DNA of 64,000 bases from the NCBI GenBank assembly GCA_963924555.1, contig OZ004582.1:1240001-1304000 (forward strand), in the 5' to 3' direction. The position numbers and the translations under genes were made by a program. Shown here piece after piece: positions 1 through 64,000 of the stretch (position 1 is the first letter of the stretch; the number at the start of each line of letters is the position of its first letter). This stretch comes from Crambe crambe (taxonomy: Eukaryota; Porifera; Demospongiae; Poecilosclerida; Crambeidae). The notes beneath the pieces are model-generated. The model made no database searches and was not told the origin of the DNA. It worked only from the letters and a program-made list of their open reading frames with translations.

Positions 1-257
1 TAGTTATTCCTTCATACCCTGCACCTATGGTTTGCAAATAGCTAATTATATGCATTCCTTTGCTAAGAAAAGCTGAATGATTAATTTTGAATGTTATATT
101 CCTCAGGGATAATTGACTGATGAGGAGGTTTCAGAACGAGAAGGTGCAGTAGTGAAGAACCTGGAAGAAATGAATGGCTGGACACTTAGCTAATTAGCTG
201 TTGGTGTTTTTTTTTTTTGTTTTTGTTTTTTTTTCAATTAATATGTGGGGGCATGTG
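1..257. other. Intergenic, T-rich tract
   Basis: No coding signal seen. A T-rich tract lies at about 208-234. Positions 248-257 (GGGGCATGTG) are repeated exactly at 1013-1022 and form the left target duplication of the next element. Confidence 0.6.
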
Positions 258-419
258 TAGCCTCGTTCCCAGGCTCTCAGTGATAAACGGGAAATGTGGG
301 GGCGGAAAGGAGAGCCTGGTTTCTACTGCACGCATGGGCGTGTAAATTTTGACCACATAATTATATTCATAACACGATTGATGATGTAATTATTAAGTAA
401 ACGTCACAATAAACGCGCG

Positions 420-700
420 ATGGATGCATGTCTCTTGTGTGAGCAGAGTGCAGCTATTGCCTTGTTTAGCAGTTCTGGATTATCATAGATGTAGGATCAA
501 CAAACTCCTGGATGTCCCTGAGCTAGCTCCAGATGACCCCTTCCCATCACACATCTGTCAAGCTTGCAAGAGGAGAATAGTTTCCTTGGAGAAGGCAACT
601 GCAAACATTACTAGCTTCAAAGAGCTAGCCAGATCTTCTTTGCGGAGATCCCTTGAGAGCAGGGGCACGAACACGAACATATCCTTGCCATCAAATACAG
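420..700 (+). pseudogene. ZAD-like zinc-binding domain, 5' fragment
   Basis: An ATG at 420 opens a frame beginning MDACLLCEQS, then stops near 486. A second frame, open over 424-768, continues with the segment containing HICQACKRRIVSLEKA. Together they show two Cys-x2-Cys pairs about 55 residues apart, the layout of a ZAD or similar treble-clef domain found at the N-terminus of animal zinc-finger and transposon proteins. The frame change means this copy is broken. It sits just inside the left TIR, as the first exon of a transposon gene would. No transposase core follows. The assignment rests on the Cys spacing only. Confidence 0.45.
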
Positions 701-863
701 CTCGGATAGCCAGCTTCTGCTCTTCCTTCAGCAACAGTTCGGGTAAACCAAGCATTGACAGGGCATGAGAAAGCGCTTGCGGATAGTGGGAACTTGAATC
801 GCTTGAAGAAACGCTAGAAGAAGAAACGAACTCATCTTGCACAAAAAAACGCTGATTAGACAA
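657..863 (-). pseudogene. RecQ-like helicase N-terminal fragment
   Basis: Read on the minus strand from 863, the frame has a Ser-rich leader and then LKEEQKLAIRAVFDGKDMFV, which matches the motif 0 / Q-motif region preceding Walker A in RecQ-family DNA helicases. The sequence departs from the family just where the P-loop (TGxGKS) should begin, so no ATPase core is present. It lies just inside the right TIR and converges with the ZAD-like fragment. I infer that the parent element encoded a helicase, because two gene starts at the two TIRs are hard to explain as independent captures. Confidence 0.5.
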
Positions 864-1059
864 AAATTATAATTATGATGAAATCAAAAACGGGAAAGTA
901 CGGAGGGAATCCAAATCCCCCGGAATGTGAGGGATCCGGTCTGCAGTAGAAACCAGGCTCTCCTTTCTGCCCCCACATTTCCCGTTTCACTGAGAGCCTG
1001 GGAACGAGGCTAGGGGCATGTGCAATAAGGAGTGGTTGGGCAGTTTTTTTATTGAGAGT

Positions 1060-1600
1060 ACCCTCTCATGCATGTGTGCTGAGGGTTTATTGTTTGCAAG
1101 CATAGGAGGAAGAATGTTTTGTTGTCTTTAGGGAGGAGAGTATGACTGACATGAAGGAGGAGTATCTGTAGTGAATACAGTACTGAGGAGTGAAAACATT
1201 AGAGTGGAGGAGCAGAAGGAAATGAATCAATAATAGTTATTGAGGTTTTGTTGTCTTGCATATGAGGGAGGAGGGTATGAGGGATGAGCATGTGGAGTGC
1301 AAATGAGTGTTGAGGTTTGGTTGTCTTGCACGAGGAAGGGTATGGGGAATGAGCAAATGAGAGTAGCAATTTGTGATGCGCATGCACATTTGATGTAGCA
1401 GGATTTTGTGCAGAAGCTTAGTATAGAGATCTGCTGTTTGTGTACGTGATGATCACGAGATATATATCTATAAAGCAATAGGGTTAAATGAAGCCAAGCT
1501 ATAGCAGCTTTATGCTTGCCTTGAGTTAGAGAATTTCTGCAAGTATTGAGATACAAATGAAATGTTTTAGCTTGAAAGCAGTACCGATACTACCGATATC
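1060..1600. repeat. Imperfect tandem repeat, no gene
   Basis: Positions about 1090-1370 hold several diverged copies of a 70-80 bp unit with the recurring core TTGTCTT followed by GAGGGTATGAGGGATGAGCA-like sequence. Minus-strand frames over 1199-1556 are low-complexity by-products. ATGCGCATGCAC (1376-1387) is a near match to an NRF1-type palindrome, about 300 bp upstream of the transposase remnant. Confidence 0.5.
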
Positions 1601-1639
1601 AATTTGGCTGAGTCATTGACTCGCAGGGCCGAAGAGTTT

Positions 1640-3030
1640 GTAATGTAATTGATTACATTGCAGGTCGTTTAGAGGAGTTACACAGTTCTTCCCAGCAGGC
1701 TGCAAGAAACCTGCAGGATTATATTGCCCTCTCTTCAATACTGCAACATTTTGCAACTTTGTTTTCTGATCGAACAATGGAATTGGAGGATTTGTATTGT
1801 AATCCACGGATGTCATTGACTATTGCCTGCCCAGTAGTAGGAGATGGTAGACCTGGAAGGCCCTCAGTAGTGATATCTGAACAGCAGATCACAACACTAC
1901 TAGACTTGGGTTTCAACTATACTTCTATGGCTGCAATGTTTGGAGTATCAGAGAGAACTTTATTCCGAAGGAGGACTGAGTTAGGACTTCAGACTGGGCG
2001 TCACTATAGCGACATATCTGACGATAACCTAGACACTGTTGTACGCTCTCTAGTACAGGTAAGATTCTATGAAACCAAGGGGAATATTTTAAATGCATTT
2101 TTTCTGTCACAGGAGTCCGTGAATTCAGGGTTGTCTATGATCCGAGGTGGACTTCAAGCGAGGGGAATTATTGTCCAGCGTAGAAGGGTAGCAGATTCTC
2201 TACACAGAGTCGATCCTTTAAGCCAAATAATCCGACGCAGAATAACTACATACCGGAGACGATATTCTGTTCCTACGCCCAACAGTTTATGGTATGCAAA
2301 TCTAATTAATAGGTATTATGAATAATTGGTCGATATTTTAATGAAGGCATATCGATGGGCTGCACAAACTGATTAGGTGGAAATTGGTCATACATGGAGG
2401 TATATATAGAACAGTGGGAGTAGTGAGACGGCAGGTTATGGAGATTTGGATTGTAGAATTACCTTAAGGTCACTTTATTAGAGGGTACTTATTTAGTTAG
2501 TTCAAAATTGATATAAGAATGTGATTACAGCTCAAGAATAGCTATATACTTGAGTGGAGAGGACTGAGCCTAGAGATATGAAAATTTTCACTGCTAAGGT
2601 TGCTAAAAAATCCAAAAGTATAATATATATTATAGTAAACTTGTACCTGTCAATAAACATTACCTTTAAGTTAGTAATAGGGATTGGTGTACAACTTAGT
2701 ACACAACTTAGTACACTCTTACAGTGCCTGTTGTTAGTTTATAGTGGTCAATAAGACTGATCTTTGTCTGTTGTGTTGTTAGGAATTGATGGCTACTCAC
2801 GGCTCATTACCTACATTAACTGCTCAGATAACAATTCAGCTGAAACAGTGCTAGAGTGTTTTCTTTGTGGTGGACATCAGTATGGGTTCCCTTCTCGAGT
2901 GCGGAGTGATTATGGATTAGAGAACTTGCATGTGGCTTACTGGATGATCACTAACATGGGAATAAATTGAGGTAGTCATATTACCGGAAGCTCTGTGCAC
3001 AACCAGAGAATCGAGCGGCTGTGGAGGGAG
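1640..3030 (+). pseudogene. Integrase-like DDE transposase (IS3EU type), copy 1
   Basis: This is the same family as the intact gene at 50849-52342. Over 1690-2325 the frame holds a helical N-terminus, a GRPGRP basic motif and a helix-turn-helix (FGVSERTLFRRR), then conserved SLHRVDP and PNSLW. The catalytic core is spread over later exons: DGLHKLIRW near 2355-2400 (first Asp), GIDGYSRLITYINCSDNN from 2783, RSDYGLEN near 2905-2930 (second Asp) and HNQRIERLWRE near 3000-3030 (Glu). A stop follows NSLWYANLINRYYE, and the region after NMG is also disrupted. The intact copy has no introns in the core, so the intron pattern differs. The 3' end is lost at the repeat starting at 3047. Confidence 0.75.
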
Positions 3031-3046
3031 GTGAATACAGTACCAT

Positions 3047-3170
3047 AGGGCTATACTAGAAAAACGCAAGCATTGTGGGCCCAGGGCAGAGCCTCAAGGA
3101 CGTATGATACATACAGAAATTCTGCTCTTTAGTGTGGGGCTCCGCCCCCAATAATATAGCTGCACTAGCT
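3047..3170 (+). repeat. MITE-like repeat, copy 1 of an inverted pair
   Basis: This stretch (GGGCTATACTAGAA onward, with GCAAGCAT and GGGGCTCCGCCCCC) matches the reverse complement of 4175-4322. The outer ends read GGGCTA and TAGCCC, flanked by TA on both sides, so a TA-target element is possible. Either two MITEs inserted in opposite orientation, or one element with long TIRs spans 3047-4322. Confidence 0.6.
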
Positions 3171-3402
3171 ATTGTATTCATTTACATGTACAACAATTAA
3201 AGCACTTCACAAACTGAAACACTACATTAGACTTGTAATAGGCATTCTATTAGCTATGGTTTTAGTCTTTTCTTATATAATGACCTTTGGCACTAGGGAG
3301 GGATCAAGCCCAGAGGAGGTCGGACACAGTTGACCTTTGAGTGACCTTTAGCAATTATAGTGATAAGTTTTAGGGTCTATAGTGATAAGCACAATCTACG
3401 TA

Positions 3403-5460
3403 TCATGCATTATTCGTAAGATAATCAATAACCTCATCAATAAGAAGAAGAAGGTCCTCCGTCTGGGCATTTTTCGGTATATCCTCGATGCTTGGTAGTT
3501 CGAAATGGGACCCTGGTTCCTCAGCAAGTAAAAATCTTACATACACCGAAAACCTGGTCCTCCTGAGATTAATGAGTGGCCAATAGCTAGCCCAATCATC
3601 TCGAACTCTACTTCCACACCCAAGTGACATTTTGGAAGTCGTTTGGTTTGTCTCCCCTCAAAATAGTTATCATTGATGACCTGTAAAACCTTTTCAAAAA
3701 ATTCATTCCTTAAAGATCCAGCATCTACTCCTTCCTCACCAGAAAAGCGAATTATCAAATTCTTTGAAAGGAGCTGGTTGTCTCTAAGACCTTTCTTGTA
3801 AAAAGTTTGAGCACTGTTCCACACACAGCTTCTGCTTGTATTTATGACATAATCATCAAAAAAATCGATATATTTGGTAGCATGCTCCTGAGTATGTTTG
3901 CAAATCCTTCAGAAGCTGTTATTGCCACATCATCACATTCATCATTGTCTGCCAACCAGTTAACAATCTCATGGGCATTCAGACCCGACTGAATGTATCC
4001 ACAAATTCTATCTGCCTTTCCAGGAAACATTTCCAGCAACATATTTTCCTCCCTTTTGGTAACCTAAGCAATTTTGAATAATGCATAGTTTACTCCATGT
4101 TATTTTGCTATCAACATTCTTTTTTCGTTGACTCTATGGATATAGTCTGTGGCAAAATTGGCAATACTAAATGGCAATGATAATTGGGGGGTGGAGCCCC
4201 ACACTAGGGAGTCTGATGGCAGAATGTCTAGGTCTGTACATTTATTTATATCCATCGTCCGTCCTCAAGGCTCCGCCCCCACGATGCTTGCATTCTTCTA
4301 GTTATTAACAGCACTAGCCCTAATATACCACTTGTTTAAGGTGAAATTACCTTTGTAACACAACTTGAAGCCTCTGGTAGCTGCTGGGCCTCAGTTGAGC
4401 AGCCAGGCAGCCCAGGCCGCCTGGACAGACTTGGAGACGCTGGTGGTTCTTGCTGGGCCAATGCTGGTGGTGGTGAAGGAGGAGCAGATAAAGGAGGTGG
4501 TACATGCATCAGTTGCTGTGCTGAACACTGTGGTATTATGAAAGGTAACATGATACTGTAGCAGTAGTAACACCTCGTTAACACTCACTAGGGGGTAGAG
4601 AGATCTCACATATAAGGCACCTTGTCCACAAAGCAATTTCACCCTTTCTCCTGTGTACTTAAAATCTTCACCAACGTTGGGTAATTTTAAACTGCTTCCA
4701 CATGCCTTAAGGAATTCAAATCTGTAAAAGAAAAAGATCGAAATTAACTCATAAAGGCCACATCCTTTATTATTATGATTACATTGTCATTGCCAACTGA
4801 AATGAAAGTTGAGAAAAGCAGAAACATGCAACCATTAATTGTAGAGCAGAACTAATTACATCCCTATTCCATAAAAATCTGATGCATTGGAAAGGGACTC
4901 TGCCCCAACTGAACAAAAATATGGGATCTGACCCATTCACTTGTCTTTCACATACCTAGGGAAAGGTTTACTGAAATCGAGAGCATTCTTGAAACTACCC
5001 TCAATTTTTTCTCGAACCATTTGTTCAGTCCACGAGGGATAAAAGTCCATAGCATCGGCTACTTGATTTTTATCATGAAGAAGAGACTTCTTTTTCCCCC
5101 TGGGAACAGAGTCGTCCATTCTGTCCACAAGGACCACTTCTTTTGTGTATGAGACTGGCCGTACCCTTCTAGCCTGGCCAGGACCATGTCCAGGGCAATA
5201 CGTCCTCCTGGGAAAATACCTACTCCGGCCTTGGCCAAGAGTAGGGAATCTGGTGGCCACTTCTGTGGTTACACCTTCTACTGCCGAGCTGCATTAATCA
5301 TATTTTAGCTGGTTAATGTAACATAATTATTAGCAAACCTTGAAGCAGTAGGTACGGAGCCTGCATCTGGACTCATATCACCTGAAGAGCCTGGGGACTC
5401 CGAATCAAGTGAAGTTAATATTCTCGATACAATATCCCTAGTTCTCCTGTACTGATCCAT
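3403..5460 (-). pseudogene. HECT-domain protein, copy 1 (spliced, broken)
   Basis: An exon model can be read on the minus strand: 5460-5339 (start MDQYRRTRDIV), 5288-4956, 4721-4589, 4527-4351 and 4063-3403, all with GT-AG borders and matching phases. Exon 2 has a Gly/Arg-rich stretch. Exon 4 is Pro-rich. Exon 5 reads into a HECT N-lobe with RFSGEEGVDAGSLRNEFF, IGLAIGHSLISGGPGF and SIEDIPKNAQTEDLLLLIDE. Two apparent single-base frame slips occur, one in a T7 run near 3854-3862 and one near 3545, so the copy is broken or has sequence errors. The C-lobe with the catalytic Cys is absent. It converges with the integrase remnant, the same arrangement as at 50-54 kb. HECT domains transfer ubiquitin via a Cys thioester; without the C-lobe this copy could not. 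Confidence 0.75.
4175..4322 (-). repeat. MITE-like repeat, copy 2 of an inverted pair
   Basis: Inverted counterpart of 3047-3170, lying in the last intron of the HECT gene (4350-4064). It contains CTCCGCCCCC near 4270 and the matching GGAGCCCC near 4195. Confidence 0.6.
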
Positions 5461-5804
5461 TCTGCACTGATGAAATATTAATAACGTAATAAGAACTGTG
5501 TGCTAAGCTAGTACCACTAGCAACAAGGCTGTGATTTGACCTATTTAACAATAGCTAGCTAAAAAGATCTTGCACCCTTGGCTAGAACCCCAGTAAAAAA
5601 AATATAGCTGGCTAGCTAGCTATTATCGAACAAAGCATAGATATGAACAAAGTCAGAGTCCCGAACATACCAGAAATGATTCACAAAATTATGGTAGCCA
5701 CTGCCAGTATCTCTCGCTCCAGCTGGCAGCTCAGCCTCAGCCTAGTAACTTCCTCGCTCTAGACTCTCTAGCTCTGCCGATATGCAGCTGCCCGCATTGC
5801 GGAT

Positions 5805-5825
5805 CTAATCGCGCGCATGCTCACA
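5805..5825. promoter_or_regulatory. NRF1-like palindrome upstream of HECT copy 1
   Basis: GCGCGCATGCTCA at 5811-5823 lies about 350 bp upstream of the HECT start codon at 5460. Nearly the same string (CTGCGCATGCTCAG, 50810-50823) precedes the intact integrase gene, so it may mark the two ends of this element family. NRF1 prefers GCGCATGCGC. Binding is inferred. Confidence 0.35.
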
Positions 5826-5934
5826 CTCCCTTTGATCTCGTATATCTGCCGTCATAATGACAAGTTTGAACTTTGACCTCCCTAGTTGACAAATAATTAT
5901 CATACATATATATATTTTTGTCTTTTGAGTAATG

Positions 5935-6722
5935 AATATATATTGAAATTTGCCCATAATATTATATTCTTTTGAGTAATAATGTCCATTATATTTCTTG
6001 TCTGTTAAGTATGTTGAAATTTTGCCCATATATATTTCTTGTCAATAATATTATTATATATGTTGAAATTTTGCCCATATATATTTCTTGTCAATAATAT
6101 TATTATATACGTTGAAATTTTTGCCCATATATATTTCTTGTCAATAATATTATTATATATATTATGTTGAAATTTTGCCCATATATATTTCTTGTCAATA
6201 ATATTATTATATACGTTGAAATTTTGCCCATATATATTTCTTGTCAATATTATTATATATGTTGAAATTTTGCCCATATATATTTCTTGTCAATAATATT
6301 ATTATATACGTTGAAATTTTGCCCATATATATTTCTTGTCAATAATATTATTATATACGTTGAAATTTTGCCCATATATATTTCTTGTCAATAATATTAT
6401 TATATACGTTGAAATTTTGCCCATATATATTTCTTGTCAATAATATTATTATATACGTTGAAATTTTGCCCATATATATTTCTTGTCAATAATATTATTA
6501 TATACGTTGAAATTTTGCCCATATATATATTTCTTGTCAATAATATTATTATATACGTTGAAATTTTGCCCATATATATATTTCTTGTCAATAATATTAT
6601 TATATATGTTGAAATTTTGCCCATATATATTTCTTGTCAATAATATTATTATATATGTTGAAATTTTGCCCATAAATATTTCTTGTCAATAATATTATTA
6701 TATATGTTGAAATTTTGAGCAT
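5935..6722. repeat. 49-bp AT-rich minisatellite, about 15 copies
   Basis: A unit with the cores GTTGAAATTTTGCCCATATA and TTTCTTGTCAATAATATTAT repeats every 49 bp, with small length variants of 47-54 bp and a few base changes (TATACG or TATATG). Units between about 6280 and 6530 are almost identical, which suggests recent expansion or gene conversion. Because 49 is not a multiple of three, stop-free frames run through the array on both strands; these are not genes. Confidence 0.95.
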
Positions 6723-6824
6723 ATATAAAATGTAGCTACATGTATACAAATATAGGATCATATGCCCATATATTTCTTTGATAATTATTGTCTTGAACGG
6801 ATTGCCATACGAAATTGTTATCTT

Positions 6825-7075
6825 TAGTTACTTACCTTCTGAGAGGGGGTGTGCAATGGGAGGTGGGGCGCGCAGCTGGAGGTGGCACTGGATGATGTAA
6901 TTGTATGAGTAATGAAATTGTTATCTTTAGTTACTTACCTTCTGGGAGGGGGTGTGCAAAGGGAGGTGGCACTGGATGATGTAATTGTAAGATCGTGATA
7001 TGTGTTATGTATAGCTAGTTAGTTGCTTACCTTTTGGGAGGGGGTGTGCAGCTGGAGGTGGCACTGGTTGAGATC
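6825..7075 (-). repeat. Triplicated exon-like unit with splice donors
   Basis: Three diverged copies (near 6833-6898, 6928-6985 and 7019-7066) read on the minus strand as CCACCTCC...CACACCCCCTCCCAGAAG followed by GTAAG, a good 5' splice site in each copy. The copies are 60-95 bp apart and share flanking ATGATGTAATTGT. A further donor-like site is at about 7290 (AACAAGGTATG). The peptide would be Pro/Ser/Thr-rich (QCHLQLHTPSQK). I do not recognise a family. This could be a duplicated alternative exon of a minus-strand transcript, or only a tandem repeat. Confidence 0.4.
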
Positions 7076-7469
7076 AGTGGAGTAGTTCCAAACTGATAGT
7101 GCTACGTAGTCAGAGAAAGAAACACTTATGAAAGAGTGAATATGGTTGACACTGAACACATTTTCTTGTACAAATAGCTGCAGAGCACTAGAATTGTAAG
7201 GAAACAGTTCCAAAGTTGCAAGCAGCTGATTATAAAATGAAAAGAAGCACTGGACTCAGGAGTCAAACAAAGGAAAGAGTGAGTATAACATACCTTGTTG
7301 AACAAACAGCAGAAGACCTTGACCTTGTGTCACCTTGTCTTCGATTCAGAGGTAGAAGGATTGCACTTTAAAAGCAGCTGCACTTCAAAAGAAGCTAGCA
7401 CGTGCGCGTGCAACGCGCGCGCATTGCATACTACGTAATACTACGTAATATGCACGCACAGGCTTCAAA

Positions 7470-7898
7470 ATGGCGGATGAAAAGTAGCTAGTGCATCTAT
7501 ACCACTGAATTGTGAAGTATAACCTTAGTGAAAACGAATAGCAAAAGATCAGCCTCTAAGTACCGCTCCATCTAATCGCCATGTTATAATTGTGACAACT
7601 ATAGCCAGTTAGTCAGTACGCCGATCTGATTATTATTATGTTGAAAAACTAGAACAAAAGTCAATTTTTGAAATTATTTTTTGTTGATGTTATAGAATGA
7701 ATTTTAGATTATTATACATTGTCCTGTCTTCTGTGTAGATGTAGGGATAGGGCCATGACTTGTGAGAACCTGTAGAGTAAGGGTAGAAGAGAAAGAAGAG
7801 TTTTTAGTTTATACTGTCCTATGGACTTTGACCTGCCATCCCTACTTAGAGAGTGCTACCGCACTCTCTGATAATTATTTATCGCATGTCGGCTACTC
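7470..7898 (+). repeat. LTR-like dispersed repeat
   Basis: This stretch matches the reverse complement of about 60600-61010 over nearly its full length (GATCAGCCTCTA, GAATGAATTTTAGATTATT, GTAGAAGAGAAAGAAGAG) and partly matches 35200-35300. It ends ACTCAACA and is followed at once by CTTGGTGGCAGC, which resembles a retroelement primer-binding site; the gypsy element at 12044 has TTTGGTGGCAGCGG in the same place. I read it as a decayed 5' LTR. Confidence 0.5.
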
Positions 7899-8698
7899 AA
7901 CACTTGGTGGCAGCACCTAGAGATGAACCCAATCATCGAAAGTTACAGAAGAAAGAAGTTGGACCTGTCTGCCAGCGGAAGGCGAACAACCAAGCCATGG
8001 CTACCATAGCTGGCCAAAGAGTTATAACATTGCTAGCTATTACGATGTCAAGAGAAGCCCAAACTACATTGAGATAAGACATGCCAGCTCATGTCTATCA
8101 TCAAATAAGAAGCCAGAGTGGAAGGGGATGCTGAAGATAAACAATCAGCTTCAGCTTCTAACCCCTAATTACTCTCAGAGAGGAGCAAAAGAAATGGCTA
8201 GGGGCTTGAAATGGAAAAGCAAATGCAAGCTGATAGAGAATGAATCAGACAAGAAGAAGAGCTGAAAAGACAGCAATTGAAGGAGCATGAACTCAGAGTG
8301 AGGAAAACCCATCAGATGGCACGGCACGTATGGCCAAAAATGATGACGCAGAACTCTACCTGAACAGAGAATGGCTGATTTACATACTCAGGTGGATGAT
8401 GAATCTTTGACCACTACTAGCAAATCGGGTCAAGAAGTTATCACAGAAATGACTATGATGTCACCAAAAAGAGCATTATGGAAATGTACAATCTTCATAA
8501 TGGAACAATGGGGCACAGACTGCTCACACTACCCAGAAATAGAGGAACAACATTCTCTCAGAGAATGTGGCATCGATGGATCGAAGGCTGTGACAAGGAA
8601 AAGATAGATAAGTACAACGTAATGCCAACAGCCTGCAGAAATTTCGGCAGAGACAAGAATCCTAGTGAATGTAGAGAACTCTGTGCACTAGCAGACTA
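7899..8698 (+). pseudogene. Decayed LTR-retrotransposon gag region
   Basis: Downstream of the PBS-like TGGTGGCAGC, several short plus-strand frames (7853-8077, 8371-8607, 8478-8699) have charged, Gln/Glu/Lys/Arg-rich composition typical of the coiled N-terminal part of gag. One holds a helical stretch ending in FGRDKNPSECRELCALAD. Stops and frame changes are frequent. No zinc knuckle, protease or polymerase follows before 9 kb, so only the 5' end remains. Identity as gag is inferred from position and composition. Confidence 0.35.
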
Positions 8699-8699
8699 A

Positions 8700-9600
8700 T
8701 TCTTCATTGGTAGAAATAGAGCAGGATGTCTTACCTTCTATCTCCTACTTTCTTCTTTCTGTTCAGTGGTCTTGGAAGGGTGAGTCTCCCTTCTACATCA
8801 ACTTTCTATTCTTTAGTAGCTAGCTAGCATCTGCTATTCGATGCCTGAGCCATTCATTTCTCTGGGCTAGCACTGTCTCTAGATTTCTCGATCTATGTTT
8901 CCTAAGACGTTCTTCTTTCTGTTCAGGTCAGCTAGTCTCTCATATATACACATGCACAATCCATTGTGATGTAATGTTACCAGATGATCATCGCAGAGAA
9001 AAACCACCATACATTAGATATCAGTGATGCTCACTTATCAGTGATGCTCGCATGCACTAGTCTATATTATTACAATGATCATTTTTAGTGACACAAAATA
9101 ATCAGGACCTGTATGTCCAACTGGCTTTGTAAAATACCACAGGGTGATTGTCAAAGATATGTTTACCATTGAATATTTCAATTTCATCTGTGTAGGCATG
9201 AAAATGATTATTATAACATTGAGTGATGAGGGGATTAATAATAAAATAACAGACTTGATGTGGAGTGACAATAAATCCTGCAATCTTTCGCAACAACAGG
9301 TACTTATAGCCATTGATTGTACAAGCATGGATCCTACACAAAGTCGAAGTAAAATCATTAGGGTTTTGATCAAGGTCTTCATGAAAGTGGGACTAAGCAT
9401 CTACCCAAAGAGGAAAGGATGGACATTATTATTTGGAGATCCCTTAACTATTAAGGGTGCAGGAACACAGCAACGCGCGTTTGTATAATTATAATCACAA
9501 AAACATGTGGCTAGCCTCGTTAATGTTACCGCGCTAAAATAACATGTAGTTGCAATTTTGGCGCGCAATATCTTCCTTGTAGCCTAGCTAGCTATCTTAT
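8700..9600. other. No recognised gene
   Basis: The plus-strand frame at 9144-9488 (114 residues) resembles nothing I know and has no clear start context. The overlapping minus frames are its shadow. Pyrimidine-rich stretches occur at 8700-8900. Confidence 0.4.
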
Positions 9601-10215
9601 CTTCATCTTTGATCAGTACAGAAAGAGGAAGCTGCAGCTTGCTGCAGCAACTGCAAGGAGAGGTAAGTATGACTATAAAATGTGAATAAAAATATGATTA
9701 TGTAGAGCGTGTGCATGTAGCTGTAGAGCCGGTCCAAACCCTCTTCCCCCTTCCCCCACTTCTCTCCCAGAATCTCCCGATCCCATGGAGACAGATGTGC
9801 AAGCTCCTCCGACAGTCAGTTTGGAAGTGACGCCCGAAGCAGATCCCAGTCCCACATGAGATGCAGGATCGAGGACAATTGAGAGGCTAGTAGAAGTGGG
9901 ACTACCATACATTTCATATCCATGACTCTACTTGCTCATGGAAGCAGTATTATCCTTTCTCCAACTGTGTGCAGATTATGTTCGGCTGAGTGGGTGGTTG
10001 GGGCTTCCACCTTGTTCTCAGACACAGTGGCAGCGGATAGTGAAGAAGTTGAGCAACAAGTCAACCTGTTGGCAGAGTAGTCCTACTCCAACAATGCCTC
10101 AGCCACAATCCATGACCACAAGACCAGTGACATAGCTTGGTTCACCCATCGAACAAAGAAAGACAACTGGGAAGGCATTTCAGGAGGACCACACTCGCAC
10201 TATAGGCTGCAGGTA
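9600..10215 (+). pseudogene. Fragment of a transposon-type protein, unclassified
   Basis: Pieces in changing frames: an exon ending near 9661 (AGAG then GTAAGT), an exon opening after TCCCAG at 9769 (ESPDPMETDVQAPP), DYVRLSGWLGLPPCSQTQWQ from 9947, and a last piece of about 10080-10213 with SNNASATIHDHKTSDIAWFT, ending at a GTAGGT donor. The last motif recalls a conserved block of large transposon-encoded proteins in sponges and cnidarians, but I cannot name the superfamily. Several frame changes show decay. Confidence 0.35.
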
Positions 10216-10378
10216 GGTCACTTTTTGTACCTTGCACTGGTGGATTCAGAGTAGGTTCGGACGAACCCCCCTTCCAGATCTTAGAACGCTTTCTAATCTC
10301 ACCTACTGGCTAGAACGCTTGCTATGATCTCACCAGCTAGTTCAACTTTCTGCATCGGCTATAGATTATAGGAGGCGG

Positions 10379-10383
10379 GGCGT
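10379..10383. other. Target duplication of the gypsy element, left
   Basis: GGCGT here directly precedes TGTTAG, and GGCGT at 28623-28627 directly follows the LTR end CTAACA. A 5-bp duplication with TG...CA ends fits LTR-element integration. Confidence 0.65.
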
Positions 10384-10471
10384 TGTTAGAGGATGACACC
10401 CTCTAACAGTGGACCCAGTGCTACTAGAACTTCAAACACTGATTTTACATACACAATTAAAACTCTATCAG

Positions 10472-11884
10472 ATTATGTGTGAAATGCAAGCACTGCATTA
10501 TCTAGAGGGGTCCAGTGGCATGCTCCCCCGGGAAAATTTTGAATCTCAGGTGTTTTGAGATTGCTTCTTGTGTGATATGAGGTGATTATATCACTATTAA
10601 TTTACTATATAACAGTACATACCAGGGACTGATCCAGGTAGGGGCCTAAGGGACCTGGGCCCCCCATTTTCCATTACCATTAGCCACAGTATACTCACTG
10701 CATGGTTCAATGTAGCTGTAGATATATTTATTGTGGTTTAAATGAAAGGTAAATTATAAAGACATACTTTGAGCCAGAGAAAGACTACATGTAGCTAGAC
10801 AAGAACAGAAGTATGAGCCAAAAATTTCCATGTGCACAGGGCCGGAGCTAGCTATTTTATTGTGGTATGGCTTGTGACCACATACTGTGCAAAGTGCATC
10901 ATCTTGGCCCAGAAAAAAAATTAGATTTTAGGGTGTCTCAGAGTCAGTCTGGTGCAATATGGAGCATCAAATTTGTCAAAAATGATCTTAGTCTACCTTC
11001 TCTACTACCAACAAATTAATTTGCAACTGAACTTGGATAAACTATCGGTTTCATCTGTGTGAATGTGCAGCACCATTAGGTTATTCAAAGCATCTCAGGT
11101 AAGGACACTTGAGAATGCTAGTCTCTGAGTGATACAACTTTATTATATAATCATGAGCTTTTAAAAAGGGGTGAACAATAAATAGTGCCAAAATTTAGAA
11201 ATCACATTGTGCACCCATGGTTCGCCATGCTTTCTTAAATCAGCTAGGCTATAGAATTACAACTTCATTGTGGGTGGATGAATACCACATAACTTGCAAT
11301 TAATGAAGTGTGAAATTGAAATTGCTGCAAGTTATGTGGTATTCATCCACCCACTAATTAGAGTAATGGAGTATGAAATTGCTGCAAGTTATGTGGTATT
11401 CATCCACCCACTAATTAATTAATGAAATACATTGGAACGGGATGTGGTGTGATCACAAATAATTTACACAATCTCACAGGTGAACACTTGCTACCAAAAC
11501 TTGTCTACGGCCCTAAAGGACTGTTGAACATCAGACCCAGTGATATGCATCAGGTTGTTACAATGTGTTGCTCATTTGAGAGGGACCCATTTCATCCCTA
11601 GAGTCTCCACTACAGTTTTCTGGGTTTTGAAATAATTAATGATGCTTATGTTCATGCACTGAAATCCAACATCTTGATTGAGATACTTCAAAGTTAACCA
11701 TACATAATCAGGAGCTGATCCAGGGGCCATGGTGCAAGCACACAGCCCCCTCTTTCCAAAAACTCTGGATCAGCCCCTGCACTACATAAATAATAAGATA
11801 TACGATTCAAAAATTCTGGGGGGGCTTTAGCCCCCCAAGCCCCCCCCCCCCCCCCCCCCCCCCCCCTTACCTACACCCTTGCAC
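10472..11884. repeat. Non-coding insertion in the 5' LTR, with MITE-like parts
   Basis: No coding signal. It holds a TGATCCAGG motif near 10632, a small inverted pair (11709-11725 and 11765-11782, CTGATCCAG/CTGGATCAG), a foldback at 11271-11410, and a G7/C30 homopolymer stretch at about 11819-11867. These look like small TIR elements piled into the LTR. Confidence 0.5.
11271..11410. repeat. 28-bp foldback with a third direct copy
   Basis: 11271-11298 is the exact reverse complement of 11326-11353, and the latter recurs at 11383-11410. The shared core is GTTATGTGGTATTCATCCAC. The arms are separated by 27 bp, and the second and third copies by 29 bp. Confidence 0.9.
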
Positions 11885-12043
11885 TCTGGATCATTAGGCT
11901 AGGTAAAAGACTTTGAGATAGTTGGTCCTTTTAGTCTGGACTATTTTTTGATTCTGATTAAAGTGATTCTTTTCTGATCCTCTTGTTCGGAGCCAGGCGT
12001 CTGGGTATTCGTCAGGGTTATATTGTGCGGAGATAACCTAACA

Positions 12044-12063
12044 TTTGGTGGCAGCGGTTAAGG
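12044..12063 (+). other. Primer-binding-site-like sequence
   Basis: TTTGGTGGCAGCGGTTAAGG follows the 5' LTR directly, starting near the expected TGG. I cannot name the tRNA. The repeat at 7899 has a similar sequence. Confidence 0.5.
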
Positions 12064-12133
12064 ACCTAGTTGTCTGGCAGAGGAAGTCGAAGAAAGAAGA
12101 GAAAAGAAGGTTAGATCCACAGGTAATCTTTCT

Positions 12134-12455
12134 ACAGAATCACTCGTATGATTTTGTATATGATCCATAGACTGATTCTATAGCTGATTTTTCTTGGTCA
12201 AATCATCTGTTGAATCAATAATTGATTTGATTGTGCAGGAATCAATGCGTGATTTTTATATTTGATTTGGAATCATATGTATGATCAGGCATTGATTTCA
12301 CACTGTAAAATCAGTTGTGCAATACACATATGATTCCATATGTGATTCATAGATTGATTGAATAGGTGATTTTGTTCGACAAATCATCTGTTTAATCAAT
12401 TGTTGATTTTATTGTGTATGAATCAAAACCTGATTTCATTATTGATTTCATAAAA
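12134..12455. repeat. CACTA subterminal repeat array, left
   Basis: Dense AATCA and TGATT pentamers, often paired as AATCA-N3-6-TGATT (for example GAATCAATGCGTGATTTT and AATCATATGTATGATCA). In plant En/Spm, subterminal 12-mers bind the TNPA protein. By analogy these may bind the protein of the divergent gene at 22676-23985; that is inference. Confidence 0.75.
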
Positions 12456-12805
12456 ATGGATTACAGCACAGTCATGTGATATCAACGTCATTGACAGTCA
12501 TATGTATCCAACAAGTGAAGTGTTATATCAACACCTATTTCAGTCCTTCACAGAGCATTTTCATTCTCCTTTAAGTTTCTAGTATTTAAAGCATTATATA
12601 CACTATACGTATACTCATTCAATAAGTGTGTATTGAGAGGGGTATAGTTGTGTGACCACTAAGATATATAGCTAATCTCCTAGTCACAAACCTCAATGCC
12701 ATCGATTAATTTGACCTCTGGTACAGTAATCCCAATCCTTGAAAAGGAGGAGTGCACATGATAATAATAAACGAATCTTGTTATGTGCAGCTATGGTCCA
12801 GTCAT

Positions 12806-12818
12806 GACGCATGCGCAA
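12806..12818. promoter_or_regulatory. NRF1-like palindrome in the MULE left TIR
   Basis: ACGCATGCGCAA lies 23 bp upstream of the first ATG (12841). The right TIR has TGCGCATGCGCG at 17362-17373, a better match to GCGCATGCGC. Keeping it in both TIRs suggests function. Confidence 0.4.
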
Positions 12819-15591
12819 TAGATAAACTTATGACGTCATTATGAACTTTGACTTCGCGCGCTCAAATTTTCCGCGGGAAACCATGGAAGATCAAGTCCAG
12901 GAACTATTAGCCCAGACAGAACATGATACAGAATACCATGATTCTAATAGGTATCTAGCTAGAATTAGGTTATCCATTTCAATTTTTATCCTCATTTTGG
13001 TGATTCCAGAGCTAGCTTGCTCAGATCTGGCAGCCAATTATATGCATGCAGTTACCCCATATACAAATATTATATAGTTGTGAGCCCGAGACAAAGATAT
13101 GTCGACATATTGATATCTGTAAATGTGGCCAGCATAATGGAACATTATTCCAGTGTCCTCAGTGCCCGAAGAAGTACAGAACAAAGAAGGGAATGAAAAA
13201 ACACCACCTTCAAGTTCATAACAATAGTTTAACCAAAGGGAGACAATTCGGGTGTATTTTCGGATGTAAGGAGCTATTCTTGCATGTTAAGCAGATGGTT
13301 CATCACTGCAAAGAAAAACATGATAATGATTTAGGTAAATACTGTTAATCAGATGCATACATACCCATATCATTTGTATTACAAAATGAAGGGTCAAAAG
13401 AGTACCAGTTCTCCTCCTTGAAAGAATTCAACACCTGGAAAGAGAAGGAAGAACAGTTAACAAACACATATTTTATTCAGCCAAGGGCAGGGATGAACGA
13501 TAAGAAAGGAGGTAAAGAAGAATTTTTTTGGCCCTTCTAACATTATAATTGTATGTTAATGTCAAACTTAGAAAGACATCTCTTTTATGTATGCTGTCGT
13601 GATGGAAAAGTCCGACACAATGTGTGGACTAGGAGAGTTACCAACAAGTCTAGAATAATTCCTAAACAAAGCCGAAAACTAGACAACCAGTGTCTTGCCC
13701 GGATGAATGTAACTATTTATGAAGACAACAGAGTATCAGTATGGTACCTACCACACCACACTGGCCATTCAACTTCCATATCTGAAATGAAATACATCCC
13801 CCTATCACTTTCTGTGAAGGATAAGATAGCACAGAAGATAGCCCTTGGAATATCCATGGAAAGAATCATGGATGGTAATTACACTGTAGTAATTGTGGTG
13901 TACTTTAATTAGAGGTTTCAATACCCATTTTGTATTTTTATGTGATCCATTCCAACATTACTGACCCTAATTTAGATATTCGAAATGAAATTGGTTCGAG
14001 ATCCATAAGGAATCAATTTGATCAACAAGCCATTAGGGAGCATTTTGTTACAAAACAAGATTGCCGCAACATATCAAGGAAATATATTTTGAGTGAAGTA
14101 CGACATCAAGATGATGCACAATCTGTCCATGGTCATGTTCAGGAGTTATTACAAGAGGAATTCACACCAGTTCTTCTCTATAAAGCTCAGGGAAAGATAA
14201 CACCAAATACCCAATGCTTCAAAAGGAAGCATTTATGCTAGCAATTATGACTCGGTACCAAAAAGAACTGTTGGAGAGAAGTATGGTCATCGGATATTGT
14301 GTATGGATGGTACACATAAAACCAATCAATATCAGTTTCATCTTATCACTCTAATGGTACCTGATGAATACAATGAAGGTTAGATTTTTTTAATTATATT
14401 ATTATTCTAAGCAATGATTTTCACATTAATAGGACAAGTTGTGGCATGGTGTATAACAAACCAAGAAAACCAGATACACATGCAGGTTTTCCTACAGTCA
14501 ATAAAAGAAAGATTGTCAAAGATTGATATCAAGACTGTGATGACTGATGATGGTAAGACATTGTATAATCTTATTCATTGACAATTCATCACTCGAATAA
14601 CTGTATCAGATAATGCAGGGTGGCTAGCAATCCAGTCAACCTTTGGTACCAATGTCACTCACCTACTGTGCAGATGGCATGTGGATAAGTATGTGGAACA
14701 TTCATAGCAATATGTATGCATGCATAATGTAATAATACATGCACAGATCCTTTCGAACCAACATCCGAAGCAAAATAAAGAGTTCTGAAAATCAAGTGCT
14801 GGTCTACCAATCACTCTTAATGCTAATTGAGGAGAAATCTGTTAACTCATTTAAGGAAAAGCTGGACGGATTTCTTAAATTCTGGAAAGAAAAGGAAGCT
14901 GAATTTATCCAGTATTTTGAAGCTAATTATGAAAAAAGGACAGGCAAGTATATTATTATTATGGATTATTAATGATACAGTACCAAATTTTTTTACAGAA
15001 AAATGGGCCATGTGTTTCCGGAACTTTGATCATGCCAATACAGATACCAATATGTTTGTTGAAAGGTACATGATGTTGTATAAAGAGAAAATGCTAGCTT
15101 AAAGTCCTTCAATAATACAGTTTCCATAACAAACTGAAGTATTCACCAGCTTACATGGGAGGAAAAGTGAATAGGAGATGTGATGTGCTACTTAAGAAAG
15201 AGACCAATTTTTCTCACAAAAACAGAAGGAATACTCCTGGCATTATAACAAGAGATATTCTCAAGACAGTTCAAGACATCAGCGAGGAAAGCTTTTGGAT
15301 GAAAAAGCATTCAAGGTATGAAGATTTTATTATTGTCAGTTCTCCTTATACACTGTTATATTATGCTAGATCAAAGGAGATAATCTGTGGTCAGTGAAAT
15401 CAACAACGTCTAGCATTCGATACACAGTATCCAAGATAAGTGAATCATGCTCTGATACTAGCTGTATCAAATGTACAGATGAAGCATGTAAAAGTGCCTG
15501 TTCCCACATATTCACATGTGACTGTTATGATTTTTTGCATGGAAATATTTGCAAGCACATTCATGCCATTGCAATGAGATATGGTGATAAA

Positions 15592-15690
15592 TGTACAAGT
15601 AACACACCTCAATCAAATGATGTTGACACACCTTCATCAAATGATGTCGACACACCTCCATTAAATGACGCCGACACATCTACAATAGAA
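15592..15690 (+). repeat. 27-bp coding tandem repeat, three copies
   Basis: TCAAATGATGTTGACACACC and two diverged copies encode (P/S)xNDVDTP-type 9-residue repeats just after the SWIM finger, an acidic linker before the OTU half. Confidence 0.85.
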
Positions 15691-16550
15691 GTGGATCCTG
15701 AAGTTGTATGTATGAATCCAAAGTCACTCAGTGAGGATCTAAGTGCAAGTGAGTAGTAATTAAATCACCATTATTTACTGTTGCAAATAATTTTTATCAT
15801 AGAATCAAATTTTGCTAAAGGTGAAAAGCAAATGCTCCTCAATTTAGTAATTGATCTACAAACAAAGCTGAAAGAAAGTGATGAAGATAAATTGGGCCCT
15901 CACATACAGAGAATCAGCTCTTTGATTCAAAGTGCTATATTAACTGTGAAAGGATCTGCAATCCTTCAGTGTCCAGAAGTCAAACTTCCAAATAAGGACA
16001 AAATTGCACCAGGAAAGACTCATGATAAACAATTATCCTTTCATGCCACTTCAAGAAAGACCGGAAGGAAGAGAAAAGCATTAGTTCTGAAGTAAACTAA
16101 CACAATTTTTTTTAATTTTTACATTCCCTCTCTTTACATTTAAATTAGGAGACCAGACAGAGTGAAAGTAATGAAAATAGACAAAGAAATATTTGGGAAA
16201 TCAAATGAATCAGTACCAGTATCTGCATCTACGAAATCACCAGAAATGGAGGAACATAATGCGACCCCTATATCAACATCAGAAATGAAGGAAAATGTGA
16301 CCCCCATATCAGTATCTGAATCAACAAAACCACCAGAAATGAAGGAAAACTGTGCAACCCTTCTACAACCAAGCACCAAATGTAACATCACACTGAAAGG
16401 ACAACTACCCTCAAATCTTGAAACTTTCAAAAACAAGCTTAAACAGAGTAAGAATTTAATTATCACCTTGCATGTGTGTGGAATGCATATCAATCTCAAA
16501 ATCTCCAAACAGTATTACAATGTTATTTCGTTCTTGTTAATTCAATGTAG

Positions 16551-17275
16551 GAAAGCTGGATAAAAACATCAAAACACCGAAAGTGGAACTACCAAAGAAG
16601 CCACATATTAAAGGCACAGCAACAAGTATTGAATGTTACAGAGCTGTATTAGCTCCTGCTTTGGGGATTAAATTAGTACAGGAAGTAGGGGGAAAAGACA
16701 CAATCAACATCCCACCAGTCCAATCTCCTGCATTTAAGCTAAACATGCAACTAGCAGCTAGTGGAAGAAATATTGACGTCATACTGGGAGATGGTAACTG
16801 CTTCTTTAGGGCCATTTCTAAAGAGCTTTTTGGCAAGCAATGTTTTCATTACAATATGCGTACAAATTTGATGGAATTTATTCAAAATCACCCTAATATG
16901 TTTGAACCTTTAGTATTTCAAGGATCGCTGGATCAACACTGTAAAAAGGTTAGTAAACCAGGTGCATTTGCCACTCAAGTCGAAATGCAAGCCATGACCA
17001 CTTTCCTACAAATGCCTATTTATCTCTATTCTCAGCAAGTCAGAAATGGACCCACTCAGTGGGAATGGTTATGGTATACTCCTCAGAAAATACCATCTAC
17101 AGCTTATAAATACAATAACCGATTGAAAAATTTCCCCTTGGAATACCCTGAAAACTATCACATTGAACTATGTCACACAAATTTGAATCACTTTGATAGG
17201 GTTGTTTCTGCTACAAGATTCCCTTTACCTCCTACTTTAAACGGAGAAAACGATACTAAGACTATTGAACTCTAG
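16551..17275 (+). CDS. OTU cysteine protease domain (last exon of the MULE gene)
   Basis: This exon opens after ATGTAG at 16550. The block ILGDGNCFFRAISKELFG carries the OTU Asp and nucleophile Cys (D-G-N-C-F-F-R), and near the end NHFDRVV supplies the His-containing motif (H-F-D). Segments between (AFATQVEMQAMTTFLQMPIY, YHIELCHTNLN) fit the OTU fold. Length and catalytic residues are complete, unlike the transposase half. OTU enzymes remove ubiquitin or related modifiers. Some plant MULEs carry an OTU-type protease; a fused animal example is less familiar to me. The frame joins exon 13 in phase, so I read it as part of one protein. Confidence 0.85.
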
Positions 17276-17417
17276 TTGATTTCACTTACTACATAGGAAT
17301 GTCGATTTAGATATGCACTTTTCACTGCACATCTCTGAAGGTTAAAGGTCAATATATTGAGTGCGCATGCGCGTTACGGCTGGACCATAGCTGCACATAA
17401 CGGGATCCATAATAAAC

Positions 17418-20080
17418 CTGGGGACCATATATCATTGGTATGGTCCTAAACATAATCATCATTGATAAATCCATCTAACTAACAAATTGCTATTAAGAAT
17501 AGATCTCTTGGTTTACTTTATGTACCACATGCATAGGTGGAGGAACATAAATTTACCTGGGGGGGCCAACCCCAAACCCCCATTGCACCATGCATACCTG
17601 ACAATTAATTAAAAAACAAGAGTCAAAATTCAGTCAACACAAACAAGTTATATACGTAACAGTAAGTTCCTTCCTACCGATTCGTTTAGTTCAACAAATT
17701 CTTTTGCTACTTGGTAGCTAAACCTCAATTTTGTCTGTCATATCTTTAGAGTGATTTTCATGTTTGCATATTAATTGTCAATAGAGTTTAAAATGTTTCA
17801 CTTTGCACATGCAGTCATGTATAATTGTTTCCTACAATGACAAATATTTGAATGAAATCTGGGGGGCCAAAACCATAAGTCTAAAAATCTGGGGGGCCAT
17901 GGCCAAATAATTATGAAGTATTGTAACTTGTATGGATGGAGTTATTGATTAACTTTTCTTAGAGGTTGAGCAAAAATTAATAGTCTAGCTCTTGTTAATT
18001 TTAACATGCTGCTGGTTAATTACACAAGCCTTATACAATAAATCATGTATGTGCTTGTATAAGACCACAATGTCATGTAGTCTAATAAACCAGTTGTAAT
18101 ACAATCCTTTCTTTTTGTTTTGTGTGCTTAAAATTTAGCTCACCAATCACTTCGTAACAACTCTATTTCATTGACAGCAAGCATGCCATGATCAGGCTTG
18201 TGCTGACATAATCATTCAGGTCACATCTTTAATTCGATATAGCTGCACTGTAAAGTACCGAGAACATAGTCGATTGAGTTCTAAATATTAGGGATCGTCG
18301 ATAACACTATACACTATGAGTGCAAAAAATTTCTTCTAAATAAAAAGTGAAGTAGGGATAGCCATAAAATTTAGCTGCATTCCTATCACTCCTACCCTCC
18401 TAATTTCAATAATCACGCCTATATATATCACCCAACTTAAATCCCTACTCTTCACTCCCCCTTCACAGCAATAATGTTGGTATTCATAGTTTGACCTCCA
18501 ATTCCAAGGGACCTATAGGACACCAACTCCCCAGTTGTAATCCTGCCAGTTGGTAGGTGGGGTCACGACCACATCAGTCGAAATATAGCCGATTGAGGGG
18601 TGCTGGATATCACTATACACTGTAATATGAGAAGTATAAGTAGCAAGTGAGGGAGTATACCTTGTATTAGGAGGACCATTCATTTCTGGCTTCCCAACTT
18701 TACTTAATGGCTATAGACTAAGAGTTGGGGATGACCTAGACAATGATCAGAGTTGGAAATGAGTGAATATAGCTTTTCAACTTCGATTTTCTCATCGTAT
18801 TCTATGGGTCACCATATTCTATTATGGTTGTTCGATCACAAGATAATACGAGGGTGAACCCCTAATCAACTTAAACAATCAGCATAAACGCCCTGATTAG
18901 ACGAATCAGAAGCTTAAATACATTCACAAGTGGATGATTTAAGTTTAACCACACAGTATAGTTATCAATACATAAGATAGTTAACAGTATTCCACAGCAG
19001 GTACAACTTCAAACAGTTATGTGTGGTTTGAGAAATTTAATTGAGTAAATTGAAACAACAACACAAAATAACAACAGCAAAACAAAACAAAGCAACAACC
19101 ATCAGAATATGTATAGTTCATCAATATCAACAGTCAATTTTAACTCTAGCTCCTAAGAGAATCATCAGTGTGTTACTACTGTTGAATGGGTGATTTAAAA
19201 ATACCAGCCATGTTAGCCAGCCATCTAGGCTGTTACCATCGGACACCACGTGGAGGTATGACTGGATTCATGTCCGACACAACATACAACACAGACAATA
19301 ATTAAGACATACAACACAAATAATAATGCATGGATGTTGTGTGCATTAATAGAACATAAAATAAAAGCATGTGGTGCATCTGGGGGCATGTCGTCCCTAA
19401 CGTAAAACACATACATTGCATCCATGGATGTTGTGTGCATTAAGAGAACACAAAATAAGGGCATGTGGTGCATCTGGGGGCATGTCATCCAGGCATGTAA
19501 AAACAAACAGCCAACAAAAAATGGGGGAGGGAAGGATATGGGTCCATCAATCTAAATTTAAAAAAAGGTAGCATGGAGTGAGTAGAATAACATGTTCATC
19601 ATGCAGATTCATGCTTTGTAACCCATAAAGTCGTTGTCAAATTATCTGTAGTCCCAACAATGCCAACTCCAGGGGGTAATGGATACAATTGGGACCCAAG
19701 TTTGACTTTGTAGAGCTTTTAGAGCTATAATTATAATAATTACAAGTAAAACATTACCACAAAAAGCTATTTGACATGTGACTACTCTGACCCTACATGA
19801 CACATGGACCCTGATAGCTGGAAAGTTATAGTAGCTAGCAGCTAATCATTGACAAGTGACTCACCTACTTTGGCAGCTCAGACACAAAGTAAAAGGGTTC
19901 ATTGGCCTTCGTAGCAGCAAGAACACATCGGCATAAGAACCGTCTAGGACTAATGATCCGATCCCTTTGGTACAAAGGGTCTGCAGTCTCTGATTTGAAC
20001 TTCTACACTGCTGCGGTCTGAGGAATTGAAATCACTGGAAAAGTTCTGTCCATTAACTGAGCAACGACCATACTTGTGAA
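17418..20080. other. CACTA 3' non-coding region and small repeats
   Basis: No convincing gene. Near 17535-17600 and 17860-17905 are GGGGGGCCA-rich pieces like ends of small TIR elements. 18240-18700 is AT-rich with two GTCGATTGAG/GCCGATTGAG stretches. 19320-19500 is a tandem duplication, listed separately. The frames here are short. Confidence 0.5.
19327..19498. repeat. About 100-bp tandem duplication
   Basis: GGATGTTGTGTGCATTAA...GCATGTGGTGCATCTGGGGG occurs at 19331-19389 and again at 19427-19485 with a few changes. The minus frame through it (19225-19506) is Cys/His/Met-rich only because of the repeat. Confidence 0.8.
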
Positions 20081-20082
20081 GT

Positions 20083-22186
20083 CTAGGTTGAATGTAATCT
20101 ATATAGGTTTTCAAAAAATCTCCTCAACTCAATGAGCAAAGACGGCTCAATCTTCAAGTTTCGCTTGCATGGATGGTGGAGTTTGATGGGCCAATTCCTT
20201 ACATCACCTTTGTCTAATGCTATCTGGAGGTCAAATCTTGACTCTGGAGGTGAAGAAAGTGCAGAGAGAACCCAAAAGGTCCGTGGGTAGGAATGGAGCT
20301 GTGGATCACTGTCTGCTGGTGTGTCTACAAACTCATTCAAGCTAGAGGGGATGTTAGAAGCTTCTATAGTTGGGAGATTTGAGTTGAAGGACAATGAGCC
20401 TCTCATAAACCTGTTGGCCACTTCAACTTCTACTGACCTGTTGCTGTTAGGTGTACCTGCCATCACACCATTTAACCTCTCGTAGCTAAAACACCAAAAG
20501 GTATGTGGTGGACCGAGGTCAAGGATGATGTCAGGTAAATGGAGACTCATGTGATAATTAACTGAAACAGCCCACTTGCCATAGACCTTGCAAAAAAGTT
20601 CATGATGCTCATGTAACATCCTGTACAGAGATGCAATTGTGTCTAGCGAGAAGGAGGGAGCTACTATGGTTGCTACTATTTCTGATAGCAGAACTAATGA
20701 TTTGTATGCCATCTGCGGAAGAAGTTTGTACATGCAAGGGACTGCACATACAATGATGTATGTTTTCCACTGGTCAGCAGTAACACCAGTTACTCTGTCA
20801 TTATCAAACATGCTTGATGGCAACCTTCCTATGTCATACGGGATCCTTATACTTTCAATCTCCGTACCAACTCACATTTTTCTCTGGATGACAACAACGT
20901 AAGATTCAGCTCTGTCTCTCTTCTGACCATCCCAAGAAGAAAGGTGTGCATGGGATCAACTGTTGTCATTCGGACAATGTCAAAGTACGGGAGCCTGGTT
21001 AGTTCCGAGTACCTCACCCCATTCTTCTGTGCGATACGTGTGGCTTCTGCTCGTGTGGTCGCACATCTGAATTCCTCGACCTGTGTGAGTACCTCTTCGT
21101 GAGTTCTTGCTGTAATTGATGTTGATGTGTAGTATGACATTTTTCCAGATGCCCCTACAGTGCCTGGTTCCCGTTCAGCCTGAAACTTGCACCTAGAGCA
21201 ACCAAAATCAGCCTTATGGCCAAGGAATTGTGTTATTTTTCGCATGGCAGGCAGGTCTGTAGCTACAGCTAGAAGAGCAGCTCTCACACACTGTGATCCA
21301 TCTTGGTTGAGTGGGGTTCCTTTCCACAACTCTAGCAGGTCATCAACTAGTGGTTGGAGGAAGCTGTTAATGTGAGTTGGAGGTTCGTCTGGTCCTGGAA
21401 TAATACCTACATAATTATGATAATTCTGTTTAAAGTCATTTCTATCGGTGCCCATCTATTATTGTACACATATATACCTGCCATTATCGTCCATTTTTTC
21501 TTATATCTCTCTTCCCGGGGCAAATTGAGGACTGTCATCATTATAGCTGCCACTTTGTATTCAGATCTTTTGAAGGGCCTGAACCAATCAACATTCAACA
21601 TCAGAGCCAAATTAAATTTACTGTCAAAGAATCCCTGGGATGCAAATTTCTGCCAAATGTGACCATCTTTAACGTCCTTAAGAATGGAGTCGCTCCTCAC
21701 ACTTGGGTACTCTAGTAGTGAAACAAATTCTTCTGATGTATAGAATTTCTTCAGCCATGTGGAAGGAGCAACGAATTGAAATTTTTTGTATGCAGTCCAC
21801 TTTTGTCTTCCATGGGACAATCTTCTCCTGTATCCAAGAGATGTTCCGCACAATCTACCAAAGATAGTACTGTTGCAATTTTGCTCTCCAACATTATGTA
21901 GAGCAAAACATTTTTCATTAGGACACACTGAGTAAATTTTCTTGTCCATTACAGTATGAATATCAGCATTTTGGACTGCCGATGTTAAAGTCGTGGGAAA
22001 AAATAAATGTAGTGGATGCTTGATAATTGCTAGTATCATTGAGATGAATGCAAGAACACAAGTGGCTGCTTTGTTTGTGATCTGAAAACGATCTTGTATT
22101 CTGAAAAAAACAATCAAAATCCACCGGAGAAATATAAAATTCTCCCCATCACTGCTGACAATGTGTTCATTGACATCCGCACCAGG

Positions 22187-22218
<32 letters not shown>

Positions 22219-22566
22219 AGTCACCATCACCATTATCTATGAATTCATCATTAGCATTGAAGTCTTCACCACTATTATCACTATCATCATCACTATCATC
22301 ATTGTTGTCACCCCTACCATCATTATTGCAGTGATCAAGATTGCTTCCATTGCCATCATCATTAATGATGTATAATGCAGGACTAACAATACTCTGTATA
22401 TAGCTACATAGTAAAAACTATATAACTTACCAACTGATGGATTCAACATGTCACCATAAACTGAAAGATGGTTTCTTGTTGTGGAATATGAAACATATTT
22501 AGTTCCTCTACAGAAACCACACACACATCTGTACCTCTTTCTAGAGCGAGTAATATTAGTAGCCAT
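20083..22566 (-). pseudogene. CACTA transposase, TNP2/EnSpm type
   Basis: Exon 1 (22566-22431) starts MATNITRSRKRYRCVCGFCR, a small Cys/His motif with Thr-Asn-His, as in metazoan EnSpm proteins. Exon 2 (about 22375 down to the GTATAT donor near 21475) begins with an acidic stretch encoded by an ATC repeat, then FQITNKAATCVLAFI and DVKDGHIWQKFASQGFF. Exon 3 opens with GIIPGPDEPPTHINSFL and runs through HKADFGCSRCKF, LPYFDIVRMTTVDPMHTFLL and, after a frame slip near 20850, HMSLHLPDIILDLGPPHTFW. The order and spacing match TNP2-like transposases of animal EnSpm elements. Only the slip at about 20850 and possibly one intron border spoil it, so it decayed recently. Confidence 0.82.
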
Positions 22567-22596
22567 GTTGCTATGTGGGCTGGGGCACATAACTCA

Positions 22597-22666
22597 GAGC
22601 ATGCGCATCGTGAATATCTACTGCATAGTAGATATTCACGGATCCGTAACTCTAGGTTACGGATCC
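22597..22666. promoter_or_regulatory. Bidirectional promoter with NRF1-like site and two tandem palindromes
   Basis: Only 109 bp separates the divergent start codons (22566 minus and 22676 plus). In it are GAGCATGCGCATCG (22597-22610), a 13-bp perfect inverted repeat (22610-22622 and 22627-22639, GTGAATATCTACT), and directly next to it an 11-bp perfect one (22640-22650 and 22656-22666, GGATCCGTAAC). The two hairpins share no sequence. They could be autoregulatory binding sites. Confidence 0.65.
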
Positions 22667-22675
22667 GTATAGAGA

Positions 22676-23985
22676 AGATGAATCTTAACGGCCACGGTGA
22701 GTACAATTGGCATGCTTCACGCTCGAGCCATCAGGTCATTATGGAGGAGTTGCGCAGCATGCGTGCAGAGAATGCTAGTATACTTAAAAGCGTGGAGAGG
22801 GTTGAAAGAGGTAAGTATGTTAATTGCTAACTAAGCTGTAGGTACGTATAATTGATGTGGCTATTTACCAGAATGCCGTGATATGATGAAAATAATGCAG
22901 GAAAGGCTAGGAAAAGTGGAAGAAGGTTAAGGTTTATACTTATTACACATTTCAGATAATATAGCTAACACTTGCATGATTGTAGCTATTGCAGGACCTG
23001 TTAAGAAGAGTTCGAGTTTAACTGAATTAATACCAATGGTGAGTGAGTACTTTATAACTAAGCTGATCCATAATAATTACTAACACTTAAGGAATCACTG
23101 CAAGATGTTTTTGATAGTGAAGACATGAAGGGGGTGTTACAATACGATAGAAAATGTTGGAGTGAGATAGAAGAAGATGTAAAGGAGAAAATGATAGACC
23201 TGTTGAAAATAGCAATGAGAAGAGAGGTATGAAATACACGTAATACATGTAACTATTATTATCACTACATTGTGTACAGGTTCCACCAGAGAGAGAGATC
23301 ATCAAGAGAATGAGGAATTTTTATGGGGTAAGAAGGAGCACGAGCTTGATTAATTTGGATAATGAAAAAAAGAGGAAGAGGAAGAAGTCAATCAAGGCCA
23401 GCAGGATTACATATGTATGTTGCAAGGCAGTGAATGAAGGGACAATAAATTTGATGAATAAGGATGAAGTTAAAAGGATCCGAAAAGGAATACCTAAGGT
23501 GAGGTTTACTCAGGTGAACTACTTTATAAATTATTATGATAATTAGGTTGTGATTGAGAGTGTAGCTAGCAGTGATGATGAAGATGTGGAAAAGAGGGCG
23601 GAGAAGCGGGTGGAGAAGTGGATGGAGATTTTGAAGAAGGCAAGGAGAGTAAAGGCCCAGAAAAGGGAAACGGCTAAGGTAGTATAGCTAATATATGTAC
23701 ACATAAATTATTAATACTGGTTATAATTATTGGTAATATAGAGATGTAATATTCCAGAAAGTCCACCACTATTTGACAGTGGTGATCCACATCTGGCTGG
23801 TTATTGTAAGTTGATTCACACAACATTGCATAATATTATCTAATGACTTAGCTCCTGATAGTGACGAAACACAATGGCCTCCTCCTGGTTATTGTAAGTT
23901 GATTCATACAGTTGTTTGTATCTACACATTATGACTTATCATTGTAGCTCCTACTTCAGCGGCACAGAACTATTATTACAATTAA
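22676..23985 (+). CDS. Divergent second CACTA gene, TnpA-like candidate
   Basis: Ten or so short exons can be read with GT-AG borders: 22676-22810 (MNLNGHGEYNWHASRSSHQV), 22873-22927, 22995-23039, 23091-23227, 23280 to about 23499, 23549-23680, then three short Pro-rich exons ending AAQNYYYN and a stop near 23983. The protein would be roughly 300 residues: a helical, charged N-terminal half likely to coil (VIMEELRSMRAENASILKSV), a Lys/Arg-rich middle (EKKRKRKKSIKAS), an acidic stretch and a Pro/Tyr tail. No known domain is evident. As the only other gene of the element it occupies the role of plant TnpA, which binds subterminal repeats. That role is inferred. Exon phases look consistent and no internal stop was seen. 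Confidence 0.6.
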
Positions 23986-24044
23986 ATATTGACTGTAACT
24001 ATTAATAAGAAATTTCATGACATCACATGTGCATTAATAAAAAG

Positions 24045-24290
24045 GTGGAATTGGAATCAGATTCCAATGAATTCAAATCAATGCATGATTTTATAATTGA
24101 TTATAAATCAGTTAATGATTCCATAAATGAATTTTCATCTATGAAATCAGCCAATGATTTTGAAATCATTTATGAATCTACACCGGTGATTCTACACATG
24201 ATTGATAGATGATTCATAGTTGAAAAGTCTATTAAATACGTCATGGATCCATAGCTGATTTTTATCTATAAATCAACAGTCATTTATTTC
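24045..24290. repeat. CACTA subterminal repeat array, right
   Basis: Counterpart of 12134-12455, with AATCA-N4-TGATT units such as AATCAATGCATGATTTT and AAATCAGTTAATGATTCC. It ends at the TIR. Confidence 0.75.
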
Positions 24291-24338
24291 ATTGAAAGAT
24301 TACCTGTGATCATAGAAAAGTAGCCAGACTCACACAGT

Positions 24339-25347
24339 ATGTCTAGAAATGCGCCCTCAAAGTCCCACAGCAAGAGGCTTCGAGCCGCTAATACGGACAA
24401 TGACAATGATGGTGGCTCAGGGAGAGAGCAAGAAGAAACACCTACCGTATCAGCAAATATGCCCAACATACAAACAGGGGTGCCACAGGACCAGCTTACC
24501 TTGATGCTGCAGTGGATGCAGCTACAGGAGGAAAGAAGAAGAGAAGAGGACAGAGCCAGGGAAGACAGAATGCAGCAGACATTCATGGCAATGTTGGAAA
24601 CGTTTAGCTGAGCAGATCCGCCACCAGGAGGAGGAAGAAAGAGAAGATAGGCAAAGACAAGCTGAGGCCAGGAAAGCAGAGGAAAGGCAATTAGAAATCA
24701 GACAGAGAGATGCTCCAAAGATGACACCAATGAAAGAGGACAGTGATGTAGAAGATTTCTTGGGAGAATTTGAAATACACATGGAGGATCTCAGAATGCC
24801 AGTTGATCGATGGATGACCTATTTACGGCCACTGCTGACATCCAATGCAAGGGATGCCATAGCCATTCTATCTTCGGAAGAGAGAACAGACTATGGAAAA
24901 GTCAAGGCCAGTATCCTGGAGTCTTGTGGAATCAGGCAGGGAAGGTTGGGAGACAGATTTTGGAGAGCAACAAAGCCGAAAGGAACCAGCTATGTGAGCA
25001 CAATACCTAAGTGGGCCAGACTCTATACACGTTATGTGGGAGAGACATCTTCATTTGAAGAAGTACGTGATGCAATGCTGAGGGAGAAGTTGCTCCAGAC
25101 ACTACCTCCTGCGGCAGCAACACATGTAAGAGATAAAAATCCAACTACTGTGAAGGAAGCTGCAATCATGGCTGACAGATTTTTTGAAGATAGGCAAAGC
25201 TATCCTGAACATCCCAGATGGCAGAGGAAGTTGTACTCACTACACAGCACAAGGAAAGAAGACAACAGAGAGATTAAAGGGCCCCCAGTGCTACCATTGC
25301 AGCAAAGTGTCCAAAGAAGGTCTTGGAGGTTAACGAAAAAAATCTGA
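24339..25347 (+). pseudogene. Ty3/gypsy gag
   Basis: Frame one (24339-24611) is charged and Gln/Glu/Arg-rich and would form a coil. A frame change near 24600 leads to 24721-25347, with a retrotransposon gag core (MPVDRWMTYLRPLL, YGKVKASILESCG, LREKLLQTLPPAA). A single zinc-knuckle start, CYHCSK, is visible near 25292 but the rest of the CCHC is lost. The start codon follows the CACTA insertion by 30 bp, in the expected place for gag after the leader. Confidence 0.75.
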
Positions 25348-25353
25348 ACCGCC

Positions 25354-25680
25354 CTATCTAGTATCAGGACTTATTGAGGGCAAGGAGTATACAAATTTGA
25401 CCTTGGACTGTGCAGCCCAGGTTTCCGTGATGCAGTGCCAGCTGAGTGCTATACAGGAAAACAGAGACGAGTGACAGGAGTCCTGGGGATACCAAAGAGC
25501 TACCCCACAGCTAACATCACTATCCAAATTGGTGAGCAAAGAGCCAAGGGAAGTACTTGTAGGACGACAAGACTCCAACATGCTCATTGGGAGAGATCTG
25601 CCCTTCTTCAATGATGTTTTAGTGGAGATCGCTAGCAGGAGAAGAGAGGCAGCTGGTTTCAACCAGGGCACAATCTAGGA
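25354..25680 (+). pseudogene. Retropepsin-like region, degenerate
   Basis: In broken plus-strand frames, SGLIEGKEYTNLTLDCAAQV resembles the strand around a retropepsin active site, but DCA stands where D(T/S)G is required. Further on, DSNMLIGRDLPFF fits the later part of the fold. A protease with this change would be inactive. Confidence 0.5.
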
Positions 25681-25877
25681 GGTTAGCTGAGCAAGAGATC
25701 CAGGATGACAGAGATTCGCAGAACTCTGGAGCCACTCCTACACCCCCGACAGATAATAAAAATGATGAAGACCCCAGTCCAGGACTAGACCTCTTTGACG
25801 ACAGTCTCTTTAGTACACCTAGAGAACCTAGGCGGAAGAAGACTAAATCCCAGAAGAGACTCCATGCCAAGACCTTT

Positions 25878-26003
25878 CAGATAACCAGCAGACCGGAGGA
25901 CCCAATGGAGAGCATTTCCCGTGAAGATCTGAAGGAGGCCCAGATAACCAGCAGACCGGAGGACCCAATGGAGAGCATTTCCCGTGAAGATCTGAAGGAG
26001 GCC
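25878..26003 (+). repeat. 63-bp perfect tandem duplication in pol
   Basis: Two adjacent identical 63-bp copies encode QITSRPEDPMESISREDLKE plus one residue twice. The identity shows a recent duplication in an otherwise decayed element. It lies between protease and integrase. Confidence 0.9.
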
Positions 26004-26079
26004 CAGACAGAAGATCAAACTCTCAGCACACTTTGGGATCAAGCCAAGTCAGAGGTGGACTCCCAGTTTGTCATCAATA

Positions 26080-26760
26080 ATGGTATCCTTTTCCATACCA
26101 GCCAAACTTTGGAAGGAGAGATGTTCACTCAGGTAGTGGTCCCCACACGGATCCTCAAGAAGGCCCATCAGATACCGATGTCAGGCCACTTGGGCAAGAA
26201 AAAAACAGAGGCAAAAATACTCCAGCAGTTCTTCTGGCCGAAGTAGGAGCTGATGTGACCAACCTGTGCAAGTCGTGTCCAGAATGCCAAAAAAAAACAG
26301 CAAGAAGAATAGAAAGAAGGCCCCCCTGGTTCCCCTTCCTTTGATTGAACAACCATTTGCGAGAGTGGCCATGGACATTGTAGGCCCCCTTAAAAGAACA
26401 GCAAGTGGAAATAAGTACATACTAACACTCATGGATTTTGCAACTCGTTACCCCAGAAGCCATACCTCTCAAGAAGATTGATGCCAGGACAGTAGCAGAG
26501 GCATTGTGCCAGGTTTTTTCAAGATTGGGTATTCCGGAAGAGATGCTAAGTGACCAAGGTTCCAACTTAATGTCATCGGTAATGGCAGCAGTATTCAACC
26601 TTTTAAAGATCAAGCACATCCGAACCTCACCATATCATCCCCAGACAGACGGCATGCTGGAACGTTTCCATGCTACGCTGAAGGCCATGCTTCAGCCACA
26701 GGATTCAGTCCATTTGAATTGCTGTATGGCCGGCATGTTCGTGGACCGTTAACCATCGTC
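26080..26760 (+). pseudogene. Integrase, located upstream of RT
   Basis: The HHCC finger is visible: the H pair in KKAHQIPMSGHLGKKKTEAK and the C pair in CKSCPECQK (26266-26290), separated by a stop. The core carries Asp in AMDIVGPLKRT, Asp in LSDQGSNLMSS and Glu in GMLERFHATLK, a D,D,E triad. It is split over three frames (25905-26246, 26266-26481, 26438-26752), so it is not functional. Its position before the RT defines the GMR1-like order. Confidence 0.8.
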
Positions 26761-27154
26761 AGGGAGCAGTGGACTGGCAAGTCCTCAACCCCCCAATCCG
26801 TCGTATCCTTTGTGCTGCGCCTCCAAGAACGACTGAAACACCTGAGAGAAGGAAGAAGGTCTGCCAGTTTCATATCAACATGTTAAAAGAGTGGATGACA
26901 CCAGCAAGTATCCTTACTGTGGTGTGCTCAAGAAATGGAAGAAGAAGATGGTGAGCTTGAGTTGTGCACACTGGAAATGGACAAACAAGAAGACTCGGTG
27001 ATTAACCCAGACCTCCAAACCAAGCAGAAACAGGACCTACAGGTGTTGCTGATTGACCTGAGCAAGACTGTAGACAACAAGCCTGGACGGACGTCATTAG
27101 CAGTTCACAAGATCAGAACTGGAAGCCCAACCTATTCACCAGCACCCATACAGA

Positions 27155-27770
27155 GTGCCAACAGCTTGGCAAGAAGAGGTACGTCAAGAGATTCAGACCA
27201 TGTTAGACTTGGATGTAATAGAGCCATCTGAGAGCCCATGGGCCTCACCAATTGTAACAGTCAGGAAGAAGGACGGCTCGCTCAGACTATGCATTGACTA
27301 CAGAAAACTCAATGCAGTGACTCAAGATGATACTTACCAGATGCCCAGAGTAGAGGAGCTGATCGAGAAGCTAGGAGATGCTACCTACATCACAACACTG
27401 GACCTCACTAAGGGTTACTACCAGGTACCGGTAGCCCAGGAAGATCGAGAAAAGACAGCTTTTACTACTCCTTTCGGAAAGTACAGATTTAAGACTATGC
27501 CATTTGGTCTGAAAGGGGCCCCAAGCACGTTTCAACGTCTGATGGACAGGGTCCTCAGTGGTTGTCATGAGTACGCAGCAGCCTACTTAGACGACATTAT
27601 AATCTTCAGTACATCATGGGAAAACCATCTAACCCACATTAGGGATGTCTTCAGCAAGTTAGCAGCAGCAGGATTGACTATGAAGAAGAAAAATGTCAAT
27701 TTTCCATGGCTGAGTGTTCATTTTTGGGACATGTTGTTGGCAAAGGTACAGTCAAGCCAGAGATAGGGAA
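27155..27770 (+). pseudogene. Ty3/gypsy reverse transcriptase
   Basis: The frame shows RT blocks in order: SPWASPIVTVRKKDGSLRLC, DYRKLN, TTLDLTKGYYQVPV, FTTPFGKYRFKTMPFGL and the catalytic AAYLDDIIIFS. It begins right after integrase debris at 26935-27231 and runs to about 27715, where a frame change leads to the RNase H part. By sequence it is clearly gypsy-type. Confidence 0.88.
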
Positions 27771-28350
27771 GATCAAAGCAGCACAGTGGTGCCAAAGACT
27801 AAGAAAGATATACGAGCTTTTCTCGGTTTGGTAGGATACTACCGCCGCTTTATCCCCAACTTTGCAGAGAAGTCAGCATGCTTATCTGACCTAACAAAGA
27901 ACCAGTCTCCAAACAAGGTCCTGTGGAGACCAGAGCATCAAAGAGCATTTGAAAGCTTGAAGGAAAGTTTACAGTTGGAGCCAATCCTGAGATGCCCTAA
28001 CTACTCCAAAACATTTTGGGTTCAAACAGATGCTTCCGACCGTGGAGTAGGGGCCATGTTGAGCCAGATAGGTGATGATGGCTTGGATTACCCTATCGCC
28101 TTCTTTTCGAGGAAATTACTCCCCAGGGAAGTCAGCTATTCAACCACAGAAAAAGAATGCCTGGCCATAGTGAATTCTCTAAAACAACTTCGAAGTATAT
28201 ACAGACTGATCATGGAGCACTACGCTACCTCGACAATGAGAATCTAATGGCCGACTCACTCGATGGGCCCTGTCCCTGCAACCATTCAGCTTTGATGTGA
28301 TACACCGGCCAGGAACAGCTCATGGGAATGCAGATGGCCTGTCACGTCAG
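27714..28350 (+). pseudogene. RT connection and RNase H
   Basis: FLGLVGYYRRFIPNFAEKS marks the thumb/tether; FWVQTDASDRGVGAMLSQ and YSTTEKECLAIVNSL are RNase H motifs with the first catalytic Asp and the Glu. A frame change near 28190 separates the end, GNADGLSRQ, a usual pre-stop motif. No integrase follows; the 3' LTR begins at once. Confidence 0.85.
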
Positions 28351-28357
28351 AGTTGGG

Positions 28358-28622
28358 AAGACCCAGTGCTACTAGAACTTCAAACACTGATTTTACATAC
28401 ACAATTAAAACTCTATCAGCACCTTATTGACACACTTTAATCTTAACATACTTGACTCTGAGATCATTAGGCTAGGTAAAAGACTTTGAGATAGTTGGTC
28501 CTTTTAGTCTGGACTATTTTTTGATTCTGATTAAAGTGATTCTTTTCCGATTCTCTTGTTTGGCGCCAGGCGTCTGGGTGAACCTATTCGTCAGGGTTAT
28601 ATTGTGCGGAGATAACCTAACA
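28358..28622 (+). repeat. 3' LTR of the gypsy element
   Basis: Matches the two parts of the interrupted 5' LTR and ends CTAACA, followed by the target duplicate GGCGT (28623-28627). Its extreme 5' bases differ from those of the 5' LTR. Confidence 0.75.
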
Positions 28623-28777
28623 GGCGTGCACACCAGTCTTGGCATGTGGGTGTGGCCAGGGTATTCGCGCACCGTGCGAGTTCATGTCAACCTCGAGTGC
28701 TAGTTCTATTTTTCAGTGTTGCTTTTTCAGTTCATGAAGAGATCAGCCAAACAAACCTCCCTCACCAGTTGGGCAAC

Positions 28778-29312
28778 ATAGCTACAGCTACGTGTCTACA
28801 GCTGCATGTCTAGAAAGTACTAGGTAGCTATGTGACTAGCTGTATCTAGGCAACTCAATGACCTCTGTAAAGATTTTGGTTACTAGCTAGCTAGTAATTC
28901 ATGCTCGGGGCTGCGCCGCCAGACAACTAGCTAGCTGGCTAAATGGACAGTATCATCGATATTGATGTTGAGAAGCTGCCGGTGATATCACCTTCTTTAT
29001 TAAATATAGTAGTAGCTGAGACTGTTCTGCATTGGACTGAAAGATTTCTGTGTAAATTGCGTTTTTTGATAGGCCTATAGCTTCAATGTTTCTCTTTTTC
29101 AATATTTCTCAACACTTAGGCACCATCAATAAAGTGTCTAGACAGGCAGGCCTAATACATTCCAGGAAACTGTTGTTGTATAGAGATGTACTATCACAAA
29201 CCATAAAATTCGATTGGACATGTTATAATAGTAGCCACTTCATATCAACTGTCTGGTACTAGAATTACAACTGGTGGCTTCCCTTTGATGTAGCACTCAA
29301 ATAGGCTGTAAG
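28778..29312 (+). repeat. Dispersed non-coding repeat, copy 1
   Basis: Matches 57594-58040 in the same orientation at high identity (for example GTCTAGAAAGTACTAGGTAG and GTCTAGACAGGCAGGCCTAA). This copy holds about 70 bp missing from the other (28924-29000), including a short frame MDSIIDIDVEKLPVISPSLL, and another stretch near 29225-29280. No transposase is seen. It may be an element end or an untranslated exon region. Confidence 0.75.
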
Positions 29313-29464
29313 GTATATAAACTTATCATTTAGCTACTTTTTATATATTATATTATAATTATGCAGTGGAGAGCAGTCTTCTGTTTCCGATTCAGGGTCC
29401 AATTCTGTATCTGAAGCAGTTAAATCTATTGTAGGGTCCTCTGAGTCTGAACCAGCTGTATCAG

Positions 29465-29980
29465 TTGCTTCTGAATCTCTCTGTCCTGATATTGGTATTT
29501 ATTAAAAAGTGGAAGTCTGCATCTACTGTATCAAAGCACAAAACTAGAGACGGTCCAGATCCTAGTTATAAATATCCCACAAAGTATTTGAATGATTGTA
29601 ACCGTCGCTTTAAAACTGAGTGGTCATCCATGGTTACATTACAGTGTGTCCGAGATGGGGTTCATTGTAAGGAATGTGCCGTATTCGCTCTTAATGACAT
29701 TCAGAAGCAAAAGTTGGGTATGTTCATAGCAAAGCCTTTTCAGCTGTAGACTACCAGTTTTCTTCATCATGAGAAGCTTGAATATCATCAAGACTTGATG
29801 ACAAAATGGTGGCTTTCAAAGAGTCTTGTTCTTTCCCAACTCATAATGTTTCCTGTATGCTCAACAAAGGGCGTGAAGAGCAGATATCTCTTTGTGTTAA
29901 AATCATATAGCTGGGACAAGAGCTGTGGGGTAAGATGTGGCTACACCTGTGGCGGTTATAACCAACACTTCCTCTTGTAA
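29465..29980 (+). pseudogene. hAT-type N-terminal zinc-finger fragment
   Basis: The frame 29465-29749 has KYPTKYLNDCNRRFKTEWSS and, about 20 residues on, VHCKECAVFALNDIQKQKLG, a Cys-x2-Cys pair; the next frames contain HHEKLEYHQD, the His side. This is the layout of the TTF/BED-like finger at the start of hAT transposases. No hAT core follows. Confidence 0.5.
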
Positions 29981-30215
29981 TTTTTGGGTATCAGAGCAGT
30001 CGCTCCCAAGTCACAAAGCATATGAGGAACTGGGACTTCAGCAATGGTTCCAGGCACAGTCAGAGCTTCATCTGGAATCTCAGCTAGGGTAGGCACACGG
30101 GCAACATTCACATGTTTTCTCTTGTAACAGTCCCGGGCCAGGTGGCCATATTTCCCACAGAAGTGATGGTGATATTGATGTCTCCAGAGCTAGTGCCATC
30201 ATGGCCTGGCCTGGC
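29960..30215 (-). pseudogene. Retroelement zinc knuckle and protease scrap
   Basis: The minus strand reads HHFCGKYGHLARDC (a CCHC knuckle with the first Cys lost) and then, after about 40 residues, HMLCDLGATALIPK, a retropepsin-like site with DLG in place of D(T/S)G. No RT is nearby. It is an isolated gag-pro piece on the strand opposite to its neighbours. Confidence 0.5.
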
Positions 30216-30394
30216 TAGCTTTTGCTGTGATCCTATTATATTATAGCTTTTTAAGTATTCAGCAGCTGCTAGTGGTGATGATGCAACACCTACAGGCTAG
30301 TAAGGCTACATGACATTCACATGCACATGCATGTAGCTTTTAATTAGCACTTAACTACTAGTGCTGAATTGCTAATTCTGTGATTCACTGCTGA

Positions 30395-30540
30395 ATATAC
30401 CTAGTGCATGGCATGCAGCATGTAATGCCAGAAAAATTGCCCTATTATGCCATAATTATGCCAAATTATGCCCTTTGCCATGATGTACCTATTATGCCAA
30501 AATTTATGCTGGCATAATCCGCCTATGCCTAAAGCATACC
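30395..30540. repeat. TTATGCC-rich cluster
   Basis: ATTATGCC or a close variant occurs about seven times in 120 bp, partly inverted (GGCATAA). It may be an element terminus. It directly adjoins the HECT piece. Confidence 0.6.
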
Positions 30541-30790
30541 TTGTTAATCATGTCCAAGAGATCCATTGTTGCCGAATTAACTGGCACATCTTCAATTGTT
30601 GGTTGATAGGTGTCATCACCATCACAACAAATGTCATATACAGCAGGGTGGAGACATGGGACCTCCTTGCAGCAGGCTATGGGCAATACTCCTCAATTTT
30701 GGAGGACAGATTCTTTAGAATATAAGAAATTCCATTACCCTCATTCAAAAGAAGCTCAATGACTTCTTCCATACTTTGACCATTCTTTAA
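30504..30790 (-). pseudogene. HECT-family fragment, stray copy
   Basis: The minus strand encodes PCLHPAVYDICC and TIEDVPVNSATMDLLDMINK (30504-30686), the same terminal block as copy 1 (SIEDIPKNAQTEDLLLLIDE). Upstream, NGQSMEEVIELLLNEG (about 30740-30790) may belong to it. No C-lobe Cys motif is seen. It lies upstream of the integrase fragment at 31235, so it is not the convergent partner of that fragment. Confidence 0.6.
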
Positions 30791-31234
30791 TAAAATCAGG
30801 AATTATAATTATTTACTGTAGCCTTATAATGCAGTAACAAAGCATGAAACCTTCGTACACTTTTCTAGTGTAAGCAATTAAATGGTCTACACTCTACCAC
30901 GTTGCCCTTCTCTGAGCTTCAGTTGGCAAAAGGCAAGGAACTATTCTAACTGCATTGTTAGTTCAAAATGGACATGTCTATACCCACTTAAAAATACTTC
31001 CTATATGGCCCTAAGCAAGGCGAGAATTGCTGAGCAATTACCTACCTTTGCAAACCCCATTATGTCCTGCATCTTGTACAAGGACCCAGTCCATGCAGTT
31101 GTGTGCATGAATTCTGTCATAAGCTATAAGCTATAACTAACAGTTGTAACAACAGAATGAATGTCTGTGAAGTAGCCACAGAATTATAACTGCATGCTGG
31201 CTTCCTTTTGATGCATATATAGTATGCTGTACCA

Positions 31235-31711
31235 GCAGCTGCCTGGACCTGACAATAGCAGAGCTGACACGGTTTTGAATCTCTTTAGAGAGGCAGTTGA
31301 AACTATGGACTTCCATCCAGACTGAAAATTATGGGGTTAGTTACTACTTGTTGAACCATCCACAGCGAGGTCTTGGACGAGGTAGTATCATTCATAATCA
31401 AAGAGTGGAACGTTTTTGGCGTGACCTTTTTGTAGGGTGTAGTAGTATTTTTTATCATCTTTTCTTTCACTTAAGTAGATCTATTCTGCTTGCATTTTGT
31501 ATACAAGAGTTACATTAACTATTCCATAAAGCTATTTGTGGATGCATGGTGTGCACATCCCTTACGATCTGCAGAAAACAGGACACCAAACCAATTATGG
31601 ATTGAGGGGATGATGAGAAATTCCACATCTGGAATGACAGTGACAGAAGAACTCTATGATGATAACTTTGATTTGGTAAATTATTGCTTGCAACAGTGTA
31701 TAGTCTTATGA
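31235..31711 (+). pseudogene. Integrase-like DDE transposase (IS3EU type), copy 2 fragment
   Basis: Pieces in three frames: NNSRADTVLNLFREAVE near 31240-31295, then IIHNQRVERFWRDLFVGCSS (31390-31450, holding the catalytic Glu), then LFVDAWCAHPLRS and NRTPNQLWIEGMMRN (31530-31620). The same blocks occur in order in the intact gene at 51-52 kb. The catalytic Asp motifs are missing. A HECT remnant converges on it at 34126-34620, with a TTAA element and hAT debris in between. Confidence 0.65.
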
Positions 31712-31716
31712 CAACA

Positions 31717-31860
31717 GTCCAGGGTTTCATCTAGGAATTTCTCCTTGGAGGGGGAAGCTGATGGAACGTGGCTGTAAGGCCAGAAGAAAGAATACTTATA
31801 AGTTGGAGGGGAAGCTTCCCCTGCGCCTCCCCCCCCTCCCTTCCTTAGATGAAACCCTGC
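31717..31860. repeat. Short MITE with CAGGGTTTCATCTA ends
   Basis: Left end CAGGGTTTCATCTAGGAAT, right end CTTAGATGAAACCCTG. The same ends occur at about 48226-48513. Interiors are G-rich and unrelated in length (about 140 and 290 bp). CAG...CTG ends suggest hAT, but no 8-bp duplication is clear. Confidence 0.65.
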
Positions 31861-31874
31861 AGTGGGTTCCTTAA

Positions 31875-33482
31875 GGTGGCGGTTCAACCTTCAGTCAAAA
31901 TTTCCACGTTTTTGAAACTACTCTATAAATTGTGAACAATGTTTCTTACATCTACTTTTAGTATCAGAAAAAAGCTCTTTCTTTGCTCTATTCAGCTATG
32001 TATTCAGTACAAAATAAGTATCTAAGGCCTTAAAGCTATGGTAAGTCTGCAGATGCCACTTTACCACACAAGAATCCAAATTAGACCTAAAGTTCAAGTA
32101 GTTACCTGGGTATTTTGGACTCACTAGGACTGCTAGTTGTGTCCCTTTGCAATGTAGCATTCATTTCCTGCTATCTCGGGCCAACCCCCCACGACAGCTG
32201 GTTGCTCCATTTATCCATTCATAAAAAAAATAATTTTTTAATTGAATTTTAATGAGAAATTAAAAATCATGCTTCCGCGCAAAAGGAAGTTAGTGAACAG
32301 GAAGTGGGGAAAAAATCAGGGCTGTTCAACTGACGTAACTTGAGATATGAGGAAGAAGCTGGCCAGCTAAAATCTTTGCTACTAGACTTATTCTCTGTAA
32401 CCACAAGTACAAGTTTTGACATGAGTGACCACAGCAATGGATACTACAGTGTCCCAAAATTTCTTGTCAAATGAAATCCTCTCAATGCTGAGTCCCTTGG
32501 GTGTCCACACTGTGAAATCACACCACTTCCTCCCAGTGATGGCCATCGTGCCCTGCACCTGATAATAGTAGTTGTGATTCCTTTTCAATACTGCCTTGCC
32601 ATTTTCCAGATTGCAGAAAAATCCCTTCAGAGATGTACATGCTTCGCTAGGAGTGATTTCGCGTGCACTGTAGGGACACTTGTACTCGACCAAACCATTG
32701 GGATCTTCATTATCAGGATTGACAACCCAGTTATCAGGACTACATCCCAGCCAACCTTTGAGGGGGTGAATCATGAAGCCTGCTCTAATTGTACGCAAAT
32801 TTGGATGACCATTTTCCTGCATGTACTTCGCATATTCACCCCATGCAATATCTTCATTATCCCTACCCCAGCGAAGGGATGGAGCTGTGAGGGACGAAGA
32901 CGAATAAAGGAGAGTCTACCAGGGATGTCACTGGTGTTGTTTTTCTGCGTTTACACACCTTCCCAAAGTTTGAGGCTGTTAGTCAGAGACCTGAGGGATC
33001 ATCACTTTGTAGACGAGTTTCTTCCTCAATACCTTGAGCCTCTTTGTTGCTAATGGTGAGGTCATGTTTATACTCCTTACAGAGGCGCAGTAGTTCACTC
33101 TGTGACACATCGGGTTGAGTAGCACTGGCTCCATAAGATGCCTGAGCCGCCTTTGAATTGTTCTCTTTGTCTGAATACCTTTAAGAGATATTAATGTGCA
33201 TGAAAGAGGTAAAATTGAAGTGGAAGTACTTTATGTGTTAGTGGAGCCGCCGAGAGGTGACCTGGGAATTGCCTGTGGAGAGGTGGCCCTAATTGTTATG
33301 GCCACTGGGATACTGCTTAGGGTTGGCTTTCTTCAATCCAATCATGCTGGGACCTACCCCTTGTTTGAGTGGAGTGAAATAATACACACCAAAACAAATG
33401 TACAGGAACTCCCAAATAAGGACTATGTATCATCAGGACCATTCATTAACACACGCACTAATTTGAAGGTTGAACCGCCACC
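31875..33482 (-). mobile_element. TTAA-target TIR element carrying a YqaJ-like nuclease
   Basis: The 19-bp TIR GGTGGCGGTTCAACCTTCA (31875-31893) is repeated exactly inverted at 33464-33482, and TTAA lies directly outside each (31871-31874 and 33483-33486). TTAA duplication is a feature of Kolobok and piggyBac. The only gene, on the minus strand, is a YqaJ-type nuclease. No transposase domain remains, so the element is non-autonomous now. Confidence 0.82.
32388..33180 (-). pseudogene. YqaJ-like (lambda-exonuclease family) nuclease
   Basis: The minus strand reads, with frame changes, LTASNFGKVCKRRKTTP (near 32945-33000), then WLGCSPDNWVVN and GLVEYKCPYS (the catalytic SPD and E-x-K motifs), FFCNLENG, and HNYYYQVQGTMAITGRKWCD. 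These are the ordered motifs of YqaJ/lambda-exonuclease-like PD-(D/E)xK nucleases. The C-terminal half (32388-32822) is one open frame; the N-terminal half has at least two breaks. Such nucleases are frequent in cnidarian and sponge genomes, often with SWIM fingers. Whether it acts in transposition is unknown. Confidence 0.75.
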
Positions 33483-33639
33483 TTAAGTGGTTACTACATA
33501 TAACCCATTCCATATGAAGATGACAGTGAAAGTATTGAAGTGCCAGACACTACCTGTCCTATGAGTATTGCTGATATGACGCTATTTTAGCTAGTGACTG
33601 CCATGCAGTGGATGTGTATACTAACGTGAAACAGTTTAA

Positions 33640-34100
33640 CTTCAGGAGACCTGGGCTCTTTACGTTATCTTAGTCGTCAAGGAATAGCCGTTTCAAGCCA
33701 TTCAAGTAAGCAGGGGAATCTGTATCAACTACTTCTAGCCTGGAGCCATAGTAATGATGTCCTTAAAGACTGGATCAATGAATTATGGGTCAAAGTCTTT
33801 GCGCACTCTCTTGGCTACTATGCGTAAACTGACCAGACCTGCATGGTTTTCCATCATAGCAGATGAGGCCACAGATGTCTGTAGTACTGAACAGCTTAAC
33901 TTATCGATTCGCTGGGTCAGTGATGGCTATTGCATTTTTCCGTGTTCCTGACACAAGGTCAGAAACTTTGTTCACTGTTATTAAAGATCTATTGATGAGA
34001 TGTAACATTAGAGCTCTGCAGAGGGCAAGCCTATGACGGTGCAGCAAACATGCATCAGCGAGCTGTATAAAATTGGTATGGCGAATAATCCTCATCTCAA
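33640..34100 (+). pseudogene. hAT transposase fragment (ZMYM1-like)
   Basis: Plus-strand pieces in changing frames: LRYLSRQGIAVSSHSSKQGN, then RPAWFSIIADEATDVCSTEQ (33830-33895), with the conserved DE-T/A-TD block that includes the first catalytic Asp, then FTVIKDLLMRCNI and YDGAANMHQRA (second Asp region). No C-terminal dimerisation domain is present. Confidence 0.65.
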
Positions 34101-34125
34101 TACATTCCTAATACGGAACTGTCTA

Positions 34126-34620
34126 GTACACGTCATACCTCTATAGTTGCCTTGACAGCTGAGATACCACCAAACAAACAGTCTACTACAGCTGGTGACA
34201 AAAACACCGGTCCAGGTCCACCATGAATAATGGACAAAGCAATAATCTTGCCCACATACAAGTATAGTTCATCCTGAAACCAGAATGTGCACCTCTATAA
34301 TGTCACATAACCTAATGTAATTATTGTGCACAATACAATAATTAATTAGATATGGATTCTAAATAACACCCACCAACCTTACCAGACCTACAATCAAAAT
34401 TCTAACCTGAAATGCAGTTGGATTATAGAGTAGGAGGTCCATCAAGAAGCGAACCATTATTAGCTAAAAGACTCATAAAAATTCCTTTCTTGGTCCACCA
34501 TCATCTACTGCTGCTTCAGAAAAAAAAGCACACAAAATTTTCTCTCGTCAAAACCAAGGCGCAAAACTTCAACATTATCTTCAAAAATATGGCTTCTCCG
34601 AGCTGTAATACGAAAAGACT
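34126..34620 (-). pseudogene. HECT-domain fragment, copy 2
   Basis: The minus strand has SEAAVDDGGPRKEFL (34470-34530), a frame change, and, after an intron-like gap, YVGKIIALSIIHGGPGPVFL through VVDCLFGGISAVKAT (34275-34135). AVDDGGPxxEF and HGGPxP are the same blocks as in the 53-kb gene. It converges with the integrase fragment at 31235-31711 and was separated from it by later insertions. Confidence 0.65.
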
Positions 34621-34689
34621 CCTCACATAACACTTCCTTCTTATGAGTTTTAATAAGTTTATATTACAACCCTTCATATTACCACTAGA

Positions 34690-34740
34690 GGGAGAAAGGG
34701 AGGGAGGGAGAGAAGGAGAGAGAGAGAGAGAGAGAGAGAT
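34690..34740. repeat. GA microsatellite
   Basis: GGGAGGGAGGGAG then (GA)n to 34738. The minus frame over it reads as Ser/Pro/Leu repeats and is not a gene. Confidence 0.9.
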
Positions 34741-34749
34741 TAGGAGGGC

Positions 34750-35960
34750 CAACAGTTAACACCTTGCAATCAACAACTCCAATCCTTCAAGTGCCTTCTT
34801 TAAATTCAAAACAGAAGTGAGCACTTGTGGCAGAGAAGAAAGAAGATCTGTGCCTCTCTCTTCCAATCAGCTTAGTCCATTCCAATTTGCCAGTCACCTC
34901 AATACTTAACTTAACCTGTATAACATGTAGTATACGCACAGCCTACATTATTTATACAATACCAGTGCCCCTCCATCCTCTATTCCTACCTTGGTGAAAA
35001 CTAGGACTTCAGTCTCAGTAACACTAGTGTCCAGCCATCCTGAATATATACATATAGCTACATTCGATCTATGACCATACCTGGAGGTAGTGCAGATAAA
35101 ATTTTCACCCTCTCTTGTAGCCTAGCAAGGGTCAGAGTCTCACACTCCCATAGCAGACCAATAGGTAAGGAAATTGTCATTGCTAGATCTCAATGTTAGC
35201 GAATGAATTTTAATTTTTGAACATTCTGTGTAGGTGTAATGATTCACTGTAGCATTCTGAGAACCTGTAGAGTAAGGGTAGAAGAGAAAGAATATAATTT
35301 CTTTCCAACAAAAATTGTATGTGAAGAAATTGCTTCACGTGGTGTTAGTCTTGTGCAAGCCCTCACAATGTATGATTATCCTGAACTCTCTAAACAGAAA
35401 GCGTGAGAGGAAACATGTCTCCTCAAATCCTGAAATCTTTGTCTTCTCATCTATTTAGCTATGTGTCTTCAGGGGGCCTACTGGAGCCGTAATTACTGTC
35501 AAAGAAGTTGCAAGAAGGTAATGTTTGTCATTTCCAGTGCGTGAAATATCAGAGCACCTTTTTTTTCCAATTTCTGCCTGTAATTCATTGTGAGATGGTA
35601 TCAGAAAAATTCAAAAAGCTTCACAAAATCACAACCTGAACTTGTTGAGTATTCTCCAAGTGGTACACCTACCTCAAAATACTTAAATCCAGTGGTCTTC
35701 AGTTTCCCACCGCTCACCTATACAATGTGAATTTTGTCTGGAAAGTTCAATCCACATCAACTTGTGATTGAAAATTCAGAAAGACATTCCCAAATTTCAT
35801 ACAAGGGAAGTATTTTCTTTGTTTGGCAGACTTACCTCTTCCGTATCGCACCCTCACTGGTGAGTATACATGTATATGTAGTATCTTTAGTGTAGGTGAC
35901 TTCTATTCAACACCTTGTTAGTGCTGTGTGTGTATATCTTGCTACATGTAGGTGATGCTT
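34750..35960. other. Non-coding, with one dispersed repeat
   Basis: I see no gene. 35200-35300 shares GAATGAATTTTA and GAGAACCTGTAGAGTAAGGG with the LTR-like repeats at 7650-7800 and 60650-60790. Confidence 0.5.
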
Positions 35961-35989
35961 CAGCAGCCTCAAATCTGTCTAAAGAAGAA

Positions 35990-36730
35990 ATAGACAAGAG
36001 GGTTAAGATATATGTTGATTTGGAAGACCCTGACATCATCATGGATCTGAGAAGCCATAACACTGGCCATGGTACAAAGTATGGTATCTTCTAGCCTCGT
36101 CCTCAGGCCGTCGGAAGGGGGATGGGGAAGGAAAAGACGGCCTGGTGTCCACTGTCTGCGCATGCGCTTAATTGTACCAGAATTCCTGGTACATCGTTTA
36201 TTTACAGTAAACTGCTCAATGACCAAAGATTCCAGCATCATCTGGCATGTTAGACCAAAACAGAACGGATAATTGGAGCAACATTGCGCACACCAACATT
36301 GAGCGACAACAGTTAATAAATGCAACCCCTAATATCATCCGAGTATTTTCCATTCTCAAATGTTATTTCAGTATCAGATAAAATAGTTTGAATGTCTTCA
36401 TTTAACTCTGCATTAGTTAAATTAAGAGATGCTACTTCTTCTTTCAACTGAAGTATTTCATCACGAATTTTAGAACAGTGCTGCTTTGAACGAATTTCAC
36501 CAGTCTTTGTGCTGCACGATGATTTACTCTGTCCTGTTTTGCTCGTAATTTTATTAACTGAGATTCTGTACAGTGGAGTTTCTTTTCATATTCAAGGATG
36601 GTTTCCTTTTGCTTCCAAATACACTCTTCTTATTTTTGAATAATCGCATCCCTACGTTTCAGCCGTTTTTTGGCATTCCTTCTCCCAGTCCCATGCCTTC
36701 AGTCTCCAAGGCATTTCAGCCACAAGAGGT
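35990..36730 (-). pseudogene. Unclassified transposon protein, coiled-coil part
   Basis: The minus strand, from about 36720, reads ETILEYEKKLHCTESQLIKL, a coiled coil, then after a frame change LKEEVASLNLTNAELNEDIQ and FENGKYSDDIRG, then GLTCQMMLESLVIEQF near 36210. I believe these blocks belong to large uncharacterised proteins repeated in sponge and cnidarian genomes, perhaps of KDZ type; this is memory, not a search. A TIR-like piece at 36094-36168 has landed in it. Confidence 0.4.
36094..36168. repeat. TIR-end sequence of the 258-1012 family
   Basis: TAGCCTCGTCCTCAGGCCGT, then about 24 nt, then GACGGCCTGGTGTCCACTG, parallels TAGCCTCGTTCCCAGGCTCT...GAGAGCCTGGTTTCTACTG at 258-328. The 9-nt hairpin arms differ in sequence between the two but stay complementary. 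TGCGCATGCGCT follows at 36157-36168. Only one end was found. Confidence 0.6.
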
Positions 36731-36854
36731 ATAGTATCTTTTTAAGTTATTTATGAAGGACTCATTTTGGTTTATGGTGGTTGTCAGTCTTCATGGAGGC
36801 TCTATTCACCTTTGATGTACTAATCAATACACCAGTTATGACAAGGACAGATCA

Positions 36855-39586
36855 ATGGTATATACCACCTACATCTTTGAGTGTTTAGCTAGATTGGTTG
36901 CATGTACTGCAGTACAGCTGTTTATTACCTTTACTGGTATTATGCAGAAACTGTCCCAATCCACTTTGACTCAAACTCAGTGTGGTGAATTAACACTTGT
37001 GAGATCACCAGAGCAGGTACATTTATTTAATTTTAGTTACTATGTGGGAGAAGAGGTGCTGAGTGAGTCTAGAAAGGAATACATTCGCATTCAATCTAAG
37101 GTGTATGGAAAGGATCCTACAAAAAAAATTACAGCATGGCATCAGAAGGTAAATGAATGTGCTTTTCAAATGGCTTTGAAGGATCCAAAGGTGCTACTAT
37201 TACCACGGCAACAGTTAATTGAGACAGCACAACGAAAAGCCAGAGAGGCAGGTTATAATTTTGTCAAAGGAAAAAAGCCGTTCCAAGGAAATATCTCCAC
37301 CACTGGAATCACATATTCCAAGATCAGTGAAACTATTCGGATGAAAAAAATTGCAGAGCTTGAAGATGATATCAAAGATTTGAATGATCGTTTAACATAC
37401 AAAGAAAAGCAAAGAGAGCAAGCTACTCTTGCAAGAAATTATAAACTTTGTGATCAGCTAACCGATGAGATGAGAAATGTTAAAACAGAGAAAAGAAAAG
37501 CAGCGAGTACATTACAAGAATGGAAATGAAAGGATCAAAAGTCAAAGTGGTATCACAAAGTCAAAAAGAAGACTAACACTTCATGCTCGGGTACTTCTCC
37601 TCAAAATTCAGCTTGGTTCCCAACTCTAGCCCTGGTTCCACTTGTCCAAGTATGAAATCAGCAGTATCATCGCCTAATTCTAAGCATCTCAGCCACAGTC
37701 CTCACACGACTCCAGTTTAGCTTCAAATTCCTCTCAGCATTTTTTAGCGTAAGGCCTCCCCTTTTGGGGAGGCATTCCAATTCAAGCTGTGCAGCAGATT
37801 CTGAAGTTAGCTATACACCTATTTTGAAACTTTCTCATGCACGGACTCCAGAATCAGACACTACACATTACCCAGCTGATTCCCTCTCAGATAACAGTAT
37901 TTCAAGTTCAGCAGAATCAATGGAATCCTTCACATGTCCCTACAACCTACAAGCAGGTTCTATTTGCCTCTCTCGTAATGATCTAACACTAGAACAGTGT
38001 ATGGAAACACGTTCTCGTTACTGCTCTAGTTCTCATATGCAACCATGTTTAACCTGTTCAGGAATGCTTAGTGCAGCTTCTCTTGTCTTACAGGAAGGTT
38101 ATGCCACTTTATCTTCAAATTAGCAGCTCCTTCCATAGCATATCCTGCAGATGCCATTGGCTTGTATTAGAATTGGTGATCCAGCAAAAGGCAACTCCCA
38201 AAACATTCTTATGCCATTATGCTGGTGCCAATTATTCCAAAATCAGCATGCTGATGAATTCTCTTGCAAACATGGCCTTGAAGAAAAACCCTTAGATAAA
38301 GCATGTGTTAAGACACTGCTTAGCCTTGGCCAAACAGAAAGGGAACGGACATGTTTACGATATATTCTTTTGGAATTTTCTGTCATGTTTTCAAAGCCAT
38401 ACAACTTTCTGCTTGAAAGATCAGATGCTTTGGTGATGAATTAATGAAGCCATTAAAGCAATTCAAGATGTAAGAGAAGCCATTGATGAACTTGCCTCTA
38501 TTGAAAATAAAGTGATTTTGTCAAGTTTTGGGATTGAAGATTCCTGCAGTGAAAGTGATGATGTTGATGATGGTTGTGACAGTGATTCTTCAGATTCTTC
38601 TGATCAATCTGTGACGTGCAATCAAGCTGTTTCCTTATTGAAAGCAAATCAGTGGAACTGGTTTGTACTTCTTGAATCAGAAATTGATTGTGATCAATTG
38701 CACTCAGTGCATCTTTTCTCGACTAAAGAGTGAGGAAATGTCACCCGATGAAAGGAAACTCCTACAGCAATCAAAAGAAGCCACTGAAGCTGCAGAGATT
38801 GATGACGGGGACCAGCTTAGGATAGCTGGAATGGTTAATGGTGATTATCACAAGTGAAAGTGGAAAGCAGCTGATTTTGAAGAAACGAAGGGTAGCAAAG
38901 AGGCGCATGAAGAGGTTACAATCAAAAAATTATTGCTGAGCAAAGATTGTTATGTCGTCGAATATTGCCAAGAGTAAGTGCAATTCAAAGAGAATGCCCT
39001 GACATTTGATGGTAATGTTAAAATTCCCCAGAAAATCACTTATGAACGCATTCGAAAACATTTGGAAGAAGTGTATCATAGACATTTCTCATATGGAAGT
39101 GTGGTGGAATTATGTGTTGCTAGGAACAAAAGACACCGTTCAGCTCAACGATACAAAGGCTTGGCACAGGTGACAAGTAGAAGAGCTAGGAAGGGATTCA
39201 ACCTTCGTTACAACCCAGATGCTCATTGGAGTGGGGCAGTTTATAAAGGTTTAAATTCCTTTCAGTTTCAAGATGGGACTGATATGTTAGTGGTAAACAG
39301 AGATGATACTACAAGCAAGCAGTACACAACCCCAACTGTTCGTGGAATGGAGACACTGACAACACATACTGATTACGTCAACAAATACCCATCTGTGCTA
39401 CAAACAACGTCATATAATTTCCCTCAAACTTTGACAACTAATGAAGTTTGTGTACGTGTGGTTAAAGCACCTGAGCTCATTCACAAGAATCCAACACAGC
39501 ATTATGAGGATATATGTATGTTGAAGGAGATGGAAGCTATCAAATCAGTTTTCATCAATCCTGTTACTGAAACTGCAAAGAAGTAA
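36855..39586 (+). pseudogene. Unclassified transposon protein, main part
   Basis: A set of plus-strand frames: 36855-37529 (ARxxG-type block KAREAGYNFVKGKKPF, then a coiled coil), 37764-38123 (Ser-rich with CPYNLQAG and CLTCSGML Cys motifs), 38151-38444, 38512-38733 (acidic, ESDDVDDGCDSDSSDSSDQS) and 38978-39586 (RKGFNLRYNPDAHWSGAVYK, then MLVVNRDDTTSKQYTTPT). The last is long and well kept. I recall NPDAHWS and NRDD-type blocks from repeated uncharacterised proteins of sponges and cnidarians; the superfamily is not certain. Four or more frame breaks occur. Its start lies only about 130 bp from the minus-strand coil gene. Confidence 0.5.
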
Positions 39587-39589
39587 ACA

Positions 39590-39834
39590 GGGTGCAAGCA
39601 ATCTGGCTGATAGCAGCACACACGAAAAAATACATAATTGGACGGAAGATCACGAATCATATGAGAGTTTCTTATTTTCCAAATATCACTAAAGTGTTTG
39701 AATAAATCGGGTTCATTCTCATGCAGTTCATCTTTTTTCTTGTTGAAACCTTTGAGAAATATGTTCAATTTCTCCCGCACTTCTTGCTTACTACTAGTTG
39801 GTCCCTTCACGGCTGATATGAGCATCAATAGCAA
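39590..39834 (-). pseudogene. Inverted C-terminal piece of the same transposon protein
   Basis: The minus frame has REKLNIFLKGFNKKKDELHE, DIWKIRNSHMIRDLPSNYVF and CCYQPDCLHP. In my memory of this family that Cys-rich block lies downstream of the NRDD block, yet here it is on the opposite strand and directly abuts 39586. I infer a local inversion with loss of the middle. Confidence 0.4.
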
Positions 39835-39839
39835 GTGAG

Positions 39840-41390
39840 AGGTTTTCCTTCACTTTCTCTTCGCTGATGTTGCCTGTAACTGTGTCTTATAGTTAAGTTT
39901 TCGAGTTTCTGGTGTTCCTGAAGTTAACCCGCTCAACTATGTTTAGAGACTGAATGCATGGTGTCATGCATGTACTAGAATGATATCTACTGCTATACTA
40001 GCATGTGGTATTAGCTACGTATAGTGTATGCACACACGACTAATCTTTCTATAAAATAGAGATTCAGGGAGAGTGATCAAGTGCATAGACATGTTAGTTA
40101 GCTAGCTTTTAGACTCAAAATTATACTTACCGTGTACCAAGAAGGCTAGAGGGTCTGGTTTGCGATCGCGACTGAGCGGGTCTGATTGCGCGATTTATTA
40201 ATTGCGCATGCGTACTTGCACAGTAAATTTTAAAAAAATTACGTAATTGAAAATACCCGAGGGCCCTCTTGGAACCATTCTGGTCCAGTTTAATACCTGA
40301 GTAAATGGCCTAGGGCAGGGCAGACTGTTACAACTCTCACTGTGATATGAACCCTTTAACCTATACAGGCCAATTATTGATTATGGGATCAACTAAGGGT
40401 AGATCATGGGAAAGAGTGGACCCAGATGTTGTTTGTCCAGGAGCAATTGGCACAACTGCAGCCGTGCACCCCACTTGCGAACAACGTCCAAGCAGGTTGT
40501 TGTCTTTATGTAGATATAATCAATAATATTGTCATATAGCATGCTTGTAGGTATACACATCTATAGCTGTTTCAGTTTGGGGCAAGATGTTTAAATAGTG
40601 AGCAACAATCCTAGGAGATCGAGATTTTGTCATTATTATTTTTTTTTAACAATATAACAAAACTTATCATTAAAGACTTAGTTATGGGAGCAAGTCTGTG
40701 AGGCTTGAGAAATGGACACGATCACACAATTGCTATCACTACTTAGTGTGGAAAGATTGATTTTTGCCATCACCAGCATTAGCTCTAACATACAGTAAAT
40801 ACTTCTCGCAATCCTTGGCCAGCATTACAAAGGAGCAGATTGCAGATGAGAGACCACCTCATGAGTATGTAGATTCATGCATGAGATATTCTTTGATCAA
40901 TATGTGATGGGGTCCCCATATCTACAATGAGTATGGTATAGTTCCTATAATTATCTATGAAGATTCGTGGATGAGATATCCTTTGATGAACGTACATTTG
41001 GGGATGGGGTCCCCATAATTATCTACAGATGGAGAATGGTACCTACGGAGGTATCTTTTTTGGTATACCTACAATATTATCTGGATGAGGTATTGTTCAT
41101 GTCATGCATACAGACTACCTTGGTTTATTGTTTGTGCAATCATCAGGAGAAGACACACCGTCATAAATGGTCCTTCGAGCTGGATATGGTATGAACTAAT
41201 ATTGCTAATCAGTTTTCTCTCGATTCCCTCGCTGGTTGTTGTCTCAAAGTCGTCCTCTTGTTGACTATGTGCTCCAACTTCTCTCATTTATCTTTTATCG
41301 GTCTCATGTCTACGGTCTCGGGTGTCAGAAAGAGAAGAGAAGAGGCACGGTTTGCAGTTCCATAACTAGACTCATCAACCGTCTATTTTA
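39840..41390. other. Non-coding with a tandem duplication
   Basis: No gene seen. TTGCGCATGCGTAC (40202-40213) is an NRF1-like palindrome. 40862-41050 holds two diverged copies of a segment with GAGATATCCTTTGATGAA and GGGGTCCCCATAATTATCTA. The frames 40967-41287 are by-products. Confidence 0.5.
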
Positions 41391-41401
41391 GAAGGCAAGG
41401 C

Positions 41402-41779
41402 ATGGCCAAAAAGCTTGTTGAGCTTGATCAACAGCATTATTACCAACTTTTAGATCTCATTGAAGAGAAAGATGAGGATGCCTTGGATAATGAACTGGAT
41501 AAACATGATGACTTGCAGAACGATCTGTCGATTTATCAAACCTCAGATAAGGCCTCTAGGGGAATCTCGCTCGCAAGCAGTGAGAAGGTACAAGTCCCTG
41601 GAGTACCATTCCAGTCTCCTACAAAACTACGTTTCGCTTTTGTCGATTTTGACTTTACTTTTCTATTTGTACATACTATGTTAACTGCAATGCAAAATCT
41701 AGACCGTATATCAACAAAATTTTATTTATCTTACTTCATACTAGTGGCATGCAACATTTGGGCCCAGTCCCATACTTAA
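41402..41779 (+). CDS. Unrecognised fragment, perhaps BEL/Pao-like gag
   Basis: MAKKLVELDQQHYYQLLDLI followed by an acidic helix (EKDEDALDNELDKHDDLQND) and a Ser/Pro linker recalls the N-terminal helix region of BEL/Pao gag, but the match is weak, and the last 45 residues look non-coding. No pol domains follow. I would not rely on it. Confidence 0.2.
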   Translation: MAKKLVELDQQHYYQLLDLIEEKDEDALDNELDKHDDLQNDLSIYQTSDKASRGISLASSEKVQVPGVPFQSPTKLRFAFVDFDFTFLFVHTMLTAMQNLDRISTKFYLSYFILVACNIWAQSHT

Positions 41780-42565
41780 TTCCTGAGCTAGAGTTGCTGG
41801 AACTGTGACCTAGAACTAGAAATCCATCGCTAATATTTAATAGAGCTGTGCCTCCTAAATAATAGTACGTGTGCGAGTGAAACTTCCTGAGGTTTGGTGG
41901 CTCTGAAAAGAGCCAGAAGTTGAAGCGATGGCGAAGAGGGAATCCTGAGAGGTAGCTGGAAGTTGAAGATGGTGATGGCGAAGGTCGTGGGACTTGCGCG
42001 ACTAAGGATGGAGAATCTTGGATAGCTTTTAAGAAACTAGAAGTAAACTAGCACTTGGTTTATAAATAAGAAGATGGTTTATAAATAAGAAGATGGTTTA
42101 TAAACTAGTGGATGAAATAATTATTTGAGTATTGAAGTTTCGCTTGGTAAAACTGTACCTATACAGAATCCCAAATCCCTTCACAACTTCTCCGACACCA
42201 CCTCATTTGCTGAAAACTATCAGAAACTGCATGGCCAGCAGCAAGAGACAGCTGTGGGTAAGTTTTGAATTGTACTCAGATAATCACATTCTATGGCTGT
42301 CCTTCACAGTGTGAAGGGATGGAATTACCTTGGAGGCATCTAATCTGGTCAGCTCTCACTAGTGCCTAAGCTGAAGTATGAGCATGCTTATCTCAATTCC
42401 TTCAGCAAAATGTGTGTTGACCTGGCAGCACAGGTGAGTAAAATGCTCACACTATTCAATTCTTATGATTTTTCTTGATCTAGGCTTTAAGTGGCACAGT
42501 AGCACCTGCTCTCAAAATGACTGGGGGTCACATATGCACAAAAAACAGCTGAATTCATTGGCATG

Positions 42566-44783
42566 GCATAGGCGCCGGAAGGAATTTTTAAGTGGGGAGG
42601 CCTTCCATCGATAACCTAGCTAAAATTATTTCCACAACAAATATAATTCTCTACTTCAATTAGCTATCAGTTTCTAAAAATTTTCCAAATATATGTTGAC
42701 GATGTACTGAGCCATGGACAAATTCATTTCCTATATCTATTAGACTAAGATCATCTGTTCTCTCCTTGTGAACATGTAAATTCTTGACACGACGAAGCAT
42801 TAGTGGCAGGCATTACTAAAATCAGAGATAATAAAACACATACTTCAGATAATAATCCCCTCTGTCCATCAGATAAACCTTTCATGTACTGTATAAGGTC
42901 ATTGAGGCTATATTTTGTAGACTTTTCGGGAATATTGCTAGTCATTGTACCCATATCTCTATTGAAGTCATTTCCATAAAAATTACAAATAAATTCCATG
43001 TCTTCCTTATAATCTTCCTTATTGACAGCTTTTAAAAGGAGAGACTCCAAGTGACAATAAACTCGATAACCTGGTTGCTCAAATCGACTCTTAATGCTGT
43101 TTGTGACTTGGTCTAGTGCAGCATAGTAGATAACTCTGTAATAGGTCTCGACATCTTTGGCAAAATCTCCTGTAGATTGACCAATTTCATGCTTCCTTGG
43201 AGTCTTCCTTCGCCTCGGTAATGCAGGATCATCTACTGATAGTTCATCACTTTTTTTGACAATATTAGTCCAAAAAAGTTTAAACTTTTCTTCTGTTCTG
43301 AGGGACTCCAATGTTTTAACAGTCATTGCTACTACAGTTTGAGCCTCTGTATCACTGTGTCGTAATACTAGCTCACCTAACATGATGCCGAAAAAGAAAT
43401 CAAATTTTTTCATGTATGACTGTACTCCAATGATACGAGTCCTCATGTCAGTCTCTCTAACAAAATCAAGAGATTCTTTCCAAAGTTGCATCAATGCTTC
43501 ATTGTTAATATAGATACTGTGAAGTGCATTAGCACAAACTGTCCATCTTGTTGGGCACAGGACACGCAATCCTGGACTATCAGATTGTAGAGTGCTATCA
43601 CGGCGGGGTGATTTTTTCACCAATTTTGTAATTTCTTGCACAACATCTAGTGCATTTCTCATTAATCTGCACTCTTTAATTGTATCAGAACAGGCTAAAT
43701 TTAATGAGCAGTGAGTATAAAGAGCTCTGGCTCTTCTTGCAATATGCTCCATCATAGCATTGCACTCTTAATTTCTTTATATCAATATTCATTCTTGCAA
43801 ATACATCTTTAATAACACTAAAAAGTACAGAAGCTGCAGTAGAACCAACCAAATACAGGCCGATAAATTCTTCATGTGCTTCTAGGTATTTGTCAATCCA
43901 CCTAAAACACAAAACTACTTGTTCCTTATTTGATATGTCCGTAGTTTCATCCACCATAACTGAAAAGAATTGAGCAGATTGAATTAGAGACGAGATATCA
44001 CGCAAAATATGCAGACATCACTTTCAGTATTTCGTTCTGAATATCACTAGAAGTGTATTTGTCAGTCTTTTTCTTGAGCCATGCATTCAGCTTTGCATCA
44101 TCTTCTCCTCTAAGTTGCAAAAGCTGAAAAAAATTGGAATCTTTCTCATTATCTCCGTGGCCTCTTATTGCAATACCTTGTCTAGCAAGAAATTTCAAAA
44201 CTGAAACAATTTTTAAGAAGCAATGCCTGTGCTCAAGCCTTTCAATTTTAAGCTGAGAAGATAAGCTTTCACCTATATCTTTCATTGAAACAGGTATGGT
44301 AACAATCTTCAATACAGACTCTTCATGAGTTTTACTTTTTTGGTGTGTATCAAATTTTTTACATGCATCCTTCCAATTTGAAAACCCTCTCTCTATGAAA
44401 GCGGCATCTGAATTTGAAGCCCATTGCAGCTTGTTTTCTGAACTAGCCTTTTTGCATGTGAAGCAAACAACAGTGTCACCACACTCATTATAGTGTAGCC
44501 ATGGCCACCTATCAAACCATGATGGTTGAAAAGATCTTTTCACTTCTACCTAATTAAAAAATAATTATTATTAAAACCTCAAAATGCACTTAGCTATTGT
44601 ATGTTTACCTTTTTGCCAGATAGAGTAACCTCAGACATCTCTGAACTATAATGCGGTCTATACCTAAAGGTGCTAATGATTATGACGACCATTACCAACA
44701 TGTGCATTATTTAGAATATCACATTTGCTAAAAAGTGGGGAGGCCCTAGCTGCCCCTGCCCACCCTATTCCGGCGCCTATGCA
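42566..44783 (-). mobile_element. hAT element inserted in the P-like gene
   Basis: TIRs: CATAGGCGCCGGAA at 42567-42580 and its reverse complement at 44768-44781, with AGTGGGGAGGCC repeated inverted 10-20 bp inside (42591-42602; 44734-44745). GCATG flanks both sides, but an exact 8-bp duplication is not visible. The transposase is on the minus strand. Removal of the element would bring together the two halves of one P-like block, which fixes the insertion order. Confidence 0.8.
42751..44543 (-). pseudogene. hAT transposase (ZMYM1-like)
   Basis: Three overlapping frames cover nearly the full protein. 44543-43998 has a TTF-like finger (WPWLHYNECGDTVVCFTCKK, with FSNWKDACKKFDTHQKSKTH) and LKFLARQGIAIRGHGDNEKD. 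44005-43685 has FFSVMVDETTDISNKEQVVL with the catalytic Asp and VQCYDGAY. 43755-42751 has the insertion-domain helices, LCPTRWTVCANAL and a C-terminal LLSLILVMPATNASS. The usual ERSFS of the dimerisation region is lost after ATNA, so the C-terminus is truncated. Only two frame shifts (near 43750 and 44000) separate the parts. Confidence 0.85.
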
Positions 44784-45449
44784 TGATGGTTGATAAGTTT
44801 TTTGACTGCCTGAATGTCACCAACTTTGCAGGAAAACACTCAGTACTTAAAACAACTGGAATAGCTATGCTGGTAATGTGTCTATTATAGTGGCTTGAAG
44901 ACAAATTCCTGGGGTACCTGGATAAGTGGGAGACTAGTGTGTTGAAACGTGAAGGCAAGTTTAGTCAAGCTAAATGCTGCTTAGTGTGGAAACCCGGACA
45001 AGCACAGGTAGGTCATTCTTGCTAGTTTCTAGTAGACTCTATTATTATAAAATTACCTTTTTTTAGTGCGATCTTTCATTGACATGCTGAATTATTGAGT
45101 GAAAGAATCAGTCGAGACCCTCTGGAGAACGATGTGCAAAGACAGAAAGGGAGGGTGCCCAGTATGTATGAATTCTGTCAGAACACCCAGACACTTAGGG
45201 TAACCAACTCTGTTTGCCTCCATGTGACAAAGGGGAATACTTGAGGAAATAATAGTGATAGTGATGTCATCAGTGATGAGCCACTGGCCAAGAGGCCAAG
45301 GAAACTTAGTTTTATGGATCCCTCTGGTGAACATCCAGTGTCACTATCACCACACTTTCACTTTTACTATAATAGCTATAGCAAATGCACATCCCAACAT
45401 TATAACAGTAACAATAAAGTCATGTAATAAAGTATATAGAATGCAATTA

Positions 45450-46480
45450 AGATGATGAGACTGACAAGTGACTTATTAGCCCTCTATGGCAAAACAGTGT
45501 TCAACATGTTTTTCCATGGATCGAAGTTCTAGTTTTGAAGTCTGAGATTGTTGCCATGCAGTGACGACACCCGAACCTTCTTATAGAATAAAATAGAAAT
45601 GGCATCAGTAGGTTGAGACAAAGCCTGCTCTTGAGAGACATTAAATTTCACATTTCTATCACCATAGGAATAGAAAGAGATCAAAGGCTGATTCAATGTA
45701 GCTCTCATCCTTTCCAGTTTTAACACTCACATTCCTTTCCTGGTAGTTTTCAGTTGCTATTTGTTCCAGAAGATCTGCTAAAGTATTTTGTTCATGAGCT
45801 TCAACTCATCCAGGTCCAAATATAGCAGCAGCTCCAACAACCACTAAAACTAATAGCCAGATCATCCCTAGCGCTCTGACAATTGAACCGAAACGTGGCT
45901 TTTCAAATAACGCACACCAAAAATTTCAAATAATGAGCACCATAAATAACAAAAAAAAAAAAGAAGAAAAAAAAAGAAGGTATTAGTCCATGAAGCTGGG
46001 TTGGTAGGGTTACCCGGAACAGACTTTTAAGTATGATGATGGCCTTATCTAGCTACATTAGGTAAGTCGACTCATACCTAGGTAGGTCTCTAATTATAAT
46101 AAAATCGACATATTATGTAGGTAATGTTGTTGGTTCACGGATTCCTCCACAATAGTGAGTCAAAGTAAAATGTATGCAATTTTGACAGTTGCTCTTCCCA
46201 CCATTTTTGGTTGAAATAGATTCATTCAATATGTATATCTTTTTCTGTATTGACTACAAAGTCACACCAAGTTTTACTATCACAGAAATTATGGCGCTTC
46301 TTCAGCCTGTTACCCTTTCAAGCCAAAAGTGGGATATTTTTTCACTGCCTCTGAGATAGTATAACTCCTAGCAGAGTATGGGTTTTTATACTCTTGCCAA
46401 ACCTTCAGCGTTGTCACTGTCGGGATCACAGACCATCCATATTGATGACACTGAAACAATCAGCCCTGTTTTTTGTGTAG
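45450..46480. other. Non-coding; one short unrecognised minus frame
   Basis: Minus strand at about 45529-45800 encodes LADLLEQIATENYQERNVSV and a following stretch, unrecognised. An A-rich tract is at 45950-45980. Otherwise I see nothing. Confidence 0.4.
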
Positions 46481-46499
46481 TCAGATTTGGGTGACCATT

Positions 46500-46990
46500 A
46501 TTACACCAGGCTGTACCTTGTGGCCAAGTTACCTCTAAATGAACTATAGAGTAGTGCTTCCATCATTTTACATATCTCACCAACAGTGGAAGCTGTTATT
46601 CTTTTTTTTAACCGACGAAGTGCACTAAAGCTCCTCTCACTTACAGCATTCGTTGCTGGCATCACTAAAATCAGTGTCACTATTAGTGCACTGGTTAAAG
46701 TCTGCAGATATGTAAACTTTCCAATGGTGACTCTTTTGTGGAATTGGCATGTAGGAGGGTTAATTGTGTTCGTATAAGGCCTTGACTGCCAAAATCAGAG
46801 TGGTAAAATTCAACAACTTCTTTCAAGAGCTCTGATTGTAACTGTGAATCAACTGTGGTCAGCAAGATCTCCAATTTCCTGAGCATCTGAAACTCCTTCT
46901 GCTCAAATCGGCCTTTAATGGTAGATAGTATCCCGGGATGTCCTGCTCTCAATGGTGGGGACTCAATAACTACCAGGGTGTCATTTCCAT
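46500..46990 (-). pseudogene. hAT transposase 3' fragment
   Basis: Minus strand: RAGHPGILSTIKGRFEQKEF, QMLRKLEILLTTVD (46952-46860), then TLILVMPATNAVSERSFSAL and RRLKKRITAS (46685-46590). ATNAVSERSFSALRRLK is the hAT C-terminal dimerisation motif, here intact, though upstream domains are gone. Confidence 0.75.
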
Positions 46991-47149
46991 TTCAAACCTG
47001 ATTCCCATGACATAAAGTGTAGCAAGTGGTGAAGCAGACAGGCAGTCATCCTCACCCAATTTCTCATACATTGCTGAAAGGTGAATGTGCTTGTTTTGTT
47101 TTTTAAGTATCATAAATGAAGCATATTATAGTTCTCCTATCCGAATATC

Positions 47150-49480
47150 AATTGCAGACCCTCGACTCTCACTGTTTCAGTCCAATTTGCATTTGAATGC
47201 AGTAGGCCTATGTGCCCTATTGTTCTTAGTCCACTAACCACTCAGTCTGGAGCCATCGACTTGGCTACCGAGATGGAAGCACCAGGAGATCAGCCCTCGA
47301 ATCAACGAATCAAAGCACCGAGGAGAAAGCCTCTTCTTGAGGGCCCAGGAAGATGAGATAACCTCGTGTCAAGCTAATTTCCAAGCGGGTACCTACGTAA
47401 GTTAATGGTAGTCTAAATAGCTATAGCTGATGTTTCCATTTCTGATAGTCCAACCGTAGGTAACCTATAGCCAGTTTGCAGTTTGTTAAAGTTATGCAGA
47501 AGGTGGACACAAGGTTGGAAATGAAATTTTTAGCTCTAGAGATAAATCCTCTTTCCAACCTGGTACCCCTACATAATTTATGGCTATAGCCAGTGTAGCT
47601 ATAACTGATGTTTCCATTTCTGATAAGTTACATTGGCCGGCTATAGCCAGTTTTTCAGTTTGTTAATTCAGGTTATGCAGAAGGTGGACACAAGGTTGGA
47701 AATGGAATTTTTAGCTCTAGCTATAGCTACATTTGTCAGACACAATCTTACCTTTGTAGTTGATCACACACTTGATGATAGCAAACCCAACTCTTCTGAT
47801 ACATAATCAGCCTTGCCAATTAGCCATCAGCAGAAATCGGTTGCATTGCATATCGAACCTTCAGCTTCTTGTATGGTGCCCAGAAATTTACCAAGGCTAT
47901 ATATAGACTTGCAATTTTGGATAACAAATCCATATTGAACCTTCAGCTTCTTGTCCATTATGAATAATTCCCTTTGATGTAATGAGGCACTATATCATGT
48001 AGTAACCACTTAGGTATCCAGTTAGAGACCTGTGATTGTCATAAGACTATACACAGTTTATGCTATTTGTCTAGATCACACCAGTGAGTGACTACTCTGT
48101 TTACAATGGACACCTTGTCTCGGTATCTATTAGATATCTGGAAACTTGTCACAAAGAAGTTGATGTTGGGACCTGATCCCATTGGTCCCAAGTTGATGTT
48201 GGGACCTGGTCCCATTCAGGGTTTCATCTAGGATTTTTGGTTTGGGGGGGGGGGGGGGGAAGAACTCCTTTGAATCCTTCACCACACCCATTTTTGTAGG
48301 TACTGCATGTTATTAATATTTATTCTGTACTACTTTGGGATATTAGCTAATGGCAGCTAAAAATAATGTGCACAGACTTGATGAAGAAACTGAATTCAGA
48401 AGATTTAGATAGTATCACTCAGTATTACATGATATAACATGTATGGCTGCTTGTAACTAAGTATTTTTCATGAATTACTTTAGGCTGCACACCCCAGTAG
48501 ATGAAACCCTGCCATTGCTCACAAGTTGTTGGATGAAAAAAGGAATTGTGCTGTAAATAATTTTTTTGTAACAATCACTTTAGTAGAGAGACCAAACCTG
48601 ACTCTTCTGGTACCCAATTGGCAAGGCCAATTAGGCTTCAGCAGCAATCGGGTCTATCGGCTGATCCCCTACCTTCTTAGTCAAAGTTTGTTGCAGCTTG
48701 CTCTGTGGTATTGACACAAACCCTGCTCACTGCATGGACTCTGCTAACTCGCCATATTTTGGCTACTCCTTATAAATACTGCATGAATTTAGTAAACTCC
48801 CTCTAATTGGGATCAGCAACACCTGTATTCTGTGTATACTTCATACAGTGCTTTGCAAATTGGTTGGAAGAGTTCACGTCTTAGCTGCAGTTACAGTTAT
48901 ACTACAGTGAATTGCAAGTTGGTTGTCCTATGCCAGATGCAAATCTAGACTCTCACTGTTTCAGTCCAATTTGCATCTTGTCTTTGAATGCTGTAGCTCC
49001 CTCATAATCAGTTATTGTTATTTGGAAAATCTGGCTGAGGATCATACAATTATTATAATCCTTTCCTATATCTTGTCCAGCTGGAGCTAGCAGTTTGGAA
49101 GAGCCAGGAGATCAGCTTTGAATCAAACCACGGAGGAGAACCAGGAAGATTGAAGCACCGTGAGATAAGCCTCGTATCAACTCTTTCCAACCAGGTACCC
49201 CTATGTAAGTTCGTGGCTATAGCCAGTTTGGTCTAAATTGATGTTTCCATTTCTAAGTTACATTGGCCTTGTTTGTTAAGATGTCTATAACCAGCAGAAG
49301 GTGGACACAAGGAATTGCTACATTGATTCGAGTTGATTGCACACTTCAGCAAACCCAACTCTTTTGATACATAATCAGCCTTGCCGATTAGCCATCAACA
49401 GAAATCGGGTGTATTGCTTATTGAGGCCTATGCGAGGTTCTCTAGCTCCCTCGAAATCAGCTATTATTATTTGGAAAATC
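47150..49480. repeat. Cluster of duplicated non-coding segments
   Basis: 47160-47460 and 48945-49250 share CTCTCACTGTTTCAGTCCAA, AGGAGATCAGC and GATGTTTCCATTTCT. 47420-47545 and 47600-47725 are a tandem pair (GCAGAAGGTGGACACAAGGT). A CCAACTCTT-TACATAATCAGCCTTGCC segment occurs near 47788 and 49348, and in diverged form near 48600. A MITE (48226-48513) splits the cluster. No coding signal. It may be an LTR or satellite family. Confidence 0.6.
48226..48513. repeat. MITE with CAGGGTTTCATCTA ends, second copy
   Basis: Left CAGGGTTTCATCTAGGATTT, then a G14 run at 48246-48259; right AGTAGATGAAACCCTG. It shares both ends with 31717-31860. Confidence 0.7.
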
Positions 49481-50254
49481 AGGCTAAAGACAATTCAATC
49501 TTTCCTATATGTGACTCAATTTAGGAAAAGGGGGCACTTCACGCAAGATAAATTTTTGAGATATGCACGTTTAAACTAGCCTTAGGTAAAAAAACTATTT
49601 TTATCCACTTCTTTTTCCTTGCCTCCACAGTATCTTCAGTCCTTTATCTAACTTCCTGCCAAATTTCAGGAAGTGGGAAGGCTTTGAAGTAGGCAAGCGC
49701 TCGAGTTGAAGTGAGCTACCTCACCCGGAACTTATTTCACATCCTACGTGCCCAAATTTCAATCTTCAATTACGGAGGATGTATGAGCATAATGCGCGGA
49801 AATAAGGGAAATTCCCCACACAACAATAAAAATTCATATTGATGATTTCTACTGAATACAAAGTAGCTACACAGATATTTAACTAGCTACAGATAGGAAG
49901 AGGTTGTGGTAGGAGCCATCCAACTTCATATGTCAGAAGATCCAGATATGGAGGTGCTGGATGAATTCTATGTCTCCTTCAACCCCAAGACAGTAGTCAA
50001 ACACAGCCCAGATCCTACCAGTGTCTAGATTACACCACTTCCACAGGAATCAACCAATACAGCAGAGATAGGATCATAAAACTTATAAGTACTATTAAAA
50101 CTACTGATGTACAAACATCTATCTACCCAAACTTTACCTGATCATTATTCGGAACTTGTTCCATATCTAGGATGCCTCAGATAACCCAAGCGCTCAAAGA
50201 TAACAACGTAGTAAAGCTAAGTCTACTTCTTCTCCACACAGCTGCTACACTATG

Positions 50255-50785
50255 GGGTGCCGTTTGTGTCAAAACATAGAATTTCTGTTGTGATGATTAT
50301 GAAGGCGACGAATTGATAGCTAAGCGACGATATGAGGTGCCAAGCGACGATATGGGGTGCTGTTTGTGTCAAAACATAGAATTTCTGTTGTGATGATTAT
50401 GAAGGCAACGAATTGATAGCTAAGCGACGATATGAGGTGCCGTTTGTGTCAAAACAGAAGGCGACGACTAAGCTAAGCGACGATATGGAGGTGGAGTAGA
50501 GGACGATCTTCAGCTAAAGCTACAATCCGTATGTGTCTAAATAAAATTTCTGTGTTAAAGCGACGATTTGATAGCTAAGCGACGAGATGACATGGTGTAG
50601 ATGACATGGTGTAGAGGGCGACGAATTGATAGCTAAGCGACGGCATGAGGTGGATTAGAGGACTAAACCTATAATCTAAACAAAATTTCTGTGGCGACGA
50701 TTTGATAGCCAAAGCTACAATCGATGAAAGGTGATGATTATTATTATGGGAGGCGACGATTAATTTTTATAGCGACGGTATACAT
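50255..50785. repeat. GCGACGA-rich tandem array upstream of the integrase gene
   Basis: Units of about 30-110 bp with TAGCTAAGCGACGATATGAG, GGCGACGAATTGATAGC and CCGTTTGTGTCAAAACATAG repeat. The GCGACG hexamer (or a one-base variant) occurs about 14 times in 530 bp. The first three long units are nearly identical. It stops about 70 bp before the integrase ATG, a position expected for subterminal repeats. Confidence 0.8.
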
Positions 50786-50809
50786 GTGATGTGGACGCGA
50801 ATTTATCTA

Positions 50810-50823
50810 CTGCGCATGCTCAG
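50810..50823. promoter_or_regulatory. NRF1-like site before the integrase gene
   Basis: CTGCGCATGCTCAG ends 26 bp upstream of the ATG at 50849, a core-promoter position. Confidence 0.4.
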
Positions 50824-50848
50824 TTAAGAATGGGCATTATTTAGAGAA

Positions 50849-52342
50849 ATGGCTTCAAGATTTTTTGAACAGTTACAAGGAGAGTTAGTTTCTTCCATAC
50901 AGGAAGTACTTACTTCCACAGGACTGATGGACGTTGAAGAAGAAAGGTATGGCTAGTAAGTGTTAGGTGTTCACACTACAGTACTAAGGAGTTGTATTAT
51001 GGCATCCTAATAGAGCTGCATAGTGATACATGAACTGTTGGTGTATTGGTGCTACATTTAGAAAGATAGTTCAACTAGTTATAGAATGATTACCATGATA
51101 GCTATGGCAAAGGTGTGATGATGCTATAATTAGAATGACTATAGCGTGATCACTTACAAGTCTAGATGTTTAGTATGTGTTGTATATTTATGTAGAATCC
51201 CTGGACGCCCATTACTAGAAATTTCTGTAGAAAAGATCGAATATCTTCGTCATTTAAGGTTTTCTTGGACTAAGATAGCGGACATTCTTGGAGTCAGCCG
51301 ATCTACCCTGTATCGTCGTTTGGATAGAGAAGGTATTGATCTAACTACCACATATTCAAATATAAATGACCATGAATTGGACAGAATAGTGAAATCCATT
51401 AAAGAAAGTCACCCCAATGATGGGGAGAGGTTACTGATTGGTCATCTCAGTAGCCTTGGCATTATTTTGCCTAGATCTCGCATAAGGGCTTCAATTCATC
51501 GGGTGGACCCAATCAATACAGCTATTAGAAGAAGCATTGCTATTCAGAGACGTGTTTACTGTGTTAGTGGGCCTAATTCTTTATGGCACATAGATGGCCA
51601 TCACAAGTTAATTAAGTACCGATTCGTCACTCATGGGGGAATAGACGGTTTTTCTATAGTATACCTTCGCTGTAGTACCAACAACACAGCACCTACTGTC
51701 TTGGCATCTTTTGCAGATGCAGTTAGTAAGTATGGTATACCAAATCAAGTTCGATCTGACCAAGGAGGAGAAAATGTAGATGTATGGCGTTACATGTTGG
51801 AACAGACTAACTCTGACTCAGCTGTTGTAGTTGGTGCATCAACACATAATCAAAGGATTGAGCGCCTCTGGCGCGATGTCCACAGATGTGTTAGTAGTGT
51901 GTATGGTGATCTTTTTAGGATCATGGAGGATGATGAAAAACTTAACTGCTTAAATGAAGTAGATCTTTTCTGTTTGCACACTGTATTCTTGCCCAGAATA
52001 AATGATCATTTGGACTCGTTCGTTGAATGCTGGAACAACCATGCACTGTCAACTTCCAACAACTTAACTCCGAACCAACTTTTTATACAGGGTGCATTGA
52101 GACAAAATATGATTCCAGTATTCCCCACCTCTACTCCTATCACTAATAGCTTACAACTCCCATCATCAAACAATGCAGTGTCTGTTCCCAGATCAACTTT
52201 CACACCATGTGATCATCTTCTGCGTGAACTTGATCAAAGGGATATGCTTCAAGAAAGTGATGATTTTGGATATAGAATCTATAGAAGAGTATGTTACACT
52301 ATTGGCTTACATTTACAGCACTGTTCTGATTGTTCATATTGA
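50849..52342 (+). CDS. Integrase-like DDE transposase (IS3EU type), intact copy
   Basis: Exon 1 (50849-50946, MASRFFEQLQGELVSSIQEV) ends at GTATGG; exon 2 (51196-52342) starts after TATGTAG and joins in phase, giving about 414 residues with no stop. Domains in order: short helical leader; GRPLLE with a helix-turn-helix (WTKIADILGVSRSTLYRRLD); a linker helix region with SIHRVDP; the RNase-H-like core with Asp in LWHIDGHHKL, Asp in VRSDQGGENV and Glu in HNQRIERLWRDVH, a D,D(33)E triad; and a C-terminal NNLTPNQLFIQG. This resembles the integrase-like transposases called IS3EU. Without the splice, translation would need an upstream start in the intron. It faces a HECT gene whose stop lies about 110 bp away. 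Confidence 0.85.
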
Positions 52343-52450
52343 TCAAAATTAAGCCGAAATCAATGTTATGTTAAAACAACAACAGAATGAGATGATTGTT
52401 TGATATATTGAATGGGTGTGAAGTAAAGTGAGCCTATAAGATGATCAGTA

Positions 52451-54706
52451 TTATACATGTCCAAACCCTGCTGAATTAAGAATTCCATACACCATTGAGT
52501 AAATGAAAGTATCACAAGAGGGAAGGGGCCTTTTCACTGGGAGATACAATGTGTTGAAACAAGTATTTGCCTTAGGATAATGATTTTCTACATGAAAAGC
52601 AATTGTAGGTGGTTGAATAAACCCAGCAGGGGGTGGATGACTAGCACCAGTAGTGAATTCAAGAATAGTTTCATAGCTGATATTGAATACATCAGTTCCA
52701 CAACTTCCCACTAACTCCAATTTACCACGATCAGCTTGAAAAATAATTCAAAATAATTAACTTCTAATATATACACGAGGTTTAATGTATGACTTACCAT
52801 CTATCCTTTCAATAAAGTTAACCCAGTACATCCAGATTTGTTCTTCATCTTCTCGTCTGTTTGAACATTCTGGTGAAAATCTCGACTGAAACAGGTCTAT
52901 CATAAAATCAGCAGTAAGAGGCTTGGGGTTTGAGGTAAACAATCTTTTCATGATATGTGGGTTGCATTTCATTAAGTCATAAACTCCAATAGCACCTAAA
53001 CCTTCAATGAGCTGGTCAATCTGTGCCTTAACTTGAACAATGGTAAAGTGAGTTGATAATGATTGCAGAAGGTGAAAGCGATCACTGAGATGTAATTTAG
53101 ACGACAAATCTGAAATGCCCACTTCAAATCTGAAATCAAAACTATCATCATCCAATAGGGTCCTCATTTCTTGTGTAGTTTGTGTTGCTTGCAACTAAAC
53201 ATTTAAAGAGAAAGAGTGATTTTATTTAAGAAGTGAAGAATACATACAGCTAGTGCAGTGCTTTGAACTAACCTCTTCCAACTTTTTCCTGATCTTTTTA
53301 GTAGGCACTTCTTCAACACTAGCTCTAGCCTTCATACCATGAATCATATAATCAATAACACATGGAGCAAGAAATGCTGGTGAAGGACCTCCATGGATGA
53401 GTGAAACAGATATCATTTCTCCAATACGGCGATATACTTGATCTTCAAGCCCCTTAATATTGCATGTTGGAACACGCAATGAAGGTTCACCTTGAAAAAA
53501 TGAATTATTTGTTCCAATAGCACCCATTAAAAGTCTCAAAAATTCTCTCAGAGGTCCCCCATCATCGACAGCAGGTTCCCCCACGATATACTGATTGAAA
53601 TTGATACCATACTGAAACTTTTTAAGTGCATCTTCCCACACATGTTTCCTCCTCACAATGATTCTCTGACAATCAGATTTATCAACAGGTAAATATTTGG
53701 CTTTTTGTCTCTGAAGAAGCAACTCAAGTGATATTCCATCACTAAAACAATTAAAAGTTACGTAAAGGTTACACTAGTGATGAGATTTGAGCCTAGCTAT
53801 ACATCCGAGTACTGGTGAAACTGTTTTTGATTCAGTCTTATCATAGGCCATACTCTTGAATCTACCTTCTTTTATGAATCCCCTTAGAATGTACCTTAAG
53901 GTTACTATTATTACCAATTTTAGCCAAAAATGAAAGTTATTAATCCTGCTTGGAATACAATTATGACTTATTAATATGAAGGCATGGGTCCAGTATCAAT
54001 ACTGTATTGGAGTTAATCTAAAAACATTCTCTATAACTGGTAAGTCAATACCAATTAATAATAATAGTAATCTCAAGGTACCATGCATATACCCCCACCC
54101 AACTTTGACGGTCAAATATCACTTTACCCAGCAGAAAAAAACAGTCCAAATATACTGAATGTTTGCAACAAGAAAGTAGCTAGCTTTAAGTCCTTGAGGT
54201 CAATAAACAAATAGTATACACAGTAACAGAGTATTGGGTTACTTAAGTAAGGCAATGAGATTTTACATTTTGGTGCAAACATTCTGCAATCTCCTACCAT
54301 TGATCAGGTGGTGTTAGTGGAGACATTGGAGGGGGTAGAGGGCTAGCTGTTTCAGCACAGATCACTGTATCTTCTTCATCACTGACTAAATTTATATATT
54401 CACTATAGGGGGGAAAGTGTAAAGTATACATTATCCTATCACTTTTTCAATCATACCACTTTTTTTGCTGATTGTTTAGGCACCTTCTTAGGCACAGTAT
54501 GGTTTATCTTTGTGTCTTGTTTGATCTTTACATCTATAAGGTCATCTTCAAAATGTGCCGAATTAAGATCATCATCATAATTTGGTGATAACTACACACA
54601 TGACATTATACTAAAGTTAATAATAATATATTATTTCAAAAGATTACCTCCAACTCATCTTGAGCTAAAATATATATTGGAGTTTTTGCATTCCTCCCTG
54701 CTACAG
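52451..54706 (-). CDS. HECT-domain ubiquitin-ligase-like gene, copy 3 (3' part preserved)
   Basis: Minus-strand exons with good splice sites: 54706(?)-54648, 54591-54457 (acidic, then Lys-rich), 54402-54298 (acidic, Pro-rich), 53741-53273, 53194-52798 and 52734-52451. The HECT N-lobe shows GEPAVDDGGPLREFLRLL and SVSLIHGGPSPAFLAP; the C-lobe shows ILEFTTGASHPPPAGF and ANTCFNTLYLP, where Cys of TCFN is the expected catalytic residue, then FGHV at the end. HECT enzymes form a Cys-ubiquitin thioester, so this copy could be catalytic. The 5' part is separated by retroelement insertions (54.73-56.87 kb). A frame with a coiled coil at 57293-57081 may be an upstream exon. Confidence 0.78.
53750..54290. 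other. Probable intron of the HECT gene
   Basis: AT-rich, no conserved block. The plus frame 53976-54158 has no support. Confidence 0.4.
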
Positions 54707-54729
54707 CACTTGGGGTCCACTTATAAGAC

Positions 54730-55440
54730 CTAGAAAGTTCTGGTATCATTAGACTTGTAGGTCCTGAGTACAATACTCGACTTCTGTAAGGACAGATCTG
54801 GAAACAGTGTCTTCCAGGTTGTCTGTGACATAATAGTGACAGCAGCCCCAGTATCAACTTCCATAGGGACTGTCCTCCCATTGATTTGCACATCAACAAC
54901 TATTGGTTTTGGGGAATTACGCTGCCTAACCGTGAAGAGGCTTAGCTCCTCTCCATCTGCCTCTTTGTCTGAGTTCGAGGTAATACACTTGGTGGACTGC
55001 GATTGACGTTGGTGGCTTCTGTGACCACCCTTGTTGTCTGATTTGTTCTTGCTCAGATTTAAGTCGGCTAGTTGCCACAATTGCGGCAAGACAGGCCATA
55101 TCTCCACCGTGTGTAGACAGCCCAGGCACCAATGTTTACAAGAGACTAGATCTGACAAGAGACTCTTGATGCTCGAGTGTTCAGAGTTGTTGCCGAAGCT
55201 CTTTGCGTCTCTTGCTGCTGCCTCTGCTATGGTTGCTAATTCCACAGCTCGCTTGAGAGTTAGCGTTTCTTCTGATAGGAATGAACTGGTCTCGCAGGGA
55301 GTCATCCAAATTGGTGCCAAATTGACAGTGGAGAGCTAGACGGCGAAGTTCAGCAATAAATTCAGTGACCGATTCAGTAGGTACTGTCGCCGTTTCTTGA
55401 AGGTGCATCGCTGGGCCAGGAAAGATGGCTTTGGATCATA
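54730..55440 (-). pseudogene. Ty3/gypsy gag-protease fragment
   Basis: Minus strand: ESVTEFIAELRRLALHCQFG and SLRDQFI (gag), SEETLTLKRAVELATIAEAA, then VDVQINGRTVPMEVDTGAAV (retropepsin with an intact DTG). The region where the zinc knuckle should be reads poorly on this strand, while the plus strand reads a canonical knuckle (see 55055-55150). It ends abruptly against HECT exon sequence near 54710, with no RT. Confidence 0.7.
55055..55150 (+). other. Zinc knuckle on the opposite strand: micro-inversion
   Basis: The plus strand encodes FKSASCHNCGKTGHISTVCR, a perfect C-x2-C-x4-H-x4-C knuckle, inside a gag-protease fragment that is otherwise minus. The minus strand has no CCHC at this point. 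A local inversion of roughly 80-100 bp explains it. Confidence 0.6.
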
Positions 55441-56870
55441 GTGCGACTTCAGGGTAGTGCACAAGGTAGCGAAATCCTTGGAGGCAGGTAGGGCTTGCAC
55501 ACAAGATGCTCATGTTCAGGTCGCACATAGCCTCCATATAGATCTCTTCTTCGAGAATTCCATTCAGGAATGCCGTGACTCTACTCCATACTGTTGAGCA
55601 TATCCCTTGGCCTTTGTAACAATTTATTGAGCCATTGGCTTTAAACTTTTTTTTTGGAATACCCACTTGCATTTGATGGCTGTTCGATCAGCAGGCAGTT
55701 CAACAAGTATTGTTTTCCATGAGAGACTGATACTCTGCATCAGCTGCTGCTTTCCACTCTTTGGCATAGTTGCCTGACAGAGCCTCCTTTAGAGAGCCTG
55801 GCTCAGTGGGGTTTTCATCGTTGAGTTGATCTTCAGCTGTGACTACACTCACACTCATCTATGCCAAATCGGACTTGTGGTCGCCTGGTCCGATGAGAAT
55901 GACTAGGTGGTACTGGAGTTTCCTGTACTGAATCTTCATTCATCTCAAAAATGAGTGGCTCACTCTGTGTTTCTGGAGCCACTACATTTCGTGTCATCTC
56001 ATCCAGCAGCCGTTATCCTTTAGACTGAGTGCTATAGCCAATGAATAGATGATCATAGATGGAATAAGTATAGATGAAATGAATGGTAGGTAAGAATGAC
56101 ATGAGAATAAATGATTCAATGGTATGATTTTACAGACTTATTCTTCTATTACACTTTAATTTGAATCTATTTACTGCATTTGCTAGCACAAGATGTAATC
56201 ATCTCAGTGGAGAGTGATGGGTCAGGGCTAGATGTAGTAGCCTCAGCAGCATCACAATCAGATCGCTACAAGTACAAAGTATAATTTTCAGCTAAATAGC
56301 AGCTCAGCTGCTGCCTAGACTACAGTACTAGGTTCATAGCTAGGTTAGTAGCTAGGTTAGCTGCTTAGCTAGGTTAGCTGCTGCCTAGACTAGGTTGGTT
56401 AGACCTACTAGACTAGCTAGGTTCGAACGAATATAGTCGAACATTCTCTAAATCCGCCCCTGCTCTTGAAACATTCCAACTCATACACTTTTCCTTTGAG
56501 TACACTCATGCCTCGCAAACCTCCCTGTCTATTTCTAATCCAACATTTGGTAAGCCCAAAGTTCACCTTTTGCAGTTGCTGCCCGTACCGAAAATAAATT
56601 ACAGGTAAGCTCAGGCACATACAACACACTGTACATAACATTTCTCTTGGGCTGACTCACGTGAAACAACATTTTCAGATGCACGTTTCCAGCTCCAATA
56701 GCGTCAACAACACAACCATCTCCCAGGTTGACTTTCTGGGGAACATCAAACGCCTTATAATTGCTAAGTAACTTTCTTTCTTGGGTCATATGGATGCTCC
56801 AGAGTCCACCAACCTTCCAAGAAGTTTGACGGATGCTGTGAATTGACAAAACTTCTAGAATGTTCCAGAA
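55440..56870 (-). pseudogene. Ty1/copia fragment, protease to RT, internally deleted
   Basis: Minus strand in order: SIHMTQERKLLSNYKAFDV and VLYVPELTCNLFSV (56849-56600; protease and gag-pre-integrase), FGLTKCWIRNRQGGLRG, then linker text SHRTRRPQVRFGIDE near 55880, then SLKEALSGNYAKEWKAAADA (near 55790), and FLNGILEEEIYMEA of the RT. The integrase core is missing between about 56020 and 56420. It is cut at 55440 by the gypsy fragment. Confidence 0.7.
56270..56425. repeat. AGCTAGGTTAG simple repeat
   Basis: TAGCTAGGTTAGCTGCT and variants repeat about six times within the copia remnant, at or near the integrase deletion. Confidence 0.75.
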
Positions 56871-57080
56871 TTATGAGTACATAAGCAAATGTGGTTTGAT
56901 TTGACATAGCATGTTTGTACAGTTATAATCTAGATTGTAACCTGGCTGATTACTTTCCAACAATTACAATGCTGCTCCATAAGCCCTTTTCACTCCTAAT
57001 ATTGTTAACACAAGATTGTCTGGAGGTGTTGTAGCTTGACACGACCAAACAATGAAGAAGTAATATGTAATCTACGCACT

Positions 57081-57293
57081 TCAAACCATAGTTGACATTG
57101 ACTGATCCCTGGTGGTAATTTCTATCTCACGTATTTCCTCTTGTGATACTTTCAGAGTGTTTTTTAACTCTTCAATTTTCTTGAGAAGCTCCACTTTTGA
57201 AAGTGTTCGTCTCTCAGGATTTTCAACACAAATAGAGGGAGAGTTACTTGACCCACGGCCTGAAAATATGAGAGCTAAAATAATCAAATTCAC
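57081..57293 (-). CDS. Coiled-coil exon, possible 5' part of HECT copy 3
   Basis: After a TTTTCAG acceptor near 57262 the frame reads GRGSSNSPSICVENPERRTL, then a heptad-like KVELLKKIEELKNTLKVSQE and REIEITTRDQSMSTMV before a stop. Upstream on the same strand is SGDDSDENLPTMSVEVSTKA (57400-57330). The HECT gene lacks its 5' exons on this side of the retroelements, so these are candidates. Unproven. Confidence 0.35.
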   Translation of the reverse strand: MNLIILALIFSGRGSSNSPSICVENPERRTLSKVELLKKIEELKNTLKVSQEEIREIEITTRDQSMSTMV

Positions 57294-57481
57294 CCTTGGA
57301 CACTTGCAGAGCTGTGGATTTACGCTTTCGTGGAGACTTCCACTGACATGGTTGGGAGATTCTCATCACTATCATCACCAGATACTACAGCAGGTTTTAG
57401 AGCCACTAAAGCATGTAGTAATGCAGAAACATGGATACAGCAAGCAGATACCCTACATGCAAGTAATAGTTATAGCATGCC

Positions 57482-57548
57482 TTCGAGGGCTGTATGCGAT
57501 TTATCACATGAGCCCGAGGGCAAAGGTGATAAATCACATACTGCCCGA
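57482..57548. repeat. 24-bp inverted repeat
   Basis: CGAGGGCTGTATGCGATTTA... at 57482-57505 pairs with 57525-57548 with two mismatches. The arms hold GATTTATCAC and the loop is about 19 bp. Probably a MITE end pair or a short foldback. Confidence 0.75.
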
Positions 57549-57593
57549 GGTAAAGGCTTGCTATAACTATTTTACAGCCGTCTGGTAAATGTT

Positions 57594-58040
57594 TACATAG
57601 CTACAGCTACACGTCTACAGCCGCATGTCTAGAAAGTACTAGGTAGCTATGTGACTAGCTGTATCTAGGCAACTCAATGACCTCTGTAAAGATTTTGGTT
57701 ACTAGCTAGCTAGCAATTCATGCTCGGGGCTGCACCGCCAGACTAAATATAGTAGTAGCTGAGACTGTTCTGCATTGGACTGAAAGATTTCTGTGTAAAT
57801 TGCGTTTTTTGATAGGCCTATAGCTTCAATTTTAATGTTTCTCTTGTTATAAAAAAATTTTTTTCAATATTTCTCAACACTTAGGCACCATCAATAAATT
57901 TCCAGGGCTGATATCAAAGTGTCTAGACAGGCAGGCCTAATAGATTCCAGGAAACTGTTGTTGTATAGAGATTACTATCACAAACCATAAAATTCAATTG
58001 GACATGTTATCTTTGATGTAGCACTCAAATAGGCTGTAAG
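57594..58040 (+). repeat. Dispersed non-coding repeat, copy 2
   Basis: Same orientation as 28778-29312, with two internal deletions relative to it and a 20-30 bp insertion near 57895-57915. Confidence 0.75.
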
Positions 58041-58049
58041 TATAATTTA

Positions 58050-58770
58050 TGACATGTCTCAAAAATAATATATAGTTGTCAATGAAGAGATTCTTGGGGT
58101 CAGTAAAATAAAGAGATTATAAAAGAATTTATTGAGGGCTCCACTATAGTATTACAGCTAGAAACAAAAGCAACATACTTACCCAGCAGCATATTCACAA
58201 AATGCTTGGTGTACAGTTCCTACCCGATAGTCTCTTTTTAAGCATCATCTTTACAGAATATTTACCGGTTTGCATAGATGGTACTACTTAGCATCGTACA
58301 AATGCATACTGAGTGTGACGTGTCTGAATTTCCAATTATTTATTCAGTGTTGCTCAAGGTTAAAACAAATTATTTATTCAGATTTGGACTCTCATTAACT
58401 GAGGCTACCACTGTGTGTAGCTATATGAATTGCATCTGGAAGTTTCTCAGGTTTGTTCAATTAGAGATTTCTACAATTCTTCATCAACAAACCACTGTAC
58501 AAAATGAAAAATTACATACTAACCTGGGCATGATCTGGTACTCTACAAGAAGTAGGAGGCTTGTTATTATCCCCAGGATTTTCTTAGGGGGTGAGCTTGT
58601 ATGACAGCTGCAGGGGGTGGGTGTGGGATCCCCCTCACATTCCACAGCTGACTGCGAACGGGGCTTTTCTACTCTATTGAAGGACCTGCCCTTAATGACT
58701 TTAATTTTGATGAAGCTTGCACCTTGTGGGGCTCCGAGCGCAATAGAAGAATCAATGTACTTTCTTAATT
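58050..58770. other. No recognised gene
   Basis: The plus frame 58278-58604 has no known motif. 58565-58640 is G-rich. Confidence 0.4.
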
Positions 58771-58771
58771 T

Positions 58772-60655
58772 TTAACAATAACTGTAATAACGATTAACAA
58801 TCATCACACAAATAAATGACTCATGATAAATAAACCTTTTATGATCACAACTGGACCCACATGCTGTTATAGTGCAAATAGAGCTAATCTGCTTATTGGA
58901 TTTACTATATTTCAGCTTCCGTGCTATGAACACTGGGATCAAAAGGGCAGCCAAAGCTATTTTGGGAAATAATTCACTATGTCTTTCGTTAGCTACAATA
59001 GTCTCCATTACACACTTTGCTCCCATCGTATGCACATCGCCTCAGAAATTGCCATATTTTTGAATATGTTCCATTCAGATGATAATTTTTTGTCATCAAC
59101 AATGGCTGGTGTATAGTGTGAAGATAGCTTATGAAGAGGAGTCCTCAATAGGCCAAGCCTTACCATCAAAGATATTAAACGCTGTAAGTAAATCAATATC
59201 CGGAAACCTGCTGAATCAAAGTATCAATATATTTATCATTATTTAATTGCAGTCTTAAAATCAAACGAAGTATTAGGAAGCACAATACCAAAATCCATCA
59301 GTTTCTCTTCCAAAAATTTGTCTAGTGATAAAAAATGTTCACCTGGTGATGTCTTAAGGTTGTTTAATGTAGCTATGGATCCAGAAATTAGAGGTTTAAA
59401 GTGTAATCCAGATTTTGCTTTTAAAAAGCTTTTGACAGGCAAGCCATACATGGAAGAATATCACACAGCATTAGCAAAGTAGCTAAAAACTTTTATGTTT
59501 CCATAAAAGATGATAAGCCAAGTGCCTGGGCATCATGTCGTTCACTAGCCTCCCTCTCTAAACTGGCCAAAACGGAAGGGAAACACTGCCTCAGGTTTTG
59601 CACTGCTCGCTCATGTGAAAGCCACCGAACATCTTTGGCCTGTGTCAATTTCAAGATGGGATCATTAAGTACAGCTTGGATGATAGAGCTGCCCCAGGAC
59701 AGCTTTGAAGCGCTTGAGATAGGGCACCTCATCAGCTAGCCTGTATGCAACACAATGGTTGCTATTACCCATGGAGATATCTGCTTGAAGAGTGTACTGA
59801 CTCCACTACAGCAACCAATCATTACAGCAGCCCCATCACTTCCAATTGCAGCAAGCTTTCCAGACAAGTCCAACTCACAGAATTCTCTGATTGCACTCAG
59901 AATGGTCTGAGCACATCCATCTGGGATCTCAAGAAAGATGTGTGGACTTTTCTGTCACTACCAAGGTATTGAGCATTATGATCAATTCATTGATCACAGC
60001 AACATCAGTGGTTTCATCAATTAATAGTGCAAAAAAGGGAGATGCTCGTACCTGATACAAAATACTATTTCTAATCATTTCACCAAAACAAGATATTAAC
60101 TCCTGCATGAAACGCTCAGAAGTATAGTGAGCATTACTGAAGATCATTGAGGTAGGTTACCCCAATAATCTATGCAAGATCAAGGAGGTCAGAGAACTTG
60201 ATTGTATGAGCTATTTCTTGCTTGCAAAGGCAGTACATGCACTTCATAGCTCTAATCATTGCCTTTTTCTCTGCACTTTGCACAGCAGCTAAAAGTTGTC
60301 TAATGTCTCCACTGACTGATGAGCACAACTGTGTCTCAAGTGTGACAGCATCTTTAACTTAGCATGGTTTTTTACACTCTGCTTAGTAAAAGTCTTACAT
60401 GGAATGTCTACCCATGATGCTTTACCTAAAGCAACCTTATGAGGCCTATGGTTATGTTTTCAACAAAGTAAGCATATCATCCCATCTGCAATCAATCCAA
60501 GAAAATTCTTCTTTCCATTTGTGATTATAACCAGAATGCCTGTGCTTGGATTTTTTCGAGGCAGGTAGACTTAGAGGCTGAGCTATTTCCACATCACTAT
60601 CACTATCACTATGTATCAGAGAGTGTGTTAGCACTAAGTAGGGATGGCAGGTCAA
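58772..60655 (-). pseudogene. hAT transposase (ZNF862-like), decayed
   Basis: Minus strand, 5' to 3': SDSDSDVEIAQPLSLPASKK and GYNHKWKEEFSWIDC (60600-60480), SERFMQELISCFGEM and FFALLIDETTDVAVINELI (60110-59970, with the catalytic DETTD), KLTQAKDVRWLSHERAVQNL (59660-59600), FKPLISGSIATLNNLKTSPG, SSHYTPAIVDDKKLSSEWNI (59120-59060), and NERHSELFPKIALAALLIPV (58985-58925) at the dimerisation region. Every block is in a different frame or separated by gaps, so it is long dead. Its 5' end overlaps the LTR-like repeat at 60600-61010. Confidence 0.75.
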
Positions 60656-61010
60656 AGGTCATTAAGACTGTATAAACTTAAAACTCTTCTTTCTCTTCTA
60701 CCCTTATTCCACAGGTTCTCACAAGTCCTAGCTACATCTACACAGAAGACAGGACAATGTTCAATAATCTAAAATTCATTCTATAACATTTAAAAAAAAC
60801 GATTTCAAAAATTGACTTTAGTTCTGGTTATTCAACATAATAATAAGAATAATAATAATAATAAGATCGATGTACTGACTGGCTATAGTCATCAGAATTC
60901 TGTTTGGGCCATCTGTTAGAGCGGCACCTAGAGGCTGATCTTTTGCTATTAGTTTTCACTACAGTTCCATTTCACAATTCAGTGATTATGGAACACTAGC
61001 TAATCTTTCT
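60600..61010 (-). repeat. LTR-like dispersed repeat, inverted copy
   Basis: Reverse complement of 7470-7898. Because it precedes a hAT gene here but a gag remnant at 7.9 kb, its nature is uncertain: LTR, or hAT 5' end. Confidence 0.6.
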
Positions 61011-61820
61011 TCGCGGGGCCACGTAGGTGCACGCTAGCTAGAGCTGTTCAGCTTTGATATCTATACTTTAGTCATTACTCAGTACAGATTCTCATCCTAC
61101 ACATGCAGTTTGCTCACTTCACCATGCCAGTGCCTCCAACCTGTCAGTGTGAACTTTCATAGGCTTTTTAAATCTGAAGGACAGTCCTTAATTTTTAGAC
61201 TTTGTCCTTCGTCCTTCAATGGCTTGCTACTGCCCTATTGTTTGTCCTTAAAGTTGTCTAGATATGAAAACACAAAACTGTAAGCTTGAAGTAGTTACAG
61301 CACATAATTATTATGGCCAATATGCAATTCAGGCTCTGCTTGGCATGTGCAAGGTCAGCTGCTCTATTCATGCACTGCCAGAGCCGGAGCAAGCTCATTC
61401 ATTTGTACTGGTACAGCCATGCATCTGGGGGAAGCCCTCCAGTAAAAAATTTAATTGATTCGATTTCTATCTGGTAAAGTAAAAATACTTTAGGAGTCTG
61501 CCATGCACACAGGTTATTAGCTATACATTGCTGTTATTGTAAAGATATTGAATAATACACTAATTTCTTTAATTGTTGATCATCAGCACTACTTTACATA
61601 AGAGCAAGATAATAAATAGGTTATGTTATGAGTTTATTGCAAAAATGCAGTGCCACCACATGCCCCCCCCCCCCCCCCCCCCCCCAAGTATAGAGAAGGG
61701 GGCTGGTACAACCAGAAGTAGACATAATTGGAATTAAAGGCTATCTGTTTTCAATTAGTAGGTACTTTCCTCTTTGGTGGTGCTCTGCCACCTTTCTTTC
61801 CTCGTCCTTTAGGGATGTCA
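61010..61820. other. Non-coding, with a poly-C tract
   Basis: No gene seen. A C-run of about 25 lies at 61662-61686. Confidence 0.5.
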
Positions 61821-61825
61821 CAGGC

Positions 61826-63446
61826 AGTGGTGTATCTAGGATAGAAGAGTTGGCAGGGCCTTGAAGGGGCACTCCCTCACCATACAGTGCTAATTTGGAG
61901 ACTGATTGCTAGCATTATCATTTTTGTGGTCATTTTTATACAATGATAGCCACCACCAATATCACAAAAAAATATGAAAAAAAAAAAGAATAATAAAATG
62001 GGGAGTTGGATTATGAAAGTCATGACAAGTTACAGCACGATTTGTCTGTTATGATCTGAACTGTGAAATTTGGTGATCACTTTGTCAAGTGATATGGAAC
62101 TTGATAGCTCCCTTTCAATTGAAAGAATAGCAAGATCATTTAGCCTTTGCTCACTCATTGTAGACCGCAGATAGGTTTTTATTCTTTTAAGAGTGGAAAA
62201 AGATCTTTCGCAATGAGCAGTATTAACGGCAATGGTCATTGATATCCTAACAAGTTTGAGTAATTCTGGGAATGCATCCTTAAGTGCAATCAAAGATGAT
62301 ATCACATCACTGGCATCGTTGATATCCTTCTTCTCTAATGTTCTCTTCGCCAATTTTGCTTCTACATCTATGGCATCTCCATCTAAGCCATAGCCTTCAA
62401 CCAGTGGTAGCAAAGTAGAGAAACAGAGGAAGTTGCTAGAGAGAGGATTGCATGCCTGAATAGCTCGCATTATGTCAACATTCTTTTCATCAAATCGGCG
62501 TGATAATTCAGAAAGAAAAGCATCCAGAACTGGGAAATAATTGATTTCTTGTAATCATCACTGCATGAAATCAGCTGCCTTGATCCTACAGCCTCCAGAA
62601 CTAGACCATCCAAATGCCTTTGTAGCCTCCTTTGTCTGTGCCGGGTGGGGAGTAGTTCGATTTCATGCAGCTCTGCAATACTCACTGAATAACGATATAT
62701 TTTCCCCCAAAAGTTGTCAGTACGATACTCTTCAAGAGTAGACTTAGTAGCAGAGACAAGATCTGCTGCTTTGGCTAAATCCACCTCTGTACTTTGTAAG
62801 TGGTCTGAAAGACTTTTTGTGCAAGAAAGAATCCTGTCAAACATGACAAGAGTAACTATAAAGGCAAATGTAGCAACTTGACAGTGAAGACCTTTAGCTT
62901 CGATGGCCTTGGCATGGTCAGAGCCATAGCTTATGTACGACATATTGCATTCACTGCTCCATACCTGCATGCCCACCGAGTATCCGAAAGCTTTTGTAGT
63001 TGTAAAGGTAGTGTACCTGGATGGAGCTCCTTCTGCTTTTGCATAAAAACAGTATGAGATTTAGTTGTAGAAATGAAAACATACAAAGACTCCAACAGGG
63101 AAAAAAATTCAGCTGCATATTGCACCATCTTGACACTATCAACCAATACCAAGTTTAAGGTGTGGGCATAACAGTGTATGTAGGTTGCATTCGGAGCCAC
63201 CAATCTGGAACGTTGCTGCACACCTGAACATCGGCCACTCATTACTGAAGCACCATCATAACCTTGAGAAACGATCCATTGTGGATCAAGTGCAAACCTC
63301 TCAAGTATTTCCAGTATATAGGATGTTAAGCCGTCAGCTGTGAGTCTGGCTGCTTGGACGTAAGTTAGAAAATGTTCTTGAAGATCTCTCTGATGAAGAG
63401 GATGCCAGCTCCATTGAGACTGCCCATCATCTACCACTTGCTGCAC
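61826..63446 (-). pseudogene. hAT element 3' half (ZMYM1-like)
   Basis: The terminal motif CAGTGGTGTATCTAGGAT at 61826 is hAT-like. The minus strand encodes YVQAARLTADGLTSYILEIL, QGYDGASVMSGRCSGVQQR (catalytic Asp region), YIHCYAHTLNLVLV, LQKLSDTRWACRYGAVNAI, and near the end NTAHCERSFSTLKRIKTYLR. Three frames cover it (63446-62931, 62976-62470, 62470-62030), with only two breaks. The N-terminal finger is missing upstream on this strand. Confidence 0.8.
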
Positions 63447-63539
63447 CAGGGGCTCACCAAAGCAGTAAGTATCAAGACAACATGATAAACATTGACGGGC
63501 CTTCAGGGTCTCCCACTACAATAATTATCAATTAGCACA

Positions 63540-64000
63540 AGCACAATCCAGTCGATCCCAGCCTACTGCTACAGCAGAACTTGCCAGAGGACCTCTTGAT
63601 ACACCCGTTCAGCCCCAGATGAATTTCCCTTCTACCAGTGTAGGTAGCAAGAAGAGGTCATTTAATTCTGAATGGTACAAGAAATTTAAGTGGTTGCCAT
63701 AATGAAAGATGCTGCATTTTGCTATCCTTGTTGGGTCTTTGGTAGAGTTAGCCTGGGTAAATCTGCTGGAGATACTTTTACACAGAAGGATTGGAAGCAT
63801 GCTACTGGTCAGTCTGGAATGTTGTTAAAGCATGATAATTCCTGTAGTCACAAACAGTCCATGCTCTTTTGGCAGTAGTATACCAAGAATGTACCTCAAT
63901 AGCCAATAGAATCGATTCCACACGAAAGGCCAGGTTCAGAAGAATGTGCACTACTTGAAGACCATAGCAGAAGTGCTACTACATTGTGGCAGGCAAGATA
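63540..64000 (+). pseudogene. hAT N-terminal part on the opposite strand
   Basis: The plus strand encodes SVGSKKRSFNSEWYKKFKWL, a stop, DAAFCYPCWVFG, FTQKDWKHATGQSGMLLKHD and SHKQSML (the TTF-type finger), then after a frame change NRIDSTRKAQVQKNVHYLKT, reaching the window end. These are precisely the blocks missing from the minus-strand hAT at 61.8-63.4 kb. Either the element underwent an internal inversion or two elements stand head to head. Confidence 0.7.

What the first reader, a model, noticed from the sequence alone, without database searches (positions are those of the whole stretch)
50849..54706. Integrase-type transposase paired tail to tail with a HECT ubiquitin-ligase-like gene
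Seen: an intact D,D(33)E integrase-like transposase (plus) and, 110 bp on, a HECT gene (minus) with a complete C-lobe and TCFN catalytic Cys. The same convergent pair recurs as wrecks at 1640-5460 and at 31235-34620, so the linkage is not chance. Known: IS3EU transposases have this core; I do not recall a described HECT partner. Inference: a two-gene DNA transposon whose second protein is a ubiquitin ligase, perhaps tuning transposase or host factor stability.
Basis: partly seen in the sequence, partly recalled or inferred. Interest (0 to 1): 0.9.

Follow-up and report, generated by a model that had tools for sequence, protein, structure and literature searches.

The report
Jumping gene carrying a ubiquitin ligase
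In this animal genome (probably a sponge), a family of cut-and-paste jumping genes carries, next to the enzyme that moves it, a gene for a HECT-type protein-tagging enzyme (ubiquitin ligase) that selection seems to have kept, suggesting that these elements tag proteins for their own benefit.

Summary
The window has an integrase-type transposase (PF24764, D,D(33)E) and a convergent HECT gene. Genome-wide, 47 of 83 integrase loci have a convergent HECT within 5 kb; shifted controls average 0.4. None of 27 clusters of the strongest PF00632 hits, taken as host genes, lies near an integrase. Eleven elements with both ends found (6.0-7.5 kb) carry both genes between TIRs; 9 of 11 have perfect 6-bp TSDs; ends of four other loci were not resolved. 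Ends are TATGG...CCATA, as published for IS3EU. A head-to-head architecture also occurs. In 12 families whose C-lobe was read, the catalytic Cys is present and the -4 Phe in 11. HECT and transposase show similar constraint and partly matching trees, with one clear HECT swap. The window copy is damaged: left terminus at 50251, transposase frame open but two residues short, HECT domain open, HECT 5' part lost near 54,760 beside an LTR-element ORF, right TIR not found. I judge it a new variant of IS3EU with a ubiquitin ligase; the substrate is unknown. No paper with both IS3EU and HECT was found; Repbase could not be checked.

The parts
50251..50283 (+). Left terminal inverted repeat end (TATGGGGTGCCGTTTGTGTC...) of the window copy
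   Evidence: Exact 20-base match to the terminus of C1:7029907-7035895, C1:7245032-7251526 and C3:322558-328849
50351..50450 (+). Two further near-copies of the terminus (50351-50370, 50431-50450)
   Evidence: one mismatch each; shuffles gave mean 0.00
50849..50946 (+). Transposase exon 1 (MASRFFEQLQ...)
   Evidence: ATG and GT donor read by eye; joins in frame with exon 2
51196..52342 (+). Transposase exon 2: helix-turn-helix and integrase core, D,D(33)E; lacks two residues after DGFS
   Evidence: PF24764 E=3.5e-72; NCBIfam IS481 E=2.2e-12, below that model's cut-off; A1
52451..52734 (-). HECT gene last exon: C-lobe, catalytic Cys (NTCFN), -4 Phe (FGHV stop)
   Evidence: PF00632 E=1e-8
52798..53194 (-). 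HECT gene middle exon
   Evidence: splice sites; A2
53273..53741 (-). HECT gene exon with the N-lobe motif AVDDGG
54290..54758 (-). Pieces of 5' exons of the HECT gene, ending inside its conserved N-terminal domain (YKWTPSAVAGRNAKTPIYILAQDELE)
   Evidence: tblastx to L057; genome search hit 54651-54758; profile A5 E=1.5e-8
54733..55335 (-). Gag/protease-like ORF next to which the HECT gene breaks off (not part of the transposon; that it caused the break is inference)
   Evidence: ORF with a VDTGAAVT motif (naming recalled)
2779..3743 (.). Wreck 1: integrase piece (+ 2779-3039) and HECT piece (- 3531-3743)
31472..34279 (.). Wreck 2: integrase piece (+ 31472-31636) and HECT piece (- 34139-34279)

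Best explanation
An IS3EU-type (IS3EU/GingerRoot) cut-and-paste DNA transposon with two genes between its TIRs: a D,D(33/34)E integrase-type transposase and a HECT E3 ubiquitin ligase. Shown by sequence: TIRs outside both genes, 6-bp TSDs, several divergent families, two gene orientations, constraint on both genes. Inferred: the transposase cuts and joins at TATGG ends; the HECT protein takes ubiquitin from a host E2 on its catalytic Cys and passes it to a target chosen by its N-terminal half. Most likely target (about 0.45): a host factor that limits transposition, such as a silencing or repair protein. Next (about 0.35): the transposase or its post-integration complex. The window copy is a damaged member.
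For: Both genes between TIRs in 11 elements, perfect 6-bp TSD in 9. 47 of 83 integrase loci with convergent HECT against 0.4 expected. 51 of 69 transposon-type HECT clusters, but 0 of 27 clusters of the strongest PF00632 hits, within 5 kb of an integrase. Catalytic Cys in the 12 families whose C-lobe was read, -4 Phe in 11 (C11 family). N-lobe Asp invariant in the 6 rows of A2 and A3. In Rsp5, Asp495 and Phe806 are needed for ligation (PMC3738095). Between families pS is 0.64-0.84 while pN is 0.31-0.49 for HECT and 0.30-0.47 for the transposase. Trees of 11 loci share four groupings, Mantel p=0.0025.
Against: No expression or activity data. 18 of 83 integrase loci have no HECT found and 3 have one on the same strand. 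sought ends only outside both genes (searches were free of that limit). Ends of four loci (window, C14, C10, C9) stayed unresolved. Between-family dS is saturated; near-identical pairs have few changes, with ratios from 0 to 0.9. One HECT family lacks the -4 Phe. The joined C9 HECT protein got no Pfam hit. Tree groupings conflict for L060, and weakly for L043; window+L057 has support 0.55 in the transposase tree.
Confidence: 0.87

Rival explanations
1. The HECT gene is a passenger: captured once from the host and carried along without helping the transposon.
For: Capture of host genes by transposons is common (general knowledge); G2E3-like HECT genes are annotated in animals.
Against: Catalytic residues kept across divergent families, constraint like that of the transposase, a swap of one HECT for another, two gene orientations.
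Confidence: 0.08
2. The ligase acts on the element's own transposase: it limits transposase level or clears the complex after integration, as ClpX does for Mu (recalled).
For: In L060 the N-terminal domain goes with the transposase/TIR lineage (59% to L057) while the HECT catalytic part belongs to the C16 lineage, as if the targeting half must match the transposase.
Against: Plain linkage plus one crossover gives the same pattern; no interaction data.
Confidence: 0.33
3. Integrase and HECT are unrelated genes that cluster in the same repeat-rich regions.
For: C3 is rich in fragments of both (20 of 83 integrase clusters).
Against: Local shifts of 20-200 kb give 0.78 convergent pairs (max 4 in 1000) against 47; TIRs enclose both genes.
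Confidence: 0.01

Closest known systems
IS3EU / GingerRoot DNA transposons (Repbase; PMC10045372)
   Same: IS3/IS481-like integrase transposase, TA..TA termini, 6-bp TSD
   Different: HECT is not mentioned in PMC10045372 or PMC12730594 (0 occurrences) and no held paper has both words; Repbase entries could not be checked
Fungal TET+ IS3EU with transposase and alpha-kinase in opposite orientations (PMC12730594)
   Same: TAYGG..CCRTA ends, 6-bp TSD, a protein-modifying enzyme opposite the transposase
   Different: Partner is an alpha-kinase with a TET/JBP gene between, in fungi; here a HECT ligase
G2/M phase-specific E3 ubiquitin-protein ligase (G2E3)-like HECT proteins
   Same: HECT domain; relatives in Dysidea avara (36% over 67%) and Apostichopus japonicus (30% over 57%) bear this name
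   Different: Here the gene lies in a transposon and has a ~120-aa N-terminal domain with no significant Pfam or PDB match
Amphimedon queenslandica LOC109586463 (P0122)
   Same: 42% identity over 99% of the divergent-type HECT protein, same N-terminal domain, PF00632
   Different: Annotated as an uncharacterized gene; its genomic neighbourhood could not be read here
Polinton, Ginger1, Ginger2
   Same: Integrase-type transposase
   Different: Ginger TSD 4-5 bp (PMC10045372); Polintons carry a DNA polymerase (recalled); none noticed by eye in the ORF lists, not searched for

Membership tests
IS3EU/GingerRoot | TA..TA termini (TAYGG..CCRTA in fungal families) | tested here: met
   TATGG...CCATA in the 11 elements with both ends found; criterion from PMC10045372 and PMC12730594 passages
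IS3EU/GingerRoot | 6-bp target site duplication | tested here: met
   9 of 11 perfect, 1 with 5 of 6 bases, 1 without
IS3EU/GingerRoot | IS3/IS481-like DDE integrase core | tested here: met
   PF24764 3.5e-72; NCBIfam IS481 2.2e-12 and IS3 8.7e-8, both below those models' cut-offs
IS3EU/GingerRoot | Transposase groups with Repbase IS3EU proteins in a tree | not testable with these tools
   Repbase not held
Ginger1/Ginger2 | 4-5 bp TSD | tested here: not met
   6-bp TSDs
HECT E3 ligase | HECT domain over Pfam cut-off (23.9 bits) | tested here: met
   window 46.2 bits, L060 27.8, C16 family 38.2; the joined C9 protein gave no hit, its Amphimedon relative carries PF00632
HECT E3 ligase | Catalytic Cys, N-lobe Asp, -4 Phe | tested here: met
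   Cys 12 of 12 and -4 Phe 11 of 12 families read; Asp 6 of 6 rows of A2/A3; the searches were seeded with these motifs and cannot show families without them
HECT E3 ligase | Ubiquitin thioester formation and ligation | not testable with these tools
   needs biochemistry

The most novel reading that the evidence does not exclude
A HECT ligase is an ancient, near-obligate second gene of animal IS3EU transposons, used against a host restriction factor or to manage the transpososome. Many multicopy 'G2/M phase-specific E3 ligase-like' genes annotated in sponges, echinoderms and other animals would then be transposon genes. IS3EU would have a general slot for a protein-modifying enzyme (HECT in animals, alpha-kinase in fungi), whose catalytic module can be swapped between families, as in C1:7029907-7035895.
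Probability: 0.4. Interest if true: 0.88.

Novelty: new variant of a known kind. Interest (0 to 1): 0.77.

Why it matters
Viruses often use ubiquitin ligases against host defences (general knowledge). A eukaryotic DNA transposon that encodes its own, with its catalytic residues kept, was not found described in the literature searched. It makes transposon counter-defence by protein degradation directly testable, offers a source for HECT genes annotated as host genes, and puts the fungal alpha-kinase IS3EU elements in a wider pattern.

Tried and rejected
Chance linkage was rejected by shift controls (lengths of C15, C18 and C19 were approximate there) and by the TIRs. A host HECT gene beside old transposons was rejected: six near-identical copies on five contigs carry it between TIRs. 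Ginger1/2 was set aside by TSD. Cross-species neighbourhood was sought and not obtained: viral contigs gave no relatives; genome contigs gave three short contigs in the MAG of a sponge symbiont that carry the integrase, with no HECT match by tblastn with four query pieces. The N-terminal HECT domain has no significant PDB or Pfam relative. The window copy's right TIR was searched for and not found. A C14 copy matches the window over 51184-52757 (plus two matches of 25-27 bases) and gave no TIR pair. Ends of the C10 copy and of the C9 divergent family were not resolved.

Full report
WHAT IS IN THE WINDOW. The window is C3:1240001-1304000 of an unnamed 143-Mb genome in 119 contigs. I take it to be a sponge by inference: the best full-length relative of the divergent-type HECT protein is from Amphimedon queenslandica (42% over 99%), another HECT relative is from Dysidea avara, and integrase relatives occur in contigs binned with a sponge symbiont. 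At 50849-52342 (+) lies a two-exon transposase: helix-turn-helix plus integrase core, PF24764 E=3.5e-72, nearest NCBIfam models IS481 and IS3, both below their cut-offs. Its triad is D-D(33)-E by eye. It lacks two residues that the 18 other rows of alignment A1 have, so 'intact' means an open frame only. At 52451-53741 (-) lie three exons of a HECT gene, 108 bp beyond the transposase stop. The catalytic Cys (NTCFN), the N-lobe motif AVDDGG and a C-terminal FGHV are present. Pieces of upstream exons can be traced to about 54,758, where a gag/protease-like ORF (54733-55335) begins; I infer that this insertion cut the gene. The left terminus of the element is at 50251. No right terminus was found in the window.

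LINKAGE ACROSS THE GENOME. A search with the transposase gave 111 hits, 83 clusters. HECT loci came from PF00632 and three protein queries, 117 clusters. Of 83 integrase clusters the nearest HECT within 5 kb is convergent in 47, divergent in 5, on the same strand in 3; 28 have none. Random shifts along the contig gave a mean of 0.4 convergent pairs (max 3 in 1000), local shifts of 20-200 kb 0.78 (max 4). I then looked into part of the 28. Two have a convergent HECT fragment (C8:6171149, C19:2311303). Two have a HECT head to head (C11:1480515, C9:1575272). Five more have the HECT gene's 5' domain head to head, the HECT part itself not looked at (C9:3940516, C11:198049, C17:6624946, C21:3458796 close by; C13:2621778 at 7.7 kb). 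One has a divergent HECT 8.9 kb away (C9:8570615). At C1:8464584/8470017, C5:6065824 and C6:2450262 nothing was found on the side examined. The other 14 were not inspected further. The tally is then 49 convergent, 13 divergent, 3 same strand, 18 none found. In reverse, 51 of 69 clusters matched by the two transposon HECT queries lie within 5 kb of an integrase (83 clusters plus 20 pieces that I picked), but 0 of 27 clusters made from the 42 best PF00632 hits (cut-off mine), which I take as host genes. Candidate lists are capped, so counts are lower bounds.

ELEMENT ENDS. Six near-identical copies (C16:816555-822641, C5:4845488-4851900, C9:3772032-3778443, C1:5438680-5445096, C1:5445229-5451653, C8:5411636-5418048) have TIRs TATGGCRGGGTATA...TATACCCCGCCATA outside both genes. 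TSDs are TTTGAC, ATCTGT, ATCAAT, TCCGGG and CCAGAG for the 1st, 2nd, 3rd, 4th and 6th; the 5th has none. The HECT frame is open in 5 of 6, the transposase core in 5 of 6. Four elements with the window's terminus (one of them with one changed base) have TIRs enclosing both genes: C12:6704954-6711734 (TSD GAAATC), C1:7029907-7035895 (TGACAA), C1:7245032-7251526 (GATATA/GTTATA), C3:322558-328849 (CGCCGG). One search looked for ends only outside both genes; searched the terminus without that limit and found just the outer two in each of the three fetched elements. The head-to-head type is also a proper element: C11:1475316-1482830, 7515 bp, TSD TAGATC. In all, 9 of 11 have a perfect 6-bp TSD. Ends of the window, C14, C10 and C9-family copies were not resolved. 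These ends match what PMC10045372 (passages and discussion seen) and PMC12730594 (passages and section 4.1 seen) give for IS3EU: TA..TA or TAYGG..CCRTA termini and 6-bp TSDs.

IS THE HECT GENE KEPT BY SELECTION? In 12 families whose C-lobe I had read, the Cys sits in a TC context, and 11 end with Phe at -4 (C11 family); the exception, L060, ends MDAI. The search strings contained the Cys, so families without it would not appear. A pattern containing the N-lobe Asp matched ten families, with the same limit; in alignments A2 and A3 the Asp is invariant in 6 of 6 rows. In yeast Rsp5, Asp495 and the -4 Phe806 are needed for ligation (PMC3738095, passages and one section seen; that xDxGG holds Asp495 is my reading). 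In six between-family comparisons synonymous sites are near saturation (pS 0.64-0.84) while pN is 0.31-0.49 in HECT and 0.30-0.47 in the transposase (codons come from tblastn alignments, which favour conserved parts). Near-identical pairs have few changes and mixed ratios (0 to 0.9), which tells little. Trees were made for 11 loci (L017, L019, L020 and L028 were dropped: partial HECT or near-duplicates). Both trees join L058+L059, C16+L031 and C9+C11 with support 0.94-1.00; window+L057 has 0.99 in the HECT tree but 0.55 in the transposase tree; Mantel r 0.44, p 0.0025. L043 sits differently in the two trees, with weak support. L060 is a clear mosaic: transposase with window and L057 (0.93), the window group's TIR, an N-terminal domain 59% identical to that of L057, but a HECT catalytic domain with C16+L031 (1.00). 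A swap that replaces a ligase with a ligase argues for a kept function.

THE HECT PROTEIN. At least three HECT lineages occur: G2E3-like with introns (window, L057, L058, L059), one with the HECT domain in a single exon (C16, L060), and that of the head-to-head families (C9, C11). Profiles of the first two match solved HECT structures. A ~120-aa N-terminal domain was found in seven families among the fetched loci (C9, C11, L057, L058, L059, L060, and its end in the window); in alignment A5 the other five rows, one of them Amphimedon, are 38-59% identical to L057. It has no significant Pfam or PDB relative and was not detected in the C16 family. A CUE-like segment before the HECT domain in the C9 and C11 proteins is my impression from memory, untested.

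MECHANISM. Shown: a mobile two-gene element, both genes constrained between families. Inferred: ubiquitin transfer by the HECT protein onto a target chosen by its N-terminal half. I favour a host factor that restricts transposition (0.45) over the transposase itself (0.35). The N-terminal domain of L060, which goes with its transposase, leans towards the latter but is also explained by linkage. Fungal TET+ IS3EU carry an alpha-kinase opposite the transposase with a TET/JBP gene between them (PMC12730594), so a modifying enzyme opposite the transposase may be a general feature.

NOVELTY. Searches of 5.39 million open papers found none with both 'IS3EU' and 'HECT' and none with 'transposon', 'HECT domain' and 'Repbase'. 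Listings showed nothing that I recognised as this; of them I looked inside PMC10045372, PMC12730594, PMC3738095 and PMC4255032 only (the last: passages, no HECT). Most subscription papers and Repbase itself were not searchable; the GingerRoot paper (recalled) was not in the listing. I therefore call it a new variant of a known kind, with some risk that Repbase curators have already noted the partner gene.

Noticed in passing
C3 (window lies inside), mostly below 3 Mb: Contig C3 holds 20 of 83 integrase clusters, 17 of them below 3 Mb, and 11 of the 14 HECT clusters without integrase within 10 kb: perhaps a graveyard or low-recombination region.
   Followed up: no
L060 (C1:7029907-7035895): Mosaic element: window-group transposase, TIR and N-terminal domain with a C16-group HECT catalytic domain that lacks the -4 Phe.
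   Followed up: partly
window 53891-54081: 29-nt inverted repeat (86%) flanking 133 nt between HECT exons; perhaps a small MITE.
   Followed up: no
G000, one search hits 28-82 (70-72 aa frames) and 141-183/186 (42-54 aa frames): 17 and 12 listed short integrase fragments scattered over contigs (list cut off): perhaps non-autonomous derivatives of IS3EU elements.
   Followed up: no
L061-L063 (LWTN01000118, -139, -127): Contigs filed under a Cycloclasticus symbiont MAG of a poecilosclerid sponge carry IS3EU-like integrases and, in L062, an LTR-retroelement-like ORF: likely sponge DNA in a bacterial bin.
   Followed up: partly
P0123, P0125 (Amphimedon LOC109582514, LOC109582511): HECT relatives of the transposon type listed with ankyrin-type Pfam domains: possible host co-option or gene-model fusion.
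   Followed up: no
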